Assembly: GCF_026015985.1 (NCBI RefSeq)
Contig: NZ_CP110389.1
Span: 248,001 to 312,000, forward strand
From: Rhodopseudomonas sp. P2A-2r
GTDB taxonomy: Bacteria; Pseudomonadota; Alphaproteobacteria; Rhizobiales; Xanthobacteraceae
DNA length: 64,000 nucleotides
Direction: 5' to 3'
Positions 1 to 64,000 of the stretch are shown one piece after another. Numbering within the stretch: position 1 is the first letter of the stretch; the number at the start of each line of letters is the position of its first letter. Below the pieces are notes generated by a model that saw only the letters and a list, made by a program, of their open reading frames with translations, was not told where the DNA came from and did not search any database. The translations under genes were made by a program, and so were the position numbers.

Positions 1-412
1 GCAACGTGCGGGCCAAGGTGTCCTTGAGGCTTTCGCCGCCGGGCGGCGGCACGTCGTAGGACCGGCGCCAGATCAGCACCTGCTCCTCGCCCCACTTCTT
101 GCGGGCGTCGTCCTTGTTGAGGCCGGACAGATCGCCGTAGTCGCGTTCGTTCAGCGCCTGATGCCGGGTGATCGGCAGGCCGGTCTGGCCCATCTCCGTC
201 AGCGCCAGATCCAGCGTGTGCTGGGCCCGGGTCAGCGCCGAAGTAAAGGCGATGTCGAACACCAGCCCCTGCGCCTTCAGCTTCTGCCCGGCTTCCTTCG
301 CCTCGGCCACGCCCTTCTCGGTGAGGTCGGGGTCCTTCCAGCCGGTGAAGAGATTTTTCAGATTCCAGTCGCTCTGGCCGTGACGCACGAGCACGAGAAG
401 GCGGTCGGTCAT
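1..412 (-). CDS. gpmA: 2,3-bisphosphoglycerate-dependent phosphoglycerate mutase (partial, 3' end outside window)
   Basis: Glycolytic enzyme that interconverts 3- and 2-phosphoglycerate. The reverse strand reads [17 protein letters not shown] from the ATG at 412. The RHG motif carries the catalytic phospho-histidine, followed by [15 protein letters not shown] and, about 90 residues in, [15 protein letters not shown]. All are signatures of the cofactor-dependent mutase. About 137 codons are visible and the C-terminus runs off the window. It lies 18 bp downstream of dapB on the same strand, so the two may be co-transcribed. Confidence 0.93.
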
Positions 413-430
413 TCCTGATTCCGTTTCTGC

Positions 431-1246
431 TTAGATGTCACCCAGGCCGAGCACGTCGGCCATCGAATACAGTCCGGGCTTCTTGCCATGCGCCCATAGC
501 GCCGCCTTCAGCGCGCCGTGGGCGAACAGCATGCGGTCCTCGGACTTGTGCGTCAGCTCGATGCGCTCATAGGGCCCGGCGAAGATCACGCTGTGATCGC
601 CCGACACGGTGCCGCCTCGCAGGCTGGCGAAGCCTATGTCGCCGGCAGTGCGGGCGCCGGTAATGCCGTCGCGGCCGCGCGCCGAATGATCCGCCAGCAC
701 GATGCCGCGGCCTTGCGCTGCGGCTTCGCCGAGCATCAAAGCGGTGCCCGACGGCGCGTCGATCTTGGCGCGGTGATGCATCTCGACGATCTCGATGTCG
801 AAGCCCTCGCCAAGCGACTGCGCCACGCGCTTGACCAGCGCCGCCAGCAGGTTGACGCCGAGGCTCATGTTGAACGACTGCACCACGATGGCCTGCGAGG
901 TGACGCTCTTGATGACCGCATTGTCGGAGGCCGACAGCCCGGTGGTGCCGATCACATGGACGATGCCGCGCTCGGCGGCGATCGCCACATTGGCGATGGT
1001 GGCGGCGGGAACGGTGAAGTCGAGGATGCCGTCGGCATCCTTCGACATGGTCCACAGATCGGCCGACAGCTTGACGCCGCTGGCCGGCAGTCCGGCCAGC
1101 ACGCCGGCATCCTTGCCGAGCAGTTCCGAGGTCGGCGCTTCCAGCGCTCCGACCACCACGGCGCCTTCGGTGTCCGAAATGGCGCGGATCAATGCCCGGC
1201 CCATGCGGCCGCCGGCGCCAGCAACGATCAATCGCATTGGGGACAT
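431..1246 (-). CDS. dapB: 4-hydroxy-tetrahydrodipicolinate reductase
   Basis: NAD(P)H-dependent reductase of the diaminopimelate/lysine pathway, cytoplasmic. The 271-residue product has the dinucleotide-binding loop GAGGRMGR near residues 10-17, and around residue 155 the family motif [15 protein letters not shown], which contains the catalytic histidine and lysine. Length is typical. Translation may start at residue 1 (MSPMRL) or residue 4. It is followed closely by gpmA on the same strand. Confidence 0.95.
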
Positions 1247-1352
1247 CGAACGCCTTTCAAGTCTGTAGGGGCGATATAACCACGCCGCGGCCCTGCGGCA
1301 ACACGCGCCGTCGGATACCGGGCGTCAAACGGCTGAAACAGTGACGCCATGC

Positions 1353-1655
1353 TTAAGGTTGCGGACCGTCATAGCCTTCGATGATCACCAGATCGCCTTC
1401 GGAATGCGGCGCGCGCATCGCCACCAGACGCTGGTATTCCGGCGAATTGTAGCAGGCCAGCGCGGTGGCGTAGTCCTTGAATTCCAGCACCACGTTGCGC
1501 GAGCGGGAACTGCCCTCCCGCGTCTCGTGCTGCCCGCCGCGCACCAGGAATTTGGCGCCGAATGCCGCGAATACCGCGCCGTTCTGCGCGATGTAGTCCT
1601 TGTAGCCGTCCATGTTGTGCACATCGATGCGTGCGACCCAGTAACCCTTGGCCAT
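1353..1655 (-). CDS. DUF1330 domain protein
   Basis: A 100-residue protein starting MAKGYWVARIDVHN, with the pattern of DUF1330 (dimeric alpha-beta barrel fold): an N-terminal beta strand, a central FLVRGG strand, then VVLEF and a C-terminal LVIIEGYDG. No catalytic function is established for the family. It stands alone between dapB and a repeat that precedes pyrF. Confidence 0.8.
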   Translation of the reverse strand: MAKGYWVARIDVHNMDGYKDYIAQNGAVFAAFGAKFLVRGGQHETREGSSRSRNVVLEFKDYATALACYNSPEYQRLVAMRAPHSEGDLVIIEGYDGPQP

Positions 1656-1727
1656 ATGGTCCTCCGTGATTTCGTTGTTTCTTGCAGCAACTTCCCTTGT
1701 TTCCCGGGCGCGCTGCAGCGTTCTTTA

Positions 1728-1818
1728 CGCTGCTGCGCAGACCCGGGATCCCGATTTTCTCGATACCGGGACCCCGGCTCTGCGAAGCAACACTACGTGT
1801 TGCATCGAGTCCGGGGCA
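1728..1818. repeat. Intergenic palindromic repeat, family B
   Basis: This spacer holds inverted GC-rich arms (CCGGGATCCCG ... CCGGGACCCCGG), then CTCTGCGAAG and TCCGGGGCAC. The same arrangement appears in the opposite orientation at about 46800-46940, and a related one at 13935-14083. It has no coding potential and probably forms a hairpin in RNA. Confidence 0.6.
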
Positions 1819-1823
1819 CAATA

Positions 1824-2537
1824 CTAAGACCGAACCGCCTCCGCGATTTCCTCGACAATGGCTTCCGCCGCCGCTTTGGGATCGGACGCCTGCATCACCG
1901 GTCGCGCCACCACCACATGGTCGGCTCCCGCACGGATGGCGTCCCCGGGGGTCATGACCCGCTTCTGGTCGCCGAGCGCGCTGCCTGCCGGGCGCACGCC
2001 GGGGGTCACCAGGGTCATCTGTTGTCCGACGATGCTGCGGAGGTTGGCGACCTCTTCGGGCGAGCAAACGATGCCGTCGATGCCGAGCGCCTGGGCCTGG
2101 CGGGCGCGGGCCTCGACCAGCTCGGTGACGCCGAGCCGGTAGCCGGCGGCCTGCAGGTCGTTGTCGTCATAGGAGGTCAGCACGGTGACCGCGAGGATCT
2201 TCAGGCTCGAGCTGCCGCGTCCCTGCACCGCGGCTTGCATGGTCTGCGGATAGGCATGCACGGTGAGGAAGGTGGCGCCGAGCGAAGCCACGCTTGCGAC
2301 GCCGCTCGCCACCGTATTGCCGATGTCGTGCAGCTTGAGGTCCGCGAACACCTTCTTGCCTGCATCGGCCAGCTTGCGGATCAGCGGCAGGCCGCCGGCA
2401 TAAGCGAGCTGGTAGCCGATCTTGTAGAAGGTCACGCTGTCGCCCAGCCGCGCGATCATCGCCTCGGCGGCTTCAACGCTCGGCAGGTCGAGACCGACAA
2501 TCAGCCGGTCGCGGGGAGTCATGTTCGGGGACTGCAT
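1824..2537 (-). CDS. pyrF: Orotidine 5'-phosphate decarboxylase
   Basis: Last step of UMP synthesis. The 237-residue product contains LIVGLDLPS near the N-terminus and the catalytic motif [13 protein letters not shown] (Lys/Asp network) near residue 65, then VTPGVRP near residue 180 and [11 protein letters not shown] near the C-terminus for phosphate binding. It may start at residue 6 (MTPRDRL). It sits 6 bp downstream of the FMN reductase gene, which suggests one transcript. Confidence 0.95.
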
Positions 2538-2543
2538 CTCACC

Positions 2544-3119
2544 TCACTTCATTTGCTGCGCGACATCGACCAGCTGCCGCACCATCGCGGACAGCACCTC
2601 CCTGTCGGCGGCGTGCTTGAGCCGGTCGGTCTCGTCATAGGCGTCATTGGCGAAGGACAGCGCCAGCTGGTTCGGGATCACCAAAGCCCGGCACGCCGAC
2701 AGCACCAGACGCAGCGCCTGCAGGCAGCGGCTGCCGCCGAGCCGCCCGCCCGATGCCGCGGCGATCGCGAACGGCCGGCCGCGAAACACCTCGCCCCGTG
2801 TCTCGTGGGCATCCTGGACCCGCGAGACCCAGTCGATGGCGTTCTTGAGCAGCGGCGGCAGCGATGAATTATATTCGGGGGTGACGAGCAGCACGCCATG
2901 ATGCGCACCGATCATGCGCTTCAGATTGACGGCGTGTTTCGGCACGCCGGACGTCTCCAGGTCGCCGTCATAGATCGGCAGCGGAAAATCGCCGAGCGAC
3001 AGCAGGGTCACCTCGACATCGGCGCGCACCAGCTCGTCAATGGCAACGGCCGCGAGCCGCGCATTCAGCGAACCGCTGCGCAATGAGCCGGGAATGACGA
3101 GGATTTTCAGCGCGGACAT
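2544..3119 (-). CDS. NAD(P)H-dependent FMN reductase family protein
   Basis: Flavodoxin-like reductase of 191 residues. The N-terminal LVIPGSLRSGSLN loop is the FMN phosphate-binding loop (GSxRxxSxN) of the ChrR/azoreductase/SsuE-type family, and TPEYNSSLPPLLKNAIDW near residue 80 is the second signature. Likely a soluble quinone or nitro/azo reductase; the substrate cannot be told from sequence. It lies directly upstream of pyrF on the same strand. Confidence 0.88.
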   Translation of the reverse strand: MSALKILVIPGSLRSGSLNARLAAVAIDELVRADVEVTLLSLGDFPLPIYDGDLETSGVPKHAVNLKRMIGAHHGVLLVTPEYNSSLPPLLKNAIDWVSRVQDAHETRGEVFRGRPFAIAAASGGRLGGSRCLQALRLVLSACRALVIPNQLALSFANDAYDETDRLKHAADREVLSAMVRQLVDVAQQMK

Positions 3120-3172
3120 GATTCAATCGCGTTCGGGGCTGGCCCGCCGCGAGGTCACGGCATCGGACCGTA

Positions 3173-3775
3173 TCAGCCCTTGCGATACACCCAGACGCGG
3201 GCGGGCGGAAGATTCATCCAGATCCGCTCGGACGCCTCTGTGGATACGCCGGGCAGCGTCTTGGGAATCGGGGGCGCCACCGAATAGGTGAACTGCACGA
3301 ACGGCGCGCCAGGCGCCAGAGCGACGAACGCATCGCGGATCAGCTTGAGCCGGGTCAGCATCGGCTTGGTCACCAGCGGAAGCCCGGACACCACCGCGGC
3401 CGCCGGCTCCTTCAGCACGTTCCACAACGTGTCGCGCAGCGCATAGGCGTCGCCCTGCACCACGGTGGCCTGCGGATAACGTTCGCGCAGCAGCGCGCAG
3501 AAGGCGGGATTGAATTCGACCAGCACCAAACGCTTCTGGTCGATGCCGTGGGCCAGCAATGCGGTGGTGATCGCGCCGGTGCCTGGCCCGAGTTCGATCA
3601 CAGGACCGGTGGAATCGACATCGACATACTGCGCCATGGTGCGGGCAAGCACCTTGCCCGACGGCATCACCGCGCCCATACGCAGCGGCTTCTCGATCCA
3701 TGACCGCAGGAAACGCACCTCATCGTCAAGACGCTGGGGCTTTTTCAACGCTCGCGCGGACGATTGCAGAGGCAT
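3173..3775 (-). CDS. pmtA: Phospholipid N-methyltransferase (PmtA type)
   Basis: SAM-dependent methyltransferase of 200 residues. The SAM loop VIELGPGTGAIT is near residue 60, and the N-terminal FLRSWIEKPLRMGAVMPSG segment is typical of phosphatidylethanolamine N-methyltransferases that make phosphatidylcholine in rhizobia. The position just downstream of dnaJ is where pmtA was described in Bradyrhizobium japonicum (from memory). A related rRNA methyltransferase-like role is possible, but the N-terminal signature favours PmtA. Confidence 0.82.
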   Translation of the reverse strand: MPLQSSARALKKPQRLDDEVRFLRSWIEKPLRMGAVMPSGKVLARTMAQYVDVDSTGPVIELGPGTGAITTALLAHGIDQKRLVLVEFNPAFCALLRERYPQATVVQGDAYALRDTLWNVLKEPAAAVVSGLPLVTKPMLTRLKLIRDAFVALAPGAPFVQFTYSVAPPIPKTLPGVSTEASERIWMNLPPARVWVYRKG

Positions 3776-3868
3776 GTCGCTTCCAGGCGGGACCGCGAAA
3801 CGCGGGCTGTCAGAATTTGGTCATAAAGAGGTACAGGCCAAGGCTCGAACGGTCAAGCGAATCGGACC

Positions 3869-5011
3869 TCAGGAGCCGGCCCGGGTGCCAAAGAAGTCCT
3901 TGACCTTAGTGAAGAAACCCGCCGCCTCCGGTTGCGTTGCACCGGACGACAGCTTTTCGAACTCGGCCAGCAGCTCCTGCTGTTTCTTGGTCAGGTTCTG
4001 CGGCGTCTCGACCACCACCTGAACATACATGTCGCCCATCTGCCGCGAACGAAGCACCGGCATGCCCTTCGCTGCAACGCGGAAACGGCGACCGGACTGG
4101 GTGCCGGACGGCACTTTCACCTTGGTCTTGCCGCGCTCGATGGTCGGCACCTCGAACTCGCCGCCCAGCGATGCCGTCACCATGGAGATCGGCACGCGGC
4201 AATGCAGGTCGGCGCCGTCGCGCTGGAAGAATTCATGGGTCGCCAGCGACAGGAAAATGTACAGGTCGCCCGCCGGCCCGCCGCGGACCCCGGCCTCGCC
4301 CTCGCCGGATAGCCGGATGCGGGTGCCGTCCTCAACGCCCTGCGGGATATTGACTGACAAAGTACGCTCGCGCTCGATGCGCCCGGCACCTTCGCAGCCC
4401 GGGCAGGGATCCTCGATCATCTGGCCGCGGCCCTGGCAGCTCGGGCAGGTCCGTTCCAGCGTGAAGAAGCCTTGCGCCTGGCGCACCCGGCCGGCGCCGC
4501 CGCAGGTCGTGCAGGTCTTCGGCTTGGTGCCGGCCTTGGCGCCGGTGCCGGAACAGGACTCGCAGGTCACCGCCACCGGAATCTCGATCTGGGCGGTCTT
4601 GCCGGTGAAGGCTTCCTCGAGGGTGATCTCCATGTTGTAGCGCAGGTCGGCACCGCGCTCGCGACCGCCGCTGCTGCGATCGCCGCGCTGGCCGGCCATG
4701 CCGAACAGGTCTTCGAAGATATCGGAGAACGAGGACGCGAAGCCGGAGCCGAAGCCCGCGCCGCCGCCGCCATTGCCCTGCTCGAAGGCGGCATGGCCGT
4801 AGCGGTCATAGGCGGCGCGCTTGTCGCCGTCCTTGAGGACCTCGTAGGCTTCGGCGATTTCCTTGAAACGGGACTCGGCGGCGGCATCGCCCGGATTCTT
4901 GTCCGGATGCCATTTCATCGCCAGCTTGCGGAACGCCGACTTCAGGCCAGCGTCATCCGTCGTGCGTTCGACTTCAAGGGACTCGTAATAGCAGCGCTTG
5001 GTGGTCGACAT
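3869..5011 (-). CDS. dnaJ: Chaperone DnaJ
   Basis: Hsp40 co-chaperone of 380 residues that stimulates DnaK ATPase. Domains in order: J domain (residues 1-70, HPD inside [10 protein letters not shown]), a Gly/Phe-rich linker (about 78-100), four CxxCxGxG-type zinc repeats (about 150-215: [32 protein letters not shown]) and C-terminal substrate-binding domains. It is separated from dnaK by a 150 bp spacer with a palindromic repeat. Confidence 0.98.
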
Positions 5012-5089
5012 CCGTCAAATCCGCCCGAAGTTCGTCCTCATCCGAGGCGCATCCGAAGCAACTCGCTTCACAGGATGCCGCCCCTCACT

Positions 5090-5150
5090 TAACAAAAAAT
5101 GACCCTCATCCTTTGAGACGCGCTACGCGCTGCTCCGGATGAGGGCCACC
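5090..5150. repeat. Inverted repeat between dnaK and dnaJ
   Basis: CCCTCATCC and GGATGAGGG form the arms of a hairpin around a short GACGCGCTACGCGC core. A related pair, CATCCGAGG..., occurs just upstream. A hairpin here could shape dnaK versus dnaJ transcript levels; that is inference. Confidence 0.55.
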
Positions 5151-5164
5151 ATTTTGCTCGCCTA

Positions 5165-7063
<1,899 letters not shown>

Positions 7064-7165
7064 GGTCCTCATACCCTTCTTTTGCGGCAGGTTGGCTGGG
7101 CCCTGACGGCGCACCAATCCAAACCCCCAATAATCAAATGCTCGCGATATTGCGACGGTAGGCCT

Positions 7166-7193
7166 CATATAGGAGGGGGTGGGGGCCGCAAGG
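7166..7193 (-). promoter_or_regulatory. Possible RpoH (sigma-32-like) promoter of dnaK
   Basis: On the reverse strand CCTTG (7189-7193) is followed after 15 nt by CCTATATG (7166-7173), resembling the alphaproteobacterial heat-shock -35 (CTTG) and -10 (CYTATNT) elements. It lies about 100 bp upstream of the dnaK start, leaving a long leader. No CIRCE inverted repeat was seen here. Assignment is by eye. Confidence 0.45.
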
Positions 7194-7420
7194 ACCGGAC
7201 CCATGGCCAAGCCAAGGAAAACGCCTGCAAGGCAAAAGATTAATCGATCCGGCCGGTTGCGCCGGGCGGCAGGGGCGGACCGGACGGGAACGCATTGGGC
7301 CCTGATCTGTTGCCGGAACGCGAAATCCGCTACAGCATGGCCGTCGGCTGCGGCGTCCTGGCATCAATGGCCGCAGTCCGCGACCATCGTACAGCCGCAA
7401 TGCGAACCCAGTAGATTTTC

Positions 7421-8362
7421 ATGAAAAACATCGCTCCGCTTTTCGCGCTGACCCTGTTGCTGGGGGCCGCGACCTCGGCTCTCGCCGCCGACGCGGTCTA
7501 CCCGCCGGGCCTGAGGATCGGCATGACGCCGCTGGTCGGCCTGGCGCCGGCGAAGACCTTCACCGGCTTCGAGACCTCCGACCAGGGCGTCAAGGTGCTG
7601 GTCACGGAGCTTCCGGCCGCCGCCTATGGCGAGGTCGAGAACGCCTTCAAGGCCGGCCCCGCCGGCGGCGTGAAGCCCGAGACCCTCGAGACGGCAGCGG
7701 GCAAGGCCTATTACACCGTCGAGAACGGCAAGGATGCCACCGGCAACATCAGGCGCTATTCGATGATCATGCCGGGCGGCACCTTCTCCGGCTACATTGC
7801 CGTGCAGGTCCCGGAAAACGCCATGAAGATCTACACCGACGACGCGGTGCGCCAGATGTTCTCTTCCGCGTCGGTGCGCAAGGAAGTGCCGATCGAGGAA
7901 CAGCTCGGCCTGCTGCCCTTCAAGATCACCGAGATGAGCAACTTCAAGACGGTGCGCACGCTGGCGCCGGGCGCAACCATCCTGCTGACTGACGCCACCG
8001 ACGAAGCCGCCGAAACCGGCGTCGAAGCGTCGCCCTACATGGTGATCGGCACCACCGCCTCGGCGCCGGAAAAGGCGGAAGATCGCGGCCGTTTCGCCCA
8101 GCAGGCGGCGACAATGATCCCGGGCCTGCGCGACGCCAGGATCACCATGTCCGAGCCGATGCGGCTCGACGGCGCCCCCGGTTACGAGACGCGCATCGAC
8201 GCGGTCAGCGGCAAGGCCAACACCCCGGTCACCGTGGTGCAATGGTTGCGTTTCACCAGCGGCAATGTGGCGATGCGGATCGTTGCCAGCACGCCGCGCG
8301 ACGACTGGTCGAAGGCCTTCCCGCGGTTCCGGGCGGTGCGCGACGGCATCGAGCCGCGCTGA
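7421..8362 (+). CDS. Exported protein of unknown function
   Basis: A 313-residue protein with a Sec signal peptide: MKNIAPLFALTLLLGAATS then ALAAD, cleavage near residue 23. The mature part is soluble-looking with no motif I recognise. It stands alone, divergent from dnaK, and an ATG with AGTAGATTTTC just upstream has no strong ribosome site. Probably periplasmic. No function is proposed. Confidence 0.75.
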   Translation: MKNIAPLFALTLLLGAATSALAADAVYPPGLRIGMTPLVGLAPAKTFTGFETSDQGVKVLVTELPAAAYGEVENAFKAGPAGGVKPETLETAAGKAYYTVENGKDATGNIRRYSMIMPGGTFSGYIAVQVPENAMKIYTDDAVRQMFSSASVRKEVPIEEQLGLLPFKITEMSNFKTVRTLAPGATILLTDATDEAAETGVEASPYMVIGTTASAPEKAEDRGRFAQQAATMIPGLRDARITMSEPMRLDGAPGYETRIDAVSGKANTPVTVVQWLRFTSGNVAMRIVASTPRDDWSKAFPRFRAVRDGIEPR

Positions 8363-8473
8363 CGGCGCGCAAAACATGCAGGCGGCGGCTGAAATTTGGT
8401 CCGCCTCGGCCGCGCATCCGCCTTTACCGGCTCCCCGCGACCTGATTTGCTGGTGTTCTTCGGGAGATCAGCG

Positions 8474-9190
8474 ATGCCGAACAGACGAGAGATTGTTGCG
8501 GGGTTGGGAGTCGCGGCCATGGCCAGTCTGGTGCCGAAAACGGGACAGGCTGCAGGCAAGGTCAGCATCGACAAGACATCCGTGCTGCTGGTGATCGACG
8601 TGCAGAACTGCTTCCTGCCGGGCGGCAGCCTCGCGGTGAAGGACGGCGACAAGGTGGTGCCTGTCATCAACGCTATGGCGAAGAAATTCGCCGATGTGGT
8701 GATGACCCAGGACTGGCACACGCCGGGTCACGTCTCGTTCGCCTCGTCCCACGCCGGCAAGAAGCCGTTCGAGACCGTCGACCTGAAATACGGCAAACAG
8801 GTGCTGTGGCCGGACCATTGCGTGCAGGGCACCGACGGCGCCGGGCTGTCCAAAGACCTCGCGATCCCGCAGGCCGGGCTGGTGATCCGCAAGGGTTTTC
8901 ACAAGGACGTCGACAGTTATTCGGCCTTCACCGAAGCCGATGGCAGGACCACGACCGGCCTCGCCGCCTACCTGAAGTCACGCAAGCTGCAACGCGTGTT
9001 CATCGCCGGCCTGGCGACGGATTTCTGCGTGGCCTGGTCCGCCCTCGACGCGCGCAAAGCCGGCTTCGACACCTATGTCGTGGAGGACGCCTGCCGCGGC
9101 ATCGACACCCAGGGCTCGCTGGCGAAGGCCTGGGCCGATATGGCCAAGGCCGGGGTGAGGCGGATCAATTCGACGGATCTGGTGGCGTAG
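8474..9190 (+). CDS. pncA: Nicotinamidase / pyrazinamidase with an export signal
   Basis: Isochorismatase-fold amidase that converts nicotinamide to nicotinate. The catalytic Asp is in VLLVIDVQNCFLPGG, metal ligands in QDWHTPGHVSF, and the catalytic Cys in AGLATDFCVAWSA. The start at 8474 gives MPNRREIVAGLGVAAMASL...GQAAG, an N-terminal extension of about 28 residues with RR plus a hydrophobic run and Ala-rich cleavage site, like a Tat signal. Most PncA proteins are cytoplasmic, so this copy may act in the periplasm. 238 residues. Confidence 0.9.
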   Translation: MPNRREIVAGLGVAAMASLVPKTGQAAGKVSIDKTSVLLVIDVQNCFLPGGSLAVKDGDKVVPVINAMAKKFADVVMTQDWHTPGHVSFASSHAGKKPFETVDLKYGKQVLWPDHCVQGTDGAGLSKDLAIPQAGLVIRKGFHKDVDSYSAFTEADGRTTTGLAAYLKSRKLQRVFIAGLATDFCVAWSALDARKAGFDTYVVEDACRGIDTQGSLAKAWADMAKAGVRRINSTDLVA

Positions 9191-9219
9191 AGGCACAACG
9201 CCTTTACGTCATACTCAGC

Positions 9220-9326
9220 TGTCATCGCCCGGCCTGCGCGCAATTGCGCGCCAGGACCGGGCGATCCAGTAAACTCAGACCTTTAAGTGAATACTGGGTC
9301 ACCCGGTCAAGCCGGGTGACGACAGA
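9220..9326. repeat. Intergenic palindromic repeat, family A (copy 1)
   Basis: Begins TGTCATCGCCCGGCC, contains GCGCGCAATTGCGCGC and ACCGGGCGATCCAGTAAAC, and ends with an inverted ACCCGG/CCGGGT pair and GACGACAG. Further copies are at 32263, 33479, 41219 and 50925. It sits between the convergent pncA and grpE genes. Confidence 0.75.
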
Positions 9327-9332
9327 CTACGA

Positions 9333-9926
9333 TTACTCCGATGCGGCGGCCTTGGCGCCGCCCTTGGACACCGCGACCAGCGCCGGGCGCAGCACGCGGT
9401 CGCCGATGGTGTAGCCGGCCTGCACGACCTGCACCACGGTGCCGGCGGGCACCGAAGCGTCCGGCACCTCGTACATCGCCTGCTGAAAGTTCGGATCGAA
9501 CTTCTCACCGGCCGGATCGAATTTCTTGACGCCGTTCTTTTCCAGCGTGTTGTGCAGCGAGCGCTCAGTCAGCTCGACGCCTTCGATCAGCGCCTTGATG
9601 CCGGATTCGGCCTGGGCCTTGGTCTCGGCGGGCAGCGCATCGAGGGCGCGCTGCAGGCTGTCGGCAATATCCAGCACCTCGCGGGCGAAATTGGTGATCG
9701 CATAGGTGCGACCGTCGGCGATCTCCTTCTGCGTCCGCTTGCGCAGGTTTTCCATTTCCGCCAGCGTGCGCAGCATCTTGTCGCGCGATTCCGCGGCTTC
9801 CTTGGTCAGGGCCTCGACCGAATTCGGCTCCGGATCGTCGGGCATGATGTACGGCTTGGAGACCACCGGTTCGGCGGGCTGAGCCTGCTTTTCGGGATTC
9901 TCGTTCGACCCGTTGGAATCAGTCAT
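9333..9926 (-). CDS. grpE: Nucleotide exchange factor GrpE
   Basis: DnaK nucleotide exchange factor of 197 residues. The start at 9926 ([13 protein letters not shown]) gives the usual disordered acidic N-terminus, then a long helix with [11 protein letters not shown] and [16 protein letters not shown], and the C-terminal beta domain with [24 protein letters not shown]. It follows hrcA on the same strand, the usual hrcA-grpE order. Confidence 0.97.
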
Positions 9927-10031
9927 CACGCTGCCTTCTGAAAAACGCTTGGTATGGGGGATTGCTGCGCCGGATATCGTGGTTTGCAGGGCAAAAATCA
10001 AGCGCAACCGGTAAATCGGGGCGGCGTCCGG

Positions 10032-11126
10032 TCATCCGCCGAGCATCTGGCTGACCACCCTTGCGGCATAGTCGACCATCGGGATCACCCGCGCATAATT
10101 CAGCCGGGTCGGTCCGATCACGCCGAGCACGCCGACGATTTGACCGGCGCCGTCGCTATAGGGCGCGATGATGGTCGAGGAACCGGACAGGGAGAACAGC
10201 TTGTTTTCCGAGCCGATGAAGATCCGGACGCCCTCGGCGCGTTCGGCCCGGCCCAAGAGGTCGATGACGCCGCGCTTGGCCTCGAGATCGTCGAACAGCA
10301 GCCGGACCCGCTCCAGATCCTCCAGCGCATGGAGATCCTCCAGCAGGTTGGCGTGGCCGCGGACGATCAGCTGCCGGTCGTCATTGTCGCCGCCCGACCA
10401 GCTGGCGATGCCGGCGGCGATGACCTTGTGGGTGAGCTGGTCGAGTTCGGCGCGGTTTTGCGCCAGCGCCGTCTCCAGTTCCAGCCGGGCCTCGTCGAGG
10501 GTGCGGCCGCGAATCCGCGCATTGAGGAAGTTGGTGGCCTCGGTGAGCGCCGATGTCGGCACCCCCGGCGGCAGGGTGAGCACGCGGTTTTCTACCTGGC
10601 CGTCCTCGGACACCAGCACCACCAGCGCCCGTTCCGGCTCCAGCCGGACGAATTCGATGTGTTTCAGCCGCGAATTGGCCTTGGCGGTCAGAACCACCGC
10701 CGCTGCGCGGGTCAGGCCGGACAATCGGGTCAGCGCCTCGCCCAACGCCGCCTCGACCGACTGCGGGCGGCCGGCGGAACTCAACTGGGCCTGGATCGAC
10801 TGCCGCTCCGGTTCGGTGAGATCTCCGACCTGCATCAGGGCGTCGACGAAAAAGCGCAGGCCGAGCTCGGTCGGCAGCCGCCCGGCGGAGGTATGCGGAG
10901 CGTAGATCAGCCCGAGCTGCTCGAGGTCCGACATCACATTGCGCACCGACGCCGGTGACAAGGGCACCGTGATCAGGCGGGAAATGTTGCGCGAGCCGAC
11001 CGGTTCGCCGGTGGCCAGGTAGCTTTCGACAATTTGCCGGAAAATCTCACGCGACCGCTCGTTGAGCTGCGCGAGCCCGGCATTGGCGGCAATCAGGCCG
11101 ATCGGATCGTGATGGGCCAAGGGCAA
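10032..11126 (-). CDS. hrcA: Heat-inducible transcription repressor HrcA
   Basis: Repressor that binds CIRCE elements, typically upstream of groESL in this group. 364 residues. The N-terminal winged helix has [17 protein letters not shown] and VGSRNISR, then [35 protein letters not shown] is the family signature, and the C-terminal [19 protein letters not shown] is conserved. It is divergent from rph and followed by grpE. Confidence 0.97.
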
Positions 11127-11275
11127 CTCCTGTGACAGCCCCTAATTTGTCGCTCCGGGGCCCGACTTACAAGCACCCATTGCGGCAATAGGTCCGTGCA
11201 GCCCTTGCCGCTGCCGGCCCACCCCCTAAAAGCACCGCGAACTGGCTTTTTTGAATTTTCGGAAGGATTTTACTC

Positions 11276-12001
11276 ATGCGGCCAAGCCGTCGTGCGCCCG
11301 ATGAACTGCGCGCCGTGTCGCTGGAACGCGGCGTGGTCAAATATGCCGAAGGCTCCTGCATGGTGAAATTCGGCGACACCCATGTGCTGGTGACGGCGAC
11401 GCTGGAAGAACGGCTGCCGCCGTGGCTCAAGGGCCAGGGGCGGGGCTGGGTCACCGCCGAATACGGCATGCTGCCGCGCGCCACCCTGGAGCGCACCCGC
11501 CGCGAGGCCGCAGCCGGCAAGCAAGGCGGGCGCACCGTCGAGATCCAGCGCCTCATCGGCCGATCGCTGCGCGCCGCGGTCAATCTCGAAGCGCTCGGCG
11601 AACGCCAGATCACTATCGACTGCGACGTGATCCAAGCCGACGGCGGCACCCGCACAGCCTCGATCACCGGCGCCTGGGTAGCTCTGGCCGATTGCATCGG
11701 CTGGATGAAGAGCCGCAACATGTTCAAGAACGGCGACGGCGACAAGGTGCTGCGCGACAATATCGCGGCGATCTCCTGCGGCATCTACAACGGCACCCCG
11801 GTGCTCGACCTCGACTATGCCGAGGATTCCGAGGCCGATACCGACGCCAACTTCGTCATGACCGGTGACGGCCGCATCATCGAGGTGCAGGGCACAGCGG
11901 AGAAGACCCCGTTCTCGCAGGACGAATTCCTGAAGCTGATGGGCCTTGCGCAACAGGGCATCGGCCGGCTGGTCGAGCTGCAGAAGATCGCGGTGGCGTA
12001 A
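11276..12001 (+). CDS. rph: Ribonuclease PH
   Basis: Phosphorolytic 3'-5' exoribonuclease that trims tRNA 3' ends. 241 residues beginning [12 protein letters not shown], with [16 protein letters not shown] (about 60), the phosphate-binding [15 protein letters not shown] (about 85) and [21 protein letters not shown] (about 118). Full length with no truncation, unlike the rph of E. coli K-12. Confidence 0.97.
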
Positions 12002-12005
12002 CTGC

Positions 12006-12135
12006 CGTAGCCCGGATGGAGCCAAGCGAAATCCGGGATTCCCATTCATCACATGCACGCGGGCCCCATATTGCGCGGAGTTTATCATCGGGCGCGCTTC
12101 GCGCGACCCGTTGGCTCCATCCGGGCTACGGACTA
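12006..12135. repeat. Palindromic repeat between rph and rdgB
   Basis: The outer arms are GTAGCCCGGATGGAGCCAA at the left and TTGGCTCCATCCGGGCTAC at the right, nearly perfect inverted copies, with an inner GGGCGCGCTTCGCGC hairpin. The whole spacer is occupied by this element. Confidence 0.75.
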
Positions 12136-12145
12136 AGATTCTCTC

Positions 12146-12784
12146 ATGACTCAACATCGCCGAATCACCGGCCGCCTCGTGATCGCCACCCACAATCCCG
12201 GCAAGCTGGCCGAGATGCGCGAGCTGCTGGCGCCTTACGGCATCGAGGCCGTCTCTGCCGGCGAACTCGGGCTCGGCGAGCCCGACGAGACCGGCTATAC
12301 TTTTAAAACCAATGCCGCCATCAAGGCGATTGCCGCAGCGCAGGCTGCGCAACTGCCGGCCTTTGCCGACGATTCCGGTCTGGTGGTGGACGCGCTCGAC
12401 GGCGCTCCGGGCATCTACTCCGCGCGCTGGGCCGGCGAGTCCAAGGATTTCACCGCGGCGATGACGCAAATCGAACGACTGCTGCAGGAGCGCGGCGCCA
12501 CCACGCCGGACAAGCGCAAGGCGCATTTCGTCTCGGCGCTGTGCGTCGCCTGGCCCGACGGGCATCTGGAAGAGGTCGAGGCCCGCGCTGACGGCACGCT
12601 GGTGTGGCCGGTGCGTGGCGATGCCGGCTTCGGCTACGACCCGTCGTTCCTGCCGGACGGCCACACCCGCACATTCGGCGAGATGACCAGCATCGAGAAG
12701 CACGGCCTGCCGCCACTCGGCCTCGGCCTGTCGCACCGCGCAAAAGCCTTCGTCAAACTGGCGGAGATCTGCCTTGAGCGCTGA
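12146..12784 (+). CDS. rdgB: XTP/dITP diphosphatase (non-canonical purine NTP pyrophosphatase)
   Basis: Removes ITP/XTP from the nucleotide pool. 212 residues with [18 protein letters not shown] at the N-terminus, [25 protein letters not shown] near residue 75, and [20 protein letters not shown] near the C-terminus: the Ham1-family signatures. The 3' end overlaps hemW by 11 nt, so the two are translationally coupled. Confidence 0.97.
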
Positions 12785-13934
12785 CGCGAGACAGGACGCC
12801 TTCGGCGTCTATGTGCACTGGCCGTTCTGCCTGTCGAAGTGTCCCTATTGCGACTTCAACAGCCATGTCCGCCACCAGCCGATCGACGAGGAACGTTTTG
12901 CCCGCGCCTTCGCGCGCGAGATCGAGACCACCGCGGCGCGCACACCCGGCCGCACCGTGTCGTCGATCTTTTTCGGCGGCGGCACGCCGTCGCTGATGAA
13001 GCCGCAGACCATCGGCGCCATCCTCGATTCCATCGGCAAGCACTGGCACGTCGCTGATGATGCCGAAGTGTCGCTGGAAGCCAATCCGACCTCCGTCGAT
13101 GCGACGCGTTTTCACGGCTACCGCGCCGCCGGCGTCAATCGCGTCTCGCTCGGCGTGCAGGCACTCGACGATGCCTCGCTGAAATCCCTCGGCCGTCTCC
13201 ACACTGCGCGCGAGGCGCTGGATGCGGTGGCGATCGCGCGCAGCGCCTTCGATCGCTATTCCTTCGATCTCATCTATGCGCGCCCCGACCAGACGCCGGA
13301 GATGTGGACCAGCGAACTCAAGCTCGCGATCTCGGAAGCCGCCGAGCATCTGTCGCTGTATCAACTGACCATCGAGGAAGGCACGCCGTTCTTCGGCCTG
13401 CACGCCGCCGGCAAGCTGAAGACGCCGGACGAAGACATGGCGCGGCGTCTGTACGACGTGACACAGGAGGTCTGCGCGCAACAGGGCCTGCCATCCTACG
13501 AGATTTCCAACCACGCCCGCCCCGGCGCGGAATGCAAACATAACCTCGTTTACTGGCGCGGCCAGGAATATGCCGGCATCGGCCCGGGCGCCCACGGCCG
13601 GCTCGACATCGACGGTATCCGCCACGCCATCGCCACCGAGAAGCGGCCGGAGGCCTGGGTGACGCGCGTCGAGGACACCGGCGATGGCGTCATCACCGAC
13701 GACCTGCTGAACAGCGAAGAACGCGCCGACGAGTTTTTGCTGATGGGGCTGCGGCTCAGGGAAGGCATCGACCCCGCGCGCTACAAGGCGCTCTCCGGCC
13801 GCGCGCTCGATGCCGACCGCATCAGAATCCTGCGCGACGAAGGCGCCATCGTTGTCGAGGACAGCGGCCGCCTGCGCGTCACGCAGGAGGGCTTTCCAGT
13901 GCTCGATGCGGTGGTCGCGGATCTGGCGGCCTGA
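12774..13934 (+). CDS. hemW: Radical SAM heme chaperone HemW (HemN-like)
   Basis: 386 residues. The radical SAM cluster motif CxxxCxxC is at residues 23-30 ([13 protein letters not shown]); the extra residues of true coproporphyrinogen dehydrogenase HemN are absent, which favours HemW, a heme-trafficking protein. [10 protein letters not shown] (about 65) and [11 protein letters not shown] (about 195) are typical. It overlaps rdgB. Confidence 0.93.
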
Positions 13935-14083
13935 ACTTGTCCCGGACGCGGTGCGGCATCCTTCATGCCGCTCCGCAGAGCAGGGACCGTCGCGGGCGAC
14001 CGAGTTTGGTACGGTCCCGGCTCTGCAGTGCACTACGCCTCCTGATGGAGGCGCACTGCACTGCGTCCGGGACAAGTTTCAGT
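13935..14083. repeat. Palindromic repeat between convergent hemW and the lipoprotein gene
   Basis: The outer arms CTTGTCCCGGACGC and GCGTCCGGGACAAG are perfect inverted copies about 100 bp apart. The inside has CTCCGCAGAGCAGGGACC and a GCAGTGCACTAC/GCACTGCACTGC hairpin. Likely acts as a two-way transcript end between the convergent genes (inference). Confidence 0.75.
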
Positions 14084-14084
14084 G

Positions 14085-15290
14085 TTACGTCCCGAAACTC
14101 TTCGGCGATCCCGCTACCGACTGACCGCCGCCGGGCGCCACGCGCATGATCGCGAGGCCGCGCTCGTTGGTGCCGTCGCTGCGGAAGCGGAACAGGCCAT
14201 CGATGCCGGCGAAGCCCGACGTATTGGTCAGCACCTCCGGCGAAAAGCGCTGGCCGCCCTGGGTGCGGGCGAGCGCGGCGACCAGCGCCACCGCGTCATA
14301 GGCCAGCGTCGCGGTGCGCACCGGATCGGCGCCGTACTTGGCGCGGTAGCGACCGGCGAAGGCACGGAAGCCGGACGGATCCGGCGCGGCGTAAAGGCCG
14401 CCCTGCAGATTGGCGCTGCCATAGACCCGCGGATTGTCCCACAGCCCGGTGCCGAGCAGTTGCACGTTGCGCAGATTGGCGCCCGCCCCGACCAGCGCAT
14501 CGGCGGTGGTCACCACGGCGTCGCCATCGTCAGCCAGGAACAGCGCGTCGGCGCCGCCCAGCGCCGCCGCGATGTTGCGGGCGGCATTGCTGCGGTCGGT
14601 GCCGTATTTCTCGAACGCCACGATGCGTCCGCCCTTGCGGGCGACCGCCTGCTTGAACGCGGCTTCCACCACATTGCCATAGGCATTTTCCGGCAGCATG
14701 GCGGTGAAGGATTTCTTTCCGGTCGAGGCGGCGTAATCGATGATGCGGTTAACGTCGGACTCCGGCAGGAAGCTGAGCAGATAGACGCCGCGGCCGGCCA
14801 CGCTGGCATCGGTGGAGAATGCGATCACCGAGACGCCGCGGGCGCGCGCCAGTTGCGCCGTCGCCGGCACCGACTGCGCGAACAGCGGTCCGAGAATGAT
14901 TTCCGAGCCTTCGTCGAGCGCCTGCTGGGTGCCTTGCTGGGCGCCCTGCGGGCTGCCGGCGTCGTCTTTAATCAGCAGCTGGATATTGGGATTCTGGAAT
15001 TCGGCCAGCGCCATTTCGGCGGCGTTCTTCATCGACTGCGCGGCAACGCCGGCATTGCCCGCCGCCGACAGCGGCAGCAGCAGCCCGACCTTGACCTGGC
15101 CGGTTCCGACTGCGAGCGGCTGCTGCGCCGGGCCGGCCGGCGGCTGGCCGGGGCCACCACCAAAATTGTTACTCAGGGTCTGCTGGACTCCGGCACAGGC
15201 GCCCAGCAGGGGCGCGCCAAGAAGCAGCCCGAGCGCGGTGCGCCGGCTCGAACCCTGCCTGCCAAACCTGGGATTGAACGGTCCCGCCAT
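14085..15290 (-). CDS. Penicillin-binding protein activator / YraM-like periplasmic lipoprotein
   Basis: The start at 15290 gives MAGPFNPRFGRQGSSRRTALGLLLGAPLLGACAG, a lipoprotein signal with lipobox LGAC. The mature part has a type I periplasmic-binding fold (QVKVGLLLPLSAAGNAGVA, IVAFEKYGTD..., RTATLAYDAVALVAAL), as in LppC/LpoA-like proteins and leucine-binding proteins. The position next to rsmI and yraN matches the yraM-rsmI-yraN cluster of other proteobacteria. About 401 residues. Probable role: helper of peptidoglycan synthases. Confidence 0.85.
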   Translation of the reverse strand: MAGPFNPRFGRQGSSRRTALGLLLGAPLLGACAGVQQTLSNNFGGGPGQPPAGPAQQPLAVGTGQVKVGLLLPLSAAGNAGVAAQSMKNAAEMALAEFQNPNIQLLIKDDAGSPQGAQQGTQQALDEGSEIILGPLFAQSVPATAQLARARGVSVIAFSTDASVAGRGVYLLSFLPESDVNRIIDYAASTGKKSFTAMLPENAYGNVVEAAFKQAVARKGGRIVAFEKYGTDRSNAARNIAAALGGADALFLADDGDAVVTTADALVGAGANLRNVQLLGTGLWDNPRVYGSANLQGGLYAAPDPSGFRAFAGRYRAKYGADPVRTATLAYDAVALVAALARTQGGQRFSPEVLTNTSGFAGIDGLFRFRSDGTNERGLAIMRVAPGGGQSVAGSPKSFGT

Positions 15291-15508
15291 CGCATTTCTT
15301 CCTCGACCGACCGAGATCGGCCCGGACTTCCACCTCCAGACATGGAGGGTCAATTCCGACATATTGTCGGCAAAAAGTTAACCAAAACAAAAGCTTTATG
15401 GCCGGTTCAACCCGGTCACCCACCGACCATGGCATGGCGCCGATGAACGGAAGCGAAATGTCGGAAAAACGGCTGTCCCCGGTTTCTGCAATTCCCTACA
15501 TTGGCGCG

Positions 15509-16477
15509 ATGCGCCCAACTCAAGCCTCCCCATCGCTCCCCGCGGATCCGCAGCCGGCCTCGGCGCGGACCTTCGCCATCTCCGGCCACCTGCTGACGGC
15601 GCCGAAGGCGGCGCCCGGGCTGCATCTGGTGGCCACCCCGATCGGCAATCTCGGCGACATCACCATCCGCGCGCTGGAAACGCTGGCTGGCTGTGACATC
15701 ATCGCCTGCGAGGACACCAGGATCACACGGCGGCTGACCGAGCGCTATTCGATTTCCGGGCTGCTGAAGCAATATCACGAGCACAATGCCGAGCAGGCGC
15801 GGCCGAAAATTCTCGAAAAGCTCGCCCAGGGCGCCTCCATCGCGCTGGTCTCCGACGCCGGCACGCCGCTGATTTCCGATCCCGGCTTCAAGCTGGTGCG
15901 CGAGGTCTACGCCGCCGGATTCAACGTCATCGCCCTCCCCGGCCCGTCCTCGGTGCTGGCGGCACTCGCCGTAGCGGCATTGCCTACCGACCGCTTCTTC
16001 TTCGAAGGCTTTCTGCCGTCGCGGCAGATGGCGCGCCGCGCCCGCCTGACCGAACTGTCGCGCATCGACGCCACGCTGGTGATGTTCGATTCCGGCAACC
16101 GCGTGCAGGACACGCTGGCCGACCTCGCCGACATCATGGGCAACCGCGACGCCGCGATCTGCCGCGAACTGACCAAGATGCATGAGGAAGTGCGCCGCGC
16201 AAAAGTCTCCGAACTTGCCGCCGTGGCTGGCGAACTTGAGACCCGCGGCGAGTTCGTGCTGGTGATCGGCCCGCCGGCAGCCGATGCGCAACTGATGACC
16301 GAGGGCGATCTCGACGCCATGCTGCGCGCCTCGCTGGCGCATGACAGCGTCAAGGATGCGGTGGCCCATGCCGTCGAGGTGTCGGGCCGGCCGCGCCGCG
16401 AGATCTATGCCCGCGCCCTCGAACTCGCCAAGCAGAACCGGCCGGACCGCCAAGATGGCGAAGACACGGAAGACTGA
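15509..16477 (+). CDS. rsmI: 16S rRNA (cytidine-2'-O)-methyltransferase RsmI
   Basis: Methylates C1402 of 16S r[26 protein letters not shown] near residue 36 and [15 protein letters not shown] are family signatures, with [14 protein letters not shown] near residue 110 and [11 protein letters not shown] near 140. The start at 15509 (MRPTQAS) is preferred; an ATG at 15458 is also in frame. Divergent from the YraM-like gene; the 3' end overlaps yraN by 23 nt. Confidence 0.95.
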
Positions 16478-16877
16478 CGAGCTCGCGCACGGCGCGCCGG
16501 CGGCGAAAGTCCCCGCGCCGGAGCGCGTGGCCGCGTTCCGCACCGGCCTCTCGGCCGAAAGCCGTGCCGCCGCCTGGCTGATCGCCAAGGGTTATTCGAT
16601 CCTGGCGCGGCGGTTTCGCTCGCCCTATGGCGAGATCGACATCGTCGCGCGCCGGCGCCGCCTGGTCGCCTTTGTCGAGGTCAAGGCGCGGGCCAGCCTC
16701 GACGAGGCCGCCTATGCGGTGACACCGCGGCAGCAGCGCCGTATCGTCGAGGCCGCGCAGGCCTGGCTGATGACCCACCCCGAACACGCCGAATTCGACC
16801 TGCGTTTCGACGTCATGCTGATTGCGCCGGGACATCTGCCACGCCATCTGTTAGCGGCATTCGACGCCAGCGCCTGA
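16455..16877 (+). CDS. yraN: YraN family endonuclease-like protein (UPF0102)
   Basis: 140 residues with the restriction-endonuclease-like core [21 protein letters not shown] (Asp and EVK catalytic-type residues), found in all YraN/UPF0102 proteins. Biochemical role unproven. The start at 16455 ([10 protein letters not shown]) overlaps the end of rsmI, as expected for a coupled pair. Confidence 0.93.
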
Positions 16878-16914
16878 CCCTCCACCTTCCCGACCACAAC
16901 TCCGGATTTCCTGC

Positions 16915-17856
16915 ATGACCTTGAACGTCGCCGTCCAGATGGACCCCATCGCGCGCATCAACCACAAGGGCGATTCGACCTTTGCCATGATGCTGGAGGC
17001 GCAGAAGCGCGGCCACGCATTGTCCTATTACACCCCGGACAAGCTCTCACTGCGCGGCAACAACGTGGTGGCGCCGGTGCAGAAGCTGACCGTGCGCGAC
17101 GTCGAGGGCGATTACTTCAGCCTCGGCGAACCCGAGCGCGTCAACATGGAATCCTTCGACGTGGTGCTGCTGCGCCAGGATCCGCCGTTCGATCTCGCCT
17201 ACATCACCTCGACGCACCTGCTCGAGCGCATCCATCCGAAGACGCTGGTGGTCAATGACCCAGCCTCCGTGCGCAACGCGCCGGAAAAGATCTTCGTGAT
17301 GGGCTTTTCCGACCTGATGCCGCCGACGCTGATCTCGCGCGATCTCGGCGAGATCAATTCGTTCCGCGCCGAGCATGGCGCGGTGGTGATGAAACCGCTG
17401 CACGGCCATGGCGGCGCCGCGGTGTTTCGCGTGCTGCCGCAGGACATGAATTTCGGCTCGCTCTACGACATGTTCTCGGTGACCTTCAAGGAGCAGTGGG
17501 TGATCCAGTGCTTCCTTCCCGAAGTGAAACACGGCGACAAGCGCATCATCCTGATCGACGGCGAATTCGCCGGCGCGGTCAACCGCGTGCCGGCCGAAGA
17601 CGACCTGCGCTCCAACATGGTGCGCGGCGGCGCCGCCAAGGAGACCGAGCTGACGCCGCGCGAGCGCGAGATCTGCGCACGGCTCGGCCCCGCGCTGCGC
17701 GAGCGCGGGCTGCTGTTCGTCGGCATCGACGTGATCGACGGCAACCTCACGGAGATCAACGTCACCTCGCCGACCGGCATCCGCGCCATCGCCAGGCTTG
17801 GCGGCCCGGATGTGGCAGCACGGCTGTGGGACGTGATCGAGAAGAAGCGCGGCTGA
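16915..17856 (+). CDS. gshB: Glutathione synthetase
   Basis: ATP-grasp ligase joining gamma-glutamylcysteine and glycine. 313 residues: [28 protein letters not shown] at the N-terminus, [13 protein letters not shown] near residue 83, [16 protein letters not shown] near 160 (ATP grasp), and [15 protein letters not shown] near the C-terminus. In related genomes I expect comM/yifB directly downstream; here it is displaced (see the comM remnants). Confidence 0.97.
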
Positions 17857-17863
17857 TGCATTG

Positions 17864-17940
17864 ATATCCGGGGCTCACGCGTGCTGCGCGTGCATGCCCC
17901 GGATTGACACACGGCTTCGCTGCGTCGCGTCAACGACCGC
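17864..17940. repeat. Palindromic sequence downstream of gshB
   Basis: ATCCGGGGC...GCCCCGGAT arms surround a CACGCGTGCTGCGCGTG hairpin, followed by CACGGCTTCGCTGCGTCG. It is short, non-coding and could end the gshB transcript. The rest of the spacer up to 18085 shows nothing else. Confidence 0.5.
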
Positions 17941-18085
17941 AACGCATGAAACTTCTGTGACGCCGTTTCGCTCTTCGCGGTTCCGCTTGCCAGCATTTGG
18001 CGGCGGGGGCAGCATATGCGCACGCGCCCGGCCAATCGGGCGGCCCGCCTGACAGCGGCAAGAAAGCAATCAAGGGAGATTCCGA

Positions 18086-19054
18086 ATGACGCTCGAATTG
18101 TCGCGACGCTCGCTGCTCGCCCTCGGTGCCGGACTGACCACCAGCATGGTCGGCGGAGGCGCATTGGCGAAGGCGCCCAAGCTCGGAACGCAATCGCCCT
18201 ACTTCCATCGCTTCATGCTCGGCAGCGCCGAGGTCTCGGTGGTCTCAGACGGACCTTTGCCGCTCGGCGATCCCTCCGGCACCTTCATCGGCGTGCCCCA
18301 GGAGGAGGTGAAGAAGATGCTCACCGACAACTTCCTCGATCCCGGCAACGTGGTGCTCGAGCAGAACATTCCGATCGTCAACATGGACGACCGGCTGATC
18401 ATGTTCGACACCGGCATGGGCACGTCGAAATTATTCGGGCCGACTACCGGGCGTTTGATGAAGAGTATCGGCGAGGCCGGTCTCAAGCCGGAGGACATCG
18501 ACGCCATCGTGTGCTCGCACGCCCACGTCGATCATATCGGCGGCATCGTCGACGCCAACGACAAGCCGCTGTTTCCCAATGCGCAGGTCTATATCAGCGA
18601 GGAGGACCTCAAGTTCTGGACCGACGAGGGCAAGCTCGGCTCGCCGCTCAAGGACTTCATCGTCCACGCGCGAAAGAACCTGATGCCGGTGCGTGAACGC
18701 CTGGTGTTCTTCAAGGACGGCCAGGAATTCCTCCCCGGCGTCACCGCGCTGGCAGCGCCCGGCCACACCTTCGGCCACCACATGTTCATGATCCAGTCGA
18801 ACGGCCAATCCTTCGCCTTCCTCGGCGACCTCACCCATCACGCGATCCTGCTGATGGAGAAGCCGCGGATGGAGTTCTCCTACGATTCCGATCCGAAGAT
18901 GGCGGCGGCGACGCGGGTCAAGATGCTCGACATGCTCGCGGCCAACAAGATCGCGGTGATGTCCTATCACTTCGCCTGGCCCGGCTTTGGCCATGTGGTG
19001 AAGAATGGCGACGGCTTCCACTACATCGCCGAGCCGATGAACATGAGCCTTTGA
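18086..19054 (+). CDS. Exported metallo-beta-lactamase-fold hydrolase
   Basis: 322 residues. The N-terminus LELSRRSLLALGAGLTTSMVG is a Tat-type signal (RR then hydrophobic run). The metal-binding motif HxHxDH is in CSHAHVDHIGG near residue 150, with further His in APGHTFGHHMF and LGDLTHHAIL. Resembles periplasmic lactonase/quorum-quenching-like or generic MBL hydrolases; substrate unknown. AGGGAGATTCCG upstream of the ATG gives a good ribosome site. First gene of the accessory zone after gshB. Confidence 0.88.
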   Translation: MTLELSRRSLLALGAGLTTSMVGGGALAKAPKLGTQSPYFHRFMLGSAEVSVVSDGPLPLGDPSGTFIGVPQEEVKKMLTDNFLDPGNVVLEQNIPIVNMDDRLIMFDTGMGTSKLFGPTTGRLMKSIGEAGLKPEDIDAIVCSHAHVDHIGGIVDANDKPLFPNAQVYISEEDLKFWTDEGKLGSPLKDFIVHARKNLMPVRERLVFFKDGQEFLPGVTALAAPGHTFGHHMFMIQSNGQSFAFLGDLTHHAILLMEKPRMEFSYDSDPKMAAATRVKMLDMLAANKIAVMSYHFAWPGFGHVVKNGDGFHYIAEPMNMSL

Positions 19055-19175
19055 CCCCGCCGAAAATCGTTACGGCAAACCCGTGACAGCGTGCGGCAGA
19101 CCTGAGGCAGGCCTGCCGCCACGCGCCGCCGGTCATCAGCAGCGCTGCAATGCACCCGCCCCCGTCAAACCGCAT

Positions 19176-19189
19176 TTGATTCACATCAA
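19176..19189. promoter_or_regulatory. FNR/FixK-type binding site upstream of bchE'
   Basis: TTGATTCACATCAA is a perfect match to the FNR/FixK consensus TTGAT-N4-ATCAA. It lies about 35 bp before the first bchE-homologous codon. FNR/FixK control fits an oxygen-sensitive radical SAM cyclase used at low oxygen. Confidence 0.7.
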
Positions 19190-19207
19190 AGCGTCAAGAC
19201 AACCTGA

Positions 19208-19225
19208 TGTCATGCTTCCTTTACA
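19208..19225. promoter_or_regulatory. PpsR/CrtJ-like site (TGT-N12-ACA)
   Basis: TGT at 19208-19210 and ACA at 19223-19225 are separated by exactly 12 nt, the consensus spacing of PpsR/CrtJ, the repressor of photosynthesis genes. This short pattern occurs by chance fairly often, and the right half overlaps the start of bchE homology, so the site is tentative. Confidence 0.35.
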
Positions 19226-20575
19226 TTTGAGATCGCCAAGGAGATTCATCCCAAGGCGCTGACCGTGCTGGGCGGCATCCATGCCACCTTCATGTATCAG
19301 CAGGTGCTGACGGAGGCGCCGTGGATCGATGCGATCGTGCGCGGCGAGGGCGAGGAGATCTTCGTCAACCTGCTGCGGGCGCTCGAAGACGGGCGCTGGC
19401 CCGGGCAGCGCCACGACATCAAAGCCATCGCCTTCCGCGGCGGCGAGACGGTGGTCGCCACCGCGGCGGCGCCGACGGTGAAGAACCTCGACGCCATCAC
19501 GCCGGACTGGGGCGTGCTGGAGTGGAGCAAGTACATCTACATTCCCATGGGCAAGCGCGTCGCCATTCCCAACATGGCGCGCGGCTGTCCCTTCACCTGC
19601 AGCTTCTGCTCGCAGTGGAAGTTCTGGCGCGACTACCGGATTCGCGATCCCAAGCGCGTGGTCGACGAGATCGAGGGTCTGATCCGCGACCACGACATCG
19701 GCTTCTTCATCCTCGCCGACGAGGAGCCGACCATCAACAAGAAGAAGTTCGTGGCGTTCTGCGAGGAGTTGATCCGCCGCGACCTCGGGATCCTGTGGGG
19801 CATCAACACCCGCGTCACCGATATCCTGCGCGACGAGGCGCTGCTGCCGCTGTGCCGCAAGGCCGGCCTGATCCACGTCTCGCTCGGCACCGAGGCGGCG
19901 GCGCAGCTCAAGCTCGACCGCTTCAACAAGGAGACCACCGTCGCGCAGAACAAGAAGGCGATCCAGCTGCTGCGCGACGCCGGCATCGTGGTCGAGGCGC
20001 AGTTCATCGTCGGGCTGGAGAACGAGACCCGCGAGACTCTGGAAGAGACCTACCGGATGGCGCGGGACTGGAAGCCCGATCTCGCCAACTGGGCGATGTA
20101 CACGCCATGGCCGTTCTCCGACCTCTTCCGCGAGCTCGGCGACAAGGTCGAGGTGTTCGACTACGAGAAGTGCAATTTCGTTTCGCCGATCATGAAGCCT
20201 GATGCCATGGACCGCGCCGAGCTGCTCGACCGGGTGATGCACAACTACCGGCGCTTCTACATGAACAAGGCGCTGTTCTCCTATCCCTGGGCCGGCACCG
20301 GCGAACGGCGCCGCTATCTGCTCGGCTGCCTGAAAGCGTTTCTCAAATCCGGCTTCGAGCGCAAGTTCTACGATCTCGGCCGCGTCAACGACTGGGGGCC
20401 GCAATCCAAGGACAAGGTGAAGTTCGCCCTCGACGCGACGCACAAGCGCGCCGACATCAGCGCGGTGGAATGGAAGACCAGCCATAACCGCAAGGTCAGC
20501 GGCCCGCAGCAGGCCGAGCTGATGGGCTGCGGCGGCCATGACCATGCCGAACCGGCGACTCCTGCCGTGCATTGA
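19211..20575 (+). pseudogene. bchE: Mg-protoporphyrin IX monomethyl ester oxidative cyclase BchE, 5' truncated
   Basis: Radical SAM/B12 enzyme that closes ring E of bacteriochlorophyll without oxygen. Homology begins at [29 protein letters not shown]; the N-terminal 90-110 residues (first part of the cobalamin-binding domain) are missing. A stop (19205-19207) precedes the frame and only a GTG at 19265 could start it. The rest is intact: GEGEEIF, the radical SAM cysteines in [17 protein letters not shown], and an open frame to the end (436 codons from the GTG). bchJ follows after 20 nt. Probably non-functional unless the missing part is an assembly error. Confidence 0.85.
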
Positions 20576-20595
20576 TACGATGAGGGACGGTGTGA

Positions 20596-21210
20596 ATGTC
20601 CGACGCTGTTCACGCTACGCATGACGCATCCTTCGGCCGCATCGGCCCCAATGCGATCACCCGCGTCGCCGAGGCGCTGGGCGCGATCGACGGCGCCGGC
20701 GCCGTCCGTCGCGTGTTCGAGACGGCGGGGCTGACGGACTATCTCGCCGCCGCTCCCGCGGACATGGTGGACGAACGGCATGTGACGCGGCTGCATTTGG
20801 CGCTGCGCGGCGATCTCGGAGGCGCGCGCGCCCGCACGGTCGGCTGGATTGCCGGCCAGCGCACCGCCGACTATCTGCTCGCGCACCGGATTCCGCAGCT
20901 AGCGCAGAGGTTGCTGCGCGCCCTGCCGGCGCCGGCCGCGAGCCGGCTGCTCGCCAGGGCCATCGCCGGCAACGCCTGGACCTTCGCCGGCACCGGCAGC
21001 TTCGCCGCACGCCATGGCCGCCCGACCACCTTCACCATCGCCAACTGCCCGATCTGCCGCGGACAAGACGCAACGAGCCCGTACTGCGATTTCTATGCGG
21101 CGACGTTCGAGCGGCTCTACGGGCGACTGGTCCACGCGGGCGCCCGCGTGGTGGAGACCGACTGCCAGGCCATGGGCGCCAGGGCCTGCGTGTTTACGAT
21201 CGCGTGGTAG
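20596..21210 (+). CDS. bchJ: BchJ, V4R-domain bacteriochlorophyll synthesis protein
   Basis: 204 residues. The C-terminal half has the V4R (4-vinyl reductase) fold with TFTIANCPICRGQ and the cysteine-containing VVETDCQAMGARACVF ending. BchJ was once called 4-vinyl protochlorophyllide reductase but is now seen as an accessory factor. It is 20 nt downstream of the broken bchE and probably shares its promoter. Apparently full length. It ends 33 bp from the convergent diguanylate cyclase. Confidence 0.85.
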   Translation: MSDAVHATHDASFGRIGPNAITRVAEALGAIDGAGAVRRVFETAGLTDYLAAAPADMVDERHVTRLHLALRGDLGGARARTVGWIAGQRTADYLLAHRIPQLAQRLLRALPAPAASRLLARAIAGNAWTFAGTGSFAARHGRPTTFTIANCPICRGQDATSPYCDFYAATFERLYGRLVHAGARVVETDCQAMGARACVFTIAW

Positions 21211-21243
21211 CAAATACCGCGATCGCAGCGATGACGCACGGCG

Positions 21244-22287
21244 TCAGGCTGCGGCCGACGAGCCGCTTGGGCGGCGGCCCGGACCGGGCTTGTGAATCCG
21301 GAACGTGCTGCGGCCGGCGGCCTTCGCCGCATACAGCGCGGCGTCCGCCATCATGAACAGTTGCGACGGCGCGCAGCCATCGACCAGCGCGATGCCCACC
21401 GATGCGCCGAGCTGCAGCTCGCGGCCGTTGAAGACGACGGGGCGGCGCATCGCCTCGACGATGGCGCGCGCGGTTTCCGAAATCTCCGCGAACTGCAGAT
21501 GCGGAGCCAGCATCACCGCGAACTCGTCGCCGCCGATCCGCGCCACCAGTTCGGCACCGGGACAGGCATTGCCGATGCGCAGCGCCGCCTCGCGCAGGCA
21601 TTCGTCGCCGGCGGCATGACCATAGCTGTCATTGACCGACTTGAACTCGTCGAGGTCGATCAGCAGCAGCGCGCCGAACGGCCTCTCGGCGGCGCTCAGT
21701 TCCGACAGGCGCGATTGAAACTGGCTGCGGTTGGCCAGCCCGGTCATGACGTCGAACTCGGCAAGGTAGCGATTGCGGTCGGCCAGAATCTTTTCTTCGG
21801 TGATGTCCTGCTTCATGCCGAAAATGCGCACCGCGACGTCGTCGACGCATTCCACCGTGGCGGTGATGCGGATCCAGCGCCGGTTGCCCTTCGGGGTGAC
21901 GATCTCGGTCTCCAGCGTGAAGCCGGTGCGGTCGGCGATCGCCTTGCTGCGCGCCGCGGTGAGCGCCCGCAGCGATTCCTCCGGATAACATTTGAGCGTG
22001 ACCGCGCGGTCCAGCGGCGTGCCGCGCTCCTGGTCGAACAGGTCGTAGACGACATCTGTCCAAGCCAGCGATTCATCGGCGAGGTTGCACTCCCACACAC
22101 CAATGCGCGCCGCCGCCGACGAGCGATTGAAGATCTTCTGGCTGTGCGCGAGCGAGGCAGCCTGCGCGCGGATCAGTTCCGCCTGCGCCGCGACGCGCGC
22201 CTTCAACAATTCGATCAATTCCGCCTGGTCAGACAAGACCGACTGCACGGGGAAGGGATCGGACATACTGCCGCTCGATTTGGTCAT
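21244..22287 (-). CDS. PAS-GGDEF diguanylate cyclase
   Basis: Makes the second messenger cyclic di-GMP. About 347 residues: a helical N-terminus (QAELIELLKARVAAQAELIRAQ), a PAS domain (about 55-165, ARIGVWECNLADESL...FGMKQDITEEK) and a GGDEF domain with VARIGGDEFAVML. An upstream RxxD inhibitory site is not obvious. No membrane segment, so a cytoplasmic sensor. Convergent with bchJ. Confidence 0.92.
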   Translation of the reverse strand: MTKSSGSMSDPFPVQSVLSDQAELIELLKARVAAQAELIRAQAASLAHSQKIFNRSSAAARIGVWECNLADESLAWTDVVYDLFDQERGTPLDRAVTLKCYPEESLRALTAARSKAIADRTGFTLETEIVTPKGNRRWIRITATVECVDDVAVRIFGMKQDITEEKILADRNRYLAEFDVMTGLANRSQFQSRLSELSAAERPFGALLLIDLDEFKSVNDSYGHAAGDECLREAALRIGNACPGAELVARIGGDEFAVMLAPHLQFAEISETARAIVEAMRRPVVFNGRELQLGASVGIALVDGCAPSQLFMMADAALYAAKAAGRSTFRIHKPGPGRRPSGSSAAA

Positions 22288-22389
22288 GGATGAATTCGGC
22301 AAAGCTCGCACGTCAGCGTTTAAGATTTTCTATAGGTGAGGGTAACCCGCGGCACTGTCGCAGTGCGTCGCACCGGGTTCCATGTGGAA

Positions 22390-23009
22390 CTATTCGCGTG
22401 ACAACACGCGCACGCCGGCGGGCCAACGACGCTCGCCCTCGATGCTGCTCGCGCCGATCTCCCATCCGGCGCCGCCCCAAACCACGTCGATCGCGGCCAG
22501 CGCACCGGCGGATCGCGCGCATAGAAGACATTCGGGACCGCCGTGGTCAGCAGCGCGCCGCCTTCGCCATGCGCCTGCATCCGGAGACTGCACCAGATCG
22601 CGCCGAGTTCCGTCTCGTGACGACCTGCAAGCGCGGCCATGATCTCGCGATCGCGCGCCGCCACCCCCAGCGTGAAGATCTGCAACGGGGCGACGGCGAC
22701 GCCGTTCTCGATCTTGCCGCCGTAGCGTTGCATGAACGTGGCGCCGAGCCAGGACAGCGCCACGTCGGCAGCGGGCGCGGTGTCGAGCCGGAAGTGCTGA
22801 CGAACCACGAAGCTCTCGGCGCCCGGCAGCGCCGACGTGGTCGGCGGATCGAAAGGCTCGGTCGACCGCGGCGGCACCTGGCAGACGAAACCGCCCTGCC
22901 GGGTGAGCAGAGCGGGACTGCCCGGATCGCCTGAAAGCGTCTGCGACAGCGCCGCCCCCGCCTGCAAAACGACAAGCATCGCGCACAGCAACCCTCTCGA
23001 CATCGGCAT
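22390..23009 (-). pseudogene. Secreted protein of unknown function, frameshifted
   Basis: Starts MPMSRGLLCAMLVVLQAGAALSQTLSG, a Sec signal peptide, and continues in one frame to VFYARDPP near 22507. The plausible C-terminus (GALAAIDVVWGGAGWEIGAS) is in another frame ending at 22390. Restoring one G in GG at 22505-22506 joins them, giving about 206 residues. Unknown family. Likely a sequencing error, but a real mutation cannot be excluded. Confidence 0.6.
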
Positions 23010-23040
23010 GTGATTCTCCCCAATCCGAAGTAAGGATCAA

Positions 23041-23212
23041 GGTAAATTATAATGCAGCGAAGTAAACGAATGCCTTAATAGTTGGTTAACCATAGATATT
23101 AAGGAATATTATCGATAATATTTGGTAAAGATCGGAGTTATTACTTTCTCATCCTGGCGAGTTCCGCGGTAAATCTTCGCAGGTAATGTTCACTTAATGT
23201 TCTTGCGGAACG
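23041..23212. promoter_or_regulatory. AT-rich spacer with a perfect 18-bp palindrome
   Basis: This segment is far more A/T-rich than its surroundings. It contains AATATTATCGATAATATT at 23105-23122, a perfect palindrome, and TGGTTAACCA just before it. It lies upstream of the secreted-protein gene on the reverse strand and next to the comM remnant, so it may be an operator or the edge of transferred DNA. Confidence 0.4.
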
Positions 23213-23314
23213 ATGCGCCTCGCGCTACCTTCGGTTGCGAACGAGGGAATCGAGGCGCGCGCCGTCGATGTCCAGGTGCAGGTCGTGCCCGGCCCGCCGA
23301 ATTTCCTGATGGTG
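23213..23314 (+). pseudogene. comM: comM/yifB 5' remnant (Mg-chelatase-like ATPase)
   Basis: 34 codons that read like the ComM N-terminus: SVANEGIEARAVDVQVQV then VPGPPNFLMV. Intact ComM continues with GLPDKAV; here the homology stops and IS630 sequence begins after a short gap. ComM is a helicase for branch migration in natural transformation. The matching 3' end lies at 29065-29190. Confidence 0.75.
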
Positions 23315-23377
23315 TGTACTATTAATATGGCTTTCTGCCTTCGTGCACTTTGCGGCGCAAACAACACCCCGGCTAGC

Positions 23378-24171
23378 CCTGCAGCCCGCCCGATGGGTGG
23401 CAACCGGCCCTATGCATTGGCCGGCCAGCGGGACTGGCTGCTGAAGCGCCTCGCCGATCAGCCTGATGTGACGTTGCGGGCGCTGGTAGCGGAGCTTGCG
23501 GCGCGCGGCATCAAGATCAGCTACTACGCGATGTGGCACTTCTTCGAGCATGAAGGCATCAGCTTCAAAAAAGCCTTCACGCCAGCGAACAGGATCGGCC
23601 CGACGTGGCCAGGCGGCGGGCACGATGGAAGCGCCTGCAACACAAGTTCGATCCAGGACGGCTCGTCTTCATCGATGAGACCTGGGCCAAGACCAACATG
23701 ACACGTACTCATGGCCGGGCGCGGCGGGGCGAACGGCTGGTGGCGAAGGTGCCGCACGGTCATTGGCAGACGCTGACCTTCCTCGCAGCGCTGCGCGCCG
23801 ACCGCATCGACGCTCCCTGCGTGATCGACGGGCCGATCAATGGCGACAGTTTCCTTGCCTATGTTGAGCAAATGCTGGTTCCGACCTTGAAGCCGGGCGA
23901 CATCGTCGTCATCGACAACCTCGGCAGCCACAAGGGAAAGGCCGTCCGTCGCGCAATCCGCGCGGCCGGCGCAAAGCTGTTCTTCCTGCCGCCTTACAGC
24001 CCCGACCTCAATCCGATCGAGCAGATGTTTGCCAAGCTTAAAACCCTCCTGCGCAAGGCCGCAGAACGAACCGTCGAAGCCACATGGCGAAGAATCGGAA
24101 CGCTCCTCAACGCCTTCAGCCCTCAAGAATGCGCCAACTACCTCGTCAACTCAGGATACGCTTCAAAGTGA
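23378..24171 (+). pseudogene. IS630 transposase (N-terminus missing; -1 frameshift design)
   Basis: Frame 1 reads RPMGGNRPYALAGQRDWLLK to EGISFKKAF; frame 2 continues ASEQDRPDVARRRARWK. The A6G slippery run at 23567-23573 joins them by a -1 shift to give SFKKSLHASEQDRPDV, the normal IS630 sequence, so this frameshift is programmed rather than damage. The DDE residues are present: VFIDETWAKTN, VIDNLGSHKG and SPDLNPIEQ. The DNA-binding N-terminus is gone, so the copy is probably inactive. Confidence 0.8.
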
Positions 24172-24183
24172 CAAAATCACGCT
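23378..24183 (+). mobile_element. IS630-family insertion sequence, 5' truncated
   Basis: Contains the C-terminal three quarters of an IS630 transposase in two overlapping frames; the N-terminal helix-turn-helix part is missing. The right end is between the transposase stop (24171) and the stop codon of the next gene (24184). No intact terminal inverted repeats could be paired, in line with loss of the left end. It lies at the break point of comM. Confidence 0.8.
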
Positions 24184-26144
24184 CTAGAACGCAGCCCGGA
24201 TCCCACTGCTGACCGCAAAGTCGTTGCCGCCGGCGCGTGCGAAGGTCGACGTGATAGTGAGTGTTGCGTTGATATTCCCGGCAATTCCAGCGCCGATGCC
24301 GGCGGCGACCCTGCCGTAGGTGCGGTCCTGCGCGGAGACCGGCGTCAGGATCGGGAGCAGCGGTGCGGTTACCAGCGTGGTGGTCACGTTGCGGCCAGAG
24401 CCTGCGAAATCCTGCTCGGCAGTGAGGTTGATGAAGGGGCTGTACAGCACCATTCCCGTGACGAATGGCAATCGCAATTGAAGCCCGGCGTTGGCGGTCA
24501 AGGCGTTGATCGTTTGCCTGTCGACCATCATGGTCAGCAGGACGTCCCCGCTCTCGGTGTAGCCGCCGATGACCCCGTGGGTATAACTGAATCCGGCGAT
24601 CGGCCCGACGCGTACCGCTCCCGCGTTGACCAGGTAGCCGGCCCTGGCAGCCGTCGTGAAGGTGTCGGCGCTGGTGCTGCCGTGGATCACGTCGATCACG
24701 CCCTGGCGATCCAGCGCAAAGTCGTGGCGGCCATAGGCGGCGAGCGCGTCGACGAACCAGTTGGCATCGGTAAACGAGCCGTAGCCGGCAAACTGATAGG
24801 ATTTCACGTGATCATGCGCGTTCTGAACGCCGAGAGTGACATCGGGTTCGGAGTAGCCCAGCGCAAATCCCAGCCGCCATCTGGAATCATAGCGGTACTC
24901 GATTCCGAAGGTGCCGCCGGGGGCGTGATAATCATAGCCAGCATTGAAGAACTGCCTGTCGAGGCTGCCGCTGGCGTAGCTGAAGTCGCTGTAAACCGAC
25001 CATCTGTCTTCCGGCTTGAGCGGAGATGGAGCCTTGGTCGGGCCGGCATAGGCCATCGCCATCGCGTTGCCGATTCCGAACGGCTGGGAGGTGCGCGAGG
25101 CGTCGAGCCGGCCAAACACCGAACCGGCGAAGCCAGCGGCAAGGCTGGCGGTGATGGCGCCCTGCGGCACTACGGTGGTCGGCGCGTCGATCTGGTTCGC
25201 CATGTAGGTCGCGATCAGCGCCATCGCGGCGCCGGTGGGATGGACCGAGTTTTGATAGAAGCAGCCTGCGAAATTCACGGTGACGCCGGCAGGCGGGGTA
25301 CTCCCGGCTGTGCCGGCCCCGCTTCGCAAGCGGTGGCGCTCGTGAAGCCGTACATCCCCGGATTGTTGGCGACGCGCTCCTGCAGGATGCCGAAATTGAA
25401 CAGAAAGATGCGCACACCGGATTGCGCCAGCGGCGCCAGCAATTGCTGGGTCTGCTGGTAATAGGTGTTCGCCCAGGCGTCGCGCAACGGGTCGGTGAGA
25501 AAGGTGGAGCCGGGCGGGGCGGGAAACCATTTCGAACTGCCGGTGCTGAGCCAGGCGATGTTGCGGGTGCCCTGCGCCGCCATCTGTTGCACGCCGGCGG
25601 CCGCCAACCCCGCCGAAGTGGTCGCGCCCAAGACGATCAGCTGCCGATCGGCCGCGGCCACGCCAGTGAGGGTGATGGCCGACAGATCGTTGCCGCCGAT
25701 CGACAGCGCGATCAGGTCGCTGCTGGCGTAGTGCAGGCCGGCCGACTGGACGAGTTCGTAGCTGAAGCCGAACCCGGGGTTGAGAGGGGCGAGCGTGTTG
25801 GTATTGTCAGTTCGCGCGCCGCCGATCGCATAATTGGTCATTCCCGGCAGGCCATAGATCGACTGCAGCGACTGAACGAAGGTGGTGCTGCCGGTGAACG
25901 TGCAATTGGGGGAGTAGACACAGTTCAGGTGTCCAAGCTGGAACGCACCGCCCGGCGCAGCACCGGTATCGGCATAACTGTCGCCGAAGCCGTATATCGC
26001 GGTGAATTGCGCCTTGGCCGGAAGGATTGTGGCTCCCAGTATCACTACGGAGACGATCGCCGCCGCCGCGGTGCCGCCAAGCGCGGTTCGCCCTCGATTC
26101 AACGGCAGCGAAATCGACAGCATCCGCGAAAGGTCGTGGCTCAT
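24184..26144 (-). pseudogene. GDSL/SGNH esterase autotransporter, one frameshift
   Basis: The N-terminal part (start 26144, MSHDLSRML) has a signal peptide ending LPAKAQF, then GFGDSYADTG (nucleophile Ser block), IGGARTDN and LSIGGNDLS (blocks III-type). The catalytic His block appears after the frameshift as FYQNSVHPTGAAMA, followed by a roughly 280-residue beta-barrel ending GIRAAF with the terminal Phe of outer-membrane proteins. The frames join if the G4 run (C4 at 25317-25320 on the plus strand) is restored to G5, giving ATACEAGAGTAGSTPPAG. About 652 residues when repaired; EstA-type surface esterase. Confidence 0.8.
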
Positions 26145-26421
26145 CCCAATTCCTCCCTGAGACTGGTCCGTCGGACACAGTCGCGACTTAGTTCTCAAGG
26201 CGGCTAAGTGATTCGCACTGGCAACGCTTTGTTCCAGGTCAAGTCTGATTCAACTTTCGGTGGTGGGGTGCGACCACGCGCGGCACACAGGCCAATCAAC
26301 GAGATACTCAAGCCCGATCTTGCCAACGCCAGGCTTGCTCGGACCTATCAGGTAGCGGTTTGGGTTATTTTCGATCAAATCGGGCTTTCAGCGCCATGTC
26401 CGGTTTCCCACCGATAGCCTG

Positions 26422-28158
26422 TCAATGTTCGGCACCAAACTTATAGGATGCCTGCACAAACATGCCGTAGCGTTCAGCATTGCCCTTGAACGGGGACGCC
26501 TCGCTCGTCACCGTCGGGGCTGCCTTGTCGCAGCCCGTGCAGTTGAACTCGCCATTGGTCGTCCACATCGCCCAATAACGTCCACCAACACCAACCGTGA
26601 AGTTGTCGGTTACGAGGTAAGAGGCGACAAGTTCAGCCTGCACGCCCCTTCCCGTTCCCCATTGCGCAAACCAGGTCGGGACATCGCGCAGCCAATGATT
26701 GTCCAGTCCGTCGAAGCGAGCATAGGGCAGATAGGCGACGTCGCCGCCGATCTTTATGCGATTCCAAAGCACGGATTCCCCGGACAAACCGACCCGCAAC
26801 GACTGCCAGGTGGCGGTTTCCGTGATCGTCAGGACGGTGGATGGAAAGGACGGCGCGCAGATGCCGGACGCCGGCAGTGCCAGTTGCGTACAGCCCCACG
26901 CATTCATGACCTCGTGGACGCGATTGTATCCGAGGAACGCGCCAACCTTGTAATCCACACCTTTGAGGAAATCGTAACCGACATCGATCGTGCCGTAGGA
27001 GATCGGCCCGTTGACCGGGTTTGACAGGGTATTGGTATAGGCAGTGTTGACCGAGGCATTTGCGGGGGCATCCATACCCCAATCCTCATCGTTCATCTTG
27101 CCACTGTTGATGCGGCCGCCACCGATAAAGCCCTTCACGAACAGATTCACCGGCGTATCGATGCGTGCGAAAATCTCGCCTGATGACGCCGTCAGACTAT
27201 CATACGTCAAACGCGACTGCGCGACATTCGGCGAGGCGAAATTATCCCATTGGAATTTGCCGGAGCTGTACCAATACCGCGCCCCGGTATCGACGGCCCA
27301 GCCGGACGCCACGACGGGAGCAGCCTTGCGAGGCACTACGGGGAGGGCTCCAAAGCTTTCCGATTGACCCATGTGATAGTTCACGCCGAGTTTCACGACA
27401 TGAACATCCTGTGCAACCGACGAGGTCGCGGGAAGAACCGGAAAAAGAGAGCCTGCGATGAAAGAGGTCGCCGGGGTCGTCATGCTGGAATTGCCGAATC
27501 GGCTGTAGTCATATTCGGCTTTGAGCGACCATGCCGGCGTCATCGCATGCTCGACACCGGCGCCGATCGTCCATCCCCACCGTGTGTTCGACAGGCTAGT
27601 CGGGACGGCTAACGCCTGGGCAGCGGAATTATAGAACTGATTATTTGGATCCATTGAGACATCGCCATGCATCCAGGCGAGCCCGCCCTTGCCGTAGACT
27701 AACGTCCGCCCCTGGGCGCCGGTGATCAGACCCAGGCGACCGGTTAACGTTCCGGTCCACCGCGGCCTCGCGTTGCAGTTCGATCCAACCTGATTCACGA
27801 CAAGCGGCGAAATCTGCAGACAGGTATTGCTTCCGCTGGAGTCGAGAAAGCTGGTATCAGCCTCCAGACCGACAACGGTCTGGGGTGAAATCTGCCAATT
27901 ATACCCGGCCTGGAGACCAAGAAGCGCCGCCGGCGTTGTCACCACGTCGCCAAATGCCGACGGGCCATAGGGATTGGAAACCGTCGTTGAGCCGACACCG
28001 GCACCCAGGTGGCCGCCAACGTAAAATCCCGTCCAACTCCATGCCAGCATCGCCCTGGCGATCGGCGCCTTCACGGGGATGTCCGCGGCGTTAGCCGCGC
28101 CCACCGCCTCCAGAACCAAAAGCGACAGTCCCGCCGCGAATAGATTTCTCATTGCCAT
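26422..28158 (-). CDS. Two-barrel outer-membrane protein: Omp25-like domain plus omptin-like domain
   Basis: 578 residues. Signal peptide to about residue 24 (AANAADIPVKAP). Domain 1 (about 40-265) is an Omp25/RopB-like barrel: WTGFYVGGHLGAGVG, GLQAGYNWQ, YGKGGLAW, WGWTIGAGVEHAM, VKLGVNYHM. Domain 2 (about 290-578) resembles omptin proteases: GKMNDEDWGM matches the OmpT segment with catalytic Asp83/Asp85, and FDGLDNHWLRD keeps the D-x-H of Asp210/His212. The last residues are FGAEH rather than a terminal Phe. No frameshift. Confidence 0.75.
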   Translation of the reverse strand: MAMRNLFAAGLSLLVLEAVGAANAADIPVKAPIARAMLAWSWTGFYVGGHLGAGVGSTTVSNPYGPSAFGDVVTTPAALLGLQAGYNWQISPQTVVGLEADTSFLDSSGSNTCLQISPLVVNQVGSNCNARPRWTGTLTGRLGLITGAQGRTLVYGKGGLAWMHGDVSMDPNNQFYNSAAQALAVPTSLSNTRWGWTIGAGVEHAMTPAWSLKAEYDYSRFGNSSMTTPATSFIAGSLFPVLPATSSVAQDVHVVKLGVNYHMGQSESFGALPVVPRKAAPVVASGWAVDTGARYWYSSGKFQWDNFASPNVAQSRLTYDSLTASSGEIFARIDTPVNLFVKGFIGGGRINSGKMNDEDWGMDAPANASVNTAYTNTLSNPVNGPISYGTIDVGYDFLKGVDYKVGAFLGYNRVHEVMNAWGCTQLALPASGICAPSFPSTVLTITETATWQSLRVGLSGESVLWNRIKIGGDVAYLPYARFDGLDNHWLRDVPTWFAQWGTGRGVQAELVASYLVTDNFTVGVGGRYWAMWTTNGEFNCTGCDKAAPTVTSEASPFKGNAERYGMFVQASYKFGAEH

Positions 28159-28301
28159 CTCTCGAGCCTCCCAACAGCACGTCCAAAGGAGCAGGGATCA
28201 ACGATCAACTCATGAGGATTAGAGCCGGACTGAAAAAGAAGCTGGGTGATTTCAGCCAGTTGTGATTCCTTCGGATTTGCGAAGATTCGAGGGAGAACAC
28301 G

Positions 28302-28590
28302 ATGGGCTGGACTGAAATCACTCGTCGACATTATAGACGCGAAGGCTTGCGGTATGAAAGCGAAACGACGGATGCAGAGTGGTTTGTGATGGAGCCGCTT
28401 CTGCCGCCTGCTTCAGCGCTCGGGCGTCCACGTGCAACAGACATGCGAACGGTGATAGATGCGATCCTCTACATTGCGTCCACCGGTTGCCAATGGCGGC
28501 AGTTGCCCAAGGACTTCCCACCCTACTCGACGGTGCAGGGCTATTTCTACGCGTGGTCGCGTGGTGGAATCTTTGCCTCGCTTGACCTGC
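28302..28590 (+). mobile_element. IS5-family transposase remnant
   Basis: About 95 codons: YRREGLRYESETTDAEWFVMEPLLPP, then GRPRATDMRTVIDAILYIASTGCQWRQLPKDFPPYSTVQGYFYAW, the conserved N-terminal domain (DUF4096) of IS5/IS1031-type transposases. Homology ends abruptly near 28588 (ASLDLPLN); no DDE domain follows. A decayed fragment marking the right side of the accessory segment. Confidence 0.82.
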
Positions 28591-28708
28591 CCCTAAACTT
28601 TCATCCAGTGGCAATTAGAGTCTCGGCGGCAAGGGATCGGTCGCCGGCAATCGCAACAGAATTAGGGGAGGGCGCACTGCGCCCTCCCCATGCTGAGAAC
28701 AACCCGAT

Positions 28709-29035
28709 CTAGTTGGCGGCCCGGTATGTGCCAAACGCCTCGATCTGATCAAGCACCCGTAGAAGGTCCGGAACTTCCTTCTGGTCGATGCCCATGGATC
28801 CATATGGACCTCTGCAGAAGAATACGTCGTAGCTTGTGCCAGGCCCCCGTATAGAGCGTTTCGTTCCAGCGAATAGACCGACGTCACTTTCTTTGCAGAT
28901 GGCTTCACGCAGCTGAGCCAATTCTTCCGGTGTAGTCGGACCATTGAACGACAAGAACTGGACGACATCATCGGTGCATGCGGGCCCGTGTCGCTTAACC
29001 AGATCCGCGCGAACCATTTCATCTGTCTTCATCAT
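28709..29035 (-). CDS. Small hypothetical protein
   Basis: 108 residues starting MMKTDEMVRADLVKRHGP; no signal peptide, membrane segment or motif I recognise. Composition is balanced (VPDLLRVLDQIEAFGTYRAAN at the end) and codon use looks real, but there is no family evidence. It sits between the IS5 remnant and the comM 3' remnant, so it may be cargo. Confidence 0.5.
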   Translation of the reverse strand: MMKTDEMVRADLVKRHGPACTDDVVQFLSFNGPTTPEELAQLREAICKESDVGLFAGTKRSIRGPGTSYDVFFCRGPYGSMGIDQKEVPDLLRVLDQIEAFGTYRAAN

Positions 29036-29347
29036 AGGCTCCGCTCAACCGCTGAAGGTTGCAATGGCGGTGTCATGGTTATTGCGAGAACCACCGGACT
29101 TGTGACGGCGCCGACAGGATCGGACGGCTGCACCTCGCCGAAGCCCTGTCCTACCGGGCGCTGGCCGACGACGCCCGCCGCGCAGCCTGACGGGCACGCG
29201 CACCGGCCGCATGGCTTCACGGGAAGAAACCGACCATGACCGGTGCCAGCGACCGCAACACCATCGCGTCGTCAACCCGAAAGTAACGACTTCTGTTTAC
29301 GCTCTACAAACCATAGGGGCACGTCCCGGGCCAGCGAGTAGCGTAGC
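29036..29347. other. Spacer with the comM 3' end
   Basis: No intact gene in this 312-bp gap. It holds the degraded comM C-terminus and, from 29191 on, GC-rich non-coding sequence and the likely promoter of the exported protein at 29348. Confidence 0.6.
29065..29190 (+). pseudogene. comM: comM/yifB 3' remnant
   Basis: In one frame 29113-29190 reads DRIGRLHLAEALSYRALADD then ARRAA and a stop, the typical C-terminus of ComM. Just upstream, GVMVIARTT in another frame matches the preceding GYHRVLKVARTLADL segment with small indels. With the 5' remnant at 23213 this shows one comM gene whose middle (roughly 430 codons) was replaced. Confidence 0.7.
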
Positions 29348-29833
29348 ATGTTGCGTTTCAAGATCCTTGCCTCGACGTTTCCGCTCGTCCTCGCCGCCGT
29401 GTTCGCGCGCGGCGGCTTCGCGCCGGCCACCCAGCCGTGCATCGCGATCGGCGAGACGACGGTGCGCATCGCCGCAGGCCCGTGGCAGGCGCAGAGCCAG
29501 GTCAGCTTCACCGACGATCCCCGCCGCGCCACCGTGCGGGTGCAGATCGTCGACAGCGCCGAAGCTGCCGATTTCGCGGTGGTCGACGACGTCCAGGACA
29601 GCAGCGATGGCGATGCCTGCAGGAGCAATGCCGCCACGCGCCTGATCGGCATCAGTGCCGCACCCGCCGCCGACGCTGCGGTGATCTACCTGTCGCAGGA
29701 CGGCGATGCGGACTACCGGATCTTCGTGACGTCGAATTCCTTCACGCCGCGCGACGCCGCGGCGCTGATCGTCGGCGCCCATGACGGGCCAGGCCACGGC
29801 GGCGCGGCGCGCCTGGCCGCGGCGGCGCTCTGA
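29348..29833 (+). CDS. Exported protein of unknown function
   Basis: 161 residues with an N-terminal hydrophobic signal (FKILASTFPLVLAAVFARG). The mature part includes TVRIAAGPWQAQSQVSFTDDP and RVQIVDSAEAADFAVVDD, a small beta-rich domain. No known domain recognised. It precedes the histidine kinase gene on the same strand by about 160 bp, so it may be linked to it. Confidence 0.65.
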   Translation: MLRFKILASTFPLVLAAVFARGGFAPATQPCIAIGETTVRIAAGPWQAQSQVSFTDDPRRATVRVQIVDSAEAADFAVVDDVQDSSDGDACRSNAATRLIGISAAPAADAAVIYLSQDGDADYRIFVTSNSFTPRDAAALIVGAHDGPGHGGAARLAAAAL

Positions 29834-29994
29834 GCGCCGTTAACCCGGCGCTAACCCTGCTGCCAGCGATCGCGCTCGAAACCTGCACCATCAAGCACTT
29901 TGCAACGTCATCCCCGCATTATTACGCAGCGATCCCGAGTCCTGCGGGCGCCCGAGCGCCCCGGCGCGCGGCCGACAACATTGGCGGGTGAGCA

Positions 29995-32250
29995 GTGAGA
30001 CCCAGGTTCTTCCGGATCAAGACGCGTCTGCGCTGCTTCGTCCGGCGCCATCCCACCCTGAGCTTCGCGATCCGCTCCTTCATGATCTTCTCGGCGGCGT
30101 TCGGCGGCGCCTATGGCTTCATTTCCGGCAGCAGGTCGCCCGGCTCCGGCTACGATCCGCACGCCTTCGCCATCGGCGCCAGCTTCCTGTTCGCGCTGGC
30201 CTGCGGCGGTCTCGCCATGCTGAGCATGCGGCTGCGCTTCGTGGCGCGGCGGATGCGCAAGCTGGCGCAGCACAACGAGGCGCTGGTCGATCGCAACTGG
30301 GAACTGCAGGAGGCCGAGCAGCGTGCGCGCAGCCTGTTCGAGGCGCAGGGCGACCTGATCGTGATGCGCGACGGCAACGGCCAGATCACCTTCGTCAACG
30401 ACGCCTATTGCGCGCTGGCAAAGCGATCGCGCGCGTCGCTGATCGGCAGCGATTTTACGTTCGACGTGGTGGAGCAGGGCGACACAACCACCGAACCCAA
30501 CGGCACCCGCATCCACGACCAGCGCATCGCCAGCGCGCTGGGCCCGCGCTGGATCGCCTGGCGCGAAGGGCTGGTGCACAGCGAGGCCGGCCAGCCGGCC
30601 GAACTGCAATGCGTCGGCCGCGACGTCACCGACCGCAGCGAAACCGAGCGGGCGCTCGGCGAAGCGCGCGACCAGGCCAATGCCGCCAACCGCGCCAAGT
30701 CGCGTTTCCTGGCGATGGCCTCGCATGAGATCCGCACGCCGCTGAACGGCATCATCGGCATGAGCGGGTTGTTGCTCGACACCCAGCTTTCGCCAGAGCA
30801 GGCGAGCTATGCCCGCGCCGTGAAGACCTCCGGCGACGCGCTGCTCTCGCTGATCGAGGAACTGCTCGACTATTCGCGCATCGAGGCCGGCAAGATCGAC
30901 CTCGAACATCGCCCCTTTGCGCTGGCGACCATGATCGAGGACATCACCGAACTGCTGGCGCCCCGCGCCCATGCCAGCAGACTGGAGATCGCGGCCTATG
31001 TCGACGAGCGACTGCCGCGCGACGTGGTCGGCGATGCCGCGCGATTGCGTCAGGTGCTGCTCAACCTCGCCGGCAACGCCATCAAGTTCACCACGGCCGG
31101 CGGCGTCGCGATCATCGTCGAGCCGGGCGTCTCGCCTGGCGACATCAGCTTCAGGGTGCGCGACACCGGCATCGGCATCGCGCCGGACGCGCAACAACGC
31201 ATCTTCCAGGAGTTCGAGCAGGCCGACGAGGGCACCGCGCGCAACTACGGCGGCACCGGCCTCGGGCTCAGCATCAGCGAGCGCATCGTCAAGCGCATGG
31301 GCGGGCGCATCACCCTGCAGAGCCAGCCCGGCGTCGGCTCGACCTTCGAAGTGTCGATCCCGCTGGCCGCGGCTGACGCCGACGGCGGCGATCGCCAAAC
31401 GTTCGACGCACCGGACCTCGCGGGCCAGTCGATCATGCTGGTGTCGCCGCAGAGCATCGAGACGGCGCTGACCGCGCGACGGCTGGAGCGCTGGGGCGCC
31501 CAGACCTGCACGGTGTCCGATATCGCGGTGGCGCGGGCGCTGCTGCCGGAACGGCCGTGGCAGGCGGTGCTGATCGACCGCGGCTTCGGCGCCGCCGATG
31601 TGGAGGCGTTCGCCGAAATGGCGGTGCCGCATGCGGACCAGCGCATCGTGATGTTCACCCCGGCGATGCGCCACGAGCTGCAGCCGGTGCCGACCACCGC
31701 TTTCACCGGCTATCTGGTGAAGCCGCTGCGCACGGTGTCACTGGCCGCCCGGCTCGGGGCGCCCGCGGAAACCATCGCACCGGCGATGACCATCGACGAC
31801 CTGTTCGAGCCGCAGCCCGACGCGCCGCCGGCCCGCGCCATTCGCGGCCTGTCGATCCTGGTGGCCGAAGACAACGAGATCAACGCGCTGCTGATGCGTG
31901 CGCTGCTCACACGCCTCGGCCATCAGGTTGTCATCACCACCTCCGGCGAGGAGGCGCTGGAGTCCTGGCAGGCCTCGGCCTCCGCCGGCACGCCCTACGA
32001 CCTGGTGCTGATGGATCTGCAGATGCCGCGCCTCGACGGCATCGAGACCGCCCGGCGGATCCGCGCCCGCGAGGCCGGCAGCCGCAGCCGCCGCACGCCG
32101 ATCCTGGCGCTGACCGCCAACACGCTGGTGGAAGATCGCTATGCCTGCTTCGACGCCGGCATGGACGGCTTCCTCGTCAAACCGCTCGACCGCGACAAGC
32201 TGTCGGAAGCGCTGGCAGACCTCGCGCGGTCGCGGCATATCGCCGCCTGA
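29995..32250 (+). CDS. Hybrid sensor histidine kinase with two receiver-like domains
   Basis: 751 residues, GTG start. Two N-terminal membrane segments (about 26-45 and 57-78), a coiled linker, a PAS domain (about 115-225), HisKA with the phospho-acceptor His in FLAMASHEIRTPLNGIIGMSG (about 242), and HATPase motifs (LLNLAGNAIKFT, DTGIGIAPD, GGTGLGLSIS). A degenerate receiver (about 480-590: SIMLVSPQS lacks the acidic pair) is followed by a canonical receiver (ILVAEDNEIN, LVLMDLQMPRLDG, LVKPLD). No response regulator gene is adjacent. Signal unknown. Confidence 0.93.
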   Translation: MRPRFFRIKTRLRCFVRRHPTLSFAIRSFMIFSAAFGGAYGFISGSRSPGSGYDPHAFAIGASFLFALACGGLAMLSMRLRFVARRMRKLAQHNEALVDRNWELQEAEQRARSLFEAQGDLIVMRDGNGQITFVNDAYCALAKRSRASLIGSDFTFDVVEQGDTTTEPNGTRIHDQRIASALGPRWIAWREGLVHSEAGQPAELQCVGRDVTDRSETERALGEARDQANAANRAKSRFLAMASHEIRTPLNGIIGMSGLLLDTQLSPEQASYARAVKTSGDALLSLIEELLDYSRIEAGKIDLEHRPFALATMIEDITELLAPRAHASRLEIAAYVDERLPRDVVGDAARLRQVLLNLAGNAIKFTTAGGVAIIVEPGVSPGDISFRVRDTGIGIAPDAQQRIFQEFEQADEGTARNYGGTGLGLSISERIVKRMGGRITLQSQPGVGSTFEVSIPLAAADADGGDRQTFDAPDLAGQSIMLVSPQSIETALTARRLERWGAQTCTVSDIAVARALLPERPWQAVLIDRGFGAADVEAFAEMAVPHADQRIVMFTPAMRHELQPVPTTAFTGYLVKPLRTVSLAARLGAPAETIAPAMTIDDLFEPQPDAPPARAIRGLSILVAEDNEINALLMRALLTRLGHQVVITTSGEEALESWQASASAGTPYDLVLMDLQMPRLDGIETARRIRAREAGSRSRRTPILALTANTLVEDRYACFDAGMDGFLVKPLDRDKLSEALADLARSRHIAA

Positions 32251-32262
32251 ACCATCTCAGAA

Positions 32263-32384
32263 TGTCATCGCCCGGCCAGGCGCGCAATTGCGCGCCAGGA
32301 CCGGGCGATCCGGTATTCCGCGCCAGTGATAGTGGCGCACCGCTCTCGTTTACTGGGCCACCCGCTTTCGCGGGTGGCCCAGCC
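32263..32384. repeat. Intergenic palindromic repeat, family A (copy 2)
   Basis: TGTCATCGCCCGGCC, GCGCGCAATTGCGCGC and ACCGGGCGATCC as in copy 1, then TTTACTGGGCCACCCGC and TTCGCGGGTGGCCCAGCC forming a second hairpin. Between the kinase gene and olsB. Confidence 0.75.
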
Positions 32385-32497
32385 ATTGGCCTTGTCACAC
32401 AGTCGCAACAAGCTCGTCATCCCGTTGTCGGTTGCGCGTGATCTGTCTGTCCTGAAAGCCGCACGGATTCGAATCAGCCCGCGGCTGAGGGAGTCTC

Positions 32498-33454
32498 ATG
32501 CGCGGTGAACAGCTGACGGGATCGAAGCTGGGGTTTCTGCAGATGCTGCGGCCGCAGAATGTCGGCCTCGCCGCGCAGAAGACCATTACCTTCTTCAAGC
32601 CGCCGCAGATCACGCTGCCCAACGCCGCGTTGCCCGACGGCGTCGGACTGCCGCCGGCGACGCTCGGCCGGATGGGCCCGCTGGAAGTGCGGCTCGCCCG
32701 CGACAAGCGCGACATCAAGCGTGCCCAGAAATTGCGTTACAAGGTGTTCTACAAGGACGGCAGCGCCATCGCCGACGCCGCCACCATGCTGGCGCAGCGC
32801 GACAAGGACGCCTTCGACAAGATCTGCGACCATTTGATGGTGATCGACCACGCCGCCAAGCCGACTCTGTCCGGCCGCCAGCCGGTGGTCGGCACCTATC
32901 GCCTGCTGCGCCACGAGACGGCCATGCGCAACGGCGGTTTCTACACCGACAACGAATTCGACCTGTCGGGCATGATCGAGCGCCATGCCGCTTTGCGCTT
33001 TCTCGAACTCGGCCGCTCCTGCGTGCTGCCGCCCTATCGCAACAAGCGCACCGTTGAACTGCTGTGGCAGGGCATCTGGGCCTATGTGAAACAGAACCGC
33101 TTCGACGTCATGATCGGCTGCGCCAGTTTCGAGGGCACCGACCCGGACCGCCTGGCGCTGCCGCTGTCATTTCTGCATCACCACGCCCGCGCGCCCGAGG
33201 CGTGGCGCGCCCGAGCGCATCCCGGCCGCTATGTCGAGATGAACCGGATGGCGAAAGAGGCGATCGACAGCAAGGCCGCGCTGCGCATGCTGCCGCCGCT
33301 GATCAAGGGCTACCTGCGGCTCGGCGCCATGATCGGCGATGGCGCGGTGATCGACCACCAGTTCGGCACGACGGACGTACTGATCGTGATGCCTGTGGCC
33401 GCCATCGGCGCGAAGTATATCGAGCACTTCGGCGGCGACGCGCGGGCGGCGTAA
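32498..33454 (+). CDS. olsB: L-ornithine N-alpha-acyltransferase (ornithine-lipid synthesis)
   Basis: 318 residues. GNAT-like OlsB fold: VRLARDKRDIKRAQKLRYKVFY (about 65), CDHLMVIDH, VVGTYRLLR, LELGRSCVLPPYRNKRTVELLWQGI (about 165-190) and MIGCASFEGTDPD. OlsB transfers a 3-hydroxyacyl group from ACP to ornithine to form lyso-ornithine lipid, a phosphate-free membrane lipid. olsA is not in the window. The N-terminus is longer than typical OlsB. Confidence 0.87.
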   Translation: MRGEQLTGSKLGFLQMLRPQNVGLAAQKTITFFKPPQITLPNAALPDGVGLPPATLGRMGPLEVRLARDKRDIKRAQKLRYKVFYKDGSAIADAATMLAQRDKDAFDKICDHLMVIDHAAKPTLSGRQPVVGTYRLLRHETAMRNGGFYTDNEFDLSGMIERHAALRFLELGRSCVLPPYRNKRTVELLWQGIWAYVKQNRFDVMIGCASFEGTDPDRLALPLSFLHHHARAPEAWRARAHPGRYVEMNRMAKEAIDSKAALRMLPPLIKGYLRLGAMIGDGAVIDHQFGTTDVLIVMPVAAIGAKYIEHFGGDARAA

Positions 33455-33478
33455 GCGCACAGCGGAGACACACTCCGC

Positions 33479-33608
33479 TGTCATCGCCCGGCCGCGCGCA
33501 TTTGCGCGCCAGGACTGGGCGACCCAGTAAACGCTGTTGTTGATGATAGAGCCGCGATGCCGGCGTTTACTGGATCACCCGCTTTCGCGGGCGATGACAA
33601 CCGAGTGT
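33479..33608. repeat. Intergenic palindromic repeat, family A (copy 3)
   Basis: TGTCATCGCCCGGCC through CAGGACTGGGCGACCCAG and TTTACTGGATCACCCGC, ending GCGGGCGATGACAACCGAG. The outer parts TGTCATCGCCCG and CGGGCGATGACA are inverted copies. Between convergent olsB and coaA. Confidence 0.75.
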
Positions 33609-33628
33609 ATGGCGCGTCCGTTGTGCGA

Positions 33629-34582
33629 CTACAGCCTTCTTAGCGCGACCGTCTCCACCACATGATCCGCGCCCTTTTTCAGGATCAGCGTCGCCCGCGG
33701 CCTGGTCGGCAGGATATTGTCCTCGAGGTTGGCGAGGTTGGTGCGTTCCCAGATCGCCAGCGCGGTGGCGGTGGCTTCCTCGTCCGACAGCGGCGCGTAG
33801 CGATGGAAGTAGGATCGCGGGTCGTGGAATGCGGTGTCGCGCAGGGCCAAGAAGCGGCGCACATACCAGTCACGCAGCACCGGCTCTTCGGCATCGATAT
33901 AGACCGAGAAATCGAAGAAGTCGGAGACGACAGGCACCGCCTTGCCGTCGCGCGGCAGCCGGCCGGTCTGCAGCACGTTGACGCCCTCGACGATCAGGAT
34001 GTCGGGCTGGTCGATCTCCTGCCATTTGTTGGGCAGCACGTCATAGGTGAGATGCGAATACAGCGGCGCGCGCACCGGTGAGCGGCCGGCCTTGATGTCG
34101 CTGAGAAAGGCCAGCAGCGTCGGCAGGTCGTAGCTTTCCGGAAAGCCCTTCTTCTGCATCAGCCCCTGGCGCTCGAGCACCGCATTTGGAAACAGGAAGC
34201 CGTCGGTAGTGACGAGATCGACCTTGGGCTTGGCGCCCCAGCGCGCCAGCAGCGCCTGCAGCACGCGCGCGGTGGTCGACTTGCCGACGGCCACGGAGCC
34301 GGCGACGCCGATGATGTAGGGCATCTTGCGGTCTTCGATGCCCAGGAATTTTCGCTGCGCGTAATACAGCCGCTGCGTGGCGGTGACGTAGATCGACAGC
34401 AACCGCGACAGCGGCAGGTAGATCTCCTCGACCTCCTTGAGATCGAGGCGGTCATACATCGAACGCAGCGCCGCGACCTCGCCGGCCTGCAGCGTCATCG
34501 GCGTATCGTCGCGCAATGCCGCCCACTGCGCGCGGGTGAAGGTCCGGTAGGGATTGTATTGCTGCTCTGACCGCATATCCAT
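33629..34582 (-). CDS. coaA: Pantothenate kinase (type I)
   Basis: First step of CoA synthesis. 317 residues from the start at 34582 ([15 protein letters not shown]), chosen because the upstream in-frame Met would overlap hisE. P-loop [18 protein letters not shown] near residue 92, [29 protein letters not shown] near 130, and [12 protein letters not shown] near 190. Follows hisE by 16 bp. Confidence 0.96.
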
Positions 34583-34598
34583 TGCGCCGCCGCCTTGT

Positions 34599-34922
34599 TC
34601 AATCGCGCTTGCGCGAGGCCTTTTCCTCAAGCCCGGACATGCTGGTGCGTTGTCCGAGCGTCGTCTCGACCTCTTCGAGGGTCACGTTGCGCGATTTCAG
34701 CAGCACCAGAAGATGGAACAGCAGATCCGCACTTTCATTGATCAGATTGGTGTGGTCGTTCTCGACCGCGGCGATGACGGTTTCGACCGCTTCCTCGCCA
34801 AACTTCTTGGCGCAGTGCTCGGCGCCCTTGTCGAGCAGCTTGCGGGTGTAGGACGACTCGCCGCCCGCCGCCGCGCGGGCGTCGATGATGGCAGCCAGGT
34901 CGTGGATCGTGAAGCGGGCCAT
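34599..34922 (-). CDS. hisE: Phosphoribosyl-ATP pyrophosphatase
   Basis: Second step of histidine synthesis. 107 residues: [28 protein letters not shown] and [16 protein letters not shown], the MazG-like metal-binding helices of HisE. In the his run between hisF and coaA. Confidence 0.96.
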
Positions 34923-34988
34923 TGCGGCGCTTTCTGTCAGGCCCCCGATGGGGCCGCGAACTGGCTGGATTTCCTGCCAGACTTTGGA

Positions 34989-35765
34989 TTACGGGTCGAG
35001 CCGCATCGGCAGACCCGCCCGGACCATATGGTCCTTGGCCTCACGAATGGTAAATTCCCCGAAGTGGAAAATCGACGCTGCCAGCACCGCGGTGGCGTGG
35101 CCGCTCCGGATACCTTCGACAAGGTGATCGAGATTGCCGACGCCGCCGGAAGCGATCACCGGCACGTTGATACTGTCGGCCACCGCATGGGTCAGTGGGA
35201 TGTCGAAACCCTGGCGGGTGCCGTCGCGGTCCATGGAGGTCAGCAGGATCTCGCCGGCCCCCAGCGACACCACTTCCTGGGCGAATTCGATGGCGTCGAT
35301 GCCGGTGCCCTTGCGGCCGCCATGGGTGAATATCTCCCAGCGCGAGCCGCCGCCGGCGCGTGTCACGCGCTTGGCGTCGATGGCCACCACGATGCACTGG
35401 TCGCCGAATTTCTCCGCCGCCTGCTTGACGAACTGACGATCGGCCACCGCCGCCGAATTGATCGACACCTTGTCGGCGCCGGCGCGCAGCAGCGCCTTGA
35501 TATCGTCGGTGGTGCGCACGCCGCCGCCGACGGTGAGCGGCATGAAGCAGGCCTCGGCGGTGCGCCGCACCACGTCCATCATGGTGCCGCGGTTTTCGTG
35601 CGTCGCATTGATATCGAGAAAGCACAGCTCGTCGGCGCCGGCGGCGTCATAGGCCACCGCGGCTTCGACGGGATCGCCGGCATCGCGCAGGTCGACGAAG
35701 TTAATGCCCTTGACGACGCGGCCGTCTTTCACATCGAGGCAGGGAATGACGCGCATCTTGAACAT
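34989..35765 (-). CDS. hisF: Imidazole glycerol phosphate synthase, cyclase subunit
   Basis: TIM-barrel subunit that uses ammonia from HisH to form imidazole glycerol phosphate and AICAR. 258 residues: [20 protein letters not shown] (catalytic Asp near residue 11), [51 protein letters not shown], and [14 protein letters not shown] (second catalytic Asp). 8 bp after hisA. Confidence 0.97.
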
Positions 35766-35773
35766 GAGGACCC

Positions 35774-36513
35774 CTATGCCGCTGCGCGTGCGGATTTGAT
35801 CAGCGCCAGCGCCGCCGCCGGATCGACGCGGCCGTCATACAGCGCGCGGCCGGAAATCGCGCCTTCGAGCTTGCGCGCGCGCGGCTGCAGCAGCGCCTCG
35901 ACATCGGCGATGGAGGCGAAGCCGCCGGAGGCGATCACCGGAATCGAGATGGCGTTGGCGAGTTCGATGGTCGCGTCGAGATTGAGGCCCTTCAACAAGC
36001 CGTCGCGCGCGATATCGGTAAAGATGATGGCGGCGACGCCGGCATCCTCAAAACGCTGCGCGATTTCCAGCGCGGTCACCGTCGAGGTTTCGGCCCATCC
36101 TTCGACCGCGACCTTGCCGTCGCGCGCATCGAGGCCGACGGCGACCCGGCCGGGAAACTTTGCGCGGCTTCCTTGACCAAAGCGGGATCGCGCACCGCGG
36201 CGGTGCCGATGATGACGCGGGTGATGCCCTTGGCCAGCCAGGCCTCGACGGTGGCGAGATCGCGGATGCCGCCGCCGAGCTGCACCGGCATCTTGACCGT
36301 CTTCAGCATCGCCTCCACGGCCCCGGCATTGACCGGCTTGCCGGCGAAGGCGCCGTCGAGATCGACCACGTGCAGATATTCAAAGCCCTGGCTCTCGAAG
36401 TCACGCGCCTGGGCGGCGGGATCGAGATTGAACACGGTGGCACGCGCCATGTCGCCCTGTTCGAGGCGAACGCACTGGCCGTTCTTGAGATCGATGGCGG
36501 GGAAGAGAATCAT
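35774..36513 (-). pseudogene. hisA: HisA (ProFAR isomerase) with one frameshift
   Basis: Isomerase of histidine synthesis. The N-terminal half (36513 to about 36163) reads [55 protein letters not shown], then goes out of frame. The other half ([14 protein letters not shown]... to 35774) is intact. Adding one G near 36162 restores [19 protein letters not shown]. Both halves are well conserved and the other his genes are intact, so this looks like a base-calling error; the real gene probably encodes about 246 residues. Confidence 0.88.
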
Positions 36514-36544
36514 GATGCAAATATCCGGAAACCAGGAGCGCTGT

Positions 36545-36675
36545 AGCTCCCCTCCCCCACTTGGCGGGGAGGGGTCGGGGGTGGGGGCTGCTCGGCCAAG
36601 AAAGCGCCCCCACCCCGACGCCTGCGGCGTCGACCCTCCCCACCGCTCGCAAGGGCTCGCGGGGGAGGGGTGTGA
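36545..36675. repeat. GC-rich palindromic repeat between hisA and hisH
   Basis: CCCCTCCCCC...GGGGAGGGG arms, GGTGGGGGC/GCCCCCACC arms and an inner CGCCTGCGGCG hairpin. It interrupts the his run, so the transcript of hisA-hisF may be reduced here or start anew. Confidence 0.7.
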
Positions 36676-36696
36676 CCGCCGATGTCGAAATCAAAA

Positions 36697-37347
36697 TCAC
36701 GGCTTCCATTTCAGAAAATTCGAGATCAGCGCCAGCCCGAAGCGCTGGCTCTTTTCCGGATGGAACTGGGTGCCGATCATGGTGTCGCGGCCGACGATGG
36801 CGGTGACCGGGCCGCCGTAGTCGGCGCGCGCCAGGATGTCCGCTTCGTTGGCGGCATTGAGGTGATAGGAGTGCACAAAATAGGCGTGGCGGCCCTTGGG
36901 GCCGAGCGGCAGCCGCTCCAGCACGGGGTGCTCGCGCACCATGTCCAGCGTATTCCAGCCCATGTGCGGGATCTTGAAGTTCTCTTCGCGCGGCGTGATC
37001 TTTTCCACGTCGCCAGCGATCCAGTTGAGACCTTCGGTGGTGACGTGCTCCTTGCCGCGGGTGGCCATCAGCTGCATGCCGACGCAGATGCCGAAGAACG
37101 GCCGCGCCTTCTGCCTGACGGCCTCGGTCATGGCGTCCACCATGCCGTCCAGCGCATCCAGTCCCTTGCGGCAGTCGGCGAAAGCGCCGACGCCGGGCAG
37201 CACGATGCGGTCGGCGCGAAACACCACTTCGGGATCGCGGGTGACGACGACCTTTTCAGGCACGTCCATGCTGCGCGCCGCGCGCTCGAAGGCTTTCGCC
37301 GCCGAGTGCAGATTGCCGGAGCCGTAATCGATGATGGCAACGCTCAA
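36697..37347 (-). CDS. hisH: Imidazole glycerol phosphate synthase, glutamine amidotransferase subunit
   Basis: Class I glutaminase that feeds ammonia to HisF. 216 residues: [34 protein letters not shown], nucleophile Cys in [15 protein letters not shown] (about 84), and catalytic His/Glu in [15 protein letters not shown]. The ATG overlaps the stop of the DUF2628 gene (ATGA). Confidence 0.97.
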
Positions 37348-37871
37348 CGCGACGCTCCCGGTTGTGGAAACAGGCCGATGATGGCCTCGTGGGCGCCCGA
37401 GGGCGGGCGCGAAAACGGCTCGCCCGCCACATGGCGGGTCGGCGGCGGCCCACCGCGCTCGACGGCCGTCTGGTCGTTGACGATGTTGCGCCGTGCGGTC
37501 CAGCGATCGAAGAAGCGGCGCTCGGCGGACTGCTCGTCATCGGCGACCACCACGTCGATCTGCCGCCACTTGCCGCGCGACAGGGTCCAGCGCCTGAGGC
37601 TGCCGCCTTCGAGGCCCATCAGGAGAGCAAACAGCAGCATGACCGCCAGACGCGCGCCGAAGCCGGCGTGCAGCGCCGACAGCGCGACCTCGCCGACGAT
37701 GGAGATCGCGATATAGCCCAGCAGCGCCCACCACAGCCGATGCCAGACCATCCAGACCAAGGCTGCGAGAAACGCCCAGACGTAGAAGCCGTCGCGCACG
37801 AACACGAAACGGTCGGTCGAAGCGACCTCCGGCCGCGAGGCCGCAGGCGCATGAACTGTATAGACCGGCAT
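37344..37871 (-). CDS. DUF2628 membrane protein
   Basis: About 175 residues from the start at 37871 (MPVYTVHAP). Two or three membrane segments (about 34-54 and 63-90: [39 protein letters not shown]), then a basic cytoplasmic domain. DUF2628 genes sit between hisB and hisH in many Rhizobiales; role unknown. It overlaps hisH by 4 nt. Confidence 0.85.
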
Positions 37872-37909
37872 GGCATCAACTCCGCCGATGCAAGGAAAAG
37901 ACAAGCAAA

Positions 37910-38503
37910 TCAGCCGCCGAGCTGACCCTTGGTGGATGGCACTTCACCGCCATTGCGCGGATCGATCGCAACCGCCGTGCGCAGCGCCCGCGCCAGACCC
38001 TTGAAGCAGGATTCGGCGATATGATGGCTGTTCTCGCCATATAGGGTCTCGACATGCAAAGTCACGCCCGCATTGCCGGCAAAGGCGTTGAACCACTCGC
38101 GCACCAGCTCGGTGTCGAATTCGCCGATTTTGTGGGTCGGGAAGGCCGCCTTGAACACCAGCACCGGACGACCGGAGATGTCGATCACCACCCGGGTCAA
38201 CGTCTCGTCCATGGGCATGTGGATCGAGGCATAGCGGGTGATCCCGGCCATGTCGCCGAGCGCCTGCTTGACGGCCTGGCCGAGCGCGATGCCGACATCC
38301 TCCGTGGTGTGGTGGAAGTCGACATGGAGGTCGCCGACCGCCTTCACGGCGATGTCGATGCGGGAATGGCGGGCGAGCAGGTCCAGCATATGATCGAAAA
38401 AGCCGATGTCCGTGGCAACCTGGGACACACCGGTGCCATCGAGGTTCACGGAGACCTCGATGTCGGTTTCCTTGGTTTTGCGCTTGATCGTCGCCTGACG
38501 CAT
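37910..38503 (-). CDS. hisB: Imidazoleglycerol-phosphate dehydratase
   Basis: 197 residues from 38503 ([19 protein letters not shown]); a longer frame upstream is not conserved. Metal-binding [35 protein letters not shown] and the C-terminal [19 protein letters not shown] are typical. First gene of the his run and divergent from hslV. Confidence 0.97.
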
Positions 38504-38681
38504 GAAAATGGCTTTCCGGGTGCTGAAAACGCGCCCTTTTAACAGGGTCATGACAGCTTCGCTACCGCGGCAGGACGGTTTCGGCCCGATCTTGCGCCTA
38601 TGGTGACCGGAATCCGGCGCTTTCGCCGCATTTGCAACGTGAGAGGCCAGTGCCTAGATCAGAGGCCCCACGAGGAATTCC

Positions 38682-39251
38682 ATGAGCGCATCATATTCGG
38701 CCAGCGAGGGTTCGCCCCAGGTCTGGCACGGCACCACCATCCTGACCGTCCGCAAGGACGGCAAGGTCGTCATCGGCGGCGACGGCCAGGTTTCGATCGG
38801 CCAGACCGTCATCAAATCCAACGCCAAAAAGGTCCGCAAGCTGGGCAAGGGCGACGTGATCGGCGGCTTTGCCGGCGCCACCGCGGACGCCTTCACCCTG
38901 TTCGAGCGGCTGGAGGCCAAGCTGGAGCAGTATCCGGGCCAATTGACCCGCGCGGCCGTCGAACTGGCCAAGGACTGGCGCACCGACCGCTATTTGCGCC
39001 GGCTCGAGGCCATGATGATCGTCGCCGACAAGGATGTCTCGCTGGTGCTGACCGGCACCGGCGACGTGCTGGAGCCGGAAGCCGGCGTCATGGCCATCGG
39101 ATCCGGCGGCAATTACGCGCTGGCCGCGGCGCGCGCGCTGGTGGATTCCGACAAGGACGCCGAGACCATCGTGCGCCGCGCGCTGGATATCGCCGCGGAC
39201 ATCTGCGTCTACACCAACCGCAACGTGACGCTGGAGACGCTGTCCGCATGA
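38682..39251 (+). CDS. hslV: ATP-dependent protease subunit HslV
   Basis: Threonine protease that pairs with HslU. 189 residues; the internal [20 protein letters not shown] begins at the N-terminal catalytic Thr after processing (WHGTTIL). [20 protein letters not shown] and [16 protein letters not shown] are conserved. The stop overlaps the next start by 4 nt (ATGA). Confidence 0.97.
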
Positions 39252-39859
39252 CCGCGGAGGTCCGGCCGGCGAGCTTGCCCACGTTGCCGCGCCCGACTCT
39301 GGCGCAAGGCATGGCGATGGCTGCCGGCCTGCTGGTGCTGCAGGCGGTCATTCTCTACGCCATGGGCCGGCTGCCGATCTGCGCCTGCGGCTACGTCAAG
39401 CTGTGGCATGGCGTGGTGATGAGTTCGGAAAATTCCCAGCACCTCACCGACTGGTACACGTTCTCGCACATCATCCACGGCTTCCTGTTCTATGCCGCCA
39501 CCTGGCTGGTGCTGCGGCGGATGCCGTGGATCTGCCGGCTGCTGGTGGCGATGCTGATCGAGGGCGGCTGGGAGTTGCTGGAGAATTCCAGCTTCATCAT
39601 CGACCGCTACCGCACCGCCACCATGTCGCTCGACTACTACGGCGACAGCATCGTCAATTCGCTGGCCGATACATTGGCCATGGTCGGCGGCTTCCTGCTG
39701 GCGCGCAGACTGCCGGTGGCGGCGACCGTCGCCATCGCACTGGTGTTCGAAGTCGCGGTCGGCCTGCATATCCGCGACAACCTGACCCTCAACATCATCA
39801 TGCTGATCCATCCCACCGACGCCATCCGTCAATGGCAGGCCGGGCCGCCCATCATCTGA
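39248..39859 (+). CDS. DUF2585 (UPF0314) membrane protein
   Basis: 203 residues, four or five membrane segments (about 18-38, 75-95, 100-118, 143-160, 165-180). Conserved acidic and aromatic residues in [17 protein letters not shown] and [13 protein letters not shown]. It sits between hslV and hslU with ATGA coupling to hslV, a common order in Rhizobiales. Function unknown. Confidence 0.88.
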
Positions 39860-39899
39860 CCGGCTTGTGCCGGCGACAAACCTGTAGTGTTGAACAGCC

Positions 39900-41201
39900 A
39901 TGACCGACTTTTCTCCCCGTGAAATCGTCAGCGAACTCGACCGCTATATCGTCGGCCAGCACGACGCCAAGCGCGCCGTCTCCATCGCCCTGCGCAACCG
40001 CTGGCGGCGGCTGCAGCTCACCGGCCACCTGCGCGACGAGGTGCTGCCGAAGAACATTTTGATGATCGGACCTACGGGAGTCGGCAAGACCGAGATCGCG
40101 CGGCGGCTGGCAAAACTCGCCGGCGCGCCGTTCATCAAGGTCGAGGCCACCAAGTTCACCGAGGTCGGCTATGTCGGCCGCGACGTCGAGCAGATCATCC
40201 GTGACCTCCTCGAGGTCGGCATTGCCCAGGTTCGCGAACGCAAGCGCAAGGACGTGCAGGCGCGCGCCCAACAGGCCGCAGAAGAACGTGTGCTCGACGC
40301 GCTGGTCGGGCCGGGCTCGGGTCCGAGCACGCGCGAATCGTTTCGCAAGAAGCTGCGCGCCGGCGAGATGAACGACAAGGAGATCGAGATCGAGACCTAG
40401 GCCTCCGGCGGCCCGTCGATGTTCGAAATCCCGGGCATGCCCGGCGCGCAGATGAGCGCCATCAATATCGGCGACATCTTCGGCAAGATGGGACAGCGCA
40501 CCAAGACGCGGCGTCTGACGGTCGAGGCGTCGCATGAACTACTGGTCAACGAGGAATCCGACAAGCTACTGGATTCCGATCAGCTGACGCAGGAAGCGAT
40601 CTCCGTGGTGGAGAACTCAGGCATCGTGTTTCTCGATGAGATCGACAAGATCTGCGTGCGCGACGGCCGCAGCGGCGGCGACGTGTCGCGCGAGGGCGTG
40701 CAGCGCGATCTGCTGCCGCTGATCGAAGGCACCACCGTCTCCACCAAGCACGGCGCGGTGAAGACCGACCACATCCTGTTCATCGCCTCGGGCGCGTTCC
40801 ACATCGCCAAGCCTTCGGACCTGCTACCGGAGCTGCAAGGCCGCCTGCCGATTCGCGTCGAACTCAACGCCCTGACCCGCGACGACATGCGTCGCATCCT
40901 CACCGAGCCGGAAGCGTCGCTGATCAAGCAGTATGTGGCGCTGTTGGCGACCGAGGGCGTGACGCTGGAATTCGGCGATGACGCCATCGACGCGCTGGCC
41001 GATGTCGCGGTGGCCGTGAATTCCAGCGTGGAGAACATCGGCGCACGACGGTTGCAGACGGTGATGGAGCGGGTGCTCGACGATATCTCCTTCGCCGCCC
41101 CGGACCGCAACGGCGAGACCATTCATGTCGACGCCGCCTACGTGCAGAAGTATGTCGGCGACCTCGCCAAGAATGCGGATCTGAGCCGGTTTATTCTGTA
41201 G
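39900..41201 (+). pseudogene. hslU: ATPase HslU with one in-frame TAG
   Basis: AAA+ unfoldase partner of HslV. Walker [17 protein letters not shown] near residue 60, Walker [10 protein letters not shown] near 247, sensor and C-terminal [18 protein letters not shown] for HslV docking. Codon 167 (40398-40400) is TAG in the middle of the I domain: [22 protein letters not shown], where close homologs have Gln (CAG). Only a C-to-T change is needed, and the frame is unbroken on both sides. Either a base-calling error or a point nonsense mutation. Confidence 0.88.
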
Positions 41202-41218
41202 GCTGCGACACACTCACC

Positions 41219-41352
41219 TGTCATCGTCCGGTCCCGGCGCGCAACTGCGCGCCGGGACCGGACGACCCAGTAAACTCAGACGTCGGTGATGGAGCCGGAA
41301 CGCTGCCGCTTACTGGATCGCCCGCCTTCGCGGGCGATGACAACGGAGTGTC
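41219..41352. repeat. Intergenic palindromic repeat, family A (copy 4)
   Basis: TGTCATCGTCCGGTCCCGG with GCGCGCAACTGCGCGC and ACCGGACGACCCAGTAAAC, then TTACTGGATCGCCCGCC and TTCGCGGGCGATGACAACGG. Between convergent hslU and smr. Confidence 0.75.
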
Positions 41353-41368
41353 TGTTGGCGGCGGCGAA

Positions 41369-41977
41369 CTACCTCGCCCGTCTCACCCGCACATACAGCG
41401 CGCCTTCGCCGCCGTGGCCGATATGGGCTTCCTCGAAGCCGACGACGAGCGTGCGGAATTCCGGCAGGCCGAGCCATTCCGGCACTTGTCGGCGCAGCAC
41501 GCCGCGCTCGGACTCCGGCCCGACGGTGCGACCCTTGCCGGTGATGACCAGTACGAAGGTATGGCCCTCATAGTTGGCGCGCTGCAGGAACGACAGCAGC
41601 GCACGATGGGCGCGGATCTGGGTCATGCCGTGCAGGTCGAGACGGGCGTCGATATCCTTGCGGCCGCGCGACAGTTGCGAGCGCTCGCGGCGACCAAGCG
41701 GCGCCAGAGGCGGCGGTGACGGGCGCACGTCCGGCCGCACGATCTTGACCAGATGCGCCGGATGCGCGGGATGTTCCGGCTTCGCCGAGGTCGCCGCTTT
41801 CTTCGCAACCGGTTCAGGCTCGGCCGCGTGTGGCTTTGCCACGCGAACTTTCTTGCGCAGCGGGCGCGTCTGTTTGGCGATGCTGTGCCACAGCTCGAGC
41901 TCTTCCTCGTTCAGCACGCGCTTGCGGCGCGACACGGGGGCATCGAGGATCTGCGGCGGACGCTGACGCTTCTTCAT
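41369..41977 (-). CDS. Smr domain protein
   Basis: 202 residues. The basic N-terminal half is disordered; the C-terminal Smr domain has RLDLHGMTQIRAHRALLSFL (LDxHG motif) and FVLVITGKGRTVGPESERGVLRRQVPEWL (TGKG). Smr domains nick or bind branched DNA or act in mRNA quality control; a stand-alone role here is unproven. The start overlaps the mltA stop by 4 nt. Confidence 0.9.
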   Translation of the reverse strand: MKKRQRPPQILDAPVSRRKRVLNEEELELWHSIAKQTRPLRKKVRVAKPHAAEPEPVAKKAATSAKPEHPAHPAHLVKIVRPDVRPSPPPLAPLGRRERSQLSRGRKDIDARLDLHGMTQIRAHRALLSFLQRANYEGHTFVLVITGKGRTVGPESERGVLRRQVPEWLGLPEFRTLVVGFEEAHIGHGGEGALYVRVRRAR

Positions 41978-43734
41978 TGCCAGAAGAAGCGATGGCGGTG
42001 ATGGGAATGGCCGCGGCGATGAACGCGGCGTTTCGGCTTCGGCTGCTCACGCGCGATCTGCGGCCGCGCCTCGGGCAGCGGCACCGCCGTTGCCGCGGGT
42101 TGCGGCGTCGCCTGTGCCAGCGGCGACGGCACCGGCAATGGCACAGCCGTCTTGGCGGCATCGGCCGGCACAGACGCGTCCTTCACGACAGGCGCGGCCG
42201 GCGCATCCGCTGCTTTCTCAATCGGCTTTTCGGCCGGCTTGGTATCGGCAATCTTGCCGTCGGGCGCCTTTGCGTCCGCCGGCTTTACGTCGGCAGGCTT
42301 TGTCATATCGACGGGTTTGGCATCGACAGGTTTGGCGGGCTCCTTCGGCGGCTCGACCTTGGGCTCGACCTGCGGAAACAACTTTGCAATTTTCGCCGAC
42401 GGACGGTCCTCGGGCAGCGGCATGGTCCTGCCGCGCGCGACGGGATCGATGCTCTTCGGCACCAGCATGACAAAACGCGCCGGATGCCGCATGCGACCGG
42501 CGACGCGGCCGGCCTCGACGCCGGCGCCGAAATACAGATCGGCACGGGCAGGGCCGACGATGGCCGAGCCGGTGTCCTGCGCCACCATCAGCCGACGGAA
42601 CGGGGTCTTCGACTGTTCGGAGTCGATCGGCAGGTCGCCCTCGATGAAGAACGGCGTGCCGTAGACGTGCAGCGACTTGTCGACGGCGATCGAGCGGCCG
42701 GGGGTCAGCGGCACGCCCTGCGCACCTACCGCCTCGTCCTTGTCGGACAACTGCACCTCGCGGAAGAAAACGTAGGAGCGGTTCTGCCGGCGCAGCTCGT
42801 TGGCGGCGTCGGGATTCTCCTCCATGTATTGTCGGATACGTTGCATCGACATCTGCTCTTTCGGCACGATGCCGCGGTCGATCAGTACGCGGCCCACCGG
42901 CGTATAGGGAAAGCCATTATGCGCCTCGTAGTTGATGCGCACAGTGCCGCCGTCCTCCAGCTTGACCCGGGCGGAGCCCTGGATCTGGGTAAACAGCAGA
43001 TCGGTCTGGCTTTTCAGCCAGCAGATTTCGAGGCCGCGGCCGGCGATCTTGCCGTCCTCGATCTGGGCGCGATCGTAATAGGGAACCAGCTTGCGGCGGC
43101 CGATCTTGCGGAACACCTCACCCTTGTTGGGCATGCTGGTGGCGCTCTGCGGAACGCCGCGCACGAACAGGTTGGACGGCTTGCGATAGACCGGCACGTT
43201 GTAGACGCCGGTCCGGGTGCGCGAGCCTTCGATCACCGGCTCGTAATAGCCGGTGACGAACCCGTCGGCCTCGCCGAGCCGCGAGATGCGCAGCGGCAGG
43301 AAGTTGTTTTCGAAGAAGGCCTTCGCCTTGGCGGTGTCGGAGATGTCGGCGGCTTTCGCCACATGGCAGGGATCGCGCAGCGAGCCGCCCAGCGCCTTGG
43401 AGTCCACCGGCGGGATGCGCTGCGCCGAAATCGGCTTGCAGCTGGTGCGGAAGGCCTGGAAGGCCTGCAGATGGTCATCGTCGGCCCAGCCGTCGATGTC
43501 GGCCCAGGCCACCGGCGCGTACTGGCTGCCCATGATCTCGAACGGCCATTGCGTGTGCAGGTGGAGCCGCGACGCGACAGCGGGGACCGGCTGCACAAGC
43601 GACACCACGGCGGCGATCGCCGCACAAACCGCGACGGACGCCGTAGTGCGGCGCGCCCTAGTTGACGCTGCCGGTGCCAACCAGCTTCCAGTTCGGATCG
43701 CGCGAGGCGATGTCGCGGGCGAATGTCCAGACAT
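41974..43734 (-). CDS. mltA: Membrane-bound lytic transglycosylase A (MltA) with long Pro/Ala/Lys tail
   Basis: Cleaves peptidoglycan. MltA domain with PISAQRIPPVDSKALGGSLRDPC, FVTGYYEPVIEGSRTRTGVYNVPVYRKP, VRINYEAHNGFPYTPVGRVLID, and the C-terminal 3D core IVGPARADLYFGAG. The tail after about residue 430 is a 160-residue low-complexity stretch (KPADVKPADAK, PLPVPSPLAQ) ending in HRRGHSHHRHRFFWQ. The start is unclear: the frame extends into timA with Met codons at 43734 and 43767, and no good start lies closer to the signal-like AVCAAIAAVVSLVQPVPAVAS. Confidence 0.88.
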   Translation of the reverse strand: MSGHSPATSPRAIRTGSWLAPAASTRARRTTASVAVCAAIAAVVSLVQPVPAVASRLHLHTQWPFEIMGSQYAPVAWADIDGWADDDHLQAFQAFRTSCKPISAQRIPPVDSKALGGSLRDPCHVAKAADISDTAKAKAFFENNFLPLRISRLGEADGFVTGYYEPVIEGSRTRTGVYNVPVYRKPSNLFVRGVPQSATSMPNKGEVFRKIGRRKLVPYYDRAQIEDGKIAGRGLEICWLKSQTDLLFTQIQGSARVKLEDGGTVRINYEAHNGFPYTPVGRVLIDRGIVPKEQMSMQRIRQYMEENPDAANELRRQNRSYVFFREVQLSDKDEAVGAQGVPLTPGRSIAVDKSLHVYGTPFFIEGDLPIDSEQSKTPFRRLMVAQDTGSAIVGPARADLYFGAGVEAGRVAGRMRHPARFVMLVPKSIDPVARGRTMPLPEDRPSAKIAKLFPQVEPKVEPPKEPAKPVDAKPVDMTKPADVKPADAKAPDGKIADTKPAEKPIEKAADAPAAPVVKDASVPADAAKTAVPLPVPSPLAQATPQPAATAVPLPEARPQIAREQPKPKRRVHRRGHSHHRHRFFWQ

Positions 43735-44362
43735 CGGTGATATCGCTGACCTTTTCGGCATTTCCATCGACGATCGCGCCGGATTTGTCGCGGGTGACCG
43801 AAATCATCTGCGAGACAAAGCGCACCGTCAGCTGGGCGTTGCGGTCGCGCACCTCGGCATTGACCAGCTCGGCCTTGTCGATCGAGACGAAGCGGGTCTC
43901 GGTCTTCTGCTCGTTCTTCTCGCGGTCCTTGATGACGGCGTCGAAGCTTTCGAACACTTCGGACGACAGCAGGTCCTTGAGCGCGCGGCGGTCGCCATTG
44001 GCGAAGGCCAGCACGATCATCTCATAGGCGCCCTTGGCCCCCGAGATGAAATGGCGCGGATCGAAGGAGGCGTCCTTGGCGAGGATCGAATCAAGCCCGG
44101 CGGCCAGCGGCGTGCCCGGTTCGGCAACGCCCTTCCAGCGATCGGCGGTCGGGGTCACGTCGGCGGTCGGCGCCGCGGACGGCTGGTCCACGATGGCGCC
44201 GGGCATGGGCACCACATTGCTATCCGGCGCGCCCTGCACCACGTCGCGGGCCGCGCGGTCGAACGGCGGCCGTTCGGTGCCGGTGCGCTGGCCGAGGACA
44301 TTGCGCAGCCGCAGAAAAATGAAGACGGCCAGCGCCAGGAAGATGATGGTGTAAATATCCAC
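43658..44362 (-). CDS. Tim44/TimA family protein
   Basis: 234 residues. Single N-terminal membrane anchor MDIYTIIFLALAVFIFLRL, a proline-rich linker, then a Tim44-like domain (about 90-234: DPRHFISGAKGAYEMIVLAFANGD, LSSEVFESFDAVIKDREK, WTFARDIASRDPNWKLVGTGS). Alphaproteobacterial relatives of mitochondrial Tim44 lie next to secB and mltA. Role probably in the inner membrane. Confidence 0.88.
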   Translation of the reverse strand: MDIYTIIFLALAVFIFLRLRNVLGQRTGTERPPFDRAARDVVQGAPDSNVVPMPGAIVDQPSAAPTADVTPTADRWKGVAEPGTPLAAGLDSILAKDASFDPRHFISGAKGAYEMIVLAFANGDRRALKDLLSSEVFESFDAVIKDREKNEQKTETRFVSIDKAELVNAEVRDRNAQLTVRFVSQMISVTRDKSGAIVDGNAEKVSDITDVWTFARDIASRDPNWKLVGTGSVN

Positions 44363-44836
44363 GTCGCATTGCTTTCTGATCGGCGCCGGGCCGGGCCCGG
44401 CGGGGAAATGTCCTGCCGGATACGGTCCGGGAAACGGCAGCAGTCACATCAAGGGTGGACCCGCTTCATGTAGGCACGAAATTGAGCCCAGCCAATGGCG
44501 CGGTTTGACTCAGTCTGCGGCATAGCAGCCGGATAGCGACCTCTTCGGGCCTTGGTCTTGATCGATTCTAGCGCGTTTCGGCCTGCAGTGGAAACCGGAT
44601 TGCGACCGGAACGCCCGCGCCCTCAGCCGTTTAGGCGATTTTGGCCGCAAAAGCGGCGGTCTTTGGCTCCTCCGGGCCGGCGGCAGCGATTCGGCGGCTC
44701 CCGCGAATGGCGCGACCGGGGCGTGCCGTCCTTGTCCAGCACGGCGGGGCTATGATAGCCACTCGCCCGACATCGCTTTCCGAGATCCGGCGACATCCGA
44801 CGCCGCTCCACTTCCGAAACGCTTCAGGAGAACTCC
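44363..44836. other. Non-coding region between timA and secB
   Basis: 474 bp between the divergent genes. Contains GC-rich stretches (GCCGGGCCGGGCCCGG near 44388) and the promoters of both genes, but no frame with recognisable homology. The small membrane protein gene fxsA that often sits here in relatives was not found. Confidence 0.5.
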
Positions 44837-45311
44837 ATGACCAACGGCAACGGCACCCTCCCGAGGCGGGTCTTCCCCCCAGCTCAACGTGCTGGCGCAA
44901 TACACCAAGGACCTGTCGTTCGAGAACCCGAACGCCCCGGCCTCGCTGGCGCCGCAGCCCCAGCAGCCCAACATCAACATCCAGATCAATGTCGGCGCCA
45001 ACAACCTGTCCGAGAACGAATTCGAGGTGACGCTGTCGGTCGAGGGCAAGGCCGAGAACGCCGGTACCGTGATGTTCAGCTTCGAGCTGGCCTATGCCGG
45101 CGTGTTCCGCATCCTCAACGTCCCGCAGGAAAACCTGCATCCGCTGGTGATGATCGAATGCCCGCGGCTGCTGTTCCCGTTCGCCCGCGAGATCATCGCC
45201 ACCGCGGTGCGCGACGGCGGCTTCCCGCCGCTGATGCTCGACCCCGTCGATTTCGTCGGCCTGTACCGCCAGAACATGGAACGCCAGGCCCAGCAGCCGA
45301 TGCAGAGCTGA
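44837..45311 (+). CDS. secB: Protein-export chaperone SecB (frame disturbed near the 5' end)
   Basis: Tetrameric chaperone that delivers preproteins to SecA. From [19 protein letters not shown] the frame is intact, with [21 protein letters not shown] and [33 protein letters not shown]. The ATG at 44837 (MTNGNGT) is in another frame; losing one C from CCCC and one G from GGGG (runs at 44855-44870) would explain it, restoring [15 protein letters not shown]. Probably sequencing error. An AGGAGAACTCC site precedes the ATG. Confidence 0.9.
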
Positions 45312-45446
45312 CACGTTCGTGTCATCCCGGGATGCAGCAGGCGGCGAAGCCGGCTGATGCAGGCCTGGGATCTCCAGATGCTCATCGCATCGCAGTTCGG
45401 GATTCCGGGTTCGCGTGCGGCTAGCGCCGCCCGCGCCCCGGAACGA
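45312..45446. repeat. Intergenic palindromic repeat, family B-like
   Basis: GTCATCCCGGGATGCAGC at one side and GCCCCGGAACGAC at the other, with GCATCGCAGTTCGGGATTCCGG inside. Sits between convergent secB and dnaQ. Confidence 0.5.
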
Positions 45447-45450
45447 CCAA

Positions 45451-46142
45451 TCAGCCCAGAAATTCGTTCCAGATCGCCTTGTCGCCCATTGTCGCCACGA
45501 AGGCGCGGTGTGCGGCGACATCGTCCTCGGTGAGCCGGGGGCGAGCGGTGCCGGGCGCTGACGGCGCGGCGCGTCATTGATACCGCCGGTGCGCTGCATC
45601 GGCACGTCGTCGGCCAGAATCAGGCTCGACTGCCGGGCGCCGATCAGGTCGATATAGACTTCCGCCAGCAGTTCGGAATCCAGCAGCGCGCCATGCTTGG
45701 TACGGCGTGAATTGTCGATGGCGTAGCGCGAGCAGAGATCGTCGAGCCGGTTCGACACGCCGGGATGCTTGCGCCGCGCCAGCATCAGCGTGTCGACCAG
45801 GCGATCGCGGGCGATCGCCGGCCGCTTGATGCGGTCGAGCTCGGCATTGATGAAGCCGATGTCGAACGAGGCGTTGTGGATCACCAGCGGCGCGTCGCCG
45901 ATGAATTCCAGAAAGTCGTCCACCACCTCATGAAACAGCGGCTTGTCGGCGAGGAACTCGGCCGACAGGCCGTGAACGTTGAAGGCTTCCAGCGGCATGT
46001 CGCGCTGCGGATTGATGTGCCGGTGAAAGGTCTGGCCGGTGGGCATGCGGTTGAAGATCTCGACACAGCCGATCTCGACCAGCCGGTCGCCGCGCAGCGG
46101 ATCGAGGCCGGTGGTTTCGGTATCGAGAACGATTTCACGCAT
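45451..46142 (-). CDS. dnaQ: DNA polymerase III epsilon subunit (proofreading exonuclease), frameshift near 3' end
   Basis: 3'-5' exonuclease: Exo I REIVLDTETTGLDP, Exo II LVIHNASFDIGFINAEL, Exo III-epsilon RRTKHGALLDSELLAEVY. The expected C-terminus RLTEDDVAAHRAFVATMGDK then AIWNEFLG is in another frame, ending at the stop at 45451-45453. The run at 45537-45541 (C5 on the coding strand, where C6 is needed) accounts for it. About 231 residues after repair. Confidence 0.9.
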
Positions 46143-46162
46143 GCTTCTGGCCGGTTATCGAA

Positions 46163-46762
46163 TCAGGGTCGCCGTCGCGGCATCCTAGCAGCCTGATCGA
46201 GAATTTCACGGATCCGCAGCCGCACCGGCTCCAGCCCATGCGAGGTATCCACCACGAAATCGGCACGCTTGCGCTTTTCAACGTCGGGAAGTTGCCGAGC
46301 CAGGATGGCATCTAGCGCCTGCTCCGACATGGTGCCGCGCGCAAGAATGCGGTGGCGCTGCTGTTCGGCGTCGGTAGTCACCACCACGACGGCGTCGACG
46401 CGCTTCTCGCCGCCGGTCTCGAACAGCAAGGGCACATCGACCACGGCCACCGGCGCACCGCCGCGCTCGGCATCGTCGAGAAACTTCTTGTGGTAGGCGC
46501 CGAGCATGGGATGCACGAGCTGCTCCAGCCGCTTCATCGCCGCCTCATTGCCGACCACCTGCGCGGACAGTTTCGCGCGATCGACCTTGCCGTCCACCGT
46601 GGTGCCGGGAAACGCCGCCTCGACGGCCGGGGCGGCTTCGCCTTCGTAGATCCGATGAACCGTGGCGTCCGCGTCGTAGACCGGCACGCCGGCTTCGGCG
46701 AACAGTTTTGCGGTGGTCGATTTACCCATCCCGATGGAACCGGTGAGTCCAAGAACAATCAT
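46163..46762 (-). CDS. coaE: Dephospho-CoA kinase
   Basis: Last step of CoA synthesis. 199 residues: P-loop [59 protein letters not shown]. Ends 21 bp before dnaQ. In relatives aroE often lies between coaE and maf; here only a repeat is found. Confidence 0.96.
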
Positions 46763-46799
46763 CTCGTTACATCCATCAATTCCGTCTGGGATGGCTCAA

Positions 46800-46940
46800 G
46801 TCAGTCCAGTCTGGTTCCCCGGACGCGATGCGATACCAGGCGATGCTATTGCATCGCCGCCAGTATCACTTCGCAGATCCGGGGTCCCGATTGTTGGTAA
46901 GAAATCGGGATTCCGGTTCTGCGCAACGGCATAAGGATGC
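46800..46940. repeat. Intergenic palindromic repeat, family B
   Basis: On the reverse strand: GCAGAACCGGAATCCCGATT, then ATCGGGACCCCGGATCTGCG and GCGTCCGGGGAAC. The same order as at 1728-1818. It contains an inner GCGATGCTATTGCATCGC hairpin. Confidence 0.65.
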
Positions 46941-46970
46941 CGCAGCGCGCCCGGGAAACGAAGGTGCCGA

Positions 46971-47579
46971 CTAGATCGCAATCATCTTCTCGCCGCGCAG
47001 AAATTTCAGCAGCGGCAGCAGCGGCAGACCGAGGATGGTGAAGTGATCGCCTTCGATCAGTTCGAACAGGTGCACGCCAAGGCCTTCGACCTGGTAGGCG
47101 CCGACGCTGGTGGTGACGGCATCGCCGGCCGCGTCGAGATAGGCATCGATGGCGGCATCGTCCAGCTTGCGCATGGTCATGTGTGCCACCGAGACGCTGC
47201 TGAACAATGTCGCGCCGTCGCACGCCACCGCGATGGCCGAATGCAGCTCGTGGGTCTTGCCGGCCAGCGCCGCCAGCTGCGCGGCGGCGGCGGAGCGGCC
47301 GGCCGGCTTGCTGAACAATTCGCTGCCCAGCGCCAGGGTCTGGTCGGCACCGACCACGTAGCGACCGGGATGACGGAGGGAGACGAAGGCGGCCTTGCGT
47401 TCGGCGAGCATCGCGGCGATCTCGCCGGGCGATGTCAGTCCGGAGTCGCGCTGGATGCTGCGCTCGTCGATATCCGCGGGGATGGCCTCGAAGGCAATGC
47501 CAGCATTGCGCAGCAGCGTTTTTCGCGCGCTGCTCTGCGACGCCAGGATCAGCGGATGTTCGCCTTGCCAGATGCTCAT
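46971..47579 (-). CDS. maf: Maf-like nucleotide pyrophosphatase
   Basis: Hydrolyses non-canonical or modified NTPs. 202 residues: [38 protein letters not shown], and [32 protein letters not shown]. Overlaps the PSRP gene by 4 nt (ATGA). Confidence 0.95.
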
Positions 47580-48418
47580 TCGGGAAACCGCTGTCGCTGC
47601 CGGTCGGCCAGCAGCTTCATGATCGCCGCGGCGGTTTCCTCGATGGAGCGACGCGTCACCTCGAGCAGTGGCCAGCCATATTTGGCGCTGAGCCGGCGCG
47701 CGAAGGTGACTTCCTCAGTGACCGACTGGCGGTCGATATAGTCTTCATTGCCGGAATCGGCGCCGAGACTGAGCAAGCGGTTTTGCCGGATCTGGATCAG
47801 CCGCTCGGGCGTCGCATGCAGCGAGACGACCAGCGGCTTCTTCAGCACTTCCAGCTGCGGTGGAATGGGAATGCCGGGCACCAGCGGCACATTGGCGGTG
47901 CGCACGCCGCGATTGGCAAGATAGATAGATGTCGGCGTCTTCGACGTGCGCGACACGCCGACCAGAACCACGTCGGCTTCCTCGAGCCCTTCGACGTGCT
48001 GGCCGTCGTCGTGCATCATCGAATAGTTCAGCGCATCGATGCGCTTGAAATATTCCGCGTTGAGCGTGTGCTGCGCGCCGACGCGGCCGGTTGTGGATGC
48101 ACCAAGATAGGCCTGGAACAGTTGCATCACCGGGCCGATGATCGACAGGCTCGGGCTGTTGATCTCCTGGCATTTCGCTTCGAGGCGGCCGACCAGATCC
48201 TTTTCCAGCAGGGTGAACAACACGATGCCGGGCGCTTCCTCGATCTCGGTCAACACCCGGTCGAGCTGCTTCTGGCTGCGCACCAGCGGATAGACGTGTT
48301 CCACCGGCGTGACGTTGGCATATTGCGCGGCAACGGCGCGCGCCACCGTGATCAGGGTCTCGCCGGTCGAATCGGAAACGAGGTGCAGATGAAAATAGCT
48401 GCCGGAGGTGGGCACCAT
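47576..48418 (-). CDS. DUF299 kinase/pyrophosphorylase (PSRP, RP001 homolog)
   Basis: ADP-dependent kinase/phosphorylase family that regulates PEP synthase or pyruvate phosphate dikinase. 280 residues from 48418 ([22 protein letters not shown]); the longer frame upstream lacks conservation. P-loop-like [22 protein letters not shown] near residue 150 and [17 protein letters not shown] at the end. The RP001 homolog borders the origin in Caulobacter and Rickettsia. Confidence 0.93.
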
Positions 48419-48550
48419 GGAGCCTGTGTATCCTGTGAATCCCTGTGGAGCTTTTCCCGGTTTCCCGCCGGGGCGGCGAGGGATCCGGGATAACTGCCGT
48501 TTTTCTTCACAGGCCTCGTGAATGGAAAAGTCGAACGCGCTTTTCGACAA

Positions 48551-48890
48551 TAATGGGGTTATCCGGTTTTGTCTCTGGATAAAGCCGGGATGGCGCTCGC
48601 CAAGTCCTTGAACCTCGTCATGTTATTTTGATCGAGGCGGAATCCGGCGACGGCACTGGAGATGTGCATAAGGCCGGGACAAAACGGGATGGCGTTGCGC
48701 GGGCCTAATCCACTGCTACTCAGACTCAAACCTAAGAATCTATAAGTATTGTTTTAGAAAAGGTTCGCTTGCGGATATCCCGCCGATCGGGTCTTTATCC
48801 GTCACCGCTGCAACGCTGAAATCTCGCCGAATGTTCCAGCTGCATTGATGCCATCGCAACCGTTACCGAACGATTAAGAGTTTCCTAAAA
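48551..48890. other. Candidate chromosomal origin (oriC) region
   Basis: 340 bp, non-coding, where gene direction flips (left genes minus, right genes plus). Contains TGTGCATAA (48664-48672, DnaA box TTATGCACA on the other strand), DnaA-like TTATCCGGT (48559), CTGGATAAA (48575) and TTATCCGTC (48795), an A/T-rich stretch at about 48716-48770, and overlapping CtrA-like half sites TTAC-N7-TTAA-N7-CTAA (48863-48888). Next to the DUF299 gene, with parAB-parS 4-8 kb away. hemE, the usual other border, is missing. Confidence 0.6.
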
Positions 48891-49313
48891 ATGTACGAAT
48901 GGGCCAAGGCGCTGCATGTGATCGCTGTCATCTCGTGGATGGCCGGCATGCTGTATCTGCCTAGGCTGTTCGTCTACCACTGCGAGGCAGCGGTCGGATC
49001 GCAGCAATCCGAAACCTTCAAGGTGATGGAACGCCGGCTGCTCAAGGCGATCATCAATCCGGCCATGGTCGTGACCTGGATTGTCGGGATCTACCTCGCC
49101 TGGGCCGGCCACTGGTACACCGCCGGCTGGTTCCACGGTAAACTGCTGCTGGTGCTCGCGATGTCCGGCGTGCATGGCTTTTTCACCTCGCGGGTGCGCG
49201 ATTTCGCTCTCGACCGCAACACGCGAAGCCAGAAATTCTATCGGATTATCAATGAGGTACCGACGGTCCTCATGATTCTGATCGTCGTGCTGGTGATCGT
49301 CAAACCGTTTTAG
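48891..49313 (+). CDS. hemJ: Protoporphyrinogen oxidase HemJ
   Basis: Membrane heme-synthesis enzyme of 140 residues with four membrane segments. MYEWAKALHVIAVISWMAGMLYLPRLFVYH carries the conserved His, and GKLLLVLAMSGVHGFF the second His/Lys region. Normally preceded by hemE in relatives; here by the candidate oriC. Start ATG with a short A-rich leader. Confidence 0.93.
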   Translation: MYEWAKALHVIAVISWMAGMLYLPRLFVYHCEAAVGSQQSETFKVMERRLLKAIINPAMVVTWIVGIYLAWAGHWYTAGWFHGKLLLVLAMSGVHGFFTSRVRDFALDRNTRSQKFYRIINEVPTVLMILIVVLVIVKPF

Positions 49314-49585
49314 CCGGGGCTGATGGCGAGGGGATCGCGAACGGCTTGCGCGACGCACGGTGATTTTATATATTGTGGGCATCCCACCCCCACGCAGGCG
49401 GATGTGATTGCGTTCCGGTTTGTTGTTGAACCGGTCGCCGCATCAGGGTTGAAGCCTCTTCGGCACCTTCCTTGCTCAAGACCTCATCTCTGAAGACCTG
49501 CGGACTTTCCTGATCTTTTCCAGCGTCCGCATTTCTTCCGGCCACCTCGCATCCCACTCCCCCGATCTTCCACAGGACCACCCCC

Positions 49586-50851
49586 ATGCGGGAAATGAAA
49601 CTCCAAGACCTCAAGGCCAAGACGCCAGCCGAGCTTGTCTCGTTTGCGGAAGAGCTTGGGGTCGAGAATGCCAGCACCATGCGCAAGCAGGAGCTGATGT
49701 TCGCCAGCCTCAAGCAGCTGGCGATCAAGGAAACCGACATCATCGGTGAAGGCGTCGTCGAGGTTCTCTCCGACGGCTTCGGATTCCTGCGCTCACCCGA
49801 TGCCAATTACCTGCCGGGACCGGACGACATCTACGTCTCGCCGTCGCAGATACGCCGCTTCGGTCTGCGCACCGGCGACACCATCGAAGGCCATATCCGC
49901 AGCCCGAAGGAAGGCGAACGCTATTTCGCGCTGCTGAAGGTCAACACGCTGAACTTCGAGGACCCCGAGAAGTCCAAGCACAAGGTCAACTTCGATAACC
50001 TGACGCCGCTGTTCCCCGATCAGCGCTTCCGTCTTGAATTGGAAGATTCCACCCGCCGAGATCTGTCTGCCCGTGTCATCGATATCGTGGCCCCGATCGG
50101 CAAGGGCCAGCGCGCACTGATCGTCGCGCCGCCGCGCACCGGCAAGACCGTGCTGATGCAGAACATCGCGCACTCCATCACGGCCAATCACCCGGAATGC
50201 TACCTCATCGTTCTTCTGATCGATGAAAGGCCCGAGGAAGTCACCGACATGCAGCGTTCGGTGAAGGGCGAAGTCGTCTCTTCGACCTTCGACGAACCCG
50301 CGGTGCGTCACGTCCAGGTCGCCGAGATGGTGATCGAGAAGGCCAAGCGTCTGGTCGAGCATGGCCGCGACGTGGTCATCCTGCTGGATTCGATCACTCG
50401 CCTCGGCCGCGCCTACAACACCGTGGTGCCGTCGTCCGGCAAGGTGCTGACCGGCGGCGTCGACGCCAACGCGCTGCAGCGTCCGAAGCGTTTCTTCGGT
50501 GCCGCGCGAAACATCGAAGAGGGCGGCTCGCTCACCATCATCGCCACCGCGCTGGTCGATACCGGCTCGCGCATGGACGAAGTGATCTTCGAAGAGTTCA
50601 AGGGCACCGGCAACTCGGAGCTGATCCTCGACCGCAAGGTGTCCGACAAGCGCACCTTCCCGGCCATTGACATCTCGCGCTCCGGCACCCGCAAGGAAGA
50701 GCTCATCACCGATCCGCAGCTGCTCAAGAAGATGTACGTGCTGCGCCGCATCCTCAATCCGATGGGCACCATGGACGCCATCGACTTCCTGCTCGACAAG
50801 CTCCGTAACACCAAGAACAACGCGGAATTCTTCGAGTCGATGAACACCTGA
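49586..50851 (+). CDS. rho: Transcription termination factor Rho
   Basis: Hexameric RNA helicase of 421 residues. N-terminal [28 protein letters not shown]-binding domain [35 protein letters not shown], Walker [16 protein letters not shown] (about 181) and Walker [17 protein letters not shown] (about 265). A 272-bp leader with TATATATTG-like AT stretch near 49368 probably holds the promoter and control region. Confidence 0.98.
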
Positions 50852-50872
50852 GTTTTCAGGTTTGGAATTGCG

Positions 50873-50908
50873 AAAGGCGTCGCTGTGAACCAGCGGCGCC
50901 TTTTTCTT
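50873..50908 (+). terminator. Rho-independent terminator after rho
   Basis: AAAGGCGTCGCTG and CAGCGGCGCC form a stem with a TGAAC loop (one mismatch), followed by a run of Ts. Twenty bases after the rho stop. Confidence 0.85.
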
Positions 50909-50924
50909 TGGGCGCATTCCCGAT

Positions 50925-51046
50925 TGTCATCGCGCGCGAAAGCGGGCGATCCAGTCAACACATACGTCGGTGTTTATCGCCAGTGCCGGCGTATACTGGG
51001 TCGCCCGGTCCAAGCGCGCTATTGCGCGCAGGCCGGGCGACGACAG
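50925..51046. repeat. Intergenic palindromic repeat, family A (copy 5, inverted)
   Basis: TGTCATCGCGCGCGAAAGCG and GGGCGATCCAGTCAACA at the left; ATACTGGGTCGCCCGG, GCGCGCTATTGCGCGC and GGCCGGGCGACGACAG at the right, that is, the same modules as the other copies in the reverse order. Confidence 0.7.
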
Positions 51047-51106
51047 CCGGTGCTGATCCCAGACAAATCACATGACGCCTCATGACGGGCATGGACAAAT
51101 AGTCAA

Positions 51107-52465
51107 ATGCATCCACGCGACCAGACCATCTTTGCTTTGTCATCGGGACGGCCGCCGACCGCCATCGCCGTTGTTCGGGTGTCCGGCCCTGAGGCCGGCC
51201 GCGTTCTGTCCGTGCTGGCCAAGAAGATTCTGCTGCCGCGGGTGGCAACCCGGGCGCTGCTGCGCGATGCCGCGGGCGACGCCATCGACGATGCCGTGAC
51301 CCTGTGGTTTCCCGGCCCGGCCAGCGCCACCGGGGAGGACGTGGCCGAATTCCATATCCATGGCGGTCGCGCGGTGCTGGCGGCGCTGGTGGCGGCGCTG
51401 TCGAAGTTTCCGCATGTGCGGCCGGCCGAGGCGGGCGAGTTTACCCGACGCGCATTCGAGAACGGCAAGCTCGATCTGACGGAAGCGGAGGGGCTCGACG
51501 ATCTCATCCACGCCGACACCGATAGGCAGCGGCGCCAGGCGTTGCGCCAGCTCAAGGGCCTGCTGGGCGACCGCGCGCGCGACTGGCGGCGGGAGATCAT
51601 CGAGGCGGCGGCGCTGATCGAGGCCGGCATCGATTTTTCCGACGAGGGCGATGTGCCGGGCGAGCTGATCGAGCCGGCGCTGGAACGCATCCGCGTGCTG
51701 CTGCTGGACATCGAGTCCGTGCTGGCGGTGGAGGGCCGTGGCGAACGGCTGCGCGACGGCCTGGTCGTGGCGATCACCGGGCCGCCCAATGTGGGCAAGT
51801 CGACGCTGATGAATCAGCTGGCGCGGCGGGACGTGGCAATCGTCTCGCCGCACGCCGGCACCACCCGCGACGTGATCGAGGTGCATCTCGATCTCGGCGG
51901 CTACCCGGTGACCGTGATCGACACCGCAGGCATCCGCGAGGCGATCGATGCGGTGGAGCAGGAGGGTGTGCGCCGGGCCCGGATGCGGGCCGCCGATGCC
52001 GACCTTCGGCTTTGGCTGGTTGACGCCAAGGCCGAGGTGGACGGCGCCGACGGGGAAGCCGGGCTGCGCGACTGGATGGAAGAGGGGCAGGACGGGTTCT
52101 GGGTGGTGCGGAACAAGGTCGATGAGATCGGCGTGTCGGCGCCTGCGGTGTCGCCGTCGGGCTGGCCTTGCTTCGCCATCTCGGCGGCGAATGGCGCTGG
52201 GGTACCGGAACTGATGGAGGCGTTGGCGCAGTTCGCGTCGCTGCATTTTGCCGAGGAGTCGTCGCTGATCACCCGGTCCAGGCATCGCGAATTGCTGCGG
52301 CAGACCGCGGATGCGCTGGGTCGCGCCGTCGATCTGCCGGAGCAGGCGGAGCTGATGGCGGAGGATCTGCGTGTGGCCGCGCACCGGCTGGGGCAGTTGC
52401 TCGGTCGGGTCGATGTCGAAGACATCCTAGACGTGATCTTTCGCGAGTTCTGTATAGGAAAGTAG
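51107..52465 (+). CDS. mnmE: tRNA modification GTPase MnmE
   Basis: Also called TrmE; with MnmG it modifies U34 of tRNAs. 452 residues: N-terminal tetrahydrofolate-binding domain ([22 protein letters not shown]), G domain near 222 ([27 protein letters not shown]), and the C-terminal CIGK motif with the catalytic Cys. mnmG follows after 240 bp containing two parS sites. Confidence 0.97.
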
Positions 52466-52519
52466 AGAAGGAATATTTTGTATTTTTTTCTTATAGATTT
52501 GAATTTTAATTCACTTAAT

Positions 52520-52535
52520 TGTTTCACGTGAAACG
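52520..52535. promoter_or_regulatory. parS site 1
   Basis: TGTTTCACGTGAAACG matches the ParB target TGTTTCACGTGAAACA at 15 of 16 bases. In the AT-rich spacer after mnmE. Confidence 0.93.
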
Positions 52536-52637
52536 AGTGGCTGGCTCAAGTTCCGTCCGTCCGTGCCTGAGCGCACGATCTCATCCCGGAGATATCTGCC
52601 TCTGACGAGACACGGATGGGATGCCCCCTCGGCCGTC

Positions 52638-52653
52638 TGTTTCACGTGAAACA
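52638..52653. promoter_or_regulatory. parS site 2
   Basis: TGTTTCACGTGAAACA, a perfect 16-base match to the parS consensus, 53 bp upstream of the mnmG start. Confidence 0.95.
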
Positions 52654-52705
52654 CCGCCTCGATTTCCACTTTCCGCATTTCCTGTCCCGCGCTAGAACGC
52701 GCGCC

Positions 52706-54575
52706 ATGCACAGCTCATTCGACGTCATTGTCATCGGGGAGGCCACGCCGGCTGCGAAGCCGCAGCTGCGTCGGCGCGCATGGGCGCACGCACAGCCCTG
52801 GTGACGCATCGCTTTGCCACCATCGGTGCGATGTCATGCAACCCGGCCATTGGCGGACTCGGCAAGGGCCATCTGGTCCGCGAGGTCGACGCGCTGGACG
52901 GGCTGATGGGCCGCGTCGCCGACCAGGCTGGCATCCAGTTTCGCATGCTCAATCGGCGCAAGGGTCCGGCGGTGCGCGGCCCGCGCGCCCAGATCGACCG
53001 CAAGCTCTATGCGGCCGCGATGCAGGCCGCGATCGTCGCCACTGACAATCTCAGCGTCATCGAAGGCGAAGCCGACGACCTGATCGTCGCCGATGGCCGC
53101 GTCACCGGCATCCGCCTGGCCGATGGCCGCGAGCTTGCCGCCGGCGCCGTGGTCATCACCACCGGCACCTTTTTGCGCGGCCTGATCCATCTCGGTGAAC
53201 GCAACTGGCCCGCCGGCCGGGTCGACGAAGCCCCGGCGCTCGGCCTGTCCGTGTCCTTCGAGCGCGCCGGCTTCACGCTTGGCCGTCTCAAGACGGGCAC
53301 CCCGCCGCGGCTCGATGGCGCCACCATCGACTGGTCGGCGGTGGAGATGCAGCCCGGCGACGATCCCCCGAGCCGTTCTCGGTGCTGACCGATCGCATCA
53401 CCATCCCGCAGATCCAGTGCGGCATTACCCGCACCATGCCGGCGACCCACGACGTGATCCGCGCCAACGTCCACCGCTCGCCGATGTATTCCGGCCAGAT
53501 CAAGAGCAGCGGCCCGCGCTATTGCCCGTCCATTGAGGACAAGATCGTCCGCTTCGGCGATCGCGACGGCCACCAGATCTTTCTGGAACCTGAAGGGCTC
53601 GACGACACTACCGTCTATCCCAACGGCATTTCTACTTCGCTGCCGGAAGAGGTGCAGCTGGCGATTCTGGCCACCATCCCCGGGCTGGAAAAGGTCCGGA
53701 TGGTCAGGCCGGGCTATGCCATCGAGTACGACCATGTCGATCCGCGGGAGCTGGATCCGACACTGGAGACCAAGCGGCTCCGTGGCCTGTTCCTGGCCGG
53801 GCAGATCAACGGCACCACCGGCTATGAAGAGGCCGCTGCCCAAGGTCTGGTGGCAGGCCTCAACGCGGCGCTGTCGGCCAGCAGCGGCGAGATGGTCGTG
53901 TTCGACCGCGCCGATGGCTATCTCGGGGTGATGATCGACGATCTAGTGACGCGGGGGATCACCGAGCCCTATCGCATGTTCACCTCGCGGGCCGAATACC
54001 GCCTGACTCTGCGCGCCGACAATGCCGACCAGCGCCTGACCGACACCGGCATCGCGCTCGGTTGCGTCGGTTCCGCGCGGGCGATCCGCCACTCCGCCAA
54101 GATGGAGGCGCTAAATGGGGCGAAGGCGCTGGCGCAAGCGCTGACAATCACCCCCAATGAGGCGAGCAAGCATGGCCTGTCACTGAAGCACGATGGGGTG
54201 CGCCGCTCGGCCTTTGAACTACTGGCCTATCCCGACGTCGGCTGGGATGAGGTGCGCGCGATCTGGCCGGAATTATCGGCCATTGACCCAGCCATCGCGA
54301 CCCATCTGGAGATCGACGCCAAATACGACGTCTATCTGAAGCGGCAGACCGCCGATGTGGATGCTTTTCGCCGTGACGAGGGCCTGATCCTCACCGATAT
54401 CGACTACGACGCGGTGCCGGGACTCTCCAACGAAGCCCGCAACAAGCTCGGCAAGGCCCGGCCGCGCACGGTGGGGCAGGCGGGTCGCATCGACGGCATG
54501 ACGCCGGCGGCGCTGGGCATTCTGGCGGCGTATCTGCGGCGGGAGTCGCGGAAAGCGAAGACTGGATTGGCCTGA
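52706..54575 (+). CDS. mnmG: tRNA uridine-5-carboxymethylaminomethyl modification enzyme MnmG (two frameshifts)
   Basis: Also called GidA; FAD partner of Mnm[12 protein letters not shown] then frame loss at the G4 run 52736-52739 (G5 would restore [20 protein letters not shown]). The middle [24 protein letters not shown] is intact. A second loss is at C5 53365-53369 (C6 would restore [15 protein letters not shown]). After it: [36 protein letters not shown] and a normal C-terminus. Both breaks fit one-base undercalls. About 623 residues if repaired. Confidence 0.9.
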
Positions 54576-54578
54576 CTC

Positions 54579-54594
54579 TGTTTCACGTGAAACA
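54579..54594. promoter_or_regulatory. parS site 3
   Basis: TGTTTCACGTGAAACA, perfect, within an 18-base palindrome CTGTTTCACGTGAAACAG. Right after the mnmG stop. Confidence 0.95.
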
Positions 54595-54599
54595 GATTG

Positions 54600-54941
54600 T
54601 CAGGATCGTGGGCGAGAAGCCCTCATGCGGGGCGCCGGGAGGGCGTGACGCCAGGCCATCTCCAACGCATCTGCCAAGTCGGCTTCGTTGAGTTCAGCCA
54701 GGATCCCGACCGTCCATCCCTGCAAGCCCCAGGCATTCGCGACCGGAGCGAATGCCCTGGATAGGATGGCGCATTTGAGCGCCTGTTCGTCCGGCGAGAA
54801 CTTGAAATTGGCGCTCAGCCCGTCCGCGGCGAGGGTCGCGAAGGTGCGCTTCACCTTGAAAGCGGTCCGATCGAAGTGCGGGGCGGCGCTGACGCCGTCA
54901 AGGGCGAGAGCCAGCCGTCGTAATGTTGTGCCGTCACTCAT
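54600..54941 (-). CDS. MmcQ/YjbR family protein
   Basis: 113 residues from 54941 (MSDGTTLRRLALALDGVSAAPHFDRTAFKV). LALDGVSAAPHFDRTAFKVK and FKFSPDEQALKC are family features; the fold resembles CyaY and has been linked to DNA binding. Lies against the direction of mnmG and rsmG, so probably a late insertion in the cluster. The start overlaps the end of the DUF4269 remnant. Confidence 0.8.
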   Translation of the reverse strand: MSDGTTLRRLALALDGVSAAPHFDRTAFKVKRTFATLAADGLSANFKFSPDEQALKCAILSRAFAPVANAWGLQGWTVGILAELNEADLADALEMAWRHALPAPRMRASRPRS

Positions 54942-55250
54942 GATGCCTCGCGTCCGGGCTCTGCTGTCGACCGCTGGGGAAGCCACGCTTCACGAGGAGG
55001 TCGATCAACTGGTCGTCGGGATAGTGAAACAGTGCGCTGACGAGACAGTAGGGGTCGCTCGAGAGGCCCAAAGCCATCGCGAAAGCGGGTTCGGTATAAC
55101 GTCGACGATCGCGTGCGGGTCCTTCGCATGACAGACGATGTCGATGTCGCTATCGGGGCGGTCGATGCCAAGCGGCAACGTGCCGACCACGTGCGGATCG
55201 AACAGCGCAAGGATCCGCATGATGTCGAGGCGCTGGACGGCTGCCTAATA
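54934..55250 (-). pseudogene. DUF4269 nucleotidyltransferase-like gene, internally deleted
   Basis: One frame reads AAVQRLDIMRILALFDPHVV then GTLPLGIDRPDSDIDIVCHA, the N-terminal DUF4269 motif with G-(I/L)-D...DSDIDIV. After VDV the frame changes to YTEPAFAMALGLSSDPYCLV, the C-terminal motif, with roughly 100 central residues missing. A stop also lies in the expected N-terminal frame. A true decayed gene, unlike the single-base cases. Confidence 0.7.
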
Positions 55251-55360
55251 GGGGACGCGAACAGACATCGGTCTTTGCTGGCGGTTGAATGGTGCAAACT
55301 GATGGCGAAGATGGCGGGGGAGGGCTATGACAGGGCCTCACCAGCAGTCAGACAACTTCG

Positions 55361-56074
55361 ATGGCCCAACGCTCCCAACCCACCCCCGCCAATGCTCCGT
55401 CGCCGATCTCGCGCAGCGACCGCGCGGCGGCACTCAAGCTCACCCCTGTTTCACGTGAAACGGAGGCGCGTCTCGACGCCTATGTCGATCTCCTCGTGCA
55501 GTGGCAGGCCAAGACCAATCTGATCGCGCCATCGACGCTGCCGACGCTGTGGACCCGGCATATCTCCGACTCGCTGCAGCTACTGAAGCTGGCGCCCGGG
55601 GCGAAGGTCTGGCTCGACTTCGGCAGCGGCGGCGGCTTTCCCGGCGTGGTGCTGGCCTGTGCCATGGGCGACGTCGCAGGCGGACATGTCCACCTCGTCG
55701 AGCGCAATGCCAAGAAGGCGGCGTTCCTGCGCGAAGCACTACGTGTGACGCAAGCCCCCGGCACGATTCATCTCGCCGACATTGGGGATAACGTGGATAG
55801 GTTCCCACAGGCTGTCGATTGCATCACTGCCCGTGCCGTCGCTCCGCTACACCAGCTTATCGGTTATGCGGAACCCCTGATGAAACCGGGTACAAAGGCC
55901 TTATTTCTCAAGGGTCAAGATGTAGATACAGAATTGACCGAAGCTACTAAATATTGGAATATAAGCCCACGCCTGCACCCCAGCCTCACCGGCGGACATG
56001 GCTGGATTGTCGAGCTCGACAGCATCGAGCGGCAGGCCCAGTCCGCCCCGGCACAACATGGCACACGCGCATGA
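55361..56074 (+). CDS. rsmG: 16S rRNA (guanine-527-N7)-methyltransferase RsmG
   Basis: Also called GidB. 237 residues: TRHISDSLQLLKLAPGAKVWLDFGSGGGFPGVVLA (SAM loop about 84-97), LVERNAKKAAFLREALRV, ITARAVAPLHQLIGYAEPL. parS site 4 lies inside codons for LTPVSRETEAR. The stop overlaps the parA start. Confidence 0.95.
   Translation: MAQRSQPTPANAPSPISRSDRAAALKLTPVSRETEARLDAYVDLLVQWQAKTNLIAPSTLPTLWTRHISDSLQLLKLAPGAKVWLDFGSGGGFPGVVLACAMGDVAGGHVHLVERNAKKAAFLREALRVTQAPGTIHLADIGDNVDRFPQAVDCITARAVAPLHQLIGYAEPLMKPGTKALFLKGQDVDTELTEATKYWNISPRLHPSLTGGHGWIVELDSIERQAQSAPAQHGTRA
55447..55462. promoter_or_regulatory. parS site 4 (inside rsmG)
   Basis: TGTTTCACGTGAAACG, 15 of 16 to consensus. It is read in frame as part of PVSRETE, so the coding sequence of rsmG carries a ParB-binding site. 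Confidence 0.92.
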
Positions 56075-56925
56075 CCGTCATTGATGAACATTATCAGGAT
56101 GTTAGCGAGAAGGCCGCGCTCGGCCATCCGCGCATCATCGCGCTTGCCAACCAGAAGGGCGGCGTCGGCAAGACAACCACAGCGATCAATCTCGGCACGG
56201 CACTCGCTGCCATCGGCGAGCGCGTACTGATCGTCGATCTCGATCCGCAGGGCAACGCCTCGACCGGCCTCGGCATCGATCGCCGCAACCGCAATTGCTC
56301 CACCTATGACGTCCTGATCGGCGAAGCGCCGCTGCGCGACGCCATTGTCGTCACCGCGGTGCCGCGTCTGCACATTGCGGCGTCCACCATGGATCTGTCC
56401 GGCCTTGAGCTCGAACTAGGCTCGACCAAGGACCGCGCCTTCCGCTTGCGCGATGCCATCGCCTTGCTCAACACCAACGTCTCGCCGGACTCCGACTACA
56501 CCTATGTGCTGATCGACTGCCCGCCGTCGCTGAATCTTCTGACCGTGAATGCGATGGCCGCCTCGGATGCCATTCTGGTGCCGCTGCAGTGCGAGTTCTT
56601 CGCGCTCGAAGGTCTGTCGCAATTGCTGCAGACGGTGGAGCAGGTGCGCTCCACGCTGAATCCCAACCTGTCGATCCACGGCATCGTGCTCACCATGTTC
56701 GACTCGCGCAACAACCTGTCCAACCAGGTCGTCGCCGACGTGCGCCAGTTCATGGGCAAGAAGGTCTACGACACCATGATCCCGCGCAACGTGCGCATCT
56801 CGGAAGCGCCGTCCTACGGCAAGCCGGTGCTGGTCTACGATCTGAAGTGCGCCGGCTCCGAAGCCTATCTCAAGCTCGCCACCGAAGTGATCCAGCGCGA
56901 GCGCGAGCTGCGCACCGCGCATTGA
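56071..56925 (+). CDS. parA: Chromosome-partitioning ATPase ParA
   Basis: 284 residues from 56071 (MTVIDEHYQDVSE); the ATGA overlap with rsmG supports this start. Deviant Walker A ALANQKGGVGKTTTAINLG (residues 27-36), LIVDLDPQGNASTGLG, LIDCPPSLNLLTVNAM. Moves ParB-parS complexes of the replicated origin. Confidence 0.97.
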   Translation: MTVIDEHYQDVSEKAALGHPRIIALANQKGGVGKTTTAINLGTALAAIGERVLIVDLDPQGNASTGLGIDRRNRNCSTYDVLIGEAPLRDAIVVTAVPRLHIAASTMDLSGLELELGSTKDRAFRLRDAIALLNTNVSPDSDYTYVLIDCPPSLNLLTVNAMAASDAILVPLQCEFFALEGLSQLLQTVEQVRSTLNPNLSIHGIVLTMFDSRNNLSNQVVADVRQFMGKKVYDTMIPRNVRISEAPSYGKPVLVYDLKCAGSEAYLKLATEVIQRERELRTAH

Positions 56926-56935
56926 GCCACTTTCG

Positions 56936-57017
56936 TAGATTGGGTAGAGCGTAGCGAAACCCAACAGCTGCATCGTGGGTATCGATGGGTTTCGCTGCGC
57001 TCTACCCATCCTACGAC
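56936..57017. repeat. Palindromic repeat between parA and parB
   Basis: GTAGATTGGGTAGAGCGTAG and GCGCTCTACCCATCCTAC form outer arms; CGAAACCCA and TGGGTTTCG form inner arms. Non-coding. Confidence 0.7.
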
Positions 57018-57075
57018 GACACCAAGTTCAAGCGTCTAACGCGGAGTATCGCGAGTGAGTCCCAGGGAGATGACG

Positions 57076-57963
57076 ATGGCCGATGAAGCGCGTTCGCGAC
57101 TGGGCCGGGGCCTTGCAAGTCTGATCGGCGATGTGGGCGGCGAGGCCGCGCACATGGAGCGGCCGCGCGCGCAGCGCAAGGTGCCGATCGAATTCCTCAA
57201 GGCCAATCCGCGCAATCCGCGGCGGCATTTTTCCGATGCCGAACTCGGCGAACTATCCGACTCAATCAAGCAGCACGGCGTGATCCAGCCGATCGTGGTG
57301 CGCGCGGTGAAGGGCACCAACGACCGCTTCGAGATCATCGCCGGCGAGCGCCGCTGGCGCGCGTCGCAGATCGCCGGCCTGCATGAAGTGCCGATTGTGC
57401 CGATCGACGTGACCGATTCCGAGGCGATGGAAATCGCCATCATCGAAAACGTGCAGCGCGAAAACCTCAACGCGATGGAAGAGGCGCAGGGCTATCACGC
57501 GCTCGCCGCCGAGTTCAAACGCAGCCAGGAGGACATCGCCAAGATCGTCGGCAAGAGCCGCAGCCATGTCGCCAACATGATGCGGCTGACCAAGCTGCCC
57601 GATGACGTGCAGGCGCTGATCGCGACGGGGCAACTGTCCAACGGTCACGCGCGCGCGCTGATCAGCCTGCCGGATCCGTCGGCGGCGGCCAAGCGTATCG
57701 TCGCCGAAGGCCTGAACGTGCGGCAGACCGAAGCACTGGCCCATGAAGAGGGCGTGCCCGAGCGCAAGCCGCAGAAGCCGCGTGGCGGTGCTGCCAAGGT
57801 CGCCAAGGACGCCGATATGGTCGCATTGGAAAAACGTCTCAGCGACGCGGTCGGTTTGAAAGTCTCCGTCGACCACCGTGATCCCGGTGGCGTGGTGCAG
57901 ATCAAGTACCGCGACCTCGACCAGCTCGATGAGATCATCAAGAAGCTGGAAACGGATTTGTAG
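57076..57963 (+). CDS. parB: Chromosome-partitioning protein ParB
   Basis: 295 residues from 57076 (MADEARSRLGRGLASLIGDVG); upstream in-frame starts at 57055 and 57070 are possible. CTP-binding box NPRRHFSDAELGELSDSIKQHG and GERRWRASQIAGLHEVP, helix-turn-helix QEDIAKIVGKSRSHVANMMRL, and a C-terminal dimer domain. Recognises the four parS sites upstream. Confidence 0.97.
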   Translation: MADEARSRLGRGLASLIGDVGGEAAHMERPRAQRKVPIEFLKANPRNPRRHFSDAELGELSDSIKQHGVIQPIVVRAVKGTNDRFEIIAGERRWRASQIAGLHEVPIVPIDVTDSEAMEIAIIENVQRENLNAMEEAQGYHALAAEFKRSQEDIAKIVGKSRSHVANMMRLTKLPDDVQALIATGQLSNGHARALISLPDPSAAAKRIVAEGLNVRQTEALAHEEGVPERKPQKPRGGAAKVAKDADMVALEKRLSDAVGLKVSVDHRDPGGVVQIKYRDLDQLDEIIKKLETDL

Positions 57964-57974
57964 CTCGGCACACC

Positions 57975-58106
57975 ACACTCAGCCGTCATCCTGAGGAGCG
58001 CGCTCTTGCGCGCCTCGAAGGATGGGCTGCAAGCGCCGGCGCTCGTGACCGCATCCTTCGAGGCTCGCCCTGCGGGCGAGCGCCTCAGGATGACGGTGGT
58101 GGAGTA
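57975..58106. repeat. Large palindromic repeat between parB and holA
   Basis: Outer arms GCCGTCATCCTGAGGAGCGC and CGCCTCAGGATGACGG; inner GCCTCGAAGGATG and CATCCTTCGAGGC. Between convergent genes. Confidence 0.75.
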
Positions 58107-58107
58107 T

Positions 58108-59139
58108 CTACGAACCCCTTCGCCTCGCATTAACTGCAATCGACATCAGCGCGCGCTGGGCGATCACGGCGCCTAGCGTGTTCTGCTTGCGGACGTCGAG
58201 GGCGGCCACGGCGAGCTGCTCGATGATCGCCACCAGCCGCTGCGGCGTGAAGTTGCGCAAGGCGGCCTCGACCACACCCTTCCTTGAAAAGTGCAATCGT
58301 GGAAAGCCGCTCTCCACCACCTGCGAGGGCGAGGCGCCGTCCTGCACCGCGAGGCTGGCCTTGTGCAGCAGCGCCGCCTGGCGCTGCGCGGCCATCATGA
58401 TCATGCCGGGATAGGTGCCTGCGATCATCGCCTTGGTGAATTCGGTCTCGACCACCGTGGCGTTGCCGGCGAAGGCGCCGTCGACGATCGGATCTATCTT
58501 GAGCTCGGAGGCGTCGGCAACTACCGCCATCACGTCGTCGAGGGTGACTTCGTTCTGGCCGTGGGCATACAGCACCAGCTTGCGTAACTCGTTGCGCGAG
58601 GCCTGGCGGTCGCCGCCAAGCAGCGCCATCAGCGACGCGCGTGCGTCCGCCGCGATGCGCAGGTTCGACAGCCGCAACTCGTCATCGATCAGCTTGGCGA
58701 GATCGCGTTCGGTGTCGGGATAGCAGGCGATGGCCACCGCGCTCTTCGAGCGCTCGCAGGCCTTGCGCAGCGGTGACTCCGGGCGCAACTCGCCGGCTTC
58801 GATAACGATGCGGCAATCGTTCAGCGCGGTGTCCGCGAGTGTATCGATCGCGCCGGCGAAACTCTTGGAGCCGGCGCGAATCCGGATGGCGCGGCGGCCG
58901 CCGAACAGCGGCACCGTCATGGCTTCCTCGACCAGGCGCGACGGCTCGGCGGCGAGCGCATCGCCGTCCATCCGCACCAGGGCAAAGGGATCCTTGGGAT
59001 CGTCAACCGCGGAAGCGATCAGCGCATCGGCGCGCTCACGCACCAGGCCGGCATCGGCGCCATAGAGCAGGATGACCGGGCGCCCGGCATCAGGCCGGGC
59101 CAGAAAAGCGTCGATGTCTCGTCCACGCAGCGCGACCAT
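58108..59139 (-). CDS. holA: DNA polymerase III delta subunit HolA
   Basis: Clamp-loader subunit of 343 residues: MVALRGRDIDAFLARPDAG, VILLYGADAGLVRERADAL, LVEEAMTVPLFGGRRAIRI, LLGGDRQASRNELRKLVLYAHGQNEVTLDDVMAVV. Forms a run with lptE and leuS upstream. Confidence 0.94.
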   Translation of the reverse strand: MVALRGRDIDAFLARPDAGRPVILLYGADAGLVRERADALIASAVDDPKDPFALVRMDGDALAAEPSRLVEEAMTVPLFGGRRAIRIRAGSKSFAGAIDTLADTALNDCRIVIEAGELRPESPLRKACERSKSAVAIACYPDTERDLAKLIDDELRLSNLRIAADARASLMALLGGDRQASRNELRKLVLYAHGQNEVTLDDVMAVVADASELKIDPIVDGAFAGNATVVETEFTKAMIAGTYPGMIMMAAQRQAALLHKASLAVQDGASPSQVVESGFPRLHFSRKGVVEAALRNFTPQRLVAIIEQLAVAALDVRKQNTLGAVIAQRALMSIAVNARRRGS

Positions 59140-59159
59140 CAGCAGTATCCGTCGGACAG

Positions 59160-59228
59160 GTTGAGCATCTTTACGAAACCCACCGCGGGCATTGCGTCTG
59201 ACGGGTTTCGCAACAGCTCAACCCATCA
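59160..59228. repeat. Short palindrome between lptE and holA
   Basis: GTTGAGC...GCTCAAC outer arms and CGAAACCCAC/GTCTGACGGGTTTCG inner arms. Non-coding spacer. Confidence 0.5.
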
Positions 59229-59235
59229 CACGAGG

Positions 59236-59790
59236 TCAGGTGCCGGCGAAGAAGAATGCGGCCAGCCGGGTGTTGATGTTCTCGGCGACCTCGTTGGCGC
59301 CACGGTCCTCGGCGTCGCGGAAGGCGCGCGCACGGGCGAAGCGCTGCAGGCCGCCGGGAATGTCGTAGGTGATGCGCGAGAAGGTGTTGCCGGTCAGGAC
59401 CTGCTTGCCGGTGGCGATCTCGATCAGCCCGTAGCTGACATCGAGGCCGTAATTCTCACTGGTCGGCAGGGCGGTCGCCGGATCGACGATCAGCGAGGTG
59501 CGGCTCGACGACAGACGCAGGATCAGGCGATGTGTCGGCGGTGCGCCGGCGGCGTCGCCGTACATCTTGAACATCAGGTCGTTGCGAACCTGGATGCCGA
59601 CGCGCTGATAGGGCGATCCGGTCGGCAGCACCAGCGGCGGCACTTCGACGCCGGCCAGCTTTTCGCGCACACCGACGCCGCCGGCCACACTGTGCTCGCC
59701 GTACAGCGGCTGGAAACAGCCTGCGGTCAGCGCGCCCAGCACGACGACGACCATCAGCCTGGCGGCGATGCGGAGTTTAGCCGACGACAT
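59236..59790 (-). CDS. lptE: LPS-assembly lipoprotein LptE
   Basis: Partner of LptD in the outer membrane. 184 residues from 59790 ([25 protein letters not shown]); lipobox LTAGC, then FQPLYGEHS. Single beta-alpha domain typical of LptE. Overlaps the leuS 3' end by 14 nt; position upstream of holA is the standard leuS-lptE-holA order. Confidence 0.9.
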
Positions 59791-62401
59791 TGACGATCCT
59801 CTGCGGAACAATAATGATCTTGCGCACGGGTTTACCGTCCAGGGCTTGTTTTACCGTATCGAGTGCCAAAACGGCAGCCTCAATTTCCGGGTTCTGCGCG
59901 TCCCTGGCCACCACGACCTCGCCGCGCTTCTTGCCGTTGACCTGCACCGGCAGGGTGATGGTGTCTTCAACCAGCAAATTGGGCTCGATTTGCGGCCACG
60001 ACGCCTCGGAAATCATGCCGCTCTGCCCGAGCACGGTCCAGCACTCCTCGGCCAGATGCGGCATCATCGGCGCAAACAGTTGCACAAGAATGACCGCGGC
60101 CTCGTTCAGTGCCCAGCACATGTCGGGCGAGGGCGTGCCCGGCCGGGCCAGCGCCTCGCCGAGCGCGTTGGAGAACTCGCGGATATGGGCGAGACAGACG
60201 TTGAAATGCAGCTTCTCGATTTCGCTCGAGACCTTGGCAAGGGCGCCATGGGCGGACTTGCGCACCGCCAGCGCTTCGGCGCCGAACTCGGCGGGTCGGG
60301 CTGATGGCGCCGACTTGCCGTGCTCGGCCGAATCGTTGACCTGGCGCCACAGCCGCTGCACGAAGCGCGAGGCACCCTTGACGCCTTCCTCGCTCCAGAT
60401 CACGTCGCGGTCCGGCGGCGAATCCGACAGCATGAACCAGCGCGCAGTATCGGCGCCGTAGGTGCCGATGATGTCGTCGGGATCGACGGTGTTGCGCTTG
60501 GACTTCGACATCTTCTCGATGGCGCCGATCGCCACCTCGGAGCCGTCGTCGAGCATGGTCGCGCGGCGACCGTCGCCATCGGGAACGATGCTGATTTCGG
60601 CGGGCGAGGCGAAGGTGCCGTCGGCCTTCCTGTAGGTCTCGTGCACCACCATGCCCTGGGTGAACATGCCGGCGAACGGCTCATCGAGGCCGATATGGCC
60701 GGTGGCCTTCATCGCCCGCGTGAAGAAGCGGCTGTACAGCAGATGCAGGATCGCGTGTTCGACGCCGCCGATATACTGGTCGACCGGCATCATCCGGTTC
60801 GCCACGTCAGGTGTGGTCGGCGCGTTCTCGTTCCATGGATCGGTGAAGCGCGCGAAGTACCAGGACGAATCCACGAAGGTGTCCATGGTGTCGGTTTCGC
60901 GCTGCGCCTTGCCGCCGCATTGCGGGCAGGCGACGTGCTTCCAGGTCGGGTGATGGTCGAGGGCATTGCCGGGCTTGTCGAAGGTAACGTCGTCCGGCAG
61001 CACCACCGGCAACTCCTTGTCGGGCACCGGAACGACGCCGCAGACTTCGCAGTGGATTACCGGAATCGGGCAGCCCCAGTAACGCTGGCGCGAGATGCCC
61101 CAGTCGCGCAGGCGGAAATTGACCTTGCGCTCGCCAACCGGCGCGTTGCCGCGCATCTCGCCTTCGAGTCGCTTGGCCACTTCCGCCTTGGCTTCGTCGA
61201 TGGTCATGCCGTCGAGGAACCGCGAATTGATCATGCGGCCGTCGCCGTCATAGGCGATGTCGGTGATGATGAAGGTCGCGGGATCCTGTCCCTCGGGGCA
61301 GACCACAGGCGTGTTGCCGAGGCCGTATTTGTTGACGAAGTCGAGGTCGCGCTGGTCATGCGCGGGGCAGCCGAAGATGGCGCCGGTGCCGTATTCCATC
61401 AGCACGAAGTTGGCGACGTAAACCGGAATCGTCCATGTCGGGTCGAACGGATGGATCGCCCGGATGCCGGTATCGAATCCCTGCTTCTCGGCGGTGTCGA
61501 TGATTTCCTGCGCGGTGCCCTGACGCTTGGTCTCGGCAATGAACGCCGCAAGCTCGGGGTTCTTCACGCCGGCCGCCAGCGCCAGCGGATGATCCGCTGC
61601 CATCGCCATGAACTTGGCGCCGAACAGCGTGTCCGGTCGCGTCGTGAAGACCTTCAGCTCGCTTTCGCCATTGGGCGCGGTTGCCGCATCCAGCGCGAAA
61701 CGCACCAGCATGCCCTCGGAGCGGCCGATCCAGTTGCGCTGCATCAGCCGCACCTTGTCCGGCCAGCGGTCGAGATTGTCCAACGCGTCGAGCAGCTCCT
61801 GCGAGTACTTCGTGATCTTGAAGACCCACTGATTCATTTCGCGCTGCTCGACCACGGCGCCGGAACGCCAGCCGCGGCCGTCGATCACCTGCTCGTTGGC
61901 GAGCACGGTCATGTCGACCGGGTCCCAGTTGATCTTGCGCTGCTCGCGCTCGGCGAGCCCGGCCTTCATGAAATCGAGAAACATCTTCTGCTGATGTTTG
62001 TAGTAGCTGGGATCGCAGGTGGCGAATTCACGCGACCAGTCGAGCGACAGACCCATGGTCTGCAGCTGCTTCTTCATCGAAGCGATATTGTCGTAGGTCC
62101 AGGCTTTCGGCGCGACCTTACGTTCGATCGCCGCGTTTTCGGCGGGCAGGCCGAAGGCGTCCCAGCCCATCGGATGCAGCACGTTCTTGCCCTGGGCGCG
62201 CTGGAAGCGGGCCACCACGTCGCCCATGGTGTAGTTGCGGACGTGGCCCATGTGGATGCGGCCCGACGGATACGGGAACATTTCGAGCACGTAATATTTC
62301 GGCCTGACGTCGTCGTTCTTCGTGGCGAAGATCGCCTTGTCGTCCCACTGGCGTTGCCAGCGCGGCTCGGTCTCGCGGGCGTTGTAGCGTTCACTGGTCA
62401 T
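59777..62401 (-). CDS. leuS: Leucyl-tRNA synthetase
   Basis: Class I synthetase of 874 residues. HIGH motif in [18 protein letters not shown] (about 45-55), editing domain with [21 protein letters not shown], zinc-type CPQCGG, KMSKS in [18 protein letters not shown] (about 635), anticodon-binding and C-terminal domains. No frameshift. Confidence 0.98.
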
Positions 62402-62534
62402 CTGGATTCGGCAGTCCGTCCCAAGGCTTAAGGCCGGGGACTAGGCCATGAAAGCCGATGCGGGGTCAATGGTTTGGCGGCGCCGTCGTACCGGGTTCGC
62501 TCCGGCGTTGCCCCCGCGCCGCGAACGGCAGGGC

Positions 62535-64000
62535 TCACCCGGCCAGCGCCACCGAGGTCTCGAACGCCCGGACAAAGCCGTGTTCGACCACGTTGTTGCG
62601 GCCGCGCCGCTTGGCTGCGTAGAGCGAGGCGTCGGCAGCCTCAATCAGGTCCTTCGCCCCCGAAAGCCTGGCCGGCACCGCCGATGCCACGCCGATGCTG
62701 ACAGTCACGTGCTGATAGGCGCTGGTGGCGTGGGGAATCGCCAGGCTCCAGACCGCAGCCCGCACCATTTCGCCGATGTTCACCGCCCGTGCGGTGTCGG
62801 TATTGGGCAGCAGCAGGCAGAATTCCTCGCCGCCGTAGCGGCCGCCAAATCCCGACACCTGGGTCGCGATGGCGCCGAGCGCCTCACCGAGGCGGGCAAG
62901 GCAGGCATCGCCCTCGGGATGGCCATAGGTGTCGTTGAACAGCTTGAAATGGTCGACGTCGATCATCAGCAGGGCCAGATCGTCGCCGGACTGCTGGGCC
63001 TTCAGCCATTCGAAATCGAGCCGGCTCTGGAATCCGCGCCGATTGGCGAGGCCGGACAGCATGTCGATGGAGGCGATCACCGTGAGTTGCTCGTTGGTGG
63101 CGCGCAATTCGCGTTCCCGGCCCCGCAACTGGGCGGCCATGCCGTAAAATGCCCGGGCGAGGGGGATGAATTCCGCGGGCAGGCTGGCGCGGGCGACCCG
63201 GGCCGACCAGTCGCCCCGGCCGAAGCGCTTGGCCATGGTCTCCATCAGGTGAATCGGCTGGATGATGAGCCGCTCCGCCACCACCAGCGCGCCCAGCAGG
63301 ACAAACAGACAAACAAAGCCCAGCTGCAGATATGCGGTGCGAATGTCACGGTCGGCCGTTGCCGCCACAATGGACTCGTCGATGCTGACGATCAACCGCG
63401 CACTGCTGCCGGGAAGGGTGGCATAGGACACCGCTTGCTCGCTGCCGTCATCAGCCTTGACGCTGAGCGATCCTGCGATGCGATTGACATTCGCGGTCTT
63501 GGCCATGATGGCGGCCAGAATCTCCGGATCGTCCATCTTGCGCCCGATCTTGCTCGCCTGGTCGGACGGCGCTGCAAGCACGACCCCGGTGCCATCAACC
63601 AGCACCGCCGAGACCCCGGGCCGGCCGCCCAGATTGTTCATCAGCTTGGACATCCAGCTGAGATTGATGGTCGCGATGATCACCGCATCATCGCCATTGT
63701 CCATGCCCGGCGCGAGATAGGCTGCAACCACCGATGGCGCGTTCGTTGTACGGCCAAACAGGTAATCACTTACCACGAAATCGCCGGATGCCAGCGCGCG
63801 CTGGAAGTAGGGGCGGTCGCTGTAGTTAATTCCCTGCTCGACCATTTCGGACCAGGTCGAGCACATCGCCCTGCCGTCCTTGCCTGCCACCGTCAGGCTG
63901 CGAATCCAGGGCATGTCACCGCGCAGGCTGGCGCGCATAATGGCGCAGCTGCGGTTCACCTGGCCCGCGGACGTATAGATAAAGGCCGACGATTTCAGCA
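62535..64000 (-). CDS. Membrane sensor diguanylate cyclase (partial, N-terminus outside window)
   Basis: The reading frame continues to the window end. Visible: an extracytoplasmic Cache-like sensor (about 300 residues, GRAMCSTWSEMVEQGINYSDRPYFQRAL, LVIDGTG-like strand VSAVLVDGTGVVLAAPSD), a membrane segment (LGFVCLFVLLGALVVAERLII), a HAMP-like linker and a GGDEF domain: FGGRYGGEEFCLLLPN, giving GGEEF in the active site. Opposite the usual direction of nothing nearby; second cyclase of the window. Confidence 0.92.
   Translation of the reverse strand, partial: LKSSAFIYTSAGQVNRSCAIMRASLRGDMPWIRSLTVAGKDGRAMCSTWSEMVEQGINYSDRPYFQRALASGDFVVSDYLFGRTTNAPSVVAAYLAPGMDNGDDAVIIATINLSWMSKLMNNLGGRPGVSAVLVDGTGVVLAAPSDQASKIGRKMDDPEILAAIMAKTANVNRIAGSLSVKADDGSEQAVSYATLPGSSARLIVSIDESIVAATADRDIRTAYLQLGFVCLFVLLGALVVAERLIIQPIHLMETMAKRFGRGDWSARVARASLPAEFIPLARAFYGMAAQLRGRERELRATNEQLTVIASIDMLSGLANRRGFQSRLDFEWLKAQQSGDDLALLMIDVDHFKLFNDTYGHPEGDACLARLGEALGAIATQVSGFGGRYGGEEFCLLLPNTDTARAVNIGEMVRAAVWSLAIPHATSAYQHVTVSIGVASAVPARLSGAKDLIEAADASLYAAKRRGRNNVVEHGFVRAFETSVALAG

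Follow-up and report, generated by a model that had tools for sequence, protein, structure and literature searches.

A beheaded bchE before a full-length bchJ: a probable relic of lost phototrophy in Rhodopseudomonas sp. P2A-2r

Introduction

What is a bacteriochlorophyll gene pair doing behind a low-oxygen promoter in the genome of Rhodopseudomonas sp. P2A-2r, when the first of its two genes has lost its beginning? The pair occupies positions 19176-21210 of the window, by which we mean the whole 64,000-nucleotide stretch of DNA that was analysed (contig NZ_CP110389.1, 248,001 to 312,000). A first-pass annotation, made from the letters of the window, described an intact bchJ and a bchE lacking its N-terminal 90-110 residues, with an FNR/FixK box and a PpsR-like site just upstream. 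It suggested that a deletion had joined the promoter to the body of bchE, and that the pair was either a remnant in a lineage no longer phototrophic or a second decaying copy in a phototroph. It also proposed searching the genome for a second bchE and for photosynthesis cluster genes, and aligning the gene with intact bchE; both analyses are reported here. We conclude that the locus is probably a decaying relic of an anoxygenic phototrophy since lost from the lineage.

Results

The gene pair and its promoter lie between a metallo-hydrolase gene and a diguanylate cyclase gene, arranged as follows.

18086..19054, + strand: hydrolase with a metallo-beta-lactamase fold, the left neighbour (domain matches; a conserved gene, present in 11 of the 18 genus members when this genome is counted)
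19055..21243, no strand: segment holding bchE and bchJ; in 8 congeners the two flanking genes occur without it
19176..19189, + strand: FNR/FixK-type box TTGATTCACATCAA, assigned to the bchE promoter (exact consensus match; position common to 10 of 10 relatives)
19208..19225, + strand: TGT-N12-ACA (PpsR-like) element, the last kept part of the promoter (position shared by relatives)
19226..19228, + strand: deletion junction (intact bchE has about 18 nt of leader here, including the ribosome site, and then 84 codons)
19229..20575, + strand: bchE stump, anaerobic Mg-protoporphyrin IX monomethyl ester cyclase (TIGR02026; open to its stop)
20596..21210, + strand: bchJ, full length, with a V4R domain (TIGR02019 and PF02830)
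21244..22311, - strand: GGDEF diguanylate cyclase, the right neighbour (profile and domain matches, congener comparison)

The bchE gene is truncated and carries signs of decay

A profile search identifies the frame at 19229-20575 as BchE, with a TIGR02026 score of 645 bits (curated cut-off 481); the profiles of other families score far under their own cut-offs. The match spans profile positions 82-491 of 497. The radical SAM domain is whole (PF04055, positions 3-165 of 166), its CX3CX2C motif reading CPFTCSFC by eye. The B12-binding domain (PF02310) is represented by positions 73-120 of 121, compared with 5-120 in an intact relative, and the full N-terminal cobalamin-binding domain needed for a working BchE is absent. 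BchE requires cobalamin, according to the available part of PMC7242693. Among the best 120 of 3450 protein relatives, 119 are 527-571 residues long and one has 472. The TIGR02026 score and these full-length relatives rule out a shorter radical SAM family, other than BchE, that would normally start at this point.

Alignment with nine intact genes (L023-L026, L028, L029, L031, L032 and L042) places the break after 84 codons and a leader of about 18 nt. In all nine, 84 codons precede the residue that matches the first of the stump, the E of EIAKE at codon 19229; the truncation described earlier thus stands, at 84 residues rather than 90-110. The promoter is kept as far as the ACA at 19225. In L023 the same ACA is followed by 18 nt containing AGGAGG and then by the ATG, so that the missing stretch amounts to roughly 270 bp (18 + 252). 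A TGA lies in frame at 19205-19207 (read by eye), beyond which the frame is open to the stop codon at 20573-20575. There is no in-frame ATG at the join, and the first usual start codon is the GTG at 19265, preceded by a weak AAGG (by eye). The stump therefore shows both truncation relative to its intact relatives and loss of its start signals, and with no ribosome site and most of the cobalamin domain gone it would presumably yield no working BchE. The protein itself does not appear among the best 120 of the 3450 relatives, although the BchJ of this genome does appear among the BchJ relatives; perhaps gene callers did not predict the stump.

To these losses the remainder of the gene adds substitutions at conserved positions. 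Of 257 columns conserved at 97% or more among 60 relatives, seven are broken in the stump (G66A, Y209C, Y315C, T319S, Y388D, F401L and R405H, numbered from codon 19229). Each relative, tested against the remaining ones, breaks at most six, with a median of one. A stricter column set (120 relatives, 99%) gives seven of 219 for the stump and a maximum of five for the relatives. Compared with P0121, the stump gives mixed results in relative-rate tests (chi-square 5.14, 3.85, 1.20 and 3.00 for the four outgroups), and pairwise dN/dS values for bchE are low, at 0.06-0.20.

The low dN/dS, the frame free of stops, the whole radical SAM domain and the FNR box still in place would also fit a short protein that still works, namely a 436-residue radical SAM enzyme translated from the GTG at 19265 and catalyzing another reaction at low oxygen. 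We regard this as improbable: such a protein would start inside the cobalamin domain, it breaks more conserved columns than any of the 60 relatives, and no family of short forms occurs among the best 120 of the 3450 relatives.

The bchE promoter is retained in front of the deletion

The sequence TTGAT-N4-ATCAA has a single exact match in the 64-kb window and none in 100 shuffles. All 10 relatives compared have such a box, which agrees with the consensus at 9 or 10 of its 10 bases and starts 66-74 bp upstream of the bchE start codon. The FNR/FixK box of the first-pass annotation is borne out, and by this comparison it is bchE's own promoter element. Thirty-two base pairs after the start of the box begins the TGT-N12-ACA element, which we take to be a putative PpsR binding site. 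The motif occurs four times in the window against 5.2 expected and is thus, by itself, no better than chance. Its position, however, matches a CGT-N12-ACA that seven of the 10 relatives have 32 to 34 bp after the start of the box (two others have CGA-N12-ACA and one has CGT-N12-ACG), and the motif here is probably what is left of that element. The site described earlier is present, then, with its position rather than its motif to recommend it. Because the bchE promoters of the relatives share the same layout, the proposed joining of a promoter to the body of the gene also holds. In Rhodobacter sphaeroides, bchE is activated by FnrL and CrpK through a site with TCAA at -57, as described in the accessible part of PMC4263372.

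No photosynthesis cluster was found in the genome

The genome consists of one contig of 6,737,367 bp and is 99.83% complete. Profile searches of it find a single BchE, the second match being another radical SAM protein at 26 bits, and no pufM. The BchX matches are two nifH genes (sequences read by eye) and one weak ATPase-type match, while those to BchH fall under the cut-off and are probably CobN, a name we assigned by inference. We also searched the genus with 52 kb of DNA from the cluster region of Bradyrhizobium BTAi1 (L118:6500-20000, L119:1600-20000 and L120; cluster genes named by eye), scoring the best 16 candidates per genome, a depth at which badly decayed pieces could be missed. In this genome, bchM, bchD and bchI have no match among these candidates. 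Among the listed matches (five of six in one search) there is none to acsF, puh, bchB, bchN, bchF, bchP or bchG, nor, for the cluster DNA, to puf, bchZ, bchC or crt. The listed matches are bchE, bchJ, two hemA copies, a LysR gene and a heme-oxygenase piece, together with nifH-like and CobN-like sequences, short repeat pieces and flanking DNA beyond the cluster. The substrate of BchE depends on magnesium chelatase and BchM, and this substrate pathway (BchH, BchI, BchD and BchM) was not found in the genome.

In a survey that took in 50 of at least 80 bchE-bearing loci, pufM scores over its cut-off in 46 of the 50 genomes; one has a weaker match and three have none, and all four are metagenome-assembled genomes (MAGs). 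For a one-contig genome to carry an orphan bchE is therefore unusual. Since the single contig yielded one bchE but, in these searches, no pufM or further cluster genes, the idea of a second decaying copy in a phototroph is not supported; neither a reaction-centre gene nor a bacteriochlorophyll gene beyond this pair was found.

The two nifH genes lie about 31 kb apart (L020 and L021, at 1.281 and 1.312 Mb) and encode the same protein as far as printed (by eye); one of them is followed by a nifD-like gene. The CobN-like gene (L115-L117, 4859227-4862465) matches BchH in two frames of 1197 and 269 aa, with a possible frameshift near its end.

Congeners have an empty site, and two of them have a cluster

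Our genus set comprises 18 genomes including this one, the only one of the 18 in which BchE is present (profile search, E up to 1e-100) and in which the bchJ-bchE part of the BTAi1 DNA finds a match. Ten congener loci contain the metallo-hydrolase gene. In eight of these the site is empty, the diguanylate cyclase gene lying 31-102 bp away, versus 2195 bp here; in the other two, comM is next in one and the contig ends too early in the other. None of the ten contains bchE or bchJ. The named relatives of the metallo-hydrolase include Tardiphaga sp. 1201_B9_N1_1 (83%) and other Tardiphaga, and also Rhodopseudomonas, Afipia and Bradyrhizobium; these names tentatively suggest Tardiphaga as the genus. 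A plasmid origin was considered and found no support: six plasmid records match at 60-80% identity, none of them covering 80% of the query.

At 23213-24171 of the window, a comM-like gene (named by eye) breaks off after its first 28 residues, which are 86% identical to congener G005, and continues into a DDE_3 transposase; the remainder of comM was not found in the window. By eye, a pair of overlapping frames on the minus strand (24184-26198) resembles a single esterase-autotransporter gene with a frameshift.

Two congeneric MAGs, G006 and G015, contain a photosynthesis cluster, whose assignment to the genus rests on binning. In both, a LysR gene directly adjoins hemA, without the bchJ-bchE that BTAi1 has at this point, and no bchEJ was found elsewhere in either genome. 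The available text of PMC10569730 gives bchEJ as part of PGC1 and describes the Tardiphaga cluster as resembling PGC2, which is without it. Since the MAG clusters lack bchEJ, it may or may not have descended together with the cluster. The ends of both clusters lie at queA-tgt and cbbR (named by eye). In the present genome, hemF-, tspO- and hmuO-like genes adjoin cbbR at about 1.605 Mb (L161:5446-8621; by eye), and apart from these housekeeping-type matches no cluster remnant was found in the cbbR region.

A second gene of photosynthesis type is also beheaded

One of the two hemA copies, at G000:C1:2945188-2946126 (L138:9189-10127), matches TIGR01821 from position 94 to 401 of 402 and is without its first ~93 residues, counted in profile positions. 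Its identity to cluster hemA genes is 91% for G015, 90% for G006 and 80% for BTAi1, compared with 60% to the genome's own housekeeping hemA. In a hemA tree of 29 rows, the relic, the cluster hemA of G006 and G015, and a piece from congener G011 form one clade with support of 100/99; short, duplicate or edge-cut loci were left out of both this tree and the column test. The relic breaks two of 100 conserved columns, as many as or fewer than three of 27 rows, and has a dN/dS of 0.053 against G015. The G011 piece (L141:9348-9809) encodes 157 residues from the C-terminal end of a hemA of photosynthesis type. It comes from a genome without pufM and suggests a possible further, independent loss of phototrophy.

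Because the hemA relic groups with the cluster hemA of its congeners, phototrophy was probably present in this lineage and then lost, and the relic is our strongest evidence for a former possession of cluster genes. It likewise strengthens the first of the two possibilities raised at the outset, that of a remnant left after the loss of phototrophy. The same grouping supports the MAG clusters as the genus's own. At the junction of the relic (L138:8987-10127), the other strand carries the C-terminal end of a sigma-factor-like gene that is also cut (profile positions 138-179 of 180; 41 bits, under its cut-off). This double cut led us to consider the scar of a one-step cluster excision, a reading we rejected: outside hemA, L138 is unmatched to the cluster contigs of G006 and G015.

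A beheaded hemA also bears on whether the missing 270 bp of bchE might be present in the organism and have been lost in assembly. That would be a very remote prospect, given the single contig at 99.83% completeness, the decay seen independently elsewhere in bchE and the loss of the same end from a second gene.

A further alternative separates the two relics: bchEJ and its promoter may have come by horizontal transfer from another phototroph, inserted between the hydrolase and diguanylate cyclase genes of a lineage that had no need of them, and decayed at that site, the hemA relic having a history of its own. The empty site in eight of the 10 congener loci and the presence of bchE in one of 18 genomes fit this account. 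So do the two congeneric clusters without bchEJ, as also in print for Tardiphaga (PMC10569730, available part), and the weak placement of BchE and BchJ among metagenomic sequences. The base composition of the segment, however, resembles that of its neighbours (GC3 of 0.92 and 0.87 for the pair, 0.83-0.90 around it), elsewhere bchEJ commonly lies outside the cluster (PMC12654162 and PMC6052148, in the parts available), and one lost phototrophy is the simpler account of two photosynthesis-type relics in one genome. We consider transfer a possibility of some weight, though not a likely one.

bchJ is complete

Downstream of the stump, bchJ is full length, as the first-pass annotation had it: it scores 171 bits with TIGR02019 (cut-off 74.3), covers profile positions 1-187 of 188, and contains the V4R domain PF02830. 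One of 74 conserved columns is broken, the same number as in the median relative. We think that bchJ is probably on the same path of decay and has not been hit so far. It is also conceivable, but unlikely, that bchJ outlived photosynthesis by another role, as a V4R protein that binds or carries porphyrins in heme or cobalamin metabolism at low oxygen. The FNR-type promoter would then still drive bchJ, and the bchE stump would be little more than a leader. This reading fits the normal conserved columns of bchJ next to the abnormal ones of the adjoining bchE, and also the suggestion, in the part of PMC7242693 available, that BchJ may be a chaperone and not a reductase.

Discussion

Our preferred reading, a relic of lost phototrophy, starts from four observations: bchE is truncated, its promoter layout is inherited, the pathway is missing, and a second gene of photosynthesis type is beheaded. 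The bacteriochlorophyll pathway would have been present in an ancestor, where FNR controlled a bchE-bchJ operon located apart from the main photosynthesis cluster. Loss of that cluster would have left hemA debris behind and the bchEJ operon without its substrate pathway. A deletion of about 270 bp may then have taken out the bchE leader, the start codon and the first 84 codons, joining the promoter to the body of the gene. What remains would be a low-oxygen promoter followed by an untranslated or badly translated stump and then by bchJ. Both the order of cluster loss and 5' deletion and the derivation of bchEJ and hemA from the same ancestral phototrophy are what we infer. Because the stump is fully open, its dN/dS is low and the hemA relic is little decayed, both cuts appear to be recent or some constraint to be left; the stump, accordingly, is young or still under some constraint.

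Gene decay after the loss of a pathway is of a kind already known, and the value of this case is that a single complete genome preserves two beheaded genes together with an inherited promoter. Whether the scattered phototrophy of the Nitrobacteraceae reflects repeated gain or repeated loss has been argued mainly from trees, and for Bradyrhizobium the accessible part of PMC10569730 favours gain by transfer. Scars such as the two beheaded genes described here, and the third hemA piece in G011, are direct evidence of past possession, and similar ones can be sought in other non-phototrophic Nitrobacteraceae. The locus also suggests how an operon outside the main cluster may outlast the loss of that cluster and then decay with its promoter still there, and it offers a natural setting in which to ask what BchJ does alone.

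The comparison with known systems begins close to home. Tardiphaga vice304 and vice352 (PMC7701988) probably belong to the same genus, of which some members only have the cluster. In these strains, for which loss of the cluster is described, it is absent as a block of 45.7 kb, and the part of that paper available mentions neither bchE nor gene stumps, whereas here two cut genes remain. In the literature, searched by title and start of abstract with partly noisy results, we found no cut bchE or hemA relic in the genus.

Chromosomal bchEJ apart from the cluster is described for Rb. litoralis and Dinoroseobacter shibae in the available parts of PMC12654162 and PMC6052148; in both the rest of the pathway is present, unlike in this genome. 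An operon so placed could survive the loss of the cluster. Another bchEJ apart from reaction-centre genes occurs in the Bradyrhizobium MAG RBC079, where a ubiA-like gene, bchE-bchJ and a hemN-like gene follow one another (L023:5361-10015; names by eye) and pufM lies on another contig.

A close match in arrangement is found in phototrophic Bradyrhizobium. The strains BTAi1, STM 3809 and SSBR45G (cluster type 1) have the same bchE-bchJ gene order, a BchE that is 86-88% identical over the kept part, and an FNR box at the same distance. Their bchE, however, is intact and belongs to a complete cluster, with a LysR gene on one side of the pair and hemA on the other, whereas in Rhodopseudomonas sp. 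P2A-2r bchE is cut and stands alone among unrelated neighbours.
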